Source: Oscillospiraceae bacterium
GTDB lineage: Bacteria; Bacillota; Clostridia; Oscillospirales; Oscillospiraceae
NCBI GenBank assembly: GCA_022792555.1
Contig: JAAWBF010000140.1
Span: 1-47,171, forward strand
Reading direction: 5' to 3'
Length of the DNA stretch: 47,171 nt
How positions within the stretch are numbered: the first letter of the stretch is position 1; every line of letters begins with the position of its first letter. Of this stretch, positions 1 to 47,171 are shown one piece after another. Below the pieces are notes generated by a model, which was not told the DNA's origin, did no database searches, and saw nothing but the letters and a program-made list of their open reading frames with translations. The position numbers and the translations under genes are program-made.

Positions 1-127
1 ACGGATCTCGCAGTCGAGTGCTTTAGCGACTTCATCTTGGGAAACACCAGCTTTAATTCGTGCACACTGGAGAGGGCTTTCAGGATGCGTGCCGCCTACT
101 TTTCTTTTGGATTCCTTTTTTTTTCAT
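1..127 (-). pseudogene. Partial XRE-type helix-turn-helix protein, frame broken at an A9 run
   Basis: On the minus strand a strong AGGAGG site (136-141) precedes an ATG at 127. The reading frame that looks like protein gives ESPLQCARIKAGVSQDEVAK, then ALDCEIR up to the window edge, which is the first half of an XRE/Cro-type DNA-binding domain. This frame is not the frame of the ATG. The run of nine A (forward T 116-124) right after the start shifts it by one base; with eight A the start would join the HTH frame directly. As written, the ATG frame stops after 15 codons. This could be a real frameshift, phase variation by slippage, transcriptional slippage, or a sequencing error in a homopolymer. 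The gene leaves the window at its 3' end. Confidence 0.6.
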
Positions 128-354
128 GGCTTGTTCCTCCTGTAAAAAATCAGGGGATGTAACCCCAAATTAAATTTTACAGGAAATGTAGGAGAAATCA
201 AACGATATGAATGTCGGGTATAAAGAAAAGTAGAAATTTGTCATTTTGCCGAAACATTGAGGAGCAGTTGTATGAACATCAGCAACGGAATTTATACCGA
301 GAACAGCGACATTTAAAGCGGTGTTGTGTTAAACTTTCACCTAGCATGGGAAGG
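128..354. other. Intergenic stretch, nothing firm recognised
   Basis: AT-rich DNA upstream of the HTH gene. A 14-codon ORF (271-315, MNISNGIYTENSDI) follows a GGAG-like site, but it is too short to assign and may be the start of a deleted gene. No clear promoter, RNA or repeat was found. Confidence 0.3.
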
Positions 355-519
355 TTATTTCAGCCTGTGTAGCTTGGCAAATCGCTCCAGTACTACGGCC
401 ACTTGCTCACGGATGACAGTCCCACTTGGCCGGGTGCTATCAAACAACTTTTCAGATATGACATTATCTCAGGCTTCCTTTGCCCATTGGGCGCTCTCTA
501 TCTTTTTTCTATCGCGCAT
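355..519 (-). pseudogene. SLH-like C-terminal remnant with in-frame stop
   Basis: Read on the minus strand, this gives SAQWAKEA, a TGA stop (469-471), then DNVISEKLFDSTRPSGTVIR and EQVAVVLERFAKLHRLK before TAA (355-357). The pattern WAKEA...REQVAVVLERFAKL is that of one S-layer-homology-like repeat, as found at the C-termini of cell-wall hydrolases and phage-type amidases in Clostridia. Only one repeat remains, it carries an internal stop, and no enzyme domain precedes it, so it is a decayed fragment. The family call is from motif recognition only. Confidence 0.5.
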
Positions 520-527
520 CCAGCCGA

Positions 528-619
528 GGGAGTGTCCCAGGCCCAGGGTTTTTATCTGTTTCTCTCCCGCTATAGGCGGGGGAGAAACACGCAAATAAAT
601 CTTTGCGGCGGACACTCCC
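528..619 (-). repeat. Dispersed intergenic repeat, family C copy 1
   Basis: The ends form an inverted repeat, GGGAGTGTCC at 528-537 and GGACACTCCC at 610-619. The interior holds a stem of CTCCCGC/GCGGGGGAG type and the conserved block AAGATTTATTTG (minus strand). A clearly related sequence lies on the plus strand at 15216-15325: the same AAGATTTATTTG, the C-rich hairpin, GATAAAAAC and a CGGCTGGA tail in the same order. No coding potential was seen. Confidence 0.6.
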
Positions 620-634
620 CCATCCGATTTCCTG

Positions 635-664
635 TTTACGTCACCCCTATGTCCGTGGTACAAT
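635..664 (+). promoter_or_regulatory. Candidate sigma-A promoter for the dnaD-dnaC unit
   Basis: TTTACG (635-640), an 18-base spacer and TACAAT (659-664). It lies about 65 bases before the start codon at 730 and is the best sigma-A match in this intergenic region. Confidence 0.5.
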
Positions 665-729
665 AGGGAAACAGAGTTTAGATACAGGGCAGGCGGCGAA
701 GCCGCGCTGTTCCAGAAGGAGGTCGCCCA

Positions 730-1701
730 ATGCCCGATGCGCTGATGCTGCCTGGAGAAATTCTATCTATGTCCGGGGCTGCGGCCAGCCGGCTGATTGC
801 GAAGGGCAGCGGAGATGGGGCGTTGCTCTATTTATGGCTGCTGCGCCAGGCGGGGGAATACGACCCCCAGGCGGCGGGCCGGGGGTTAAAGTGGGACTTG
901 GCCCGAACACAGGCGGCCTTTGAGGAGCTGGTGGATCTAAAGCTGGCGGACAGCAGGCAGCAGGTTTCTATGTCCCTGCCCGTGCCGGACGAGCCGCCTG
1001 AGTATACCGCTGCCGATCTGACCAAGGAGATGGAGAACACCGCCTCCCCCTTCCCCAGCCTGGTGACAGAGGTTCAGCGGCGGCTGGGAAAGCTTCTGTC
1101 TACTACCGATTTGAAAACCCTCTATATGCTCTACGATTATTTGGCCCTGCCTGCCGAGGTAATTCTGCTCCTGGTGAACTGGTGTGTGGAGGAGATGGAA
1201 CGCAAGTATGGTGAGGGTCATAAGCCTCGAATGCCCCAGATTCGGAAGGAAGCCTGCCGGTGGCAGGAGCAGGGGCTTAACACCCCGGAGGCGGTGGAGC
1301 GCTTTCTGCGGAAACAGGCAGTCCTGCACACCAGAGAGGCCCAAATTCTCCCTCTCCTGAATATCCGGGACCGCCAGCCCATTGACCCGGAGCGGCGGTA
1401 CATCGCCAAATGGGTAGAATGGGGCTTTGAGGATGAGGCGATCCGTCTGGCCTATGAGCGGACCATCCTGAAAAAGCAGTCCATGAACTGGGCCTATATG
1501 AACTCTATTCTGAGAAACTGGAACGAGAAGGGGCTGCGGACCGTCGCCGCCATTGAGGCCAGAGACGGCAAGCCCGCCCGGATGCCGGCAGGCCCAGTGG
1601 CTCCTGTCCCCATGCCCACCCCGCCTGGGGAGGCGGATCGCCGGGCCAGGGAGGATATGGAGCGGCTGAGAGCCTTTATGAAGCAGGGCGGAGGAGGATA
1701 G
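730..1701 (+). CDS. DnaD-domain replication initiation protein
   Basis: A 323-residue protein. The N-terminal ~95 residues look like the DnaD winged-helix region. They are followed by two DnaD/DnaB2-type helical blocks, around residues 110-190 and 210-285, the second with the family's run of aromatic and basic residues (SMNWAYMNSILRNW). Proteins of this type help load the replicative helicase in Firmicutes, together with a DnaC/DnaI-type ATPase, and that is exactly the next gene. The start at 730 follows AGAAGGAGGT with good spacing. The tail is Pro/Ala-rich and probably flexible. The stop is 3 bases before the next ATG, so the two genes are almost certainly co-transcribed. The family call is confident; whether it acts at oriC or in restart cannot be told from sequence. 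Confidence 0.85.
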   Translation: MPDALMLPGEILSMSGAAASRLIAKGSGDGALLYLWLLRQAGEYDPQAAGRGLKWDLARTQAAFEELVDLKLADSRQQVSMSLPVPDEPPEYTAADLTKEMENTASPFPSLVTEVQRRLGKLLSTTDLKTLYMLYDYLALPAEVILLLVNWCVEEMERKYGEGHKPRMPQIRKEACRWQEQGLNTPEAVERFLRKQAVLHTREAQILPLLNIRDRQPIDPERRYIAKWVEWGFEDEAIRLAYERTILKKQSMNWAYMNSILRNWNEKGLRTVAAIEARDGKPARMPAGPVAPVPMPTPPGEADRRAREDMERLRAFMKQGGGG

Positions 1702-1704
1702 CTG

Positions 1705-2712
1705 ATGTCATACGATGCAAATGTATTCCGCCGGGCGGTCCAGCGGTTGGCGGAGGAGCGCACCCAGCGGGAAGAGCTCCAGCGCCGCCGGCAGGAGGAG
1801 ATCTTTAAAAAAATTCCCCGTGCGGCGGAGATTGACCGGCAGCTGCGCCGGACCATCATAGAGTTGATCCGATCTGCTCTGAGCCGGGGGAGCGACCCGG
1901 TGGCGGCTCTCCAGACCGTCCGGGACAAAAACCTGGGGCTCCAGGCCGAGCAGGCCGAGCTACTGGCCGCCCACGGCTACCCCATCGACGCTCTGAACAG
2001 CCGCCCCGCCTGTCCCAGGTGCGGGGATACCGGTTGGGTGGGAAGCGAGATGTGCCGCTGCCTGGAGGCGCTGTGCGCCCAGGAGCAGATCAAGGAGCTG
2101 TCAAAGCTGCTGGACCTGGGAGGACAGACCTTCGACTTGTTCTCTCTGGACTATTACAGCGATCAGCCCTGGACAGGAGAGACCGTCCCGCCCAGAGAGA
2201 ATATGGAGTTTATCCGGGATGTGTGCTGGAGCTACGCCGAGCGCTTCGGCGTCTTTCCGGTCAAAAACCTCTTTCTGACCGGCAGTCCCGGCCTAGGCAA
2301 GACCTTTTTGTCCGCCTGTATCGCGCGGGTGGTATCAGAGAAGGGACACTCTGTGGTCTACGACACAGCAGTACAGATCTTCAATACCTTTGAGGCCCAG
2401 AAGTTTTCACGGGATGCGGAGGACACCCAGCAGGCCCAAAAGGAGACCCATCAATACCTGCGCTGTGACCTGTTGATTTTGGATGACCTGGGCAGCGAGA
2501 TGACCACTCCCTTTGTCCAGTCAGCCCTCTATACCCTGATCAATACCAGGCTGACTGCCGGACGGCACACCGTCATCTCCTCCAACCTGTCTATGGACGA
2601 GGTGCGCAGACGCTATGCGGGCCAGGTGGCCTCCCGGCTGGAGGGGGAATACCGCCCTCTGTGTTTTTACGGGGAGGATGTGCGTCAGCTGCGCAAGCTG
2701 GCGCCGGTTTGA
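1705..2712 (+). CDS. DnaC/DnaI-like helicase-loader ATPase
   Basis: A 335-residue AAA+ protein. A basic, coiled-coil-prone N-terminus (residues 1-60) leads to a Cys cluster (CPRCGDTGW at 103-111 and CRC at 117-119) that probably binds zinc, as in DnaI/DnaC. The ATPase core has Walker A GSPGLGKT (193-200) and Walker B LLILDD (256-261), followed by the DnaC-family sensor region. Such proteins load the hexameric helicase DnaB, whose gene lies at 10864-12207. It could also be named IstB-like, but no transposase is adjacent and a DnaD partner is, so the replication role is preferred. The start follows GGAGGA, overlapping the end of the upstream gene. A hairpin repeat begins 8 bases after the stop. 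Confidence 0.88.
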   Translation: MSYDANVFRRAVQRLAEERTQREELQRRRQEEIFKKIPRAAEIDRQLRRTIIELIRSALSRGSDPVAALQTVRDKNLGLQAEQAELLAAHGYPIDALNSRPACPRCGDTGWVGSEMCRCLEALCAQEQIKELSKLLDLGGQTFDLFSLDYYSDQPWTGETVPPRENMEFIRDVCWSYAERFGVFPVKNLFLTGSPGLGKTFLSACIARVVSEKGHSVVYDTAVQIFNTFEAQKFSRDAEDTQQAQKETHQYLRCDLLILDDLGSEMTTPFVQSALYTLINTRLTAGRHTVISSNLSMDEVRRRYAGQVASRLEGEYRPLCFYGEDVRQLRKLAPV

Positions 2713-2719
2713 TACTTTT

Positions 2720-2796
2720 TTAGCTGATACTGTCTCCACCCCCTCCGGGGTGGAGACAAGAAAAAGCTCTAGTTCGATTTCTGAGAACTGCTATAG
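2720..2796 (+). repeat. 3'-region hairpin element, family A (after dnaC-like gene)
   Basis: The hairpin GTCTCCACCCC (2732-2742)/GGGGTGGAGAC (2747-2757) is followed by A-rich sequence and the conserved end TTTCTGAGAACTGCTATAG (2778-2796). The left arm (AGCTGATACTGTCTCCACC) matches the mirrored arm of the copy at 12396-12485. It lies directly after the stop at 2712 and may end the upstream transcript. Confidence 0.7.
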
Positions 2797-2816
2797 AAAC
2801 AGGGAGGCTGACACCC

Positions 2817-3653
2817 ATGGCACAGTCACAGATCCGCCCCTATCTCAAGTGGGCGGGCGGAAAGCGGCAGCTCCTGCCGGAGATCCGCACCCGCCTGCCC
2901 AAGGATGTAGACAGGCGGATATATTATGAACCCTTTGTGGGGGCTGGGGCAGTCCTGCTGGATCTGAAGCCGGGCCGGGCGATCATCAATGATTCTAACC
3001 GGCAGCTCATGCTCACCTATCAGGCGGTCCGGGACGATGTGGAGACACTGGTCGCGCTGCTGGCCCAGCATCAGGAGCGGCATAGCCGGGACTACTACTA
3101 CGAGATCCGGGGGATGGACCGCACCGGAGAGTTCTCCCATTGGACGCACACCCAACAGGCCGCCCGGCTGATCTATCTGAATAAAACCTGCTTTAACGGC
3201 CTCTATCGGGTCAATACCCAGGGGCTGTTTAATGTCCCCGTTGGCAGCTACAAGCGCCCCGCCATCTGCGAGCCGGAGGTGTTAAGGGCGGTGAGCCGCT
3301 ACCTGCGGGAAAACCAGGTGGAGCTGTATACCGGGGATTTTGCCGACGCGGTGGAGGGGGCGGGTTCAGACGCCTTTGTTTACTTCGATCCCCCCTATCA
3401 CAGCGCGGACAACACGAATTTTACCGGCTACCAGGCCAACGGCTTTGGGGAGGGGGAACAGCGCCGCCTGCGGGATCTCTTCGATGCACTGACCGCCAGG
3501 GGGGCCAAATGCCTGCTGAGCAATTCGGCTACTGACCTGATTTTGGAGCTCTATCAAAATTATCACTGCGATCGGATTCCCGCCCGGCGGAACATCAACT
3601 CCCGTCCGGATGGCCGGGGGGCCGTTCAGGAGGTGCTCATCCGCAACTGGTGA
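2817..3653 (+). CDS. dam: Dam-family DNA adenine N6-methyltransferase
   Basis: A 278-residue class-alpha MTase. The N-terminal KWAGGKRQLL (11-20) and FVGAGAV (40-46) form the AdoMet-binding motifs X and I. LNKTCFNGLYRVN lies at 121-133 and the catalytic DPPY at 191-194, the order found in the Dam/DpnM group. Members of this group mostly methylate adenine in GATC. The length is normal. The ATG follows GGGAGG with a long spacer. The next gene begins 15 bases after the stop and encodes a nuclease-like protein, so the pair is best read as a type II restriction-modification unit. GATC is common throughout the window, which would need protection if the nuclease cuts there. The specificity is inferred from the family, not shown. 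Confidence 0.88.
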   Translation: MAQSQIRPYLKWAGGKRQLLPEIRTRLPKDVDRRIYYEPFVGAGAVLLDLKPGRAIINDSNRQLMLTYQAVRDDVETLVALLAQHQERHSRDYYYEIRGMDRTGEFSHWTHTQQAARLIYLNKTCFNGLYRVNTQGLFNVPVGSYKRPAICEPEVLRAVSRYLRENQVELYTGDFADAVEGAGSDAFVYFDPPYHSADNTNFTGYQANGFGEGEQRRLRDLFDALTARGAKCLLSNSATDLILELYQNYHCDRIPARRNINSRPDGRGAVQEVLIRNW

Positions 3654-3668
3654 CAGGAGGGGGCGGCT

Positions 3669-4970
3669 ATGGCCAAAAAGACAGGACTGGACACCGCATG
3701 GGAGACGCTCTTTGCGCGCCATCATATCTTAGAGGAAATTGCACAACACGGCCGCTTCTCCATCACCGCCGCCCAGATCAACACCGTAAAAGAGGCCAGG
3801 CTGATGGCCAAGTTTGACCGTTCCGCCCAGCTCCCCCAGATCTTCCGGGCCAACCGGCTGTCCATTCTCCCCGTCTCACGGGGGGAATATGTCATCGGCC
3901 CCTATCAGACCCACCAGAAGGTGGTCTACAACCAGGTACGACCGCACACCGTTCAAGTCCCAGCCCTCCAAACCCTGGATTATACCAACCTCTACAGTGA
4001 ATCAGCCGCCCTCCTCTTCTGCTACAACAGCGGGATCATCTCCCGCCTGCTGGGAGGCGGGCAGGTTTATTATACCGTCAATGGACGGATGTCCTCCGGT
4101 GCCTTTGGCTTTCATATCCACGATGCCAGAGACGGGATCCAAACCCACGCCATCACGGTGCAGAATGCCCAGGTGGAGATTGACGCCGGTTACGAGACAC
4201 CGGACTGTTTCTGTATCTGCGAGGCCAAAAACATGGCTTCGGAAGAACTGCTGATCCGTCAGCTCTACTACCCATACCGTCTGTGGCGGAGCAAAATCAC
4301 CAAACCGGTGATCCCAATCTTTTTGGTGTGCTCCAACGACCTGATCCATATCTTCCGCTATGCCATACCCGATGAGGAGGATTATAACGCCCTGACCCTC
4401 CAGTCCCATACGGCCTATACCTTCGGCTCCGAGCCCATCGGCCTGGAGGATCTGGAGGCACTGTGGAAGAGGACCCGTCCAGGGCAGGAGCCCAAGGCAC
4501 CCTTTCCCCAAGCGAACTCCTTCGCCCGCGTGGTGGATCTCTTGAGCGTGCTCCATGCGCGGGATCTCTCGCGGGATGAGGTGACCCTCCAATACGAATT
4601 TGACCCCCGGCAGACGGACTACTATATCGCGGCCTGTCAGTACCTGGATTTGGCTGAGCGGTGGCAGGAGGATGGAGTCTCCGGTGTGCGCCTCACCCGG
4701 CAGGCCCGCAGAATCCTCTCCCTGCGCTACCGGGAAAAATACCTGGCGTTGATGGAACAGGTCCTTAAGCGGCCCATTTTCCACCAGGCCATGGGTCTGG
4801 CTCTGCGGTACGGGACGCTTCCCAACAAAAACCGGCTTGTTCTCCTGATGACCGAGCTTGGTCTCCCCCTCAATGAGAAGACCAAAGACCGCCGGGCCTC
4901 CACTGTCCGGGGCTGGCTGGGCTGGATGTGGGAACAGTGTGGCCGGGGCGGGCAGCTGAGCTTGGATTGA
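3669..4970 (+). CDS. Putative type II restriction endonuclease, PD-(D/E)XK type
   Basis: A 433-residue protein with no transmembrane segment or signal. Residues 170-187 carry E170, D172, E176 and then CEAK (184-187), a good PD-(D/E)XK nuclease site. A region of roughly 30-80 and the C-terminal third (residues 270-430, rich in Arg, with TRQARRILSLRYREKY) look like DNA-binding helical domains. I recall similar proteins (DUF6996/DUF6997-type) next to Dam-like methylases, but that memory is unchecked. The start is supported by GACAGGAGGGGGCGGCT before the ATG. The cognate methylase directly precedes it in the same direction. The alternative is a nuclease-like defence protein without sequence specificity of its own. 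Confidence 0.68.
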   Translation: MAKKTGLDTAWETLFARHHILEEIAQHGRFSITAAQINTVKEARLMAKFDRSAQLPQIFRANRLSILPVSRGEYVIGPYQTHQKVVYNQVRPHTVQVPALQTLDYTNLYSESAALLFCYNSGIISRLLGGGQVYYTVNGRMSSGAFGFHIHDARDGIQTHAITVQNAQVEIDAGYETPDCFCICEAKNMASEELLIRQLYYPYRLWRSKITKPVIPIFLVCSNDLIHIFRYAIPDEEDYNALTLQSHTAYTFGSEPIGLEDLEALWKRTRPGQEPKAPFPQANSFARVVDLLSVLHARDLSRDEVTLQYEFDPRQTDYYIAACQYLDLAERWQEDGVSGVRLTRQARRILSLRYREKYLALMEQVLKRPIFHQAMGLALRYGTLPNKNRLVLLMTELGLPLNEKTKDRRASTVRGWLGWMWEQCGRGGQLSLD

Positions 4971-5017
4971 CGGCTCTCCCCCCGCAGCCGCAGGAAAGAG
5001 CGTCCTGCCGTGAAAGA

Positions 5018-5145
5018 AGGAGGTATTTAGGATGAATCATAAGAGGGCGTAGCTGCACCCCAATTGCGGATGGTACAGATCTTTACCAAGAGCGCCTTAT
5101 ATCCCCATGCCTAAAGGCAGGGGCTTTACGGCGCTTTTGGTAAAG
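5018..5145 (+). repeat. Truncated ORF start plus IS200/IS605-like palindromic end
   Basis: A strong AAGGAGGTATTTAGG site precedes a 6-codon ORF (5032-5052, MNHKRA stop), probably the start of a gene lost by deletion. It is followed by a nested palindrome: CTTTACCAAGAGCGCC (5081-5096) pairs with GGCGCTTTTGGTAAAG (5130-5145), enclosing an inner hairpin CCCCATGCC...GGCAGGGG. Such palindromes are typical of the subterminal ends of IS200/IS605 elements and the short non-autonomous elements derived from them. No transposase is left here. Confidence 0.5.
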
Positions 5146-5409
5146 GTTTTGCGTTTATTTTCCCGGTTCAAGAGAATTCCTCCAAAAAGTCAATTTAACA
5201 GTTTAATCTTTAAATTTTCTTTTGGGAGGCCGGCAGAGTGTACAGACCTCCCGGTCAGTACACAAGCACCGAACGACAATGATAATTCAAAAACAACACA
5301 CCTTCTGTTTCAAAAAATTCAGCTGCATTCATAACCGAAAATGTCGGCTGGCCGAGCGGGTCAGCATATCAAGGGGCCTTGTCTTCTGTGGCGGCAGAGA
5401 ACACCGCTG
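5146..5409. other. Gene-free AT-rich stretch, nothing firm recognised
   Basis: No ORF has codon use like the neighbours. A weak inverted repeat (GGGAGG near 5224 and CCTCCC near 5247) is present. No promoter or RNA family was recognised. Confidence 0.3.
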
Positions 5410-5447
5410 AAAAAGCGCCCTGCCGTTTGATGGTTACGGCAGGGCGC
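5410..5447 (-). terminator. Terminator of the rpsF-ssb-rpsR operon
   Basis: Minus strand: GCGCCCTGCCGT pairs with ACGGCAGGGCGC (5415-5447) with a 9-base loop, followed by TTTTT (5410-5414). It lies about 90 bases past the rpsR stop. It has the classic form of an intrinsic terminator. Confidence 0.8.
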
Positions 5448-5472
5448 GAGACATAAAAATGACAATTCGGAT

Positions 5473-5535
5473 GATAGCAGTTCTCACAAGCAGCAATAGA
5501 ACGCTTTACTTGCTTTCACCCCTTTGGGGGTGGAG
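5473..5535 (-). repeat. 3'-region hairpin element, family A (after rpsR)
   Basis: Minus strand: CTCCACCCCCAAAGGGGTG hairpin, A-rich spacer, TTGCTGCTTG and the conserved end TGAGAACTGCTATC. It is the same family as 2720-2796. It begins 3 bases after the rpsR stop codon (5538-5540). Confidence 0.65.
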
Positions 5536-5537
5536 TA

Positions 5538-5777
5538 CTAGTCCGTAACAAAGGGCAGCAGCGCGATCTGACGGGCGCGCTTAATGGCCATTGTCAACTG
5601 GCGCTGATGCATAGCGCAGGTACCAGTAGTCCGGCGGGGCAGGATCTTAGAACGCTCGGAGAGGAACCGGCGCAGTTTTGCAGCATCCTTATAGTCAATG
5701 TGCTCTACCTTGTCCACACAGAAGGTGCAGACCTTACGGCGCTTGCGGCCGCGGGGCCGCTCTCTATCCATAGCCAT
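5538..5777 (-). CDS. rpsR: 30S ribosomal protein S18
   Basis: A 79-residue basic protein with the S18 pattern: CTFC near residues 17-20, [20 protein letters not shown] in the middle and [18 protein letters not shown] at the end. It binds the central domain of 16S rRNA with S6, whose gene opens the same operon. The CxxC pair and length fit a zinc-type S18. The RBS AAAGGAGGT lies 10 bases before the ATG. It is third in the operon after rpsF and ssb. Confidence 0.97.
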
Positions 5778-5826
5778 AGTTGGGAAAACCTCCTTTATTT
5801 ATGACAGTAGCGGAACATACAGGAAA

Positions 5827-6285
5827 TTAAAACGGCAGCTCACCGTCGTCATCGGAGAAATCGGCAAAGGAGTCGCCGCCTGCCGGGGCCGCCGGGGGGG
5901 GATAACTGTTGGTATAACCACCGGGGGGGGGAACAACAGCGACACCTGCAGCTTCCGCGTCTTTTTTGGAGTCTCCAAAATAGGCGTTGTCAGCGATGAC
6001 CTCCGCAGAGCGGCGTTTGTTGCCCTCTTTGTCGGTCCAGTCTCGGATCTGAAGGCGACCCTCCACCACGACCATACGGCCCTTGGTAAAGTAACGGGTG
6101 ACAAACTCGGCGGTCTGCCTCCAGGCTACAATGTCGATAAAATCGGTTGGCTTCTCACCGGTAGCTTTGTCCTTAAAATCCCGGTCTACTGCCAGCGTGA
6201 AAGAAGCCACAGCGGTCCCCGTCTGGGTGTGCCGGAGCTCTGGATCGCGGACCAGGCGGCCCATGAGGACGATTCTATTGAGCAT
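5827..6285 (-). CDS. ssb: Single-stranded DNA-binding protein
   Basis: A 152-residue protein. The OB fold starts MLNRIVLMGRLVRDPELR and contains the typical SFTLAVDRDF and FIDIVAWRQTAEF segments. A Gly/Pro-rich linker follows, then the acidic tip DDDGELPF that recruits partner proteins. It coats single-stranded DNA in replication and repair. It sits between rpsF and rpsR, the standard Firmicutes order. The linker contains two runs of G (forward 5890s and 5920s), places where slippage or sequencing error would be easy, but the frame is intact. Confidence 0.96.
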   Translation of the reverse strand: MLNRIVLMGRLVRDPELRHTQTGTAVASFTLAVDRDFKDKATGEKPTDFIDIVAWRQTAEFVTRYFTKGRMVVVEGRLQIRDWTDKEGNKRRSAEVIADNAYFGDSKKDAEAAGVAVVPPPGGYTNSYPPPAAPAGGDSFADFSDDDGELPF

Positions 6286-6296
6286 AACGGCCTCCC

Positions 6297-6593
6297 CTAC
6301 TCATCCTTGCAGATGATCATAGAGCGCATCACACCGTCGGTAATACGGAAGATACGATCCAGCTCCTTGGGGAATTCGGGCTTGCTGCCAAAGGTCATCA
6401 GCACATAGTAACCCTCGTTCAGATCATTAATGGGATAGGCCAGATGGCGCTTGCCCCACTCGTCGACCTCCGACAGGGTGCCGTTGGCCTCTACCAAATC
6501 CTTGAACTTGGCCACCATGGCGGCGGTGGCCTCCTCTCCCAGGTTGGGGTCGAGGATGTAGACCGCCTCGTAATTTGCATTTAGCTTTGCCAT
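6297..6593 (-). CDS. rpsF: 30S ribosomal protein S6
   Basis: 98 residues from the ATG at 6593 (MAKLNANYEAVYILDPNL). The frame is open further upstream to a GTG, but AAGGAGGT lies about 11 bases before the ATG and would overlap the GTG, so the ATG is chosen. It shows the S6 pattern with the conserved WGKRHLAYPIND loop and EGYYVLMTFGS strand. S6 pairs with S18 in the 30S platform. It is first gene of the rpsF-ssb-rpsR operon; ssb starts 11 bases after its stop. Confidence 0.96.
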   Translation of the reverse strand: MAKLNANYEAVYILDPNLGEEATAAMVAKFKDLVEANGTLSEVDEWGKRHLAYPINDLNEGYYVLMTFGSKPEFPKELDRIFRITDGVMRSMIICKDE

Positions 6594-6721
6594 TTTTTCT
6601 TGCACCTCCTTATGGACATGTGGCCCCCAGTCTCAGCCAGGGGCAAGGATGGCCTGCATCGCGCTGCGGCTTTGCTCTGACACACCAGGAGAGGACAAAA
6701 CCGGCCTTTCACACATGCAAG
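6594..6721 (-). promoter_or_regulatory. Leader of the rpsF operon
   Basis: About 125 bases separate the promoter from rpsF. Firmicutes often carry an S6:S18-binding leader RNA in this place. The stretch has short self-complementary segments (for example GCCCCTGGC...GCC), but I could not match the known S6:S18 motif with confidence. Confidence 0.3.
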
Positions 6722-6728
6722 CTTCCTA

Positions 6729-6756
6729 ATTATACAAGAATATGGGGATTTGTCAA
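6729..6756 (-). promoter_or_regulatory. Consensus sigma-A promoter of rpsF-ssb-rpsR
   Basis: Minus strand: TTGACA (6751-6756), a 16-base spacer, TATAAT (6729-6734). Both hexamers are perfect. The -35 box contains the TGA stop codon of ftsH (6753-6755), so the promoter is embedded in the end of the upstream gene. Confidence 0.88.
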
Positions 6757-8672
6757 GTCTTTTTCAAGGGAGAATTCGAATTTTCTAGTTTCTCCCGTTC
6801 GTTCAGCGCGGCGAGAATGCGCAGGCGTACCTGCTCAGGGTCGGTGAAGATCTGCGCGAAGGTGTCCCCGTCCATGTTTTCAAACTCCAGCAGGTAGGCG
6901 GCTACAATTTCCAATTCTTTTCGGTTGGCCCGCAGGATCTCCACACAGCGGTGGTAGGCCTGGTCGATGAGGGACTTCACCTCGGCGTCGATGAGGGCGG
7001 CAACCTCTTCGGAGTAGTTTTTGGTCTGAGCCATGCTCCGGCCAATAAAAACCTCGTCGTGGCCGGAGTCAAAGACCACATTGCCCACCCGGTCGCTCAT
7101 GCCGTAGCGCGTGACCATGTTGTGGGCGATGGCGGTGGCCTTTTGCAGGTCGTTCCCCGCGCCGGTGGAGATGTCCCCCAGGGCCATGGCCTCGGCGGCC
7201 CGGCCGCCCAGACAGACCGCGATGCGTTCGGTGAGCACCTGCCGGGACTGGAAGGACACGTCCTCCTGGGGCAGAGAGATGGTCATCCCCCCCGCCGTGC
7301 CGCGGGGGATGATGGTGATCTGGTGGACCGGGTCCTGGGTCTCCAGGCCGTGGATGACAATGGCGTGTCCCGCCTCGTGGTAGGCGGTGAGCTTGCGCTC
7401 CCGTTCAATCACCAGACGGCTCTTTTTCTCCGGCCCGGCGATCACTTTGATCACCGCGTCCCGCAGGTCCTGCATGGCGATAAACCGCTCCCGCCGCCGG
7501 GCGGCCAGAAGGGCGGCCTCGTTCATCAGGTTTTCCAGGTCGGCGCCGGTAAAGCCGCCGGTGGATTTGGCCAGCTCCTTGAGGGAGACGTCGTCCCCCA
7601 GAGGTTTGTTTCGGGCATGGACCCGCAGAATCTCCTCCCGGCCCTTGATATCTGGGTAACCCACATAGACCTGCCGGTCAAACCGGCCCGGCCGCAGGAG
7701 GGCGGGATCCAGAATATCCTGTCGGTTGGTGGCCGCCATCACAACGACCCCATCGTTGGAGCCGAAGCCGTCCATCTCAACCAAAAGCTGGTTGAGAGTC
7801 TGTTCCCGCTCATCATGTCCGCCCCCCAGGCCGGCGCCCCGCTGGCGGCCAACGGCGTCGATCTCGTCAATGAAGACGATGGCGGGGGCGTTTTTTTTCG
7901 CCTGGTCGAAGAGGTCCCGGACCCGGCTGGCGCCTACGCCGACATAGAGCTCCACAAAATCGGAGCCGGAGATGGACAAAAAGTGGACGCCAGCCTCTCC
8001 GGCCACCGCCTTGGCCAGTAAAGTCTTACCAGTCCCCGGCGGTCCCACCAGCAGCACCCCCTTGGGGATACGGGCCCCTAGGGCTAGGAAGCGCTTGGGC
8101 TCCTTGAGAAATTCGACGATCTCCTGGAGCTCTCCCTTCTCCTCCACCGCCCCGGCCACGTCATTGAAGGAGACCTTTTTGGTCTGCTCGGCGCTGGTGC
8201 GGGTGCGTGCCCGGCCAAAGCGGGCGGTCTTATCGCCGCCCCCTCCTCCGCCGTTCTGCCGGAGGAACATATAGTACCAAAGTAGGCCGAAGACCACAAA
8301 GACAGCCACCCAGGGAATGACACTCATCCAGACCGGTGCGCGGAAGGTGCCGGTGTAGTTGTAATACTCCAAAATTCCGGCCTGGTACTGGCTGACGATC
8401 AGGTCGTTGAAATCCTCATAGAAGACCTCAAAGCTGGGCAGCTCATAGGACACAATGGTGCTGCCCTGATAGGACTCTTTGAGTCTGAGGGTGAGCTTTT
8501 CCCCCCGGACCTCCACTTGGCTGACCTTGTGCTGCTCAAAGAGGGTGCGGATCTCCGCATAGGTGATCCCCTCAGCGGTATCAAAGCCACGCAGTGCCAA
8601 GACGGCAACCAGTAAAATGGCGGCAATCAGCAGGTAAAAGCCGACGTCGCGCAGACTACCCTTTCTTCTCAA
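6753..8672 (-). CDS. ftsH: ATP-dependent zinc metalloprotease FtsH
   Basis: A 639-residue membrane protease. Two N-terminal membrane spans (about 12-28 and 117-136) flank an extracytoplasmic domain. The AAA+ domain has Walker A GPPGTGKT (210-217), Walker B IVFIDEID (265-272) and the pore and arginine-finger regions. The M41 peptidase site is HEAGH (432-436). FtsH degrades misfolded or unassembled membrane proteins and some regulators. Gene order tilS-hpt-ftsH is classic for Firmicutes. A Gly-rich linker (residues 141-146) precedes the AAA domain. The length is normal. The short C-terminus SPLKKT ends inside the next operon's promoter. Confidence 0.97.
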
Positions 8673-8690
8673 ACGCAGAACCCTCCCAGC

Positions 8691-8706
8691 GGGGCCGTCC
8701 GGCCCC
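8691..8706. other. Small GC hairpin between hpt and ftsH
   Basis: GGGGCC/GGCCCC with a GTCC loop in the 88-base gap between hpt and ftsH. There is no T-run, so it is not an intrinsic terminator; it could be an RNA-processing or stability hairpin. Confidence 0.35.
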
Positions 8707-8760
8707 GGTTACGTTCATTCCAAACCGTTCCCAGCGGGACGGAAAGACGGACCCCTCCGG

Positions 8761-9303
8761 TCACTTTTGATAGACACAAGGCTTTAGAATCCCTATGTAG
8801 GGCAGATTGCGGTACTGCTCTGCATAATCCAACCCATACCCGACAACAAATTCGTCGGGAATAGAGAAGCCGGAGTAGTCCGCCTCCACCGGTTTGATCC
8901 GGCGGGAGGGCTTATCCAGCAGGGTACACAGCCGGATAGAGGCTGGATGCCGGGCCTGGAGGATTTGAAGCAGGTAGTGCAGGGTATTTCCGCTGTCCAG
9001 GATATCCTCCACAACGATGATGTCCTTCCCCTCGATCTGCTCGGTGAGGTCCTTGACAATTTTCACCTGACCGGAGGAGGTGACACCCGCGCCGTAGGAG
9101 GATACCGCCATAAAGTCCACCGTACAGGGCCGGGTGATGCTCCGCACCAGATCGGCCATAAAGATAAAGGAGCCCCGCAGTACGCTGATCAACAGCGGCT
9201 TCCGGTCAACATAGTCCTGGTCAATCTGGGCGCCCATCTCAGCCACCCGCGTCCGAAGTTCGTCTTCTGTAAAAAGAATCCGTTCAATGTCCTGATGCAG
9301 CAT
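8761..9303 (-). CDS. hpt: Hypoxanthine phosphoribosyltransferase
   Basis: A 180-residue type I phosphoribosyltransferase. The PRPP loop is VVEDILDSGNT (97-107), preceded by the flexible SSYG loop (68-71) and the LLISVLRGSFIF strand (37-48). It ends with FVVGYGLDYAEQYRNLPYIG, typical of bacterial Hpt. It salvages hypoxanthine and guanine to IMP and GMP. It lies between tilS and ftsH. The RBS GAAAGGATGAG precedes the ATG. In some Bacilli Hpt also takes part in ftsH control with TilS; that is known elsewhere and not shown here. Confidence 0.95.
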   Translation of the reverse strand: MLHQDIERILFTEDELRTRVAEMGAQIDQDYVDRKPLLISVLRGSFIFMADLVRSITRPCTVDFMAVSSYGAGVTSSGQVKIVKDLTEQIEGKDIIVVEDILDSGNTLHYLLQILQARHPASIRLCTLLDKPSRRIKPVEADYSGFSIPDEFVVGYGLDYAEQYRNLPYIGILKPCVYQK

Positions 9304-9357
9304 GATGTGCTCATCCTTTCCTGCCCCCGAAGGGGCGTTCTCTCTCTTTGACAGCTC

Positions 9358-9420
9358 CTATAGCGGCTCTCAAAATTACTGACACGCTCTCCCCCTCCAC
9401 TCTGGGGAGGGGGAGAAAAC
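9358..9420 (-). repeat. 3'-region hairpin element, family A (after tilS)
   Basis: Minus strand: hairpin CTCCCCCTCCCC...GGAGGGGGAG, then TCAGTAATTTTGAGAGCCGC and CTATAG. The end is the mirrored arm shared by the family A copies. It starts 6 bases after the tilS stop and fills most of the tilS-hpt gap. Confidence 0.65.
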
Positions 9421-9426
9421 AATTTA

Positions 9427-10854
9427 TCATCGCGATACGCAGGGATTGGCAGACTGCTGCATCCTGAGCATCGCTGTCTCCATGGTCTCCTGCTGGAGAA
9501 AATTTACCTCAAAGGCGGGCTGGCCAGGTTGAGCCAGCCGGTCCCGGTGGGGGCCAAATTCAGCCGCGGCCAGCACCCCCTGCCCGTCTGCCAGAACGGG
9601 GATGAGTTCCCGCGTCCAAACAGGGAGCTTGGCTTCTATCATCAGCTTTTTGACGGACTTGCCGGGCCGCCAGGGGGGGCGCAGAACATCCCCTGTCTGC
9701 CGGGAGCGGACCACGGGCGGACCGTCCAGCTCCGCCGCCAGATAAAAATGATCCCGGCTGTGGACCGCTCCGGCGGGGCAGGTCACAGGGCGGCAAAGAA
9801 CATGCCAAAAGCTGCCCACCGGGCAGGTCTCCCCATCCAGACACAGGGGAACCGGGTCCAGCCGGGGGGGCGTGTCCGCAAATTTGCCCAGATACAGCCC
9901 GTTGTAAATCCGCCTGGCCCGCAGGCCGTGGGGCAGACAGACAAACCCGGAGGGGCTGTCCTCTGCCCGGCACAGCGCCGCCACAGCCTTTAAATGGGCG
10001 GCAGTGCAGCCCTCCCTCAGCCCCAACATGATCAGCAGCTGGCGCACTGCCCGGTGGGCGATGGGGTCCGGCAGGGAGGCGATAGCTCGGACTGGGATCG
10101 TAAGGCCCTCCCCCAGCGGTTCAGCCTTCTGGCAGACCTCCTCCGCCTGGGTGGTCAGATAGGTGTGATCCAGCCGCAGGGACTGGGCGCTCTCCCCCAT
10201 ACGCTGGGCCAGCCGGGGGTTGAGGGCGCGCAGGCGGGGCATAATCTCCTGCCGGAGGAAATTACGGGTATAGGACAGATCTTGATTAGAGCTGTCCTCC
10301 ACATGAGGAATGCCGTGCTGGGCCAGATAGGCCAGGATCTCCGACCGGGTGACAGTGAGCAGAGGGCGCACAATCTCCCCCCGCCGGGGGGGAATGCCGG
10401 TGAGTCCCTGGAGGCCCGTCCCGCGGATCAGATGGATCAGCATGGTCTCCGCGTTGTCGTCGGCATTGTGGGCGGTGGCAATGCGGCTGGCCCCCAGGTC
10501 TGATGCCGCCTGGCGGAGAAAGGTATAGCGCATAGTCCGGGCGGTCTCCTCCAGATTGGCCCCGGCGGCCTGGGCGGTCACATCCCCTGTTCCCAGGCGG
10601 AACGGGATATGCTGTTCGGCGCACCAACCGGCCACAAAGGCGGCGTCCCGGTCAGACTCCCTCCCCCGCAGCTGGTGGTTGAAATGGGCGACGGCCAGGG
10701 AGAAGCCCAGCTTTTCTCCCAGTCCGGCCAGCACATGGAGCAGGCACATGGAGTCCGCTCCGCCGGAGACGGCGCACAGGACGGTGCCCCCAGTGGGCAG
10801 CATATCGTATTGGACGGCCAGGGCACGCACACACGGTTCCAGGTCCAAGTTCAT
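9427..10854 (-). CDS. tilS: tRNA(Ile) lysidine synthetase
   Basis: A 475-residue protein with the N-type ATP pyrophosphatase P-loop SGGADS (30-35), the HFNHQLRG segment (57-64) and a C-terminal TilS domain (RSRQTGDVLRPPWRPGKSVK region) that binds tRNA. It converts C34 of tRNA-Ile(CAU) to lysidine, so that AUA is read as Ile. The start at 10854 follows GGGAGGCGAG closely, and the dnaB stop is only 9 bases upstream, so the two are translated from one message. The length is normal. Confidence 0.95.
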   Translation of the reverse strand: MNLDLEPCVRALAVQYDMLPTGGTVLCAVSGGADSMCLLHVLAGLGEKLGFSLAVAHFNHQLRGRESDRDAAFVAGWCAEQHIPFRLGTGDVTAQAAGANLEETARTMRYTFLRQAASDLGASRIATAHNADDNAETMLIHLIRGTGLQGLTGIPPRRGEIVRPLLTVTRSEILAYLAQHGIPHVEDSSNQDLSYTRNFLRQEIMPRLRALNPRLAQRMGESAQSLRLDHTYLTTQAEEVCQKAEPLGEGLTIPVRAIASLPDPIAHRAVRQLLIMLGLREGCTAAHLKAVAALCRAEDSPSGFVCLPHGLRARRIYNGLYLGKFADTPPRLDPVPLCLDGETCPVGSFWHVLCRPVTCPAGAVHSRDHFYLAAELDGPPVVRSRQTGDVLRPPWRPGKSVKKLMIEAKLPVWTRELIPVLADGQGVLAAAEFGPHRDRLAQPGQPAFEVNFLQQETMETAMLRMQQSANPCVSR

Positions 10855-10863
10855 CTCGCCTCC

Positions 10864-12207
10864 CTACTCCGTGTGCCTGCGGTCCAGCGAGGAGAAGGTG
10901 GTGTACTCCGGCAGCCACTGGAGTTCCACCGTCCCGGTCTCTCCGTGGCGGTTTTTGGCGATGATACACTCGGCCAGGTTGTGGTTTTCGGTCTCCTCGT
11001 CGTAGTAGTCCTCCCGATAGAGGAAGAGGACGATGTCGGCATCCTGTTCAATGGCGCCGGATTCCCGCAGGTCGGAGAGAATGGGGCGTTTGTTGGACCG
11101 GGCCACACCGGCGCGGGAGAGCTGGCTGAGACACAGAACTGGCACTTGCAGCTCCTTTGCCATAATTTTCAGTGCCCTGGAGATGTCGGACACCACCTGC
11201 TGGCGGTTTTCTCCGGCGTAATTCCGTCCACCTGCCGAGGTCATAAGCTGAAGGTAGTCTATGACTACCAGCCCCAGATTATCCACCCGGCGGCATTTGG
11301 CATTCATATCGGCCACCGACAGGGAGGGATTGTCATCAATGAGGATCTGCGTTTTGTTCAGGGCCGCCGAGGCAGCGGCGATTTTTACCCAGTCGTCCTC
11401 GTTGAGGCGGCCTGTCACCAGCTTCTTGTTGTCCACAAAGGCCTCCCCGGAGATCAGACGCATGGCCAGCTGCTCCCGGCTCATCTCCAGGGAGAAAAAG
11501 ACCACGGTTTTCCCGGAGTATTTCCCCGCATGGAGGAGGATATTCAGCGCCATGGAGGTTTTACCCATGCCGGGCCGGGCAGCCAGGAGGATCAGGTCGG
11601 AACGGTTGAGGCCGGAGATGGCGTTGTCCACATCGGGCAGGCCGGTGGAGAGCCCTGGCACCGTCGAGCCGCTGGCGGCCAGCTCGTTGAGCCGGTCGTA
11701 GACGTTCAGCAGAACGGTGGAGATGTGCTCCAGCCCCTGGGCGGCGCGGCCCTGGCGGATGGCATAGATGCGCTGCTCCACCGCCTCTAAGACCTCCTGA
11801 GCCGTGCCGGTGCCCTCCTGGACCATGGCGGTCATAGCCCCGGCAGTCTCGGCGATCCGCCGCAGGAGCGCCTTGTCCTTGACGATAGCGACATACTCCC
11901 GGACATTGGCCGCCGTGGGGGTGATCTCCATGAGCTGGAGGACATAGTTGCGGGAGGTGTTCTCATCGTATACCCCGTTGAGCCGCATGTGTTCCAGCAC
12001 AGTCACCGGGTCGACGGTCTGGGAGAAGTTGAACATGGAGTAGATGGTCTCATAGATCTCCCGGTTGGTCCGCAGGTAGAAGGCGTCCGGCTTCAGCGCT
12101 TCGATCACCTCTGGGATACAGCGGGCGTCGATCAGCATAGCCCCCAGCACCGCCTGCTCAGCCTCCGCCGAGTGGGGCATCTGCCGCACCAGCAGCTCCT
12201 CGTCCAT
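10864..12207 (-). CDS. dnaB: Replicative DNA helicase DnaB
   Basis: 447 residues from the ATG at 12207, which follows AAGGAGGACGCTT. The open frame extends to 12267, but that extra part runs into an inserted repeat (12234-12399) and has no RBS of this quality. The N-terminal domain (MDEELLVRQMPHSAEAEQAV) is followed by a linker helix and a RecA-like motor with Walker A ARPGMGKTS (210-218), Walker B LVVIDYLQLM and the DnaB H4 region. It unwinds DNA at the fork, with the loader encoded at 1705-2712 as likely partner. The gene follows rplI and precedes tilS. Confidence 0.97.
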   Translation of the reverse strand: MDEELLVRQMPHSAEAEQAVLGAMLIDARCIPEVIEALKPDAFYLRTNREIYETIYSMFNFSQTVDPVTVLEHMRLNGVYDENTSRNYVLQLMEITPTAANVREYVAIVKDKALLRRIAETAGAMTAMVQEGTGTAQEVLEAVEQRIYAIRQGRAAQGLEHISTVLLNVYDRLNELAASGSTVPGLSTGLPDVDNAISGLNRSDLILLAARPGMGKTSMALNILLHAGKYSGKTVVFFSLEMSREQLAMRLISGEAFVDNKKLVTGRLNEDDWVKIAAASAALNKTQILIDDNPSLSVADMNAKCRRVDNLGLVVIDYLQLMTSAGGRNYAGENRQQVVSDISRALKIMAKELQVPVLCLSQLSRAGVARSNKRPILSDLRESGAIEQDADIVLFLYREDYYDEETENHNLAECIIAKNRHGETGTVELQWLPEYTTFSSLDRRHTE

Positions 12208-12233
12208 AAGCGTCCTCCTTGCAAACGTACTTA

Positions 12234-12399
12234 CTAGAGTCCGTTTGAAAACGGTCAACATACCCAAACAACGGGTCTTTTCCGCTGCACCACGTTAAAA
12301 AATCTTGAAAGACACAGCGTATTCCTGTGATTTTTTGCCTTGTTCAGCGAAAAAATCCCTCGCTGTTGGACGCATTGCCAGTTTTAAAACAGACTCTAG
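12234..12399 (-). repeat. 166-bp inverted-repeat element, family B full copy 1
   Basis: The ends are CTAGAGTCCGTTTGAAAACGG (12234-12254, reading across) and CCAGTTTTAAAACAGACTC with TAG (12378-12399), mirror images apart from a few gaps. The interior on the minus strand has AATGC, GCGAGGGATTTTTTCGCTG, AACAAGGC, AAAAAATC, a TTTCAAG block, TTAACG and CAGCG. The same blocks occur in the same order in the 166-bp copy at 22808-22973. The interior folds into hairpins (GATTTTTT with AAAAAATC). It has no ORF and sits between rplI and dnaB. Confidence 0.75.
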
Positions 12400-12485
12400 C
12401 AGTGCTCAAAAACAGCAATCGAGCTTTTCCTTGTCTCCACCCACGGAGGGGGTGGAGACAATATCAGCAATTTTGAGAACTGCTC
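12396..12485 (-). repeat. 3'-region hairpin element, family A (after rplI)
   Basis: This is the most complete copy. The left arm CTAGCAGTGCTCAAAAACAG and the right arm TTTTGAGAACTGCTCG are mirror-like, and the central hairpin is TTGTCTCCACC (12431-12441)/GGTGGAGACAA (12451-12461). It overlaps the end of the 166-bp element by the four bases CTAG, so the two elements are stacked between rplI and dnaB. Confidence 0.75.
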
Positions 12486-12509
12486 GTTGTTTCCGCCGAA
12501 AACCCGAAG

Positions 12510-12956
12510 CTACTCCTCGCTGACCACGACTTTGACAGTCCCCGTCACCTCATACCCCAGCTTGCACTTGAGGGTATAGGTCCCAAAGCTCTTGATAGGC
12601 TCCTCCTGGACAATCTTGGCCTTGTTGATCTCCAGACCGTGCTGGGCCTTGAGGGTGTCCGCGATCTCCTTGGAGGTGACAGCCCCGAAGAGCCGCCCAC
12701 CGTTGCCCGCCTTGGCCTTGATCTGGACGGTGCAGGACTTCAGCTTCTCGGCCACCGCCTGGGCCTCGGCCTTCTCGGCGGCCTCCTGGGCCTTGCGGGC
12801 CTTGTCCTGCATCTTCATCTTGTTTACATTGTCGGCGGTGGCCTCCACAGCCAGCTTCCGGGGCAGGAGGTAGTTGCGGGCGTAGCCGTCCGAGGCCTCA
12901 ATGAGCTGGCCCTTTTTGCCCTGGCCCTTGACGTCCTGCTGTAAAATCACTTTCAT
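12510..12956 (-). CDS. rplI: 50S ribosomal protein L9
   Basis: A 148-residue protein with the L9 N-domain (MKVILQQDVKGQGKKGQ, then GYARNYLLPRKLA) that binds 23S rRNA. A long charged central helix (residues 50-75, Ala/Glu/Lys-rich) follows, then a C-domain with GGRLFGAVTSKEIAD. The length is standard. The RBS AAAGGATG precedes the ATG. It lies between gdpP and dnaB, the usual Firmicutes order. Confidence 0.97.
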   Translation of the reverse strand: MKVILQQDVKGQGKKGQLIEASDGYARNYLLPRKLAVEATADNVNKMKMQDKARKAQEAAEKAEAQAVAEKLKSCTVQIKAKAGNGGRLFGAVTSKEIADTLKAQHGLEINKAKIVQEEPIKSFGTYTLKCKLGYEVTGTVKVVVSEE

Positions 12957-13064
12957 GGTTATTTCATCCTTTCTATCTCTGCCCGGTTCTGTTCCTCCGG
13001 GTGCTGCATGTTTTGGATGGTAGAATCTGCTTCTCCTGCTTCGAGGGGGGAGAGGAAACAGACG

Positions 13065-15059
13065 CTATGCCTCAAAATACTGGTCGATGGACTGGAGGAG
13101 CTGCCGGGATACATCACTGAGGGCTCCTGGGATCTGTCCCCCGGCGGCGGTGGCGTTGCCCCCTCCGCCTAACCGCTCCAAAATGACCTGGACATTGATC
13201 TCCCCCATACTCCGGGCGGAGATCAGCACCCGGTCTCCCTCTGGGGAGAGGACGAAGGAGGCGGAGATCCCCGCGATGTTGAGCAACTCGTCGGCGGCCT
13301 GTGCGCCGGGGACCCGGCCTATGGCGTGATCCACCGCGGCCACCGCCACCCCATCCCGGTAAAGCTGTGCTTTCTGGATAATATTGTACTTGGCGATGGT
13401 GCTCTCCAGGTCGTTTTGGAAAAACTTTTTGACATCGCTGGTGTCCGCCCCGCAGCGGCGTAAAAACGCCGCAGCTTCAAAGGTCCGGCCGCCGGTGCGC
13501 ATGGTAAAGTGCTTGGTATCCAGCACGATGCCAGCCAGAAGGGCCTCCGCCTCGGTGCGCAGCAGATCGCCGGGGTCCAAGAGGTACTGGAGCAGCTCGG
13601 TCACAAGCTCACAGGCGGAGGAGGCGTAGGGCTCGTGAAAGTTGAGGGCGGCGTTGGCGATATAGGTAGCCGCCCGGCGGTGGTGGTCAATGACCGCCAC
13701 TTTATTGCACGAGAGGAGCAGCTCCTCGGACAGGGCCTGTTCGGGCCGGTTGGTATCCACCACCACCAGCAGAGAGCGAGAGTCCGCCAGAATGATGGCG
13801 TCCTGAACGGTGAGGAAGACATTCTCATATTCAGGCAGAGCGGCCAGCCGGGCGGCCATCTCGCTGGCCGAATTGGGGTTGCTGTCCTTGATGATGTGGG
13901 CGGAGATCCCACGCTTGCGGGCAATGGCGCACACCCCGGCCGCCGCGCCGATGCAGTCCAGATCGGGGGCCTTGTGGCCCATGATAAAGACATAGGAGGT
14001 ATCGGACACCAGCTCCCCTAGGGCGTTGGCCATGACCCGGCTTTTGACCTTGGTACGCCGCTCCGTCTCCTTGGTCCTGCCGCCGTAAAACTCAAAGTTG
14101 AACTGATTTTTGATGACCGCCTGGTCGCCGCCCCGGGAGAGCGCCATCTCCACCGAGAGGGAGGCATACTGAAAGAGCTCCTGAAGGCTCCCGGCGTCCC
14201 TGCCGATGCCGATAGAGAGGGTGGCGGGGATACCGGCGGCATTTTGGATGGCGTGGACCGCGTCCAGCACCGCAAACTTGCTGTCCTGAAAGGCCTTTAA
14301 ATGGCGGGATTCAAAGAGGAAGAGATAGCGATCTCGGTCGTACTTAGTAAAAATGCCCTGGGCCGGGGCGGCCCACTGGTCCAGCTTTTCGTCAATGGCG
14401 CTCATAAGGGCAGACTTGGCGTTGTCATTCTGTCCCTTCATCAGCTCCTCGTAGTTGTCCAGGGTCAAAATGGCGGCGACAGGACGGGCGTCGTAATAGA
14501 TGTCCCGCAGGCTGGCATACTCGGTCACATCCACCCAGTAGGTGGTGGCCAGATAGCTGCGGTTTCCGCCCTCGTCGGTGCGGAGAAGGTGACCGTATAC
14601 CAGGAACCGGCGCTGGCCCAGAGGGACCTCCTCCGGACAGGCGCTCTTGCCCTCCATCAGCCAGCGGGAGGAGAAGCCGGGGACCGCCTCTGAGAGCTTG
14701 AGATCAAAGAGATGCTCCCGCTCCCCGGTGATCTGGAGAAAACGGTCATTAGACCAGATGACGTCGTCGCTGTCCGGACGAAAGATCACCATAGGCAGGG
14801 GGGCGTTGACCACAGTATCTTTGGTGGCGGCGTCAATACTGTCGGTATAGGTCTCTAGATAGCGGAGGATCTCGCTCTGCCGCTGGGTATTGCATCGGCG
14901 GAAGTAGAAATAGAGCAGGATCACAACGGCCCCCTCCACTGCCGCCAGCCGCCAGCTTCCCCACAGCCCGGAGGCCAGTGCAAAGAGCACAAGACAGATA
15001 AAGTACAGCCGCAGGCTGGGCTCCAGCAGGTGGGACAGCTTCTTTTTGCGCATGATCAT
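13065..15059 (-). CDS. gdpP: Cyclic-di-AMP phosphodiesterase GdpP (DHH-DHHA1)
   Basis: A 664-residue membrane-bound phosphodiesterase. Two N-terminal membrane spans (about 15-32 and 36-52) are followed by a PAS-like domain, then a degenerate GGDEF domain (around residues 175-305). The DHH domain has GHKAPDLDCIG and VIDHHRR, and the DHHA1 domain ends with LGGGGNATAAGGQIPG. It hydrolyses c-di-AMP to pApA and so tunes wall and osmotic homeostasis. The start could be ATG 15059 or ATG 15053; AGAGGCGG fits the latter slightly better. A promoter and a strong hairpin lie upstream. rplI follows 108 bases downstream. Confidence 0.94.
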   Translation of the reverse strand: MIMRKKKLSHLLEPSLRLYFICLVLFALASGLWGSWRLAAVEGAVVILLYFYFRRCNTQRQSEILRYLETYTDSIDAATKDTVVNAPLPMVIFRPDSDDVIWSNDRFLQITGEREHLFDLKLSEAVPGFSSRWLMEGKSACPEEVPLGQRRFLVYGHLLRTDEGGNRSYLATTYWVDVTEYASLRDIYYDARPVAAILTLDNYEELMKGQNDNAKSALMSAIDEKLDQWAAPAQGIFTKYDRDRYLFLFESRHLKAFQDSKFAVLDAVHAIQNAAGIPATLSIGIGRDAGSLQELFQYASLSVEMALSRGGDQAVIKNQFNFEFYGGRTKETERRTKVKSRVMANALGELVSDTSYVFIMGHKAPDLDCIGAAAGVCAIARKRGISAHIIKDSNPNSASEMAARLAALPEYENVFLTVQDAIILADSRSLLVVVDTNRPEQALSEELLLSCNKVAVIDHHRRAATYIANAALNFHEPYASSACELVTELLQYLLDPGDLLRTEAEALLAGIVLDTKHFTMRTGGRTFEAAAFLRRCGADTSDVKKFFQNDLESTIAKYNIIQKAQLYRDGVAVAAVDHAIGRVPGAQAADELLNIAGISASFVLSPEGDRVLISARSMGEINVQVILERLGGGGNATAAGGQIPGALSDVSRQLLQSIDQYFEA

Positions 15060-15125
15060 CCGCCTCTCTGCTCCGGTCCAAACGCGCCGTCAGGCGCGCA
15101 AAGCGCGGTCCGGTAAAAGCTAAGA

Positions 15126-15151
15126 GCCTTGAAAGCCTCGGCTTTCAAGGC
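15126..15151. promoter_or_regulatory. Perfect hairpin in the gdpP leader
   Basis: GCCTTGAAAGCC (15126-15137) and GGCTTTCAAGGC (15140-15151) form a perfect 12-base palindrome with only two bases between, so a 10-11-bp stem in RNA. It lies between the candidate gdpP promoter and the gene. There is no T-run after it on the minus strand. It might be an operator or an RNA structure. Confidence 0.45.
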
Positions 15152-15175
15152 ACTTGAATGTCTTCCGTCTGCGTT

Positions 15176-15204
15176 ATTATATCAAACAGCGCCTTTGAAA
15201 GCAA
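15176..15204 (-). promoter_or_regulatory. Candidate sigma-A promoter for gdpP
   Basis: Minus strand: TTGCTT (15199-15204), a 17-base spacer, TATAAT (15176-15181), about 115 bases before the gdpP start. The -10 box is perfect. Confidence 0.6.
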
Positions 15205-15215
15205 GGGTGAGACGC

Positions 15216-15325
15216 GGCTGGGAGCCTCCACCGCGAAGATTTATTTGTGTGCTTCCCCCGCCGGAGGAGGGGGAAACACGGATAAAAACTCTGCTCTTGA
15301 GACACGCCCATGCGGCTGGAGCAAA
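15216..15325 (+). repeat. Dispersed intergenic repeat, family C copy 2
   Basis: It contains GAAGATTTATTTGTGTG, a CTTCCCCCGCC...GGAGGGGGAA hairpin, GATAAAAAC, a GACACGCCC segment and CGGCTGGA in the same order as the minus strand of 528-619 and its flank. There is no ORF with neighbour-like codon use. It lies between the divergent gdpP and 15500 genes. Confidence 0.6.
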
Positions 15326-15347
15326 ATCATGAATAGAAAATTACGCC

Positions 15348-15376
15348 TTTACAGGCCGGAATTTTTGCGTTACAAT
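15348..15376 (+). promoter_or_regulatory. Candidate sigma-A promoter for the 15500 gene
   Basis: TTTACA (15348-15353), a 17-base spacer, TACAAT (15371-15376), about 120 bases before the ATG at 15500. Confidence 0.55.
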
Positions 15377-15499
15377 ATGCTTATAGTAGTATTTCGATGG
15401 AATGGCGCTTCTTTTCGTGTATAAGTGGGAGAATTTCCCGGATATGTAGAGAGCGGCAGCTTAGGAAGCATTTGATATTTGATAACAGGAGGCGTGTCC

Positions 15500-16009
15500 A
15501 TGCCGGAGGCCTGGGATTTACAGCTGAATGCACAGCAGCTGGTGGAGCAGCTGGAGGAAGTGTTCGACCGCTATGCCGTCTATAATGAGGAGGCGCGCCA
15601 GCTTCGCGCCGAGTCCCGCAAGGGAATTGGCGGATTTTTCCGCAATCTATTTCCCACCAGCCCGCCTATGGAGCTGGAGGATCAGCACTTCTGGAAGGAT
15701 GTGGAGACGATTACCAACCGGCTGGCCGAAGTGCTCCAGCAGGTGGAAGAGCCCCGACGGGGAGAGCTGGCAGCCCAAGTGGTGTCCCGTTTTCTTGCGC
15801 CCAAGCCGCGGGAGGATCGGACTGCCCAGGAGTGGTTTCTTTTGGCCGCTGAGCATCTGTGTATTCCACTCATCCCCTACCTGACCCGCCCGGCGCTGGA
15901 ACAGGCCAGAGACGCACTGCTGGCCGGAACGCCCCGGCGCTATCTCTTTCCCAAGCAGGCCGAGCTGCTAAAGGAGCTTGAGACGCGGCTGGAACAGCCG
16001 GGATCATAA
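15500..16009 (+). CDS. Hypothetical cytosolic protein, 169 residues
   Basis: I do not recognise this family. The ATG at 15500 follows ACAGGAGGCGTGTCC; an in-frame ATG at 15479 lacks such a site. The protein is mostly helical, rich in Glu, Arg and Leu, without signal peptide, membrane span or Cys motif. Residues 5-45 could form a coiled coil, and a GIGGFFRNLFPTSPP segment (near 46-60) breaks the helices. It stands alone between gdpP (divergent) and ilvE, with its own promoter. The codon use matches the neighbours, so it is very likely a real gene. Confidence 0.7.
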   Translation: MPEAWDLQLNAQQLVEQLEEVFDRYAVYNEEARQLRAESRKGIGGFFRNLFPTSPPMELEDQHFWKDVETITNRLAEVLQQVEEPRRGELAAQVVSRFLAPKPREDRTAQEWFLLAAEHLCIPLIPYLTRPALEQARDALLAGTPRRYLFPKQAELLKELETRLEQPGS

Positions 16010-16136
16010 AGCAGGGACGAGCCTGACGGTAAAATTGTATCATGGGTTACTGTTTTCTCCGCGCTGCTCTGTCATACTCGATCTTATCCGGCGCCGCCTC
16101 CGGCGGCGTCCTATCATAGTTTAGGAGGCCCTCGCC

Positions 16137-17204
16137 ATGTACGAATTCCCCATCCAGCGGGCACAAACGCTCAAGGATAAGCCCGATCCACAGACCCTGG
16201 TTTTTGGAAAGACCTTTACGGATCATATGTTTTTAATGCGCTACGATGCCGGTCAGGGCTGGCATGACGGACAGATTCTACCCTATGCTCCCCTCCCCCT
16301 GGAGCCCTCCGCCATGGTGTTCCACTATGCCCAGGAGGTTTTCGAGGGGATGAAGGCCTACCGCACGCCGGACGGCGGGGTGCAGCTCTTCCGGCCCATG
16401 GAGAATGTCAAGCGGCTCAACAGCTCCTGCCAGCGGCTGTGTATCCCTGCGCTGCCCGAGGAGCTTACCCTGGAGGCCATCAAGGCCCTGGTGAAGGTAG
16501 AGGCCGATTGGGTGCCCAGCCAGCCTGGGACCTCCCTGTATATCCGCCCCTTCGTGATCGCCACCGACCCCAGCCTGGGGGTGCACGCCTCTCACAGCTA
16601 TCTGTTCTGCGTGATCTGCTGTCCGGTGGGAGCCTACTACAAAGAGGGCATCAATCCGGTGCGCATCTATGTGGAGAGCGAGGATGTCCGGGCCGTCCGG
16701 GGCGGCACCGGATACACCAAATGCGGCGGCAACTACGCCGCCTCTATCCGGGCCGGCGAGCGGGCCGAGGAGCGGGGCTATGCCCAGGTCCTCTGGTTGG
16801 ACGGCGTGGAGCGCAGGTATATTGAAGAGGTGGGGTCTATGAACGTCCTGTTCAAGGTGGATGGAACGGTGATTACCCCTACCCTCACCGGGTCAGTGCT
16901 CCCCGGAATTACCCGGAAATCCTGCCTGGAGCTGCTGCGGCACTGGGAAATCCCTGTAGAGGAGCGGCTGATCACCGCCCAGGAGCTCTTTGACGCCGCC
17001 GATGCGGGGAAGCTGGAGGAGGCCTTCGGCTCCGGCACCGCCGCGGTGGTCTCCCCTATCGGTGAGATGGGATGGGGAGATCGGCAGACGGTGGTCAACG
17101 GCGGCAAAATCGGCGCCTTGACCCAGCGTCTGTATGATACCCTCACAGGCATTCAGTGGGGAACTCAGTCCGACCCGTTTGGTTGGACGGTCAAGGTCGT
17201 ATAG
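16137..17204 (+). CDS. ilvE: Branched-chain amino acid aminotransferase
   Basis: A 355-residue fold-type IV PLP enzyme. The catalytic lysine is K195 in GGTGYTKCGGNYAAS. Other family marks are FEGMKAYRTPDGGVQLFRP (61-79), the phosphate-binding EVGSMNVLFK and a C-terminal GTAAVVSPIGEM. It transfers the amino group between Leu/Ile/Val and 2-oxoglutarate. The length fits the longer, eukaryote-like BCAT group common in Firmicutes. The RBS TTTAGGAGG lies ten bases before the ATG. It is a single-gene unit with a strong terminator downstream. Confidence 0.95.
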   Translation: MYEFPIQRAQTLKDKPDPQTLVFGKTFTDHMFLMRYDAGQGWHDGQILPYAPLPLEPSAMVFHYAQEVFEGMKAYRTPDGGVQLFRPMENVKRLNSSCQRLCIPALPEELTLEAIKALVKVEADWVPSQPGTSLYIRPFVIATDPSLGVHASHSYLFCVICCPVGAYYKEGINPVRIYVESEDVRAVRGGTGYTKCGGNYAASIRAGERAEERGYAQVLWLDGVERRYIEEVGSMNVLFKVDGTVITPTLTGSVLPGITRKSCLELLRHWEIPVEERLITAQELFDAADAGKLEEAFGSGTAAVVSPIGEMGWGDRQTVVNGGKIGALTQRLYDTLTGIQWGTQSDPFGWTVKVV

Positions 17205-17292
17205 GATACGGCCTGTCTGAACGCAAATCCCTGTCCTCCCATATACAAAAAGGACAAAAGAAACTGCGCTTCAGAACTGGGACTGGGCAGCC

Positions 17293-17325
17293 CAGGGCCT
17301 GCTGCTTGCAGCAGGCCCTGTTTTT
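17293..17325 (+). terminator. Intrinsic terminator of ilvE
   Basis: CAGGGCCTGCTGC pairs with GCAGCAGGCCCTG (17293-17320), followed by TTTTT (17321-17325). It is nearly perfect and lies about 90 bases after the stop. Confidence 0.9.
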
Positions 17326-17352
17326 CTTCTATAGCGATCAATTGTTGAGCAT

Positions 17353-17507
17353 GTCGAAAAAGTGGCAAGCATATTTTCGAGTCGGGGTGCGGCCCGTCTG
17401 TGCACACGCCCTGTCCGCTTTTGGCGGACAGAACGTACACTTGTGGGCCGAGATGTGTTTTCTCCGACGTACACGCGCTGGAGAAAACGAATTTGACTTT
17501 TTTCGAC
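17353..17507. repeat. 155-bp structured inverted-repeat element
   Basis: The ends GTCGAAAAAGT (17353-17363) and ACTTTTTTCGAC (17496-17507) are mirror images. Inside are two strong hairpins: CTGTCCGC/GCGGACAG with a TTTTG loop (17411-17431) and GTTTTCTCC/GGAGAAAAC (17457-17488). There are repeated GTACAC/GTGTAC-like and GGGCC motifs. There is no convincing ORF. Only one copy is present in the window, so calling it mobile is an inference; a structured RNA is the alternative. Confidence 0.5.
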
Positions 17508-17510
17508 CGT

Positions 17511-17580
17511 CTTGTTGTTCCCTCCCCAAAGAGGAGGGGACAAGTAAAAACGCTGTTGTCATTTCTGAGAACTGTTATAG
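17511..17580 (+). repeat. 3'-region hairpin element, family A (after ilvE)
   Basis: Hairpin TTCCCTCC...GGAGGGGACAA, an A-rich spacer, then the conserved end ATTTCTGAGAACTGTTATAG. It follows directly on the 155-bp element. Confidence 0.65.
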
Positions 17581-17648
17581 AAAGGCCGTTTGACCCGGCG
17601 CTGGTTGTTGTAGGTTAAAGAGAACAGAGAGAAAGGGAGTTGAGAAGG

Positions 17649-18545
17649 ATGGAAATTATCATTGACGGAAGCAGCTTCGATTACCGCACGGACTATCAGG
17701 ACGACAAAACCCTGCGGGGCAGCTTTGATGCCCTAGCCCAACAGACCTTCGGCTTCAGCTTTGAGGCCTGGTACCGTTCTGGCAATTGGACCGACCGTTA
17801 TCGTCCCTACTCCCTGCTCCAAAACGGACAGGTGGTGGCCAACATCTCAGTCAGTCCTATGGATCTCAATTACATGGGTCAGGAGCTCCACTGTGTCCAG
17901 CTGGGTACTGTTATGACTGCCCCCGCCCTGCGCAACCGGGGGCTGATCCACTTTCTCATGGCCCAGGTCCTCAACGACTGGACTTCCAAGTGCGATGGCG
18001 TCTATCTCTACGCCAATCAGGAGGTCCTGGACTTTTACCCCAAATTCGGCTTTGCGCCGGTACGGGAGTGGCGGCACAGTCTCGCCCTGTCAGGGGATGA
18101 GAAACGCCATGGAGTGCGGCGGATCATCGCCGGCGTGACAGAAGACAGGCTTTTGCTGCTGAAAAAATATGCGCAGTCCAATCCCTTTTCCCTCCTCAGT
18201 GCCGAACACAATCCCGGCCTGCTGCTCTTCCACTGCTGCTTTGGCTCCATGCGGACCTGTGTGTATTATATGGAGGAATATGGTGTGGTGGCCATCGCTG
18301 AGAGTCAGGGGGACAGCCTCTATTGTTATGATATCTTTGGGACGACATCGGCCACCCTATGCCAAGTACTTACCGCGCTCTCTGGTCCAGAGACCCGTAA
18401 AACCGTCCTGGGCTTTACCCCCAAGGCGGGGTCTGCCTGCTCAGTGCGTCCCCTGCGGGAGAAGGACTGCACCCTCTTTGTCCTGGGCGGGAAGAACCTG
18501 TTCCAAGGGAAGCAGATGCGTCTGCCTGCGCTCTTCCGTACCTGA
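17649..18545 (+). CDS. GNAT-family N-acetyltransferase
   Basis: 298 residues from the ATG at 17649, which follows GGGAGTTGAGAAGG; the frame extends 9 bases further without a better start. The GNAT core is in residues 45-150, with VQLGTVMTAPALRNRGLI as the acetyl-CoA-binding strand and helix (R-x-x-G/A-like RNRGL) and YANQEVLDFYPKFGFAPV as the last strand. A C-terminal domain of about 130 residues makes it resemble the Eis-like group. The substrate cannot be told. The next gene starts five bases after its stop, so the two form an operon. Confidence 0.8.
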   Translation: MEIIIDGSSFDYRTDYQDDKTLRGSFDALAQQTFGFSFEAWYRSGNWTDRYRPYSLLQNGQVVANISVSPMDLNYMGQELHCVQLGTVMTAPALRNRGLIHFLMAQVLNDWTSKCDGVYLYANQEVLDFYPKFGFAPVREWRHSLALSGDEKRHGVRRIIAGVTEDRLLLLKKYAQSNPFSLLSAEHNPGLLLFHCCFGSMRTCVYYMEEYGVVAIAESQGDSLYCYDIFGTTSATLCQVLTALSGPETRKTVLGFTPKAGSACSVRPLREKDCTLFVLGGKNLFQGKQMRLPALFRT

Positions 18546-18550
18546 GCACA

Positions 18551-19567
18551 ATGAGGACATGGTATCAATACGGCCTGCTGGCCGCCTGCCTGCTGGCGTG
18601 TCTGCTGGCCAGCTGTGAATCCCCGCCCCAGAGGACCGACGCAGTGGACTTGACCGAGCTGGACCAGGTGCTAGCCGTCCAGCTCGGTCGGTTGGACGGG
18701 CGGCTGACCGACAAAGAACGGGAACGGGCGATGGCATTTTTAGTTAAGCTTTGGCCCCTGCGGACCGAACGGCTGGAGGCAGGTGTGTACGAAAAGTCCG
18801 GCCAGGAGCGCTACCTGCTGGAACAGCTCAACCGACTCTATAACCGCTATACCACAAAGTATCTGGGAGAGGCGCCCGTATGGAGCGAGTCCGTACCGCC
18901 TGAACGGGAGCTGGCCCGCTACCGGATTGTGGACGGCGCACTGCGCCCCACCGTTCAGGAGAGCGGAAACCCATCGGCGGAGTATGAGACGCTCTGGGAT
19001 CAGATTACCCAGATGCTCCCTGCTAGGGCCTTTTCCGGGTTCTCTCATTTCACCGTCTTTACCGATGGTCCCAACGAGCTGCTGGCCTATGTGGTTATGA
19101 CCGACCGGCAGGGGGAGACCTGGGAGATCGCAATCGACCCCGCCGATGCCGGGGACAGCGATCTCTTTCTGGAAACCGTCCTCCATGAGTATTGCCACTA
19201 TCTCACCCTCAACGCCGGACAGGCGGAGTATACCGAACGGCAGACCACCGATACCTACAACGAACCTGGTATGGTCAGCCATTCTGGCTCCTACCTGGAT
19301 GATTTTTATCAAGCGTTCTGGACCGATGTTTTAGACGACCGGCTGGTCTCGGACTCCTACAGCTTTTTTCTCCGTCATGAGGATGACTTTGTCACCGACT
19401 ACGCCGCAACCGACCCCTCGGAGGATATCGCAGAGAGCTTTACTTACTTTGTTCTCTGGGAGCCCCAGGAGGGAGAGGATGTATGGATACAAAAGCTGAA
19501 TTTCTTTTTTGATTACCCGGAGCTGGTGGAGCTGCGGACTGAAATCAGGGCTTGTCTGGGGCTGTAG
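18551..19567 (+). CDS. Putative lipoprotein with HExxH zincin-like motif
   Basis: A 338-residue protein. The N-terminus is a lipoprotein signal with the lipobox LLASC, C22 being the lipidated residue. Residues 212-216 are HEYCH inside ETVLHEYCHYLTLN, the pattern of a gluzincin active site; EDIAESFTYFVLW (near 300) could supply the third ligand glutamate, as in many zinc peptidases. It is therefore probably a membrane-anchored, outward-facing metallopeptidase. I do not recognise a named family. There is no strong RBS before the ATG, and the upstream GNAT gene ends five bases earlier, so translational coupling is likely. The stop codon lies inside a terminator stem. Confidence 0.75.
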   Translation: MRTWYQYGLLAACLLACLLASCESPPQRTDAVDLTELDQVLAVQLGRLDGRLTDKERERAMAFLVKLWPLRTERLEAGVYEKSGQERYLLEQLNRLYNRYTTKYLGEAPVWSESVPPERELARYRIVDGALRPTVQESGNPSAEYETLWDQITQMLPARAFSGFSHFTVFTDGPNELLAYVVMTDRQGETWEIAIDPADAGDSDLFLETVLHEYCHYLTLNAGQAEYTERQTTDTYNEPGMVSHSGSYLDDFYQAFWTDVLDDRLVSDSYSFFLRHEDDFVTDYAATDPSEDIAESFTYFVLWEPQEGEDVWIQKLNFFFDYPELVELRTEIRACLGL

Positions 19568-19601
19568 CGCATGATTGATGCGCTACAGCCCATTTGATTT
19601 T
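19559..19601 (+). terminator. Intrinsic terminator after the lipoprotein gene
   Basis: GGGCTGTAGCGCAT (19559-19572) and ATGCGCTACAGCCC (19578-19591) form a perfect 14-bp stem with the loop GATTG, followed by ATTTGATTTT. The TAG stop of the gene lies inside the left arm. Confidence 0.85.
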
Positions 19602-19604
19602 CCC

Positions 19605-19871
19605 TCAATCCGAGGTCAGAATTCCAAATTCTTTCGCATAAACAGCGGTCCCGTTGATTGCTTTGGCGCATTTGGTAAATAAAATATGTCCTATCACCGC
19701 TCCGTCCAGCTCTGCCACCAGAGATAATTTTGGAATAAATGCGTCTTCTTTTCTTAACGCCGCAACGAGCTCCTGTTCCCTGCCATCTGTATGCTCTGCG
19801 GTCGCAAATGCTTCTGTAACAAGCGTATAGATTTCTTCATAGTCCTTATCGGTCTCTTGTCTTATGATCAT
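19605..19871 (-). pseudogene. Truncated GNAT acetyltransferase
   Basis: 88 residues beginning MIIRQETDKDYEEIYTLVTE, the classic N-terminus of a YhbS-like GNAT protein, through LVAELDGAVIGHILFTK. The expected acetyl-CoA-binding part (LAVLPEYQRQGIG-like) is missing; the reading ends ...EFGILTSD just before the terminator at 19559-19601. About half of the fold is gone, so it is likely non-functional. The codon use is more AT-rich than in its neighbours, hinting at separate origin. Confidence 0.65.
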
Positions 19872-20000
19872 CGTACACCCCCTCTCCGAATCAATTGTGC
19901 TGATTCTATCATAGTCGGGTTTGTATTACAATATAGGGTGTGTGGGAATCCAAGTTTGAGACATATCGCTGACTGAAAATTTTAGATGCTTTACTCGGAT

Positions 20001-20040
20001 GCTGTCTTAACGTTTGATTTCAAACGGGCTTTAAGACAGC
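20001..20040. terminator. Long hairpin, possible terminator
   Basis: GCTGTCTTAA (20001-20010) pairs with TTAAGACAGC (20031-20040), enclosing a second perfect stem CGTTTGA/TCAAACG (20011-20026). It is followed by AACACTTTTCTT. It isolates the 20160 gene from upstream transcription. Confidence 0.5.
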
Positions 20041-20050
20041 AACACTTTTC

Positions 20051-20079
20051 TTGCGCCAAAATTCGATCTATGCTATGAT
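20051..20079 (+). promoter_or_regulatory. Candidate sigma-A promoter for the SLH-M15 gene
   Basis: TTGCGC (20051-20056), a 17-base spacer, TATGAT (20074-20079), about 80 bases before the ATG at 20160. Confidence 0.55.
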
Positions 20080-20159
20080 AGAAACTAGAGTTTTTCTGTC
20101 TGATACATATAGAATAGCGTCAGGCGGGAATATGTGATGAGAGAAAGAAGGAATGAACC

Positions 20160-21659
20160 ATGAAGAAATGGAGCCGGGGACTGGCCTGCCTGCTTCTGGC
20201 AGCGGCGCTGGGACTGCCACTGACGGTTCCCGCCTCGGCGGCGAAGTACGCCGATCTGCCTGAGAGCCACTGGGCCCATGACGATATGCTCCATGCGGTT
20301 CGGCTGGGGATTGTCAACGGCGTGGGGAACAATCGGATTGCCCCCTCCGCCCCTCTGAGCTGGGGACAGTTTCTGACCATGCTGGCCAGGGCCTTTTACT
20401 ACAGTGACTATGCCGCAGCGGTCTACAGCGGCCTGACCTGGGACCAGGCGGGCCTTCAGGCCGCCAAGACCAGCGGGACTTTACTAGAAAACGACTTTTT
20501 ATCGGTGAACAGCGCCAACTTGAATCGTACCATTACCCGCCAGGAGGTGGCAGTGCTGATTCACCGGGCCCTGCCGGAGGAGGCCCTGAAAAAGGACGCC
20601 TATTCCGGCTGGTGGTGGAACACCCCGCCCTCTGCGGAGACCTCCCTGTCCGACTGGAATACCTTGGACAGCAGCTATCAGGAGGCGGTGTCCGATCTAG
20701 TCCGCCTGCGCATTGTCCAAGGTAAGGCGGACGGTACCTTTGGAGGTCAGGATCCCCTCCAGCGCAGTGACGGCAGTGTGCTCATGGTCCGTGCGATCTC
20801 GGCCCTGGACAATACCCTCTCCGGGCAAGAGCAGGCGATCACTGTCCAGTTTGTAGGCCCCAATGGGACCGCCCTGGGGGAGGCGAAGTCTGTCACCGTC
20901 CGCGTGGGAACCAGCACCCGCTCCCTGATGGACGCATATACCCCAGCGGGCTATACCTATGACTACAACGATGGTCAGTCCTTCAATATCAGCAGTGTCC
21001 AGAACAAGTACACCCTCACCGTCCGGCCCATGACCGAGCTGGAGCGCCAGGAGGCCGAGTTCTGGGCCAAGGTGGAACGGGGCGAGGCCAAGGAGGAGGA
21101 TTATTACCGTCAGGACTTCTGGCTCAAGGCACAGGGGGAGAATATCCGCAAATACAGCCTGCTCTTTGGAAACGAGGAGACCCGCCGCTTTGCGAACAAG
21201 GAGGAAGCTCAGGCGCATATGGTGACCATCACCGTCCCTGTCTGGCGGATTGGCCGAAACGGGAGTAAGGTGGGCGGCACGGCCTCTTTTAGTATCCACG
21301 CCGCCATTGCCGACGACGTGAAGGCTCTCTTTACCGAGATCTACAATGATCCAGAGCGCTTCCCCATCAAGGATATCGGCGGCTATTCCTGGCGGGGGGA
21401 CTCTGCCACGGGAGAACACAACTGTGGGACAGCGATTGATATCAACGCCAACGAGAACTACCAGGTCCGGGATGGAAAGGCCCTGGTAGGCAGTCTTTGG
21501 AGCCCCGGCGTCAACCCCTACTCTATCCCAGAGAACGGCTCAGTTGTGCGGATTTTTGCCGCCCACGGCTGGAGCTGGGGAGGCAACGCTTGGGCTGAGG
21601 ACAGCGACCAGACCACCGGCTATCACGACTATATGCACTTCTCCTATATGGGCAGATAA
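20160..21659 (+). CDS. SLH-domain surface D-Ala-D-Ala carboxypeptidase-like protein (M15)
   Basis: A 499-residue secreted protein. The signal peptide ends near AQ-less PASA (about residue 29). Two to three SLH repeats follow (residues 30-215; KYADLPESHWAHDDMLHAVR, ITRQEVAVLIHRA, LQRSDGSVLMVRAI) that would anchor it to the wall. A MucBP-like segment (220-290) comes next, then an M15/VanY-type peptidase domain. The zinc ligands appear as H420 and D427 (EHNCGTAIDIN) and H493 (DYMHFSY). It should trim peptidoglycan stem peptides at the cell surface. It has its own promoter and is not in an operon. The RBS GAAGGAATG is adequate. Confidence 0.82.
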   Translation: MKKWSRGLACLLLAAALGLPLTVPASAAKYADLPESHWAHDDMLHAVRLGIVNGVGNNRIAPSAPLSWGQFLTMLARAFYYSDYAAAVYSGLTWDQAGLQAAKTSGTLLENDFLSVNSANLNRTITRQEVAVLIHRALPEEALKKDAYSGWWWNTPPSAETSLSDWNTLDSSYQEAVSDLVRLRIVQGKADGTFGGQDPLQRSDGSVLMVRAISALDNTLSGQEQAITVQFVGPNGTALGEAKSVTVRVGTSTRSLMDAYTPAGYTYDYNDGQSFNISSVQNKYTLTVRPMTELERQEAEFWAKVERGEAKEEDYYRQDFWLKAQGENIRKYSLLFGNEETRRFANKEEAQAHMVTITVPVWRIGRNGSKVGGTASFSIHAAIADDVKALFTEIYNDPERFPIKDIGGYSWRGDSATGEHNCGTAIDINANENYQVRDGKALVGSLWSPGVNPYSIPENGSVVRIFAAHGWSWGGNAWAEDSDQTTGYHDYMHFSYMGR

Positions 21660-21689
21660 GCGGACCGCCAGAGCTCCCTTTTGACAGCC

Positions 21690-21727
21690 TTGACACTCCC
21701 CACGGCTAAAGCCGTGGGGAGTGTCAA
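21690..21727. repeat. Perfect 17-bp palindrome, IS200/IS605-like end
   Basis: TTGACACTCCCCACGGC (21690-21706), the loop TAAA and GCCGTGGGGAGTGTCAA (21711-21727). It resembles the right-end sequence next to the TnpB remnant (43083-43115). It could also terminate the SLH-M15 transcript, which ends 30 bases before. It is probably a relic end or a palindrome-associated non-autonomous element. Confidence 0.6.
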
Positions 21728-22001
21728 CATTCTGGTTGCTGTCAGTGAAAAAGAAAAGACATTTGTCAAGGAAATACTTCCAGACTGTGTAGGTGAACTG
21801 CAAGCGATATACCGTCAGACTCAAGAGGGAAACGGACAAAGATGGCTGATGATTGATTTAGAGGAGAAAGGACGTTTGTATAACGATCTTTTACGTCTCA
21901 TTCAAATTCGCAGAAATTGTTCAAGCAGCCGAAAGGGCTTGTTGCCTGTGAAGAGCAGGCGGCAGGCCCTTCAGCTTTGCCTTGATGCAGTAGTTGTTTA
22001 G
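21728..22001 (+). pseudogene. C-terminal remnant, DUF3788-like
   Basis: The reading after the palindrome gives ILVAVSEKEKTFVKEILPDC, GELQAIYRQTQEGNGQRWLM and IDLEEKGRLYNDLLRLIQIR. The GQRWLMIDLE...DLLRLIQIR end looks like the DUF3788 family as I recall it. The N-terminal part is absent because the palindrome sits at the junction, and after about 21920 the reading no longer looks like the family. It is probably a gene cut by an element insertion. The hit is from memory and should be treated as tentative. Confidence 0.4.
21935..21978 (+). terminator. Weak hairpin, possible terminator
   Basis: GGGCTTGTTGCCTG and CAGGCGGCAGGCCC pair imperfectly (21935-21969), followed by TTCAGCTTT. It may have ended the transcript of the decayed upstream gene. 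Confidence 0.35.
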
Positions 22002-22178
22002 TAATCGTGCTATGAAATTCTCTGTTTTGCACAATCGCTGAAAGCCTTGTGACAGAATGTATTCATAAAAATTTAAGAGAGATTTTTTTCTCAATCATAA
22101 GAAGATAAGCAATTTTATAAATAATCAACCTAAAATTTTCTATTTTATTATTCTTTTCCGCCTCTTTCATAAATGCAA

Positions 22179-22448
22179 TTATAGGCAAGTGATCATTTTC
22201 TGCCCGCAGTCGCTGTACCTCTGCCAGTAGATCTTCCTCTGCTTCTGGTTTAACCCTTTGCGGAGACGCCCCTTGCTGCCACGCTCTCGCCGCTCCAGAT
22301 AGATTCGCTCCCAGGCTGTGATCAGCCTGCGCACTACCCCGAAGCGTCCTTCCGTTTCATGGTAGCGTAGCTTTTCCCTTTGCATTGTTTCTACTACCTG
22401 TTGCTTGAATTCTAGCGTATATCGATTATGTAGTATTCCTTTTGGCAT
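22179..22448 (-). pseudogene. IS3-family OrfA transposase fragment, frameshifted
   Basis: From an ATG at 22448 the minus strand reads MPKGILHNRYTLEFKQQVVE with an HTH region (HETEGRFGVVRRLITAWERI), the N-terminal half of an IS3-group OrfA. Near 22245 the frame shifts: the next frame gives PEAEEDLLAEVQRLRAENDH, the expected leucine-zipper start, and is then lost in unrelated AT-rich DNA. OrfB is absent. One IS end lies at 22454-22469. The element cannot move on its own. Confidence 0.7.
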
Positions 22449-22453
22449 AATTA

Positions 22454-22505
22454 TGCACCCCACTTGTTACATAGTATACCATACTTGCCTAACAAATGGG
22501 GTGCA
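22454..22505. repeat. Facing IS3-like terminal inverted repeats
   Basis: TGCACCCCACTTGTTA (22454-22469) and TAACAAATGGGGTGCA (22490-22505) are mirror images with one mismatch, separated by 20 bases. The first abuts the OrfA fragment, as an IS left end would. The second points the other way, as if two IS ends had been joined head to head. Confidence 0.55.
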
Positions 22506-22807
22506 GTTCATGGGCGGGGGGGAGGAATTCTTTTCCTTTATAGAAACACGGAGCAGTCCGTGGTATTTTTGGTCTGTCTCCCGACAGCCCGGGAGACAGT
22601 TATCGAAGCACCCGGAGGGTCCGAGGTCGCAGGAACAACCCCTTCCATCTGCGTCCTCACCGGAGTGCTACAAATTCTTCGGTAACGGCTGTATGGATAG
22701 TGTACCACAAAACCAGAGGAAAAACTTGACGGTTCTTTGAATACTTTGTGAAATATTTATGAAATCATTTTCCAGAAACTTAAAGCTCGTAGATGGTCTA
22801 AAAAAGA
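22506..22807. other. Gene-free stretch, nothing firm recognised
   Basis: The open frames here have codon use unlike the neighbours. A small GTCTCCCGACAGCCCGGGAGAC hairpin-like segment is seen around 22575-22597. It may be decayed IS cargo. Confidence 0.3.
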
Positions 22808-22973
22808 CTAAGCGCATATCCCGAAATTAGCCGCACACGGCTCGCTTGCATCTTTTTCGCTGTACGGCGTTAATTTTCCTTGAAATACACCAAGTATTTC
22901 TGCGCCAAGTTGTCTTGTACAGCAAAAAATCTGTTGCGCAGTCCGTGTACTTCTAATTTTGGGATAAGCCCTA
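22808..22973 (-). repeat. 166-bp inverted-repeat element, family B full copy 2
   Basis: The ends are CTAAGCGCATATCCCGAAAT (from 22808) and CTAATTTTGGGATAAGCCCT (22953-22972), mirror-like. The minus-strand interior has GATTTTTTGCTG, ACAAG, a GTATTTCAAG block, TTAACGCCGT and CAGCGAAAAAGA, matching the interior of 12234-12399 in order and spacing, with the same total length of 166 bases. The outer ends differ more than the interior. It lies just after the M42 gene's terminator. Confidence 0.7.
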
Positions 22974-23016
22974 AAAATCCCGTACTCCTGCCCCCATCCG
23001 GGGGCAGGAGTACGGG
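22973..23016 (-). terminator. Intrinsic terminator of the M42 gene
   Basis: CCCGTACTCCTGCCCCC (22979-22995) pairs with GGGGGCAGGAGTACGGG (23000-23016), followed on the minus strand by ATTTTTAG. It is a 17-bp perfect stem 30 bases after the stop. Confidence 0.9.
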
Positions 23017-23045
23017 AATGTCGAAACGGATAGAGCTGCACTGAT

Positions 23046-24086
23046 TTATTGTGGGTCCAGATAGAGGGAGACCAGCTTCATCGTATTCATGACGCCGTCC
23101 ATATGGGTGCGCTCCATACCATGGGAGGCGTGAACACCAGGGCCGATGAGCGCGGCGCGGGTATCCCGGCCGCTGCGCCACAGGGCGGAGGCGTCAGAGG
23201 TGTAGCGGGGATAGATGTCCACGGCGTAGTCAAGGCCGTGATCCTGGGCCAGATTGATCAACCGTGTCACCATCCCGTAGTCATAGGGACCGCCGCTGTC
23301 CTTGGCACAGATGGAGACCTTGTACTCGGTGCAGGTTAGATCGTCCCCCACACAGCCCATGTCCACCACCAGCAGCTCCTCCAGGTCCTGGGACATGGTG
23401 GCGCCGCCGTGGCCCACCTCCTCATAGACCGTCAGAGAGATCTCGGCCCGGTACTTGGGCTTGACTCCGGCGTCCTTCATCAATTTGAGCAGGGTAATGA
23501 GGATGGCGGCGCTCCCCTTGTCGTCAATAAAACGGGACTTCAAAAAACCCTGTTCCGTGAAGACCGTCTTGGGGTCGTAGCAGATAAAATCCCCCGCCCG
23601 GATGCCCAGAGCCTCTACATCAGCCCGATTATGTACCTTTTCGTCAATCCGCACTGCCATGTTTTTCTCATCCCTAGGCCGGGTAGGGGCGTCCGGGAAG
23701 ACGTGGATGGCCGGGGAGAGGGAGAGAATGGTGCCAGTATATACCCGATTGTCGCGGGTATAGATCCGGCAGTATTCTCCCTCCAGGGAGGGGAGCTGGG
23801 GGGCACCCAAGGAGGTGAACATGAGCTGTCCATCGTCGGTGATAGAGCGTACCACCAAGCCCAATGTGTCCAAATGGGCGCATAGACCGACCGCGTGGCC
23901 ACTCTCCCGGCCCTCCACGGTGATTACAAGGTTGCCCTTGTTGGTCCGGTGAGTGGGATAGCCCAAGGCCTGGACCAGTTCCTCCGCCTTGCTGACCCCG
24001 GCGGAGGTAAAGCCCGTAGGGCTGTCCACCGACATCAGAGCGTGAACGGTATCCATAAAAAAGCGCGTGCTGCCTTTAAAATCCAT
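23046..24086 (-). CDS. M42-family metallo-aminopeptidase
   Basis: A 346-residue enzyme. The metal-site patterns are in order: VGLCAHLDTLG (first His/Asp), RFIDDKGSAAILI (bridging Asp), YEEVGHGGA (Glu-Glu general base and ligand), VVDMGCVG (Asp), and HASHGMERTHMDGV (final His). M42 enzymes form tetrahedral cytosolic peptidases that trim short peptides, and peptide import genes lie divergently next door. The RBS GACAGGAGGCGC sits just before the ATG. The length is normal. Names used for close families include FrvX/YsdC/PepA-like; the substrate preference cannot be told. Confidence 0.9.
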   Translation of the reverse strand: MDFKGSTRFFMDTVHALMSVDSPTGFTSAGVSKAEELVQALGYPTHRTNKGNLVITVEGRESGHAVGLCAHLDTLGLVVRSITDDGQLMFTSLGAPQLPSLEGEYCRIYTRDNRVYTGTILSLSPAIHVFPDAPTRPRDEKNMAVRIDEKVHNRADVEALGIRAGDFICYDPKTVFTEQGFLKSRFIDDKGSAAILITLLKLMKDAGVKPKYRAEISLTVYEEVGHGGATMSQDLEELLVVDMGCVGDDLTCTEYKVSICAKDSGGPYDYGMVTRLINLAQDHGLDYAVDIYPRYTSDASALWRSGRDTRAALIGPGVHASHGMERTHMDGVMNTMKLVSLYLDPQ

Positions 24087-24214
24087 TGTTTTGCGCCTCC
24101 TGTCTCTAATTCAAATTACACGGTTTTCTGCGGGCAGTTAAAAGGCTTTGCGGAGCTAGACTGCTGGGTTTGCAATAATGCCTAAATGTTGTTCATAGAT
24201 TTTCTAAATATTTG

Positions 24215-24243
24215 TTGATATTTGAATCGAGATATGTTATACT
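24215..24243 (+). promoter_or_regulatory. Promoter of the GntR regulator
   Basis: TTGATA (24215-24220), a 17-base spacer, TATACT (24238-24243), about 125 bases before the ATG. Confidence 0.65.
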
Positions 24244-24263
24244 AACTTTACAAAATCGAACTG

Positions 24264-24293
24264 TCTACAATTTACAATAAACAATCTACAATT
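24264..24293. promoter_or_regulatory. Candidate regulator operator: TCTACAATT direct repeat
   Basis: TCTACAATT occurs at 24264-24272 and again at 24285-24293, 21 bases apart, that is two helical turns, just downstream of the -10 box. The second lies in CTACAATTGTC, which is partly palindromic. The position fits autorepression by the GntR/FCD protein. Confidence 0.45.
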
Positions 24294-24366
24294 GTCAATG
24301 ACAAAATCAACTGAAATAACCAGATGATTTTTGGTAATTGTGACGAAGAAGGGGGGCGGACAATGG

Positions 24367-25056
24367 ATGCCGGTATTGCGCTTTAAAACTTTGCGGGAAG
24401 AGGTTGTGGATGTCCTGCGGATGAAAATTTTGGACGGCACCCTCAAACCGGGGGCGCGTATTGTGGAGCAGGAGGTGGCCGCAGACCTTGGGATCAGCCG
24501 GGGGCCGATCCGGGAATCTCTGCGGCAGCTAGAACAGGAGGGGCTCATTGAGTATACCCGCAATGTGGGGTGTTCAGTCAAGGAGATCGGGGATCAGGAC
24601 ATTTACGAGATCTATCTTCTGCGGGCTACCTATGAGATTTTGGCCGTCAAGCTATGTCAGGGGCAGTTTACCCAGGAAGCTCTAACTGCCATGAAAAAAG
24701 TGCTGGAGCAGATGAAAGGATTGGAAGAAGAAGACTTCCACACCTCCATTGACTACGACAACAGTTTCCACGCCGCTATTATCCATCTGCCCGGCCTTCC
24801 CCGTCTGAGCGCGGCCTGGACGGCCCTCAATTCTGGGAATATCATCACCTATTACGCGGGGAGTGCGGATCATGCCGCTGCTGTCAAGCGGCAGTATCCC
24901 ATCCATGCAGCACTGTATGAGGCATGCTGTACCAAGGATATGCAGGGGATCTGTGATGCCATTATGGACCACTATATGCTCACCATCCGCCGCCGTATGG
25001 CAGAGCGGGGCATCTCGGAGACCGCTCCCAATTACGCTGTAACAATCCGGTTGTAA
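24367..25056 (+). CDS. GntR-family regulator with FCD domain
   Basis: 229 residues from the ATG at 24367, preceded by AAGAAGGGGGGCGG; an in-frame GTG at 24337 would overlap that site. The N-terminal winged helix reads LREEVVDVLRMKILDGTLKP, EVAADLGISRGPIRESLRQL, the GntR/FadR pattern. The C-terminal helical FCD domain (residues 75-215) has the metal-binding-type arrangement, with D and H residues in YDNSFHAAI and a late H. Such proteins sense small carboxylates or amino-acid-like molecules. It lies divergent from the M42 peptidase and just before oppABCDF, so control of peptide use is the simplest guess. Confidence 0.85.
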   Translation: MPVLRFKTLREEVVDVLRMKILDGTLKPGARIVEQEVAADLGISRGPIRESLRQLEQEGLIEYTRNVGCSVKEIGDQDIYEIYLLRATYEILAVKLCQGQFTQEALTAMKKVLEQMKGLEEEDFHTSIDYDNSFHAAIIHLPGLPRLSAAWTALNSGNIITYYAGSADHAAAVKRQYPIHAALYEACCTKDMQGICDAIMDHYMLTIRRRMAERGISETAPNYAVTIRL

Positions 25057-25060
25057 CACA

Positions 25061-25119
25061 AAAGGCAACTGCCTTTGAAGATGGCATATATGCCATCTTC
25101 GGTTTTCCTGGGAAAACCG
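25061..25119 (+). terminator. Three tandem hairpins after gntR
   Basis: AAAGGCA/TGCCTTT (25061-25076), GAAGATGGCA/TGCCATCTTC with a TATA loop (25077-25100), and CGGTTTTCC/GGAAAACCG (25100-25119) follow each other without spacing. The second plus the following GGTTTT is a weak terminator; the third could pair and compete with it. Confidence 0.5.
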
Positions 25120-25229
25120 AATTCCCTATGATAACAGCCAAGGGGCATAAGCCGTCTACACTAAGAAGGCTTTACAAGATACCAGAGAATACTAACCAAC
25201 AGCAAACCGAATGAAAGGGGAAACGATCT

Positions 25230-26891
25230 ATGAAAACGAAACGAATGCTCTGCCTGCTTGTCTCTCTGACCCTAATCGCCGGCCTGACTGCCTGTGGTGG
25301 TGGCGGCGGTGGAGGAGGCGGTGCCGGCGGCGCCACCTTTACCAGCTTCATTCAAGACGAGCCCTCCACCTTGGATGCCTCCAAGTGTAATGACCTCTAC
25401 GGCGACGCCATTCTTGTCAATGTGCTGGAGCCTCTGGTTCGCCTAGAGGAAGACGCCAATGGCAACAATGTGGCGGTGGGCGCCGGAGCTGAGAGCTGGG
25501 AGCCCAACGCCGACGGGTCGGTGTGGACCTTCCACCTGCGGGACAACAAGTGGAGTGACGGCCAGCCGGTCACTGCCGAGCAGTATGTCTATGGTATTCA
25601 GCGCCTGCTGGACCCCCAGGTCGGCTCTCCCACCTCCTTCCTTCTGGTTGACTGTGTGAAAAACGGCAATGCGGTCAACAAGGGCGAGATGGCGGTCAGC
25701 GAGCTGGGCGCCAAGGCCATTGATGAAAAGACCCTGGAAGTGACCCTAGAGGGTCCCACCCCCTACTTCCTGGCCCTGACCTACAGCAAGGCCATGTATC
25801 CCGTCCGGCAGGACGTGGTGGAGGCCCAGGGGGACACCTACGGGGCCAATGCTGAGGGTATGGTCTTTAACGGCCCCTTTACCGTCACCAGCTGGGTCCA
25901 CAACTCGGAGATCATCTTGACCAAAAACGAGAATTACTGGGATAAGGACAATGTAGCCCTCCAGACTGTGGACTTCAAGATCCTCACCGATGAAAACGCC
26001 CGCTATAACTCTTTTGAGAACGGTTCTTTGGAGACTGTCAACGTGGGCCAGCCTGAGTGGATTGACCGCTTCAATCAGAAAAACGATGTGACCTTCACCC
26101 AGTATGTCGTCCCCGCCATCCGTTTCCAGCTCTACAATACCCAGGACGCCATCTTCCAGAACGAGAAGATCCGCAAGGCGTTCACCCTGGCCATTGATCG
26201 GGATGACGTGGTGGAGACCATCTATCACGGCACTATGATTGGGGCCTATGGCTGGGTTCCCCAGGGCGTGGCCAGCGGCAGCATCTCGGACTACACCGCC
26301 GGCGCCCCAGAACCGCTAAAGGACCTTATCAGCGAGAACGGCGATCCCAAGGCCCTGCTTTTAGAGGGCATGGCCGAGCTGGGCCTAGGCTCCGACCCCT
26401 CTGCCCTGGACATCACCTTTACCTTTGGCGCCACCACCCAGTGGATTCGCAACTATGGCGAGTACCTCCAGCAGGTCTACAAGAATGTGCTCGGCCTTCA
26501 GATTGACCTGGAGTTCAACGAGTGGGGCACCTACCAGTCCAAGATCAACTCCGGTGATTACCAGGTAGGTTATATGACCTGGTCCATCGACTACAACGAC
26601 CCCATGGGCATGCTCTCTCTGATGGTGACAGGCGCGGGCGCCATCCCCACCGGCTGGTCCAATGCCGAGTATGATGCCCTCATCGCCCAGGCCAGCACCG
26701 AGATGGACGACGCCAAACGTCAGGAACTGTATCAGAAGGCGGAGTATATCCTCATCCACGATGACGGTGTCCTCTGCCCCATCGTCAACGAGATGGTCAA
26801 CCGCTTCAACTACAACAAGATTCAGGGTATGTGCACCAACTACTTCTCCACCAACAGCTCCGGCCTCAAGCATGTAAGCATCGCTGAATAG
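25230..26891 (+). CDS. oppA: Oligopeptide ABC transporter, substrate-binding lipoprotein
   Basis: A 553-residue SBP family 5 protein. The lipoprotein signal ends at LTAC (about residue 23), followed by a run of nine Gly that acts as a linker. The mature part shows the family marks FIQDEPSTLDASKCND, WTFHLRDNKWSDGQPVTAEQ and YGIQRLLDP, ending with PIVNEMVNRFNYNKIQG. It captures peptides outside the membrane and hands them to OppBC. The RBS AAAGGGGAAACG fits. It is the first gene of oppABCDF. The length is normal. Peptide rather than nickel or sugar is inferred from the whole operon and the size of the protein. Confidence 0.9.
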   Translation: MKTKRMLCLLVSLTLIAGLTACGGGGGGGGGAGGATFTSFIQDEPSTLDASKCNDLYGDAILVNVLEPLVRLEEDANGNNVAVGAGAESWEPNADGSVWTFHLRDNKWSDGQPVTAEQYVYGIQRLLDPQVGSPTSFLLVDCVKNGNAVNKGEMAVSELGAKAIDEKTLEVTLEGPTPYFLALTYSKAMYPVRQDVVEAQGDTYGANAEGMVFNGPFTVTSWVHNSEIILTKNENYWDKDNVALQTVDFKILTDENARYNSFENGSLETVNVGQPEWIDRFNQKNDVTFTQYVVPAIRFQLYNTQDAIFQNEKIRKAFTLAIDRDDVVETIYHGTMIGAYGWVPQGVASGSISDYTAGAPEPLKDLISENGDPKALLLEGMAELGLGSDPSALDITFTFGATTQWIRNYGEYLQQVYKNVLGLQIDLEFNEWGTYQSKINSGDYQVGYMTWSIDYNDPMGMLSLMVTGAGAIPTGWSNAEYDALIAQASTEMDDAKRQELYQKAEYILIHDDGVLCPIVNEMVNRFNYNKIQGMCTNYFSTNSSGLKHVSIAE

Positions 26892-26908
26892 TCTAAAAAG
26901 GAGCCTCG

Positions 26909-26942
26909 CCGTACCGGCAGGAGGATACTCCCGCCGGTACGG
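26909..26942 (+). other. Hairpin between oppA and oppB
   Basis: CCGTACCGGC (26909-26918) and GCCGGTACGG (26933-26942) form a 10-bp stem without a T-run. In this position such hairpins often protect the SBP message or dampen expression of the downstream genes. Confidence 0.55.
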
Positions 26943-26993
26943 TGGATACAGACAGCAAAGACGAAATCGCGCTGCCCATTCAGGAGGTCCGAT

Positions 26994-27926
26994 ATGTTAA
27001 AATTTGTGCTTAAACGGGTCGTCTATATGCTCGTCACCCTGCTGATCATCATTACCGTCACCTTTTTTATGATGCACAGTATCCCAGGCGACCCACTGGC
27101 CAGTATGGCCCGCAACCTGCCAGAGCAGACCCGACAAAATTACTATGCGAAATACGGCCTGGATAAACCCAAGGGTGAGCAGTACCTGATCTTTATGAAA
27201 AACCTGATCACCAAGGGCGATCTGGGTGAGTCCATCCGCTACCCCGGCCGCCGCGTCACCGATACCTTGATGACCAATTCCGTGGTATCTGGAACCACCG
27301 GCGGACTGGCACTGATTTTGGGTATTATCATCGGCGTCACCTTGGGCATTGTGGCCGCCCTCAACAAAAACCGATGGCCGGACTACGTGGTCATGATCAT
27401 CGCCATCATGGGGATTACCGTGCCAGTTTTTGTGTTGGGGGCCCTGCTGCAATACTTCTTCACGGTACAGCTCCGGGTGCTGCCCACCACCGGCTGGGGC
27501 AGGCTGGAGAATCTGGTCCTCCCCGTCATTGTATTGAGCTTCAATACCATCGCCACCTATGCCAGATACGTTAAGTCCAACATGCTGGAGGTTATGAACC
27601 AGGACTATATCCTCACCGCCGAGGCCAAAGGCGTCACCCCCATCAATGTCATCAAGAGCCACGTTTTGCGCAACGCCTTCCTGCCCTGTATCACCATTCT
27701 GGGTGGACAGATCGCCAGCATCTTTACCGGTTCCTTTATCGTGGAAAAGATCTTCGGGATCCCTGGCCTGGGTTTCTACTATATCTCCTCTATCAACGAC
27801 CGGGATTACACCATGATCATCGGAACCACGGTGTTCTTCGGTGCGCTGTTCGTGGTAGCACAGCTTGTTATTGATGTTGTATACGGGATTCTTGACCCGC
27901 GTATGAGAATCAAAGCTAAGGATTAG
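26994..27926 (+). CDS. oppB: Oligopeptide ABC transporter permease
   Basis: A 310-residue inner-membrane protein with six predicted spans. The N-terminus MLKFVLKRVVYMLVTLLIII and the SIPGDPLASM segment are typical of OppB/DppB. The EAA loop, which contacts the ATPase, is TAEAKGVTPINVIKSHVLRN (about residues 206-225). It forms the pore with OppC. The RBS AGGAGGTCCGAT precedes the ATG. oppC follows 16 bases after the stop. Confidence 0.93.
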   Translation: MLKFVLKRVVYMLVTLLIIITVTFFMMHSIPGDPLASMARNLPEQTRQNYYAKYGLDKPKGEQYLIFMKNLITKGDLGESIRYPGRRVTDTLMTNSVVSGTTGGLALILGIIIGVTLGIVAALNKNRWPDYVVMIIAIMGITVPVFVLGALLQYFFTVQLRVLPTTGWGRLENLVLPVIVLSFNTIATYARYVKSNMLEVMNQDYILTAEAKGVTPINVIKSHVLRNAFLPCITILGGQIASIFTGSFIVEKIFGIPGLGFYYISSINDRDYTMIIGTTVFFGALFVVAQLVIDVVYGILDPRMRIKAKD

Positions 27927-27942
27927 AGAGGAGGCGAGCTTT

Positions 27943-28935
27943 ATGTCGAAAGAGACCAAAACTCAGGCGGTTCAGCTGGATAAGACAATCCCAAACGGGG
28001 CGAAAACTGCCGCAGTCCCGCCCATTCCGAAGGAGAAGTTTACCATCATTGGGACCGATGACTTCAGCGGCGATATCATTGCCCGCCCCAGAATTGGTTA
28101 TTGGGCGGATGCGTGGCGGCGTCTCCGGCAGAATAAAGTGGCGACAGTCTCGCTCTTTTTCCTGATTCTTATGGTGATTATGGTCATCATCGGCCCCTAT
28201 CTCAATGGGATCAACTACGAGGCGGTGGACAACACCGCCATCAATCAGGCGCCCAGCGCCGCCCACTGGTTTGGCACTGACGCTCTGGGCCGCGACCTGT
28301 TTTCCCGCGTGTGGCAGGCGGGCCGGGTGTCCATTGCCATTGGGATTGCAGGCGCCCTTATCGGGACCGTAGTAGGCTGTATTTATGGCGGAATTGCCGC
28401 CTACTTCGGCGGAATCGTGGACACCATTCTCATGCGCATTGTGGAGGTGCTGTTCAGCATCCCCTACCTGCTCATTGTCATTCTGATCTCGGTCATCACG
28501 GACAGCCAGTCTATCTTTACGCTCATGCTGGCGCTGACCCTTACCGGCTGGTGCAACACCGCCCGCCTGGTCCGGGGTCAGATGCTCCAGCTCAAGTCCC
28601 AGGAGTTTATCCTGGCGGCCAACGCTCTGGGGGTAAGCCCCTGGACCACCATCATCAAGCACCTGATTCCCAACACCCTGGGAGTCATCCTGGTGGCTAT
28701 CACCTTTGATATCCCCAGCTATATCTTCTCTGAGGCTTTCCTGAGCTATCTGGGTCTTGGCATCAAGGCCCCCAACACCAGCTGGGGCGCCCTGGCCTCT
28801 GCTGCCCAGCAGACCTTCGCTTTCTACCCCTATCAGATGTTCTTCCCTGCCCTGCTCATCGCGCTGACCATGCTCTCCTTTACCCTGCTGGGCGACGGCC
28901 TGCGGGATGCGCTGGACCCCAAGCTGAGAAAGTAA
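27943..28935 (+). CDS. oppC: Oligopeptide ABC transporter permease
   Basis: A 330-residue membrane protein with an extended cytosolic N-terminus (about 55 residues), then six spans. The family marks are HWFGTDALGRDLFSRVW (about 107-123) and the EAA loop LAANALGVSPWTTIIKHLIP, with the typical ending LLGDGLRDALDPKLRK. It pairs with OppB. The RBS GAGAGGAGGCG precedes the ATG. The oppD start lies 13 bases after the stop. Confidence 0.93.
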   Translation: MSKETKTQAVQLDKTIPNGAKTAAVPPIPKEKFTIIGTDDFSGDIIARPRIGYWADAWRRLRQNKVATVSLFFLILMVIMVIIGPYLNGINYEAVDNTAINQAPSAAHWFGTDALGRDLFSRVWQAGRVSIAIGIAGALIGTVVGCIYGGIAAYFGGIVDTILMRIVEVLFSIPYLLIVILISVITDSQSIFTLMLALTLTGWCNTARLVRGQMLQLKSQEFILAANALGVSPWTTIIKHLIPNTLGVILVAITFDIPSYIFSEAFLSYLGLGIKAPNTSWGALASAAQQTFAFYPYQMFFPALLIALTMLSFTLLGDGLRDALDPKLRK

Positions 28936-28948
28936 GGAGGCTGCTAAA

Positions 28949-29968
28949 ATGGAAAAAATATTGGAAGTCAAAGACCTCCACGTCTCCTTTAATACCTATG
29001 CAGGTAAGGTCCGTGCGGTGCGCGGTGTGGGCTTCGAGCTCAACAAGGGTGAGTCCCTGGCATTTGTCGGGGAGTCGGGCTGCGGGAAAACGGTCACGGC
29101 CAAGTCCGTCCTGCGGCTGTTAAAGCCACCCTTTGCGGTGATTGAGGAGGGGTCCCAGATCCTCTATAAGGGCCAGGACGTGGTCCATATGGACAAGAAG
29201 GCCCTGAGCAATTACCGGGGGGCGGAGGTCAGCATGATTTTCCAGGACCCCATGACCTCCCTCAACCCCACCATGAAGGTAGGCCGGCAGATCATGGAGA
29301 GCCTGCAAATCCATAAAAAGCTGGACAAAAAGGCCGCCATGGAGGAGGCCATCCACCTGCTCAAGCTGGTCAACATCCCAAGCCCGGAAACCCGAGTGAA
29401 TAACTATCCTCACGAGATGTCCGGCGGTATGCGGCAGCGTGTGATGATCGCCATTGCCTTGGCCTGTGATCCCAGTGTTCTGATCGCAGACGAGCCGACC
29501 ACGGCCCTGGATGTCACGATTCAGGCCCAGATCATGGACCTGTTAAAGGAGCTCAAAGAGAAGCTGGGGACTGCCATTATCCTCGTGACCCACGACCTGG
29601 GCGTGGTGGCCAACTTCGCCGACCGGGTGCAGGTCATGTACGCCGGACAGGTCCTGGAGCGGGGCACGGCACGGGAGATCTTCTACGATGGCCGGCACCC
29701 CTACACCTGGGCGCTCCTCAGTTCGGTGCCCAAGCTGGCCAAGGAGAGCAAGCAGGAGCTCTATGCCCTCAAGGGGACGCCCCCTGACCTCATTCTCCCC
29801 CTCAATCACTGTCCCTTCGCCGCCAGGTGTGAGCACTGTATGTCCATCTGCAAGGAACAGCACCCGCCGGAGACTGCCTTGAGCGACACCCATAAGGTCT
29901 CTTGCTGGCTCCAGCACCCGGACGCTCCGAACGTGACAGCCTTCAGCGGAAAGGAGGCGCGGTCATGA
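28949..29968 (+). CDS. oppD: Oligopeptide ABC transporter ATP-binding protein
   Basis: A 339-residue ATPase. Walker A is GESGCGKT (41-48), the signature motif MSGGMRQRV replaces the LSGG form, and Walker B is [12 protein letters not shown]. The C-terminal oligopeptide-transporter extension has the Cys cluster [14 protein letters not shown], which in some relatives binds an iron-sulfur cluster. It works with OppF as a heterodimer. Its stop overlaps the oppF start (ATGA at 29965-29968), so translation is coupled. Confidence 0.94.
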
Positions 29969-30960
29969 GTGAGAAAACCGCCCAGCTGCCTGAGAATATT
30001 CTGGAAGTCACCGATCTATGCAAATATTTCCGGGTCAGCCGGAAAGCAACCCTGAAGGCGGTAGATCATGTCACCCTCACCATCCGCCGGGGCGAGACCC
30101 TGGGTCTGGTGGGCGAGTCGGGTTGCGGAAAAACCACCTGCGGGCGTACTATGATCCGCCTGTACAATCCAACCTCTGGAACGGTAAAATTTAACGGGGT
30201 GGATATCTCCAGTCTGTCTGGCAAACGCCTGTTGGAGTTTAAAAAGAACGCCCAGATTATTTTCCAGGACCCCTATGCCTCGCTGGATCCCCGTATGACC
30301 ATTGGCGAGATCATCTCCGAGGGGATGAACGTACATTTCAACTACTCCGATAAGGAGAAGACTGACCGGGTCAATGATCTGCTCAACAAAGTCGGTCTTG
30401 CCCAGGACTACGCCAACCGCTTTGCCCACGAGCTCTCCGGCGGCCAGCGGCAGCGCATCGGCATCGCCCGCGCCCTGGCGGTGGACCCCCAGTTCATTGT
30501 CTGCGACGAGCCCATCTCCGCCCTGGATGTATCCATCCAGGCCCAGGTGGTCAACCTGCTCATTAAGCTCCAGCGAGAGTTTAAGCTGACCTATCTCTTT
30601 ATCTCCCACGACCTGTCCATGGTCAAGCACATCTCCGACCGGGTCGGCGTCATGTATCTGGGCAATCTGGTGGAGCTGGCCACCAATTTGGAGCTCTATG
30701 ATCGGCCACTCCACCCCTATACGAAGGCGCTTATCTCTGCCATTCCCACCGCAGACCCGGATGGCGAGGCCACCCGCCAGCGTATCAAACTGGAGGGAGA
30801 GGTCCCCAGCCCCATCAATCCTCCGGAGGGCTGCCGGTTTGTCCAGCGCTGTAAGTACGCCTGTGACCGCTGCCGACAGGAGACTCCCAAAATCCGTGAG
30901 GTCAAGCCCAACCATTTTGTGGCTTGCCACCGCTGCGAGGAGCTGGAGAACGAGAGCTAA
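29965..30960 (+). CDS. oppF: Oligopeptide ABC transporter ATP-binding protein
   Basis: 331 residues from the ATG at 29965 with AAGGAGGCGCGGTC in front; longer in-frame starts lie inside oppD and lack an RBS. Walker A is GESGCGKT (50-57), signature [10 protein letters not shown], Walker [13 protein letters not shown]. The C-terminal Cys cluster ([14 protein letters not shown]-like) matches its OppD partner. It is the last gene of the operon. Confidence 0.94.
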
Positions 30961-30970
30961 CATCATACAA

Positions 30971-31006
30971 AAATCGCACCGCAGAGGCATCTCGCCTCTG
31001 CGGTGC
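30971..31006. terminator. Bidirectional terminator after oppF
   Basis: GCACCGCAGAGGC (30976-30988) and GCCTCTGCGGTGC (30994-31006) form a perfect 13-bp stem. The minus strand has GATTTTTGT after it, a good T-run; the plus side has only AGTGTTAAA. It should end oppF and the opposing 31226 transcript. Confidence 0.75.
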
Positions 31007-31103
31007 AGTGTTAAATACACAGCGATATTTACTTAATTCTTGGAAGAGGGAGCTTGACAACATTGGAGCAAACTTCGGCCCATTCAGTGTATTGACACCT
31101 GAC

Positions 31104-31226
31104 CTAATTTCCTCCTGTGATTCCTCCAACCTGTCCATGCGGCCTTCTAGCCTGTCCAGCCGTTCGGTGATGGGCTTTCACATCCATCAGCTGGCCAATC
31201 GCCTCTAACAATTCCTTGTCAACCAT
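31104..31226 (-). pseudogene. Frameshifted coiled-coil protein
   Basis: From the ATG at 31226 the reading is MVDKELLEAIGQLMDVKAHH, then out-of-frame residues to TAG at 31104. In another frame the expected continuation appears: MDRLEESQEEIRSGVNTLNG (31138 down), part of the common pattern ITERLDRLEGRMDRLEESQE. The gene would be a short coiled-coil protein; a one-base change near 31170 broke it. A full consensus promoter lies upstream and AGGGGTGG precedes the ATG, so it may still be transcribed. Confidence 0.55.
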
Positions 31227-31251
31227 ATCCACCCCTCATTACTGTTACTTA

Positions 31252-31281
31252 ATTATAAGGGACAAAAGAGGATACTGTCAA
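31252..31281 (-). promoter_or_regulatory. Consensus sigma-A promoter before the frameshifted gene
   Basis: Minus strand: TTGACA (31276-31281), an 18-base spacer, TATAAT (31252-31257). Both boxes are perfect. It points into the broken coiled-coil gene. Confidence 0.8.
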
Positions 31282-31325
31282 TGCTCAGAACCGGAGATAA
31301 AAACTGCGAGAGAGGAGAATTTGTC

Positions 31326-31544
31326 ATGTTCAAACGGCGGAAACAGCAAGTCATTCCCTATGAGAAGACAGGCAAAATTCCGGTTATCAGGGCCAGCATC
31401 TGTACTGGAGAGCAGGTGGCCGGATTTCGGGTGGAGGCGACCGGGAAATTTGAGGAACTGATGCTCGTGCGCAGCCGCCGGGACCTGGAGGAATTTATGC
31501 GCCAGTATGATGTGAGGGAAAAGGAGATCAAACGGGAGTGGTAG
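31326..31544 (+). CDS. Small conserved-looking hypothetical protein, 72 residues
   Basis: It starts at ATG 31326 after GAGAGGAG; a longer frame from 31281 has no RBS. The sequence begins MFKRRKQQVIPYEKTGKIPV and contains VIRASICTGEQVAGF and LRSRRDLEEF-like segments. It is small, basic at the N-terminus and has no membrane span. I do not recognise a function. I have the impression that similar small proteins occur in related gut Clostridia, but cannot check this. Its last 17 bases overlap the end of the convergent cobA-hemD gene. Confidence 0.65.
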   Translation: MFKRRKQQVIPYEKTGKIPVIRASICTGEQVAGFRVEATGKFEELMLVRSRRDLEEFMRQYDVREKEIKREW

Positions 31545-33027
31545 ACGCCCTGTGGTCTAGGATCGCCTGGACGATTCCGGTGGCGGAGATCTCTGGGGCG
31601 GTATACATAGGCCCGGTGTAACGCTCCTTCAAGGCGCTGGCGGTCACCTCGCCGATACAGACACAGACCGCTCCTACTGGAATTGGTCCGTGAGCCTGAA
31701 AAAACAGGTCTACTCCGCTGGCACTGGAAAAAACAAGATAACGGGTTGTGGACAGCCGCTGGTGGGCCGCTGCCGCAAGCTGGATATCCTGTTCTAGTGT
31801 GTACAGGGGGATATCCTGGACTGGGTGCTGTGCAGCCAGCAGTCTGGCCAGGGGCTTTGAGCCCAGAAGGGAGCGGAACAGCAGGATCTCCATCCCAGGG
31901 GGGACTGCCTGGCACAGGGCTTCTCCCAGAGCCTGGGTAGTGGAGAGGGCCGGACAGAGGTCAGCCTGAATGCCGTACTCCGCTAAAACGGCGGCAGTGG
32001 CCGGACCAATGGCGGCGAAGCGGCAGGCCGCCAGCCGCCGCAGGTCGAGCTTCTGCCGTCTTGCCGCCTGGAAGAAGAGGTTTACCCCGTTTGCACTGGT
32101 CAAGACCAGCCAGCGGCTTTTTCCGTCCCCCAGGGTGGAGAGATCATAGGAGAGCGGCAGCTCCCGGACCACCGAGCGGGCGGCCAGAAAGACCTGCGCC
32201 CCATACTGTCGAAGTCCGGCGGCCAGCTTGTCCGTCATGGCCTTGGTACCGGTCAGCCCCACCTGAATACCCGCCAAGGGGAGAGACATGGAAGTCAACG
32301 CCAGCGTTGCTGTCGGTCCCACCACAATGACGGCGGGGGGAAGCAGACCGGCTTTCTGGACTTGCTGCTCCAGATCGGCCAGGGTTCCCCGCACTATGGC
32401 GGGATAGGGGGCGTTGCCCCCAGAGATCACGGCGGCCGGTGTGGTGTCCGGCTTTCCGGCGGCTTTTAGACGGCAGATGATGTTGGACAGCTGGGACAGC
32501 CCCATCAAAAAGACCAGGGTCCCATCCAATCCAGCCAAGGCGTCAAAGCAGGCGGGCAGGCCGTCTGCCGTCCCCGCTGTATGGGCAGTGATGATGTGGA
32601 CGCTCTGACTAATCCCCCGATGGGTCACAGGGATCCCGGCCAGGGCGGGAATGGCCAGAGCGGAGGAGATGCCGGGGACGATTTCCCAGGGAATCCCTGC
32701 CGCTTGAAGGGCCAAAACCTCCTCTCCGCCCCGGCCAAAGACAAAGGGGTCTCCCCCCTTGAGCCGGACCACCTGCTTCCCTGCGCGGGCGTGCTTGATT
32801 AAAACGGCACAGATCTCCTCCTGGGAAGCGGAGTGACTGCCCCGCCGTTTGCCCATATAGATCCGCACCGCATCGCTGGGGGCCTCCTCCAGCAGGGCAG
32901 GGTCGATGAGATCGTCGTAGACCACCACCTGACAGCGCCGTAGCAGATCCCGGCCCCGCACTGTGATCAGATCGGCCTGTCCACAGCCCGCCCCTACCAG
33001 GGAGACAATACCACAGGATATACTCAA
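31528..33027 (-). CDS. cobA-hemD: Uroporphyrinogen-III C-methyltransferase / uroporphyrinogen-III synthase fusion
   Basis: 499 residues from a TTG start at 33027 preceded by GGAGGGGAGGCGC; the long upstream extension of the frame lies inside the previous gene and is not protein-like. Residues 1-240 are the SAM-dependent methyltransferase, with RLKGGDPFVFGRGGEE (88-103) and an unusual first loop, VGAGCG instead of VGAGPG. Residues 250-499 are HemD, which closes hydroxymethylbilane to uroporphyrinogen III. The fusion makes precorrin-2 from hydroxymethylbilane, for siroheme or corrinoids. The start overlaps the stop of the precorrin-2 dehydrogenase gene (TTGA). Confidence 0.9.
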   Translation of the reverse strand: MSISCGIVSLVGAGCGQADLITVRGRDLLRRCQVVVYDDLIDPALLEEAPSDAVRIYMGKRRGSHSASQEEICAVLIKHARAGKQVVRLKGGDPFVFGRGGEEVLALQAAGIPWEIVPGISSALAIPALAGIPVTHRGISQSVHIITAHTAGTADGLPACFDALAGLDGTLVFLMGLSQLSNIICRLKAAGKPDTTPAAVISGGNAPYPAIVRGTLADLEQQVQKAGLLPPAVIVVGPTATLALTSMSLPLAGIQVGLTGTKAMTDKLAAGLRQYGAQVFLAARSVVRELPLSYDLSTLGDGKSRWLVLTSANGVNLFFQAARRQKLDLRRLAACRFAAIGPATAAVLAEYGIQADLCPALSTTQALGEALCQAVPPGMEILLFRSLLGSKPLARLLAAQHPVQDIPLYTLEQDIQLAAAAHQRLSTTRYLVFSSASGVDLFFQAHGPIPVGAVCVCIGEVTASALKERYTGPMYTAPEISATGIVQAILDHRASTTPV

Positions 33028-33644
33028 GAAAGCGCCTCCCCTCCAGCCAAGAGATCCGCGAGGACGGCCTCCTCCAGGGGCCAGCCCCGCTCCAGACAGG
33101 TGTAAAATAAGCGGGCAAAGCATTGCCCCCGGTGTGTGTCCTCCGGTAAGGCGGTCTTGATCCGGTCCCGCAGTCCCTCCAAATAGACCAAAAGGTCTCC
33201 AAATTCCTCCGGGAAGAGCTGGGCGATGCGCTCCTTGCAGTAGACGGCGGCGGTGGGACTGGCACCGCCGGTGGAGATCCCGATGGACAGCGGTCCCCGC
33301 CGGACCAGGGCGGGAAACAGAAAGCTGCACGCCGTCCGGTCATCTACCGCATTGACCAAAATTCCGCGCCCACGGCACAGGGCGGCGATCCAGCGGTTGA
33401 GCGCCTGATCTCCAGTGGCGGCGATCACATAGTCCCGCCCCTCCAGCAGGGCGGGGCAGAAATAACATAAAAGCCGGGTCAACCCTGGAAGCTGTGTTAC
33501 CTCTGGCAGCATGGACGGCGCCGCCACAGTCAGCTCTGCTCCATAGGGGAGCAAGACCTGGAGCTTCCGCAGGGCGACGTTGCCGCCCCCTACTATAAGG
33601 CCATTTAGGGAGGAGAGGTCCATAAAAAAGGGGAAATAAGTCAT
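33024..33644 (-). CDS. Precorrin-2 dehydrogenase / sirohydrochlorin ferrochelatase-like
   Basis: A 206-residue CysG-N/Met8-like protein. The Rossmann site is LIVGGGNVALRK (16-27), the catalytic Asp is probably in VNAVDDRTAC (near 97-106), and the C-terminal helical part has ISTGGASPTAA. It oxidises precorrin-2 to sirohydrochlorin and may insert iron. Its product chain is completed by the coupled cobA-hemD gene. Together the two could supply siroheme. No sulfite or nitrite reductase is in the window, so the use is unknown. The gap to the ABC ATPase upstream is about 48 bases. Confidence 0.88.
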   Translation of the reverse strand: MTYFPFFMDLSSLNGLIVGGGNVALRKLQVLLPYGAELTVAAPSMLPEVTQLPGLTRLLCYFCPALLEGRDYVIAATGDQALNRWIAALCRGRGILVNAVDDRTACSFLFPALVRRGPLSIGISTGGASPTAAVYCKERIAQLFPEEFGDLLVYLEGLRDRIKTALPEDTHRGQCFARLFYTCLERGWPLEEAVLADLLAGGEALS

Positions 33645-33692
33645 ACATGCGCTCCCTTCGTTCTCTGCATCTGGGAGAAAGGAACCGGTTGT

Positions 33693-34439
33693 TCATAGAT
33701 AGTAGCGCGGCCCGTCCTCGGTCTCGACCTGGTGCAGTGTGACGCAAAAGACCTGCTCTAACACGCCGTAGACCTCCTCTGGGGTTCCCTGCTGGACCAG
33801 CCGTCCCTGGTCAAGGACAGCGATCTCGTCAGCGGTGCGCAGGGCCAGACAGAGGTCGTGGAGGACCAGAACGACTGCCCGCCCCTGTTCAGCCAACTGG
33901 CGTGCCAGGTGCATCACCTCCAGCTGGTGCCGAATGTCCAGATAGGTGGTGGGCTCGTCCATCAAAATGGTCTGGGTCTGCTGGGCCAGGACCATGGCCA
34001 GATAGATTTTCTGCTGCTGGCCGCCGCTGAGAGTCTGCATAGGCGTCTGCGCAAGTGTTTCTGCATCTGCCAGCCGGAGGGCCTGTTCCACGGCCTGATA
34101 GTCCTCCGGTCGGTAGCGCCGGGGGTAGGAGAGATACGGAAAACGCCCGTGGAGCACCATCCGCCAGGCGGTGATGTTGGGGACACTGCGGGACTGGGCC
34201 AGATAGGCCGCCTTTTGGGCCCTGATCCGGGGGGAGAGGGTCTCCAGAGGACAGCCGTCATAGAGGATTTCTCCGCCCAGCTTGGGCTGTAGCCCCAAGA
34301 CAGTGCGCAGGAGGGTGCTTTTTCCGCAGCCATTGGGCCCCACCAGGGCCAGAACCTTTCCCGGCGGAAAGGAGAGGGAGAGGTCTGTTAAAACCGCCTG
34401 TCCGGCGTATCCCGCCCGGAGGGTCTGCACTTCAATCAT
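33693..34439 (-). CDS. ABC transporter ATPase, FecE/BtuD type
   Basis: 248 residues from the ATG at 34439; the frame upstream lies inside the permease gene. Walker A is GPNGCGKS (34-41), signature LSGGQQQK, Walker B ILMDEPTTYLD with the family's TYLD. It powers import of Fe3+-siderophore, heme or cobalamin. Its start overlaps the permease stop by 8 bases, so the proteins are made together. The order binding protein, permease, ATPase is standard. Confidence 0.9.
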   Translation of the reverse strand: MIEVQTLRAGYAGQAVLTDLSLSFPPGKVLALVGPNGCGKSTLLRTVLGLQPKLGGEILYDGCPLETLSPRIRAQKAAYLAQSRSVPNITAWRMVLHGRFPYLSYPRRYRPEDYQAVEQALRLADAETLAQTPMQTLSGGQQQKIYLAMVLAQQTQTILMDEPTTYLDIRHQLEVMHLARQLAEQGRAVVLVLHDLCLALRTADEIAVLDQGRLVQQGTPEEVYGVLEQVFCVTLHQVETEDGPRYYL

Positions 34440-35460
34440 GGATTCGTCCCCCTCTCTGCCGCAGGAGGAGCCAGAGGAAAAAGGGTCCCCCGGCCAGGGA
34501 GAGCACAATCCCAACGGGAAGCTCATAGGGGGCAAACAGGAGCCGGGAGAGGAGATCGCACCCGGTTAGCAGCGCGGCGCCCCCCAGAGCAGAGGCAAGC
34601 AAAAGGGGACGGCTCTCCTCCCCCACCAGCCGCCGCATGATGTGGGGGACAATGAGGCCCACAAAGCCCAGCAGGCCGGAGAAGCTGACCGCAGCCCCAG
34701 CTAAAGCGGCGGCCAGGATGAGCAGGATCAAGCGCAGGGGCTTGGCCCGTAGGCCCAGGCTCTGGGCGGTCTCGGTCCCCAGGAGCAGGAGATCCAGCTC
34801 CCCGGCCAGAGATAAAATGAAAAGAAAGGCCGCCAGGATGACCCAAAAGGCGGGCAAAATCCGGCTCATGGACAGGCCGGAGAGGCCCCCGATGCGAAAG
34901 TCGGAGTAGCCATTGAGGGCATGGGGAAACAGGGTGATCACGGCGTCAATCCCCGCATTAAACATGCTGGACACCGCCACCCCCGCCAAAACGACGGTAA
35001 TCCGGGCCGCCCCAGTCTTTTCCGCAATCAAGAGGACCAAAACAACCCCAGCCAGAGCCCCCAAAAAGGCGGCCAGGGGCAAGACGGCAGCGGCAGTCGG
35101 AGCCACAGCCCCCCACAGGGTCACCATCAGCCCTGCCCCGGAGCTGACCCCGATAATATGGGGGGCGGCCAGAGGATTGCGCAGCACCCCCTGGATCACC
35201 GCTCCGGACACAGCCAGCGCCATGCCCGCCAGCAGGCAGCCACAGGTCCGGGGCAGGCGGGCAAAGAGTAGAATCTTGGCCTGGGGGGTATTTGGCATCC
35301 GTCCCAGCAGGACCTCCAACAGCTCTCCAGGGGGGATTAGGACCGGTCCCAGGCACAGACTGGCCGCCCCGGCCAGAACCGTTAGAACGGCCAGGACGGC
35401 AAACAGTGGAATTCGGTTGTCAGGACTCCTCCGGATAGAGAAGGTCCGCCAGCTTTTCAT
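34432..35460 (-). CDS. FecCD/BtuC-family permease
   Basis: 342 residues from the ATG at 35460, which has GGGGAGAAGCCT before it; an upstream ATG at 35481 has none. About ten membrane spans are expected. The family marks are RLPRTCGCLLAGMALAVSGA (near residues 70-90), AAPHIIGVSSGAGL and GLLGFVGLIVPHIMRRLVGE. It imports iron-siderophore, heme or corrinoid with the ATPase and binding protein. It overlaps the 3' end of the binding-protein gene by about 40 bases. Confidence 0.9.
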   Translation of the reverse strand: MKSWRTFSIRRSPDNRIPLFAVLAVLTVLAGAASLCLGPVLIPPGELLEVLLGRMPNTPQAKILLFARLPRTCGCLLAGMALAVSGAVIQGVLRNPLAAPHIIGVSSGAGLMVTLWGAVAPTAAAVLPLAAFLGALAGVVLVLLIAEKTGAARITVVLAGVAVSSMFNAGIDAVITLFPHALNGYSDFRIGGLSGLSMSRILPAFWVILAAFLFILSLAGELDLLLLGTETAQSLGLRAKPLRLILLILAAALAGAAVSFSGLLGFVGLIVPHIMRRLVGEESRPLLLASALGGAALLTGCDLLSRLLFAPYELPVGIVLSLAGGPFFLWLLLRQRGGRIHD

Positions 35461-36373
35461 AGGCTTCTCCCCAGCGTGCATTCGGCTTGAGATTGTAGAG
35501 CTTGTGATCCAACGTGTAGAACTGGCCGTTCTGGACGGCCCGCAGAGTTCCCCAGGCCGGGTTGGACAGCAGGGCGGCCTCCAGAGTGGCCTGGGCGGCA
35601 GTGGAGTCTGCGCCCTGGAGGACAGCGAAGATGTAGTCCGGGTCAGCGGCGATAATGGCCTCCAGGCTCAGGGACTCCAGCAGGGAATTGTCCCCATCCG
35701 CAATGTTGAGACAGCCCAGACCGGCCAGCATCTCCCCCAGTACGTTATCCTGGCTGCCCTTCACCTTGCAGCTGGACCCGGTAGCCCGGATACACAGGAC
35801 AGTGGGGGGCTCCCAGCCCTTCTGACGGGCCATGGCGCGTTCCGCCTGGGCCTGTACCTCAGTTCCATATTGGGTAAAGCGCTCTGTCTGTCCGGTAAGA
35901 CGGGTACAGATCTCCAGCATCCGCAGGTAATCGTCCAACGTCTGCACATCGAAATAGGCCACTGGAATACCGGCCTGTTCCAGAAGATCCTGCAGCTCCA
36001 GATCCGCTGTGGTGTTACAGCTTCCCAGCACCAGGTCAGGCTGCGCGGCCAGCAGCCGCTCTACATTGGGCTGTTTAATGGCCCCTAGGTCGGCAGTTGT
36101 GTCGTCCAAACCCAGGTCAAAGGAGGTCCAGGCATCCCCGGCAGCGGCGACGAGGGTGTCATGCCCTCCCGCTACACACCAGATGTCAGCAAAGCTTCCA
36201 ATCAGAGCGGCAACCCGCTGGGGAGGCGGAATGGAGAGCATGCGATCCAGGTCATCCGTAAAAGAAATGGGATTCGCAGAGGGAGATGGGGACGGTGTGG
36301 GGGCCTGTTGTCCGGCGCATCCAGTCAGAAAGAGGAAAAACAGCAGCGCGGCAAGGATTCGATAGCGGTTCAT
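35420..36373 (-). CDS. Periplasmic-type binding lipoprotein, Fe3+-siderophore/cobalamin class
   Basis: 317 residues from the ATG at 36373 after AAAGGAGGTCCT; an upstream ATG at 36391 lacks an RBS. The lipobox is LTGC (about residue 18), followed by a Pro/Ser linker. The body has the class III binding-protein pattern: ISFTDDLDRMLSIPPPQRVA, then QPDLVLGSCNTT, and LEAIIAADPDYIFAV. It feeds the permease next to it. The ligand is open: cobalamin or another corrinoid would fit the precorrin-2 genes in the same unit, but iron-siderophore or heme is equally possible. Confidence 0.85.
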   Translation of the reverse strand: MNRYRILAALLFFLFLTGCAGQQAPTPSPSPSANPISFTDDLDRMLSIPPPQRVAALIGSFADIWCVAGGHDTLVAAAGDAWTSFDLGLDDTTADLGAIKQPNVERLLAAQPDLVLGSCNTTADLELQDLLEQAGIPVAYFDVQTLDDYLRMLEICTRLTGQTERFTQYGTEVQAQAERAMARQKGWEPPTVLCIRATGSSCKVKGSQDNVLGEMLAGLGCLNIADGDNSLLESLSLEAIIAADPDYIFAVLQGADSTAAQATLEAALLSNPAWGTLRAVQNGQFYTLDHKLYNLKPNARWGEAYEKLADLLYPEES

Positions 36374-36436
36374 AGGACCTCCTTTATTCATTTGCCGGTC
36401 CCCCCTCAGGAGAGGGCGCCGGCGTGTATCTCCGTC

Positions 36437-36465
36437 ATTGTACTATACCCAGTTGGAAACGGCAA
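36437..36465 (-). promoter_or_regulatory. Promoter of the ABC/precorrin-2 operon
   Basis: Minus strand: TTGCCG (36460-36465), a 17-base spacer, TACAAT (36437-36442). No cobalamin riboswitch of the usual length is visible in the short leader (about 60 bases). Confidence 0.6.
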
Positions 36466-36571
36466 GAAAAACCCAGCAGTCCAGCAGATTTTTTATGGTA
36501 ATCTAAGGGCGAGCGTATTATACTGTAAAGAGTCAACTTCAAATCCAGAGAAACGATAGGAGAAATGGCTT

Positions 36572-38095
36572 ATGAGAGGTGTAGAGACGCGTATCCAGGA
36601 GATCCGGCACCGCATTTTCCGCGAGGTAGCCCGCATGGCATATCACACGGAATGGCCGGTGGACAAGCGGATCGAGGAGCTCCCCTATAAGATTATCCCA
36701 GGTGAGGTGGGGAACTACCGCAATGATGTCTTTTTGGAGCGGGCGATTGTAGGGGAGCGGCTGCGGCTAGCCATGGGCCTGCCCTGCCGGAGTGCTGCCG
36801 AGCACGCCCCGCTGTCGGATAACATCGAGGCGGCTGACCGCCCGGAGACCTATTATACCCCGCCCCTGATCAACGTCATCAAGTTTGCCTGCAACGGCTG
36901 TCACGAAAAGCGCCTGATTGTGACGGAGGGGTGCCAGGGCTGCCTGGCCCACCCCTGTGAGGAGGTCTGCCCCAAGGATGCCGTCCACCTGGATCGGCAT
37001 ACCGGGATGTCGCATATCGACCAAGAGAAGTGTATCCGTTGTGGCCGGTGTGCCGATGTGTGTGCCTATAATGCCATTATCGTCCAGGAGCGCCCCTGTG
37101 CCGCCGCCTGTGGAGTGAACGCCATCGGCACCGATGCCAACGGCAAGGCCCATATTGATGAGGAGAAGTGTGTCTCCTGCGGGATGTGCTTAGTAAACTG
37201 CCCCTTTGGTGCCATTGCGGATAAATCCCAGATTTTCCAGGTGATCCGGGCCATCCAGTCGGGGGAGCGGGTCTATGCGGCAGTGGCGCCCGCCTTTGTA
37301 GGTCAATTCGGCGCCAAGGTGACGCCGGGCAAGCTCCGGGCCGCCATGAAGCAGCTCGGCTTTGCGGATGTTTTCGAGGTGGCTATTGGCGCCGACCTAT
37401 GCGCCGCCCAGGAGGCGGAGGATTTTATCCGTGAGGTACCGGAGGAGATCCCGTTTATGGGGACCTCCTGCTGCCCAGCCTGGTCAGTGATGGCCAAAAA
37501 GCAGTTCCCGGATTATGCGAAGTGTATCTCCATGGCTCTGACTCCCATGACCCTGACCGCCCGGCTGATCAAGCACCAGCACACCAATGCTAAGGTGGTC
37601 TTTATCGGCCCCTGCGCCGCGAAAAAGCTGGAGGCCATGCGCCGGACGGTGCGCAGTGAGGTAGACTTTGTCCTTACCTTTGAGGAGATGGCGGGTATCT
37701 TTGATGCCAAGCATGTGGAGCTGGAACAGCTGGAGGAGGACCCCTGCGGGGTGAACAACGCCTCCTCTGATGGGCGTAACTTTGCCGTGTCCGGCGGGGT
37801 GGCCCAAGCGGTCGTAGATGTGATCCAGTCCAAGTACCCAGGCAGGGAGGTCAAGGTAGCCTCTGCGGAGGGGCTTCAGGAGTGCCGCAAGCTGATGGCA
37901 GCGGCCGCCGCCGGAAAATACAACGGGTATCTTTTGGAGGGTATGGCCTGTCCCGGCGGCTGTGTCGCCGGAGCGGGGACTATGCAGCCCATCAAAAAAT
38001 CCCAGGCCGCAGTCAATCTCTACGCCAGACAGGCGGACCACAAGCTGGCCCACGAGACGGAGCATATCAAGGAGCTGGATAAGCTGGTCGAGTAA
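36572..38095 (+). CDS. Monomeric [FeFe] hydrogenase, group-B-like
   Basis: A 507-residue protein. An N-terminal region (1-100) is followed by several ferredoxin-type 4Fe-4S motifs (CQGCLAHPCEEVCP, CIRCGRCADVC, CAAACG, CVSCGMCLVNCP, about 128-215). The H-cluster motifs are TSCCPAW (298-304), GPCAAKK (346-352) and EGMACPGGC (456-464). The middle motif GPCxAKK, in place of MPCxxKxxE, puts it in the group B class, whose roles are less studied. It probably makes H2 from ferredoxin or senses it. It stands alone, without NADH-linked partners or maturases in the window. The start follows ATAGGAG. Confidence 0.88.
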   Translation: MRGVETRIQEIRHRIFREVARMAYHTEWPVDKRIEELPYKIIPGEVGNYRNDVFLERAIVGERLRLAMGLPCRSAAEHAPLSDNIEAADRPETYYTPPLINVIKFACNGCHEKRLIVTEGCQGCLAHPCEEVCPKDAVHLDRHTGMSHIDQEKCIRCGRCADVCAYNAIIVQERPCAAACGVNAIGTDANGKAHIDEEKCVSCGMCLVNCPFGAIADKSQIFQVIRAIQSGERVYAAVAPAFVGQFGAKVTPGKLRAAMKQLGFADVFEVAIGADLCAAQEAEDFIREVPEEIPFMGTSCCPAWSVMAKKQFPDYAKCISMALTPMTLTARLIKHQHTNAKVVFIGPCAAKKLEAMRRTVRSEVDFVLTFEEMAGIFDAKHVELEQLEEDPCGVNNASSDGRNFAVSGGVAQAVVDVIQSKYPGREVKVASAEGLQECRKLMAAAAAGKYNGYLLEGMACPGGCVAGAGTMQPIKKSQAAVNLYARQADHKLAHETEHIKELDKLVE

Positions 38096-38195
38096 CCTGC
38101 AAGACTACGCGGCATCCCTTCGCCTGCGAAGGATCCTTGTGCAAAACTCCATGGCACCTGGCAGAATGTGACTTAAAAATTTACCGCTCTATCGG

Positions 38196-38224
38196 TTGAA
38201 AGCAAAGGCCTTTTGTGAGATAAT
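38196..38224 (+). promoter_or_regulatory. Promoter of the ThrE-type exporter genes
   Basis: TTGAAA (38196-38201), a 17-base spacer, GATAAT (38219-38224), about 65 bases before the ATG at 38291. Confidence 0.6.
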
Positions 38225-38290
38225 TTCAGGCATAGATGTTCCGGCCGCCCTGCAGGGGCTGGAAGAGGAAGAGAGAAGCGGGAGGGCGGC

Positions 38291-39061
38291 ATGGATATAG
38301 AGCTGGATTATGATACACTGCTGACACTCTCTACGGAGATTGGCTACCGGCTGCTGTCCAGTGGGGCCGAGATTTACCGGGTAGAGGATTCTATCCAGCG
38401 GCTGTTCACTGCCTACGGTGCAGACGGCGCAGTCTTTGTGATTCCCAGTTGTATCATCGCCAGCCTAGCCACACCGGAGGGCCACTCAGCCACTCGTATC
38501 CGCCGGGTGTCAGGCCACAGCACCGACATTCAGCGCCTAGAGGCCTATAACAATCTGTGCCGTGTCCTGTGTGATCAGCGCCCTCCCCTCTCCAAGGCTA
38601 AGGCCCAGCTCGCTCTGGTGGAGGCCCGGCACAAGAGCTATCGCTATGGAGTCCGTCTGCTGGGATACTTTGTGGGGACGGGGGGATTCTCCCTGTTCTT
38701 TGGCGGGATCTGGCGGGACGGACTGTGCGGTGGATTGTGCGGCGTGTCTATCGGTCTGTGCCTCACGCTGATGACTTGGCTGAAGGCCAACGCCTTCTTT
38801 CAGACGATCGCCGGCGGCTTTGTCTCCGCCCTGCTGGCCGTTCTGCTTACCGCCCTGGGGCTGGGACAGAACCTCGATCTGATCATCATCGGCGCCCTCA
38901 TGGCCCTGGTGCCTGGCACAGTCTTTACCAATGCCATGCGGGATATTATGGCCGGAGACCTCATTGCAGGGATCAGCAAGACCGCCGAGGCCCTGCTGCT
39001 GGGGACTGCCATCGCTCTGGGGACCGGCTTTGCCCTAGCGCTGACCAGAGGCCTGATATAG
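38291..39061 (+). CDS. Threonine/serine exporter, ThrE N-terminal-type subunit
   Basis: A 256-residue membrane protein. The cytosolic N-terminus (residues 1-115) has YRLLSSGAEIYRVEDSIQRL, the DUF1212/ThrE pattern, followed by about five spans including LVPGTVFTNAMRDIMAGDLI. In this split form, the large subunit acts with a small membrane partner, encoded next, to export Thr/Ser or related acids. The RBS GGGAGGG sits close to the ATG. The next gene begins 64 bases after the stop. Confidence 0.85.
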   Translation: MDIELDYDTLLTLSTEIGYRLLSSGAEIYRVEDSIQRLFTAYGADGAVFVIPSCIIASLATPEGHSATRIRRVSGHSTDIQRLEAYNNLCRVLCDQRPPLSKAKAQLALVEARHKSYRYGVRLLGYFVGTGGFSLFFGGIWRDGLCGGLCGVSIGLCLTLMTWLKANAFFQTIAGGFVSALLAVLLTALGLGQNLDLIIIGALMALVPGTVFTNAMRDIMAGDLIAGISKTAEALLLGTAIALGTGFALALTRGLI

Positions 39062-39125
39062 TTGCCGTACTGGAAAACGCGCGAATGGTTTTGCTGCAAA
39101 TGCGTTGACTATAGGGGGATAGCCA

Positions 39126-39590
39126 GTGGAGTTGATCCGACATTTTTTGCCCTGCTTGTACGCATTTTTCGCCTGTATAGGGTTTTCTGTCCTCTTTAAT
39201 ATCCAGGGTACTGGGATTTTGATCTGTTCCGCCGGGGGAGCGCTGGGATGGCTTGTCTATTTGATCACCGAGCCATTATGCGGCGGCAGTGAGCTGATCC
39301 AGGCCCTGGCTGCTGCCGTGGCTCTGGCCGCCTATGGGGAGATCATGGCTAGGGTGCGCCGGTGCCTTGTGACCCCCTATATCCTGGTTGCTGCCCTGCC
39401 GCTGGTGCCGGGAGCCGGGATCTACTACTCTATGGAGCACGCCATCAACGGGGAGACCCAGGCCTTTCTCAACCGCTTTCTCCACACCCTGGGGCTGGCC
39501 GGTGCCATGGCCGTGGGGATTCTGCTGGTGGGCTCGGTGACACGGCTGGCGGCTGGACGGCACAGAAAACCGTCTCAGGAAAGGATGTGA
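39126..39590 (+). CDS. Threonine/serine exporter small subunit (DUF3815-like)
   Basis: 154 residues from a GTG start at 39126 after ATAGGGGGATAGCC. Four membrane spans are expected. LVAALPLVPGAGIYYSMEHA is the conserved part and mirrors the LVPGTVFTNAMRD segment of the upstream partner. The C-terminus is basic. It forms a pair with the preceding gene. The yjjG-like gene starts only 5 bases after its stop. Confidence 0.83.
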   Translation: MELIRHFLPCLYAFFACIGFSVLFNIQGTGILICSAGGALGWLVYLITEPLCGGSELIQALAAAVALAAYGEIMARVRRCLVTPYILVAALPLVPGAGIYYSMEHAINGETQAFLNRFLHTLGLAGAMAVGILLVGSVTRLAAGRHRKPSQERM

Positions 39591-39595
39591 CAGGA

Positions 39596-40285
39596 ATGGG
39601 GCGGTATGACTGCGTGCTTTTTGACGCGGACAATACCCTCTTTGATTTTGACCGGGCCGAGCGGGAGGCCCTGCGCCGGGTGCTGGAAGAGCGGGACTAC
39701 CCATTGACTCCAGAGATTGAAGGGTGCTATCAGGCTATCAATACCGCGCTGTGGGACAAGCTCAACCGGGGGGAGATCGACCAAGAGACGCTCTTGGTGG
39801 AGCGCTTTTCCGCTTTTATGGAGGCTGTTGGCGGCGCACACGATCCGGTGGCATTCAACCGGGATTATCTGGGCTATCTAGCTCAGGGGGCCTATCTGCT
39901 CCCAGGCGCATTGGACCTGTGTCAGAGTTTGGCGCCCCATATTGTCTTGGCCATTGCCACCAACGGGGTGGCCTTTGTCCAGCGCGCCAGGCTGGACACG
40001 TCCCCTTTAGCGCCGCTGGTTCCCTGGATTTTTATCTCGGAGGAGATCGGCTACTCCAAGCCCCAAGCGGGCTTTTTTGATGTGGTATTCGGCGCGCTGG
40101 AGGGGATAGACCGGCGCAGAACGGTGATGGTTGGAGACAATCTGATCTCCGATATCGCTGGCGGCCGGGCCGCCGGGATGGATACCATCTGGTACAATCC
40201 CAAACATCTGCCCTGCGCCCCGGAGGATGTCCCTACCTGGACGGTCTTCTCTTTGGAGACCGTGGCAGAGCTTATTTTAACGTGA
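39596..40285 (+). CDS. yjjG: HAD-superfamily hydrolase, YjjG-type nucleotidase
   Basis: 229 residues from the ATG at 39596 after GACAGGA. HAD motif I is LFDADNTLFDFD (8-19), motif II is AIATNG (about 120-125), motif III is the Lys in SKPQAGFF, and motif IV is MVGDNLISDIAGG. The motifs and cap length match the YjjG group, which removes phosphate from noncanonical pyrimidine nucleotides. It is probably in one transcript with the exporter pair. A family A repeat follows the stop. Confidence 0.82.
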   Translation: MGRYDCVLFDADNTLFDFDRAEREALRRVLEERDYPLTPEIEGCYQAINTALWDKLNRGEIDQETLLVERFSAFMEAVGGAHDPVAFNRDYLGYLAQGAYLLPGALDLCQSLAPHIVLAIATNGVAFVQRARLDTSPLAPLVPWIFISEEIGYSKPQAGFFDVVFGALEGIDRRRTVMVGDNLISDIAGGRAAGMDTIWYNPKHLPCAPEDVPTWTVFSLETVAELILT

Positions 40286-40356
40286 GCAAAAGTGTACCTG
40301 CTATGTCGAATTTTGCCGGGGATGAGAAAGCTGTGAGGTCAGCTCCTGTAGAAACT

Positions 40357-40449
40357 TAGAGCAGTTCTCAAAATTGCTGATATGTGTTTTATTCTCTTTA
40401 GGGTGGAGACAAGGAAGCGCTCTATTGCTATTTCTGAGGACTGTTATAG
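40357..40449 (+). repeat. 3'-region hairpin element, family A (after yjjG)
   Basis: The left arm AGCAGTTCTCAAAATTGCTG (from 40360) mirrors the right arm TTGCTATTTCTGAGGACTGT with ATAG (to 40449). In between lies GGGTGGAGACAAGGAAGC, half of the usual central hairpin; the other half is worn. It shows that the family has terminal inverted repeats. Confidence 0.7.
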
Positions 40450-40504
40450 ATGACTTTGATACGATATTGTATCTGTACGAGCTTGAGAAAGAGGTGTAAG
40501 TCCT

Positions 40505-41458
40505 GTGCCGGGAGACAGACAGGAACGAGATTATCAGCATTATCAGCGGATACGCCGCCGGACCCGCCGCCGGAGAAGGAAGCAGGGTGGAGGATGGGCG
40601 GTCATTTTGGCTGCCCTTGTACTCTGTATGGGGATCATTATTATGACCTCTCTGGGAAGCAGCGGCCCTCCACCGGAGGCAGACTCCCCTTCCCCAACCC
40701 AAGAAACGCTTGCAGGGCCCTCTGAACAGCCTACTCCCACGCCGGAACCCACCCAAACGCCCCTGCCTACCCCTGTTCCCACCCCTCCGCCCTACGACTA
40801 TGCCGCGCCTGCCCCAGAGGCCCCAGCGGTGGAGATGTCCTACTTTGCCGACGCGGTCTTTATTGGTGATTCTCGGACTGACGGCCTGCAGCTCTACAGC
40901 GGTATTAAGGGGACAACTTTTCTGAGCTACAAGGGGATCACCGTCTTTGATGTGATGGAGCGGGAGGATAAAAAGGTAGTCACAATTGACGGTGAGAAGT
41001 TCACCATTTTAGAGGCCCTGGGCAAGGGGAGCTATCAGAAGGTCTATGTATCCCTGGGCGTCAACGAGCTGGGCTATCAGGACGGGGCGAAATTTGCCGA
41101 GGAGTATGGCCGGTTCATCGACCAGATCCGAGTTCTCCAGCCGGGGGCTGAGATCTATGTCCAGTCCCTGGTGCCGGTGAATCCGGAGAAGTGTAAGGCC
41201 AATAACCAGCCCGCCTGGCTGACCAATGAGGGGATCGCCAGCTATAATGCTGCCCTGCAAACGCTCTGCACGGAAAAAGAGGTCGTTTTCCTCAATATCA
41301 GCGAGGAACTGACTGACGAGGCGGGGATTCTCCCTGCCGATGCCACCACCGATGGACTCCATTTTACAAAGGTATGGTATAAAAACTGGCTGGAGTACCT
41401 GATGACCCATACCGTGGACTTGGGTGCCGCCGTACCTGCCGATCCTGTTGTGTCCTAA
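40505..41458 (+). CDS. Membrane-anchored SGNH/GDSL-type hydrolase
   Basis: 317 residues from a GTG start at 40505 after GAAAGAGGTG. A very basic cytosolic start (RIRRRTRRRRRK) is followed by one membrane span (about 30-50), a Pro/Thr-rich wall-spanning linker (55-100) and the enzyme domain. Block I is FIGDSRTDGL, with S123 the likely nucleophile; block V is TDGLHFT, with D283 and H286. Such proteins often add or remove acetyl groups on wall or exported polymers. The next gene encodes a DUF4358-like lipoprotein that often accompanies this type, but the usual MBOAT acyltransferase is not seen here. Confidence 0.8.
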   Translation: MPGDRQERDYQHYQRIRRRTRRRRRKQGGGWAVILAALVLCMGIIIMTSLGSSGPPPEADSPSPTQETLAGPSEQPTPTPEPTQTPLPTPVPTPPPYDYAAPAPEAPAVEMSYFADAVFIGDSRTDGLQLYSGIKGTTFLSYKGITVFDVMEREDKKVVTIDGEKFTILEALGKGSYQKVYVSLGVNELGYQDGAKFAEEYGRFIDQIRVLQPGAEIYVQSLVPVNPEKCKANNQPAWLTNEGIASYNAALQTLCTEKEVVFLNISEELTDEAGILPADATTDGLHFTKVWYKNWLEYLMTHTVDLGAAVPADPVVS

Positions 41459-41476
41459 GAGCCTGTATTCACCATT
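41458..41476 (+). repeat. Single end of a family B-type element
   Basis: AGAGCCTGTATTCACCATT matches the ends of the element at 44861-44952 (AGAACCTGTATTCACAATC). It begins at the last base of the SGNH gene's stop codon. No second end was found nearby. Confidence 0.55.
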
Positions 41477-41525
41477 ACATATAACGTCTAACACCCTATT
41501 CCATCAGAAAGGAACGAAAACACAT

Positions 41526-41984
41526 ATGATCAAACAGCTTTTGCCCTTTGCGCTGGCCTTTGCGCTGCTGCTCTCCGCCTGCGGCGGAGACACAAAGGAA
41601 AAGGAGTACGACCCCGCAGCCACCGCCGCGGCCCTCCAGGAGAGTACAGCTTTTTCCGACGCCTTAGAGGCGCTGGATAAGGATGTAGCCGCCATCCTGT
41701 ACGGCCTGGAGGAGGGAACCGTCCAGGACTGCGCTGTCTATACCTCTCTGTCCGCCGGAGCCGAGGAGATCGCTGTGCTAGTGCTCTCAGATACCGATGC
41801 CACCTCTGCCGCCCTGACCGCCCTCAAAAACCGGGTGGAGGACCAAAAGACCGCCCTCAAGGACTACCAGCCCGCCGAGGTCTCCAAGCTGGATCACGCC
41901 ATCATTCAGCAGCGGGGGAACAGCGTATTGCTGGTGGTGGCAGCCGATCCAGACGCCGCCCAGGCCGTGCTGGACAAACAATGA
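41526..41984 (+). CDS. DUF4358-like lipoprotein
   Basis: 152 residues from the ATG at 41526 after AGAAAGGA. The signal ends in the lipobox LLSAC (C at about 19). The mature part is acidic, Ala-rich and helical, with ILYGLEEGTVQDCAVYTSLS and a YQPAEVSKLDHAIIQQRGN segment near the end, the layout of DUF4358 proteins. The function of the family is unknown. It lies after the SGNH hydrolase gene and probably works with it at the membrane. Confidence 0.7.
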   Translation: MIKQLLPFALAFALLLSACGGDTKEKEYDPAATAAALQESTAFSDALEALDKDVAAILYGLEEGTVQDCAVYTSLSAGAEEIAVLVLSDTDATSAALTALKNRVEDQKTALKDYQPAEVSKLDHAIIQQRGNSVLLVVAADPDAAQAVLDKQ

Positions 41985-42051
41985 ACACCAGCGGGGGGCG
42001 GGATGGAATGCCCCGCCCCCACAAAATTTTCAAAAATTTTCTCGATCCCTG

Positions 42052-42080
42052 TTGACAAATCTTTTATGGTTGGGTATACT
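42052..42080 (+). promoter_or_regulatory. Perfect sigma-A promoter of the tRNA cluster
   Basis: TTGACA (42052-42057), a 17-base spacer, TATACT (42075-42080), 33 bases before the first tRNA. Confidence 0.9.
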
Positions 42081-42113
42081 AATCCTTGCCCTGCTTCCGG
42101 CAGCGGCAATTAT

Positions 42114-42190
42114 GGCGGCATAGCTCAGTTGGCTAGAGCATGCGGTTCATACCCGCAGTGTCCCCGGTTCAAATCCAGGTGCCGCTACCA
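42114..42190 (+). tRNA. tRNA-Met (CAT)
   Basis: 77 bases with encoded CCA. The acceptor stem GGCGGCA/TGCCGCT has a G-U first pair. The anticodon loop TTCATAC in the stem TGCGG/CCGCA gives CAT. The T-loop is GGTTCAAATCC. The TilS gene in the window modifies tRNA-Ile with this same anticodon, so Ile2 is the alternative; elongator Met is preferred. Confidence 0.9.
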
Positions 42191-42229
42191 GATTATGATA
42201 TGGCCGGAACCAACGCGCCATATCTCTAT

Positions 42230-42304
42230 GGCGCGTTGGTCAAGCGGCTAAGACACCGCCCTTTCACGGCGGTAACACGGGTTCGATTCCCGTACGCGTC
42301 ACCA
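42230..42304 (+). tRNA. tRNA-Glu (TTC)
   Basis: 75 bases with encoded CCA. Acceptor GGCGCGT/ACGCGTC. The anticodon loop CTTTCAC in the stem CCGCC/GGCGG gives TTC. The T-loop is GGTTCGATTCC. Confidence 0.95.
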
Positions 42305-42321
42305 TTTTTTCTCAGCCTTAT

Positions 42322-42397
42322 GGAGGCGTAGCTCAGCCGGTAGAGCACTTGCTTCACACGCAAGGGGTCACAGATTCGAGTTCTGTCGTCTCCACCA
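42322..42397 (+). tRNA. tRNA-Val (CAC)
   Basis: 76 bases with encoded CCA. Acceptor GGAGGCG/CGTCTCC. The anticodon loop TTCACAC in the stem CTTGC/GCAAG gives CAC. The T-loop is GATTCGAGTTC. Confidence 0.93.
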
Positions 42398-42400
42398 AAC

Positions 42401-42433
42401 AAAAAAGACACGCCAAGCGGCGTGTCTTTTTTT
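42401..42433 (+). terminator. Terminator of the tRNA cluster
   Basis: GACACGCC (42407-42414), loop AAGC, GGCGTGTC (42419-42426), followed by TTTTTTT. The six A on the other side make it work in both directions. It lies ten bases after the last tRNA. Confidence 0.92.
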
Positions 42434-43014
42434 ACCAATTGGCTGAGAGAATGGAGCAGTATAAGCAGACAGGGAAAGCGCCTACAAGGTTCCAGCAGGA
42501 CAAAGCCTTGACTGTGCTGACCGCATACCAAAACTTTTTCCGGCGGGTGAAGCAGGGTCAGAAGCCCGGCTATCCCAGGTTTAAGAGCAAGCATGACCAC
42601 CGGAGAAGCTACAAGAGCAAGCGCGTGGGCACGAATATCAACGTGTTGGAGTCGGATATGCTCCACAAACTATCCACCGACTTTGTACGCAACTATGACC
42701 TGATAGCAATTGAAGCTTTAGCTCCGTCCAATATGGTGAAGAACCACAAGCTGGCCCGGTCTATCTCCGACGCTTCCTGGGGCGAGCTTCGGCGGCAGTT
42801 AGAGTACAAGGCCAAGTGGTATGGGAAGCAGGTTGTGGCCGTTGACCGCTTCTTTCCATCCAGTCAGCTATGCTCCGCTTGCGGCGCTCAATGGCCCGGC
42901 ACAAAGGATTTGTCCGTGCGAGAGTGGGTTTGCCCCGTCTACGGCACTGTCCATGACCGGGATGTGAACGCCGCAAGGAACATCTTGCATGAAGGGCTGC
43001 GCCTGCTGGCGTAG
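42434..43014 (+). pseudogene. Decayed IS200/IS605 TnpB nuclease
   Basis: The reading [20 protein letters not shown]...[20 protein letters not shown] is the TnpB N-terminal region but lacks the first 40-50 residues. After SYKSKR it jumps to [20 protein letters not shown], so the central part with the first RuvC catalytic Asp is deleted. The second site (IAIEAL) and the third ([10 protein letters not shown]) remain. The zinc finger CSAC...CPVY has Tyr in place of the fourth Cys. It cannot be active. It lies directly after the tRNA terminator, and no TnpA is present. Confidence 0.85.
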
Positions 43015-43082
43015 CCGGTACACATGGTATGGTGGGACACACCGGAACCGAACGCTCGTGCAGGCTGCGGTCGCTGAACTGA

Positions 43083-43115
43083 GAATCCCCCGGCTTTACC
43101 CGTGGGGAGTGTTAA
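43083..43115 (+). repeat. IS200/IS605 right end
   Basis: GAATCCCCCGGCTTTACCCG followed by TGGGGAGTGTTAA, the typical end about 75 bases after TnpB, where the guide RNA (reRNA) 3' part and target boundary lie. The stem has lost some pairs compared with the perfect palindrome at 21690-21727. Confidence 0.65.
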
Positions 43116-43202
43116 ACCCGATAAAATCTGGTGCTGTGCGCTCTGCCTTTTGTGTTTTCAACTGTGATGACGATATAGCGCAATCTGGAGAGGGAGGAGT
43201 TT

Positions 43203-44537
43203 ATGAGTACAAATCGGACAGGAAAACACCAATTCACCAGCAGCTGGGGGTTCGTCCTCTCGGCAGTGGGATCTGCTGTGGGGATGGCCAATGTGTGGGG
43301 GTTCCCAGCCAAACTGGGGAGCAACGGCGGCGGCGCCTTTTTGATCGCTTATTTGTTTTTTATCCTTTTGTTCGGCACAGTGGGCTTGTCCGCAGAGTAC
43401 GCCGTGGGCCGCCGGGCCAGAACAGGGACATTGGGCTCCTATCAAATGGCCTGGGCCAGCCGGGATAAGAAATTAGGCGGGATCGGCGGCCTCCTAGGGT
43501 GGCTGCCTCTGGCCGGGTCCATGTGTATTGCCATCGGCTATGCGGTCATTATCTCCTATGTGCTGAAAGCCTTTCTTGCCTCGGTGAGCGGATCCCTTAT
43601 GACCCTGGATACCGCTGTCTGGTTTGACTCCTTCTCTCTGAACAACTATTCAGTGGTCCCCTTTCATATCATTGTAGTGGTGGGAACCCTGCTTACCCTG
43701 CTGCTGGGAGCCAAGAGCATTGAGAAGAGCAACAAGATCATGATGCCTGTGTTCTTTCTCATCTTTGTAGTGCTGGCCATTCGGGTGGCCTTCCTGCCAG
43801 GGGCCGCCGAGGGCTACCGGTATATGTTCACCCCCCGCTGGGAGGACCTGCGCAACCCCATGGTGTGGATCTGGGCCATGGGACAGGCTTTCTTCTCCCT
43901 GTCCATCACGGGGAGCGGCATGATTGTCTACGGGGCCTATTTGCAGCCGGAGGAGGATGTGGTAGCCCTGGCCAAGCGAACCGCCCTGTTTGACACCATC
44001 GCCGCCCTGGCCGCCTCTCTGGTGATCATCCCGGCCTGCTTCGCCTACGGCCTGGATGTGGGCGCCGGCCCCGCGCTCCTTTTTGTCACACTCCCCCGCA
44101 TTTTGCAGGACATCCCCCTGGGCCGCCTGTTTGCCGTGATTCTCTATACCGCTATGGTCTTTGCCGGGGTGAGCTCCCTGCAAAATATGTTTGAGGCGGT
44201 AGGAGAATCCCTCCTCCACCGCTTTTCCCGCCTGAACCGCCAGATTGTGCTCGTTCTCCTGTGCGCCATCTGTCTGGGCGTTGGCCTGCATATGGAGCCT
44301 ATCTTCCGGTGGGGGCCGTGGATGGATATCGTATCCATCTATATTATCCCAATCGGCGCGACCTTGGGGGCCGTCTCTTGGTTCTGGATCATGCGCCGGG
44401 AGGCGCTGATGGAGGAGATTGACCGGGGGGCCAAACGATCCCACGGCGGACTGTGGTACAGCATGGGCCGCTATGTCTATGTCCCCTGCGCGGTGATTCT
44501 CTGCGCCGTGGCCCTGCTGTTGAAGGTGGCCTTTTAA
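43203..44537 (+). CDS. Sodium-dependent transporter, NSS (SNF) family
   Basis: A 444-residue membrane protein with about eleven spans. TM1 has the unwound sodium site, SSWGFVLSAVGSAVGMANVW (13-32), and FPAKLGSNGGGAFLIAYLFF follows (35-54). These are marks of LeuT-like NSS carriers, which bring amino acids in with sodium. GQAFFSLSITGSGMIVYGAY corresponds to TM6. The length matches the shorter 11-TM bacterial members. The RBS GAGAGGGAGGAG precedes the ATG. It is a single gene with no clear promoter of high quality. The substrate is unknown. Confidence 0.9.
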   Translation: MSTNRTGKHQFTSSWGFVLSAVGSAVGMANVWGFPAKLGSNGGGAFLIAYLFFILLFGTVGLSAEYAVGRRARTGTLGSYQMAWASRDKKLGGIGGLLGWLPLAGSMCIAIGYAVIISYVLKAFLASVSGSLMTLDTAVWFDSFSLNNYSVVPFHIIVVVGTLLTLLLGAKSIEKSNKIMMPVFFLIFVVLAIRVAFLPGAAEGYRYMFTPRWEDLRNPMVWIWAMGQAFFSLSITGSGMIVYGAYLQPEEDVVALAKRTALFDTIAALAASLVIIPACFAYGLDVGAGPALLFVTLPRILQDIPLGRLFAVILYTAMVFAGVSSLQNMFEAVGESLLHRFSRLNRQIVLVLLCAICLGVGLHMEPIFRWGPWMDIVSIYIIPIGATLGAVSWFWIMRREALMEEIDRGAKRSHGGLWYSMGRYVYVPCAVILCAVALLLKVAF

Positions 44538-44569
44538 GAGTCGCAGCTTGAAACAAAAGATTGGTTGCG

Positions 44570-44632
44570 CTAAGAGTCTGTTTAATATCTTGAAGAATGC
44601 CAGTTGGCGAGAGGTTTTAAACAGGCTCTAAG
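44570..44632 (+). repeat. Short family B element (63 bp)
   Basis: The ends CTAAGAGTCTGTTTAA (44570-44585) and TTTTAAACAGGCTCTAAG (44615-44632) are mirror images. The interior GAATGCCAGTTGGCGAGAGG matches the first part of the 166-bp element. It looks like an internal deletion form, and lies 32 bases after the NSS gene. Confidence 0.65.
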
Positions 44633-44637
44633 AATCA

Positions 44638-44754
44638 TAAATCGGGATATAAAAGCAATAATTCCGGTTTATCGGGCAGTTACACCTTCCAAGACCGTGT
44701 GAAGGTCAACATTTATGAGGACTTCTATCTGGACCATGCAGAATTGGAGTTTTG
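44638..44754 (+). pseudogene. Unidentified C-terminal remnant
   Basis: An open frame without a start gives KSGYKSNNSGLSGSYTFQDR then VKVNIYEDFYLDHAELEF and TGA (44752-44754). It reads like real protein sequence and has no start codon or RBS. I cannot name the family. Confidence 0.35.
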
Positions 44755-44810
44755 AATCAGCACGATGGAAAACTGACCGCAGCAGAGGGCGGAACGATGG
44801 TTAAACCCGC

Positions 44811-44855
44811 AAAAACCCCTGCGCCGTCCAAACGGACGGCGCAGGGGTCCTGTTT
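44811..44855. terminator. Bidirectional terminator between the NSS gene and murC
   Basis: CCCCTGCGCCGTCC (44816-44829), loop AAAC, GGACGGCGCAGGGG (44834-44847), a perfect 14-bp stem. TCCTGTTTTTA follows on the plus strand and TTTTT (44811-44815) on the minus strand. Confidence 0.88.
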
Positions 44856-44860
44856 TTACT

Positions 44861-44952
44861 GAGAACCTGTATTCACAATCTCAAACGCCGTCTGAACGGC
44901 GGAAATATCCCTCGCCCAGTCAGCATTTTCGATTATGAATACAGGCTCTGAG
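44861..44952 (-). repeat. Family B-type element (about 90 bp) overlapping the murC end
   Basis: The ends GAGAACCTGTATTCACAATC (44861-44880) and GATTATGAATACAGGCTCTG (44931-44950) are mirror images. The minus-strand interior, AATGCTGACTGGGCGAGGG then ATATTTCCGCCG, matches the start of the 166-bp elements. The right arm contains the last five sense codons and the stop of murC. Confidence 0.72.
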
Positions 44953-46315
44953 AGACCAGCGCATCCCCCACGGTATAGATGTCCCCCGCTCCCACGGTGA
45001 GAATCAGGTCCCCTGGCCGGGCGATCTCCCGCAGGCGGGCGGTCAGTTCAGGCAGGGTGACAAAGGCCTGGCTGCCTGGGATTTTGTCGGCCAGATCCTG
45101 GGAGGAGATCCCAAGCTCATTGTCCTCCCGTGCGGCGAAGATCTCGGCCAGCAGACATAGGTCAGGCTTTTGGAGGACCTTTACAAAGTCGTCAAACAGG
45201 GCGTGAGTCCGGGTATAGGTGTGGGGCTGGAAGGCGCAGATTACCCGCTCATAGCCCAGGGCCTGGGCGGTGTCCAGCAGGGCCTCCAGCTCGCCGGGGT
45301 GGTGGGCGTAGTCGTCGTAGACCACCGCGCCGTTGTACGTCCCTTTGCGCTCAAACCGGCGGCCAGCCCCGTGAAAGGCGGCCAGTCCCTGCTCCACGGC
45401 TGCGGCGGGGAGGTTGAGCGCGATGGCCGCAGCGGCTGCGGCCAGTGCGTTTTTGACATTGTGCAGTCCAGGCACCTGGAGGGAGACATGGGCGAAGGGC
45501 TTTTCCCGGTAAAGCACATCAAAGGCGGGCATTCCCTTCTCCCAGGTCAGATTGGCTCCATGGACCTCCCCCTCCTCCAGGCCGAAGGTGAGGACTCTTC
45601 TGGTCTCTCCAGCCAGGGTGTGCATGGTGTTTGGGTCATCCCGGTTGGCCACAATCAGCCCGTCCTGGGGGACCAGGTCGGCAAAGGCCCGGAAGGAGTG
45701 CTCGATGTCGTCCAGATCCTTGAAGAAATCCAGGTGGTCCGCCTCAATGTTGAGGATCACCGCCACAGTGGGGAAAAAGGAGAGGAAGGAGTTGCAATAT
45801 TCGCAGCTCTCCAGGATGATGGTGTCCCCCTGGCCCACCCGGTGGCCCGCCCCCAACAGAGGCAGTGTACCGCCAATCATCACCGTGGGATCCGTCTGAG
45901 CGGCCATGGCGATATGGGTACACATAGAGGTCGTGGTGGTCTTGCCATGGGTGCCGGAGATACACAGGGCATTGCGGTAGCCCCGCATGATCGCCCCCCA
46001 GGCCTGGGCCCGCTCGAAGACCGGCAGGCCCTGACGGCGGGCCTGGGCAATTTCCGGGTTGGAGTCGTGAGCAGCGGCGGTGCGGATGACCAGCTCGGCC
46101 GCTCCCAGGTTCTCTGGGTGCTGGCCGATGGACACCTGAATGCCGATGGACCGCAGATGCTCCACCACAGCGCTCTCCCGTAGGTCAGAGCCGGTTACGG
46201 ACAGCCCCATCCCGTGGAGAACCTCGGCCAGCGGGGACATGGAGACCCCGCCAATCCCCACCAGATGAACCCTGCGCCCAGGCGTGAGGTACGCTTGAAT
46301 TGAACTATCTGCCAT
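44933..46315 (-). CDS. murC: UDP-N-acetylmuramate--L-alanine ligase
   Basis: A 460-residue Mur ligase. The N-terminal Rossmann domain has HLVGIGGVSMSPLA (17-30); the ATP site is SGTHGKTTTTS (120-130); the central domain has NIEADHLDFF; and YDDYAHHPGEL marks the start of the C-terminal domain. It adds L-Ala to UDP-MurNAc in peptidoglycan synthesis. The start at 46315 follows AAAGGGGTG, part of a small dyad. The last residues (SLYS) and stop come from an inserted repeat, but the fold appears complete. It is a single gene, away from the dcw cluster. Confidence 0.95.
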   Translation of the reverse strand: MADSSIQAYLTPGRRVHLVGIGGVSMSPLAEVLHGMGLSVTGSDLRESAVVEHLRSIGIQVSIGQHPENLGAAELVIRTAAAHDSNPEIAQARRQGLPVFERAQAWGAIMRGYRNALCISGTHGKTTTTSMCTHIAMAAQTDPTVMIGGTLPLLGAGHRVGQGDTIILESCEYCNSFLSFFPTVAVILNIEADHLDFFKDLDDIEHSFRAFADLVPQDGLIVANRDDPNTMHTLAGETRRVLTFGLEEGEVHGANLTWEKGMPAFDVLYREKPFAHVSLQVPGLHNVKNALAAAAAAIALNLPAAAVEQGLAAFHGAGRRFERKGTYNGAVVYDDYAHHPGELEALLDTAQALGYERVICAFQPHTYTRTHALFDDFVKVLQKPDLCLLAEIFAAREDNELGISSQDLADKIPGSQAFVTLPELTARLREIARPGDLILTVGAGDIYTVGDALVSQSLYS

Positions 46316-46316
46316 T

Positions 46317-46329
46317 GGGGTGACACCCC
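46317..46329 (-). promoter_or_regulatory. Dyad covering the murC ribosome-binding site
   Basis: GGGGTGTCACCCC on the minus strand lies just before the ATG and contains the RBS (AAAGGGGTG). In RNA only about four pairs can form with the loop, so any effect would be mild. Confidence 0.35.
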
Positions 46330-46351
46330 TTTTCCATAGAATACCGTTCCT

Positions 46352-46390
46352 CTAGTACTTCACCAAGCTTCTGGCTTGGTGGAGTGTTAG
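46352..46390. promoter_or_regulatory. Hairpin in the murC leader
   Basis: CTAGTACTTCACCAAGC (46352-46368) and GGCTTGGTGGAGTGTTAG (46373-46390) pair with few mismatches around a TTCT loop. It lies between the promoter and murC. No T-run follows on the minus strand. It could be a leftover palindromic element. Confidence 0.45.
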
Positions 46391-46415
46391 GGAGGAAACA
46401 AAAAGGATTGCCTAT

Positions 46416-46444
46416 ATCATAGCGCACACCTGGGTGTAAAGCAA
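46416..46444 (-). promoter_or_regulatory. Promoter of murC
   Basis: Minus strand: TTGCTT (46439-46444), a 17-base spacer, TATGAT (46416-46421), about 100 bases before the ATG. Confidence 0.6.
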
Positions 46445-46580
46445 GCCCTTTGCAATCAAGTTTAGGGCTGCCCCTACAGTATAGACAGCCGCAAGAAAAA
46501 AATACCATTTATTTCTCTCTCGGACAGGCAAGCCCTCCAGGTTCTGTACATATGGATAGCAGGAGCAAGGAGGGGCATCC

Positions 46581-46862
46581 ATGGAGAAGAGACAAAAAAG
46601 AGACAGCCTGCTGGAGCGCACGGCGCAAGTATTGGACCTGCCAGGGGATCTGGTGGCCGGTCTGCCCAGGGTGGAGCTGACCGGAAGTGGAGAGGTCCGC
46701 ATGGAAAATCACAAGGGGATTTTAGCCTATGGCAGCGAGGAGATCCACGTCAGCGGTGGGAAGCTTATCATTAAAATCCGGGGGCGGGGACTGGAGCTGC
46801 GCTCCATGAACGCCAATGAATTGCTGATCACCGGGACGATCCAGGGGATCGATTTGGCCTGA
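46581..46862 (+). CDS. yqfC: Sporulation protein YqfC
   Basis: A 93-residue YabP/YqfC-family protein: LERTAQVLDLPGDLVAGLPR, then a beta-rich part (VELTGSGEVRMENHKGILAY, EEIHVSGGKLIIKIRGRGLEL) and the ending LLITGTIQGIDL. It is made in the mother cell under sigma-E in Bacilli and takes part in spore formation. The ATG follows AGCAAGGAGGGGCATCC. No certain sigma-E box was found. yqfD follows in the same direction, the known order. Confidence 0.9.
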   Translation: MEKRQKRDSLLERTAQVLDLPGDLVAGLPRVELTGSGEVRMENHKGILAYGSEEIHVSGGKLIIKIRGRGLELRSMNANELLITGTIQGIDLA

Positions 46863-46952
46863 GCCGGGCCTGCTTTGGGCCCCCTTCGCGGGGGACAAAA
46901 CCCGTACCGGCGATGCGGAGCGGCAAAACCAGGATGAAACAAGGAGACAGTC

Positions 46953-47171
46953 ATGCAGAAGTTGATCAATTTCCTCCGGGGGAGTGTCCGGCTGGAAGTG
47001 ACCGGGGCCTTTCCAGAGCGCTTTTTAAATCTGTGCGCCCAACACCGGGTCCCCTTCTGGGGGGTAGAGTGGTTGGGAGAGGGGACGGTGCGGCTGACAG
47101 TGGCCGGCCGGAGCAGCCGGAAGCTGGAGGCAGTGGCGGAAAAGGTGATGTGCCAGCTGAGAGAGGTGGAG
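46953..47171 (+). CDS. yqfD: Sporulation protein YqfD, N-terminal part
   Basis: The first 73 residues of a protein that runs out of the window, beginning MQKLINFLRGSVRLEVTGAF, then PERFLNLCAQHRVPFWGVEW. This is the YqfD N-terminus (stage IV sporulation-type family). The RBS AAGGAGACAGTC precedes the ATG. It lies 90 bases after yqfC and is probably co-transcribed with it. The membrane part lies beyond the window. Confidence 0.88.
   Translation, partial: MQKLINFLRGSVRLEVTGAFPERFLNLCAQHRVPFWGVEWLGEGTVRLTVAGRSSRKLEAVAEKVMCQLREVE

Follow-up and report, generated by a model that had tools for sequence, protein, structure and literature searches.

A nine-adenine run behind the start codon of a phage-derived XRE regulator gene: a possible case of slippage decoding in an XRE-Spo0A_C operon

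Slippage at the RNA level may gate the first gene of a phage-derived operon that encodes a small XRE-type regulator and a Spo0A effector domain (Spo0A_C). The ATG of this gene is followed directly by a run of adenines and, in every copy found, the length of the run leaves the start codon out of frame with the helix-turn-helix (HTH) domain behind it. We put RNA slippage first, tentatively, since run length does not vary among the A9 copies while the frame that follows is undamaged; that the gene is live and gated by its run, whether through slippage in RNA or phase variation in DNA, appears more likely than that it is dead.

The signal lies on the minus strand at the very edge of the window, the whole 47,171-base stretch analyzed here, which is one entire contig (C13, GC 58%) of a draft genome of 2.75 Mb in 187 contigs. 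Re-reading of that strand bore out the order of elements claimed in the first-pass annotation, which did not name the strand: a Shine-Dalgarno (SD) sequence, AGGAGG (136-141), that is kept in three further copies (C95, L016, and L017); 8 nt after it an ATG (125-127), the sole start codon with an SD; and immediately behind this nine A (116-124), then GGAATCC. Translation from the ATG (80-127) yields 15 codons, MKKKGIQKKSRRHAS, and stops at a TGA (82-80). The XRE/HTH frame (1-123), one base off the ATG frame, extends for 41 codons until it is cut at the contig edge, and the window thus contains just the first part of the HTH domain, which is complete in C95. In the window copy a TGA in the HTH frame overlaps the ATG, and no ATG, GTG, or TTG stands ahead of the domain; that eight A would join the ATG to this frame, as had also been claimed, was confirmed by reading the frames. 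No other homopolymer of A or T in the 47,171 bases reaches a length of nine, and ATG followed by A9 occurs at two places in the 2.75 Mb genome, the window and the C95 copy, as against none for a control pattern.

The second copy in the genome, on contig C95, matches the window at 82% over 446 bases and at 96% over the leader and gene start. Its XRE frame is complete (91 codons, no stop), and the encoded protein, P0001, matches Pfam HTH_3 with an E value of 2e-10 and 40.9 bits against a curated cut-off of 23; P0003, at 35.4 bits, likewise belongs to the XRE (HTH_3) family. A Spo0A effector-domain gene of 109 codons starts 2 nt past the XRE stop, and its product (P0002, 109 aa) matches PF08769 only (E 1e-24), that is, a receiverless Spo0A_C. 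The same pair, complete in both cases, is found on two IMG/VR phage contigs, L016 and L017, where it lies behind genes for a CHAP endolysin (complete on L017) and an r1t-type holin, with an integrase nearby and a terminator-like hairpin 3' of Spo0A_C. Judged by these neighbors, the pair on the IMG/VR contigs is phage cargo, and the phage contigs carry a receiverless Spo0A, while the Spo0A_C of the window copy is off the contig. On L017 a sigma-70 region 4 protein is also encoded upstream of the lysis genes (21-602). The A9 run is present in all four close copies (window, C95, L016, and L017), which represent three distinct sequences over the gene. Assembly or sequencing error is an unlikely source of A9, since the run recurs in two copies of one genome and on two metagenomic phage contigs.

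The window retains by similarity a truncated phage endolysin tail (355-447, minus strand), complete in L017, as a relic of phage context, and contig C161 ends within the 3' part of a matching Spo0A_C gene that adjoins ABC transporter genes and is the likely partner of the window XRE copy. Drawing on the truncated tail and the C161 end, we infer that the window copy is probably a chromosomal relic, with its middle lost in an assembly gap. Further into the window, at 523-600, lies a dispersed repeat, about 75 bases in length and inverted at its ends, found at about 24 further places in the genome at 73-84% identity; it has no match in Rfam.

Among the matches listed, the nearest new locus is in a Lawsonibacter metagenome-assembled genome (L063; 69% in Spo0A_C), where the two genes lie between chromosomal genes in the same order as in the phage copies. 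Here the start reads ATG-A7-GAAA behind an SD-like sequence, CAGGGGG, that a strict SD test leaves unscored; reading from the ATG ends after seven codons, and the XRE frame is displaced by one base, in the direction opposite to that of the A9 copies, again with no start codon before the domain. The XRE proteins of L063 and the A9 clade are 44% identical, and the shared residues include VGG[ST]HP..PLQ, encoded immediately past the run. The Spo0A_C start of L063 overlaps the XRE stop as ATGA, and this arrangement suggests that the XRE frame does receive ribosomes. A8 is the in-frame length for both the A9 copies and the A7 copy, and since the two observed lengths flank it, a dependence on run length, in DNA or in RNA, is favored over a ribosomal signal. 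A programmed ribosomal frameshift, or a hidden near-cognate start in the XRE frame, is accordingly very unlikely: the start is followed by A-rich lysine codons and near-cognate codons such as ACG and AAG do stand behind the run, but the A9 copies would need a shift of +1 and L063 one of -1, so that no common frameshift signal fits and the single conserved direction by which frameshift genes are recognized is missing, and where the phage copies have ACG, L063 has TCC.

A run-shifted start is not a general trait of XRE-Spo0A_C pairs. A scan with nine Spo0A_C proteins (A3) gave 80 genome loci, the best 80 of 101 relatives, so that further clade members may exist, together with five viral loci. 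An XRE-like frame lies upstream of Spo0A_C in 63 of these 85 loci (the genome part being the best 80 of 101), and pairs of a small XRE protein and a receiverless Spo0A_C are in this sense, among the loci listed, widespread in Oscillospiraceae. With the 22 loci that have no XRE match left out, 57 of the 63 XRE frames have an in-frame start with an SD, as scored by a crude start test among the loci listed. The six exceptions in this set are L063, L143, and L144, which belong to this clade and are run-shifted (the last two being the phage contigs L016 and L017 fetched again); L117 and L141, which are broken by stop codons and have no run; and L094, which has an in-frame start for which an SD was undetected. 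The uninterrupted pairs (57/63, among the loci listed) all belong to distant relatives and none to this clade. One Agathobaculum massiliense genome holds two near-identical loci, L140 and L141 (1660-1740), whose differences cluster at the XRE start, and a single difference from L140 creates the stop codon in the XRE gene of L141.

The first-pass statement that the gene is broken or switched at the A run stands as a description: the frame is off in five of five copies (A9 in four, A7 in one), the complete copies carry no other disabling change, and past the run the frame is conserved. It had also allowed for additional disabling changes past the window edge, of which there are none in the complete copies C95, L016, and L017, while the window copy itself shows 41 codons. 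Comparison of C95 with L063 gives a dN of 0.46 and a dS, near saturation, of 2.17 over the XRE frame and a dN of 0.22 and dS of 2.04 over Spo0A_C; the frame behind the run is thus under purifying selection between lineages. Over just the 13 codons closest to the run, dN and dS do not clearly differ (dN 0.32, dS 0.46, C95 against L063). The C95-L063 ratio includes time before the frame shifts, and only comparison among the A9 copies bears on the A9 state. There, C95 differs from L016/L017 by four synonymous and no replacement changes in 91 codons and from the window by three synonymous and three replacement changes in 41 codons. Seven of the ten changes among A9 copies are therefore synonymous, and all ten are transitions as read from the alignment; with a synonymous share of 34% among possible transitions, P is 0.013 for four of four and 0.021 for seven of ten, which weakly indicates purifying selection on the XRE frame among A9 copies.

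These data bear most directly on the possibility that the gene is dead, with one mutation of the run in the phage lineage, an independent one in L063, decay too slow to show, and Spo0A_C translated from its own SD. Several observations agree with such a history: the XRE frame is served by no start codon, a single A9 ancestor would account for all four A9 copies, half of the changes in the window copy (3/6) are replacements and that copy sits in a chromosomal relic, other XRE-Spo0A_C pairs do decay (L117 and L141), and AAGGTG, found ahead of the phage Spo0A_C start, may serve that start alone. We nevertheless consider it somewhat unlikely that the gene is dead, given three complete A9 copies without a stop or second indel, the four-of-four synonymous changes between C95 and L016/L017, and the need for two losses at the same run with none elsewhere.

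Alternatively, the run could be phase variable, with replication slippage shifting it between A7, A8, and A9 in DNA so that A8 cells are ON and the sampled copies happen to be OFF. The presence of A7 and A9 on either side of the in-frame A8 in two lineages, with frames otherwise intact, would be expected from this, and long runs are rare in the source genome. Against it, all five copies are OFF, although consensus assemblies cannot show minority lengths; the four close copies share one length; and no in-frame A8 copy of the gene was found among the relatives. Phase variation is on this evidence unlikely. The searches behind it returned little else: P0001 had no match in a search of genome contigs and, in 200 family genomes, matched its own genome only; a DNA search of 400 family genomes recovered its own genome plus three short weak matches; a search with A5 gave ten matches in nine other genomes among 400 of the family, none with the VGG[ST]HP segment, and its own genome only among 394 genomes of the order; two single-genome "genus" searches were empty; and phages and plasmids yielded only general HTH matches below 60%. 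At a further locus, L151 (1246-1750, minus strand), an XRE-DUF6514 gene follows an Amidase_3 gene; its SD lies within a short hairpin and precedes an ATG and A10, and the XRE frame is out of step with the ATG by one base. It was not counted as a third run-shifted lineage: 2 nt past the SD there is an in-frame TTG, the protein is 27% identical to P0001, and in this single-contig genome the A10 could be a homopolymer error. A viral scan of L151 returned nothing.

The leader holds several candidate control elements. Four blocks are shared with L063: TTTCGGCAAAATGACAAA (between the window and L063), a CGACA..TG.CG inverted repeat, TCCTGTAAAAT.TAAT, and ATTTTTT[AG]CAGG[AG]GG. The first (237-253, minus strand) carries on the plus strand the Spo0A-box-like TGCCGAA. 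The sequence TGTCGAA, which we take to be the Spo0A box, occurs upstream of Spo0A_C at 27 sites in 25 of the 84 testable loci among those listed, compared with 4.8 (sd 2.0) in shuffles, and control of the operon by a Spo0A-type protein is plausible. The imperfect inverted repeat CGACAT-TC-ATATCG (203-216, minus strand), perfect in L017, is a candidate operator. TCCTGTAAAAT.TAAT can pair with ATTTTTT[AG]CAGG[AG]GG over 12 positions that cover the SD (186-175 with 147-136 by folding; 136-186, minus strand), and possibly it hides the SD in this way or else serves as a -10 element; because this left arm overlaps the possible -10, the stem may be absent from the RNA. A search of the L017 region for the sigma-70 consensus gave no match, as did an Rfam search of window positions 1-3000. 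The stem can also form in L063, where changes are one-sided only, with no double compensatory change. The stem is stable, with z -2.8 in the 86-nt leaders of both the window and L017, -2.3 and -3.7 in a pair of L063 stretches, and -3.8 in a longer L017 stretch, but -1.0 in a longer window stretch.

Returning to slippage in RNA as the preferred explanation, the templated A9 would place the start codon out of frame, so that most ribosomes make the 15-residue peptide and stop. Entry into the XRE frame requires deletion of one A or insertion of two, and a minority of messages or ribosomes would slip (A8 or A11 in the RNA, or sliding of the ribosome) and read that frame. Ribosomes in the XRE frame would also feed translation of Spo0A_C, a coupling suggested by the XRE stop, which abuts the Spo0A_C start in the phage copies and overlaps it in L063, and the operon may regulate itself. 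That RNA-level slippage takes place at a useful rate is something we infer. Nine A is a length at which selection against slippage is visible in many bacteria, and "pseudo pseudogenes" in which 8A has become 9A have been described (Baranov et al., 2005; PMC1088944); the features of such genes, a run of about nine A or T at the gene start and a protein in another frame, are present in the A9 copies, L063 having A7 only. Published work on E. coli tells against this explanation: with its polymerase none of the poly(A) runs examined gave deletion rescue, and runs shorter than eight A did not slip (PMC6260861), a limit that also makes slippage in RNA harder to accept for L063 with its A7; homopolymer deletions are described as rare in E. 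coli RNA (PMC5574713). Ribosomes are likewise reported to slide little at A9, though in vitro a pair of AAA codons behind the start was enough to add extra lysines (PMC4363877).

If the gene is live, errors in copying or reading a single run would determine how much of a regulator is made, and that regulator would be linked, on phages of gut bacteria, to one of the sporulation type. The stronger proposal of a natural noise switch, in which the A run silences the phage regulator and its coupled Spo0A-like protein except in rare bursts from slipped messages, is doubtful; were it true, single cells would change state at random with their DNA unchanged, and the Spo0A-like protein could act on host sporulation genes. 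Genes of this kind escape annotation because they have no usual start codon, and gene finders will miss the XRE frame or call a pseudogene.

Searches of the open-access literature listed no paper on this XRE gene, nor any on a run-gated start in an operon of this type. The following parallels draw on the available passages of each source. Phages have been described that carry a truncated spo0A (PMC10294663), and the second gene here is similarly an effector domain only (PF08769) on phage contigs; those passages mention neither an XRE partner nor a gated start. In a gut bacterium, the bifidobacterial pili switch also has its gene frame set by a homopolymer, but with a G run and a measured mixture of lengths (PMC9187656), whereas the run described here is known from assemblies. 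In tssM of Citrobacter rodentium, an A11 run precedes an early stop and the full product arises through transcriptional slippage; that run lies late in the gene, works by insertion, and was shown by experiment (PMC4256274). An engineered lacI (PMC3694819), also a gene for a DNA-binding regulator, likewise has its start codon followed at once by a run of A, studied as A8, A9, and A10 alleles; it is in frame at A9, so that slippage removes repressor, whereas here slippage would make the regulator. Should the XRE gene be live, it would be a natural counterpart of the engineered lacI allele, and the usefulness of slippage noise in nature would become directly testable. In the genes of PMC1088944, a frame shift also lengthens a non-slippery 8A to a slippery 9A with the frame beyond conserved; they show the same arrangement in non-identical homologs, as do the A9 copies with their three distinct sequences, whereas the more distant L063 differs in run length and shift. 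In the present gene the run adjoins the start codon, which makes the entire protein dependent on it; one relative has A7, and slippage is a proposal. The principle of slippage decoding is already known from the "pseudo pseudogenes", whereas the regulator described here is new, and so is its setting. The run stands in an unusual place, directly behind the start codon of a regulator and beside a phage Spo0A_C gene.
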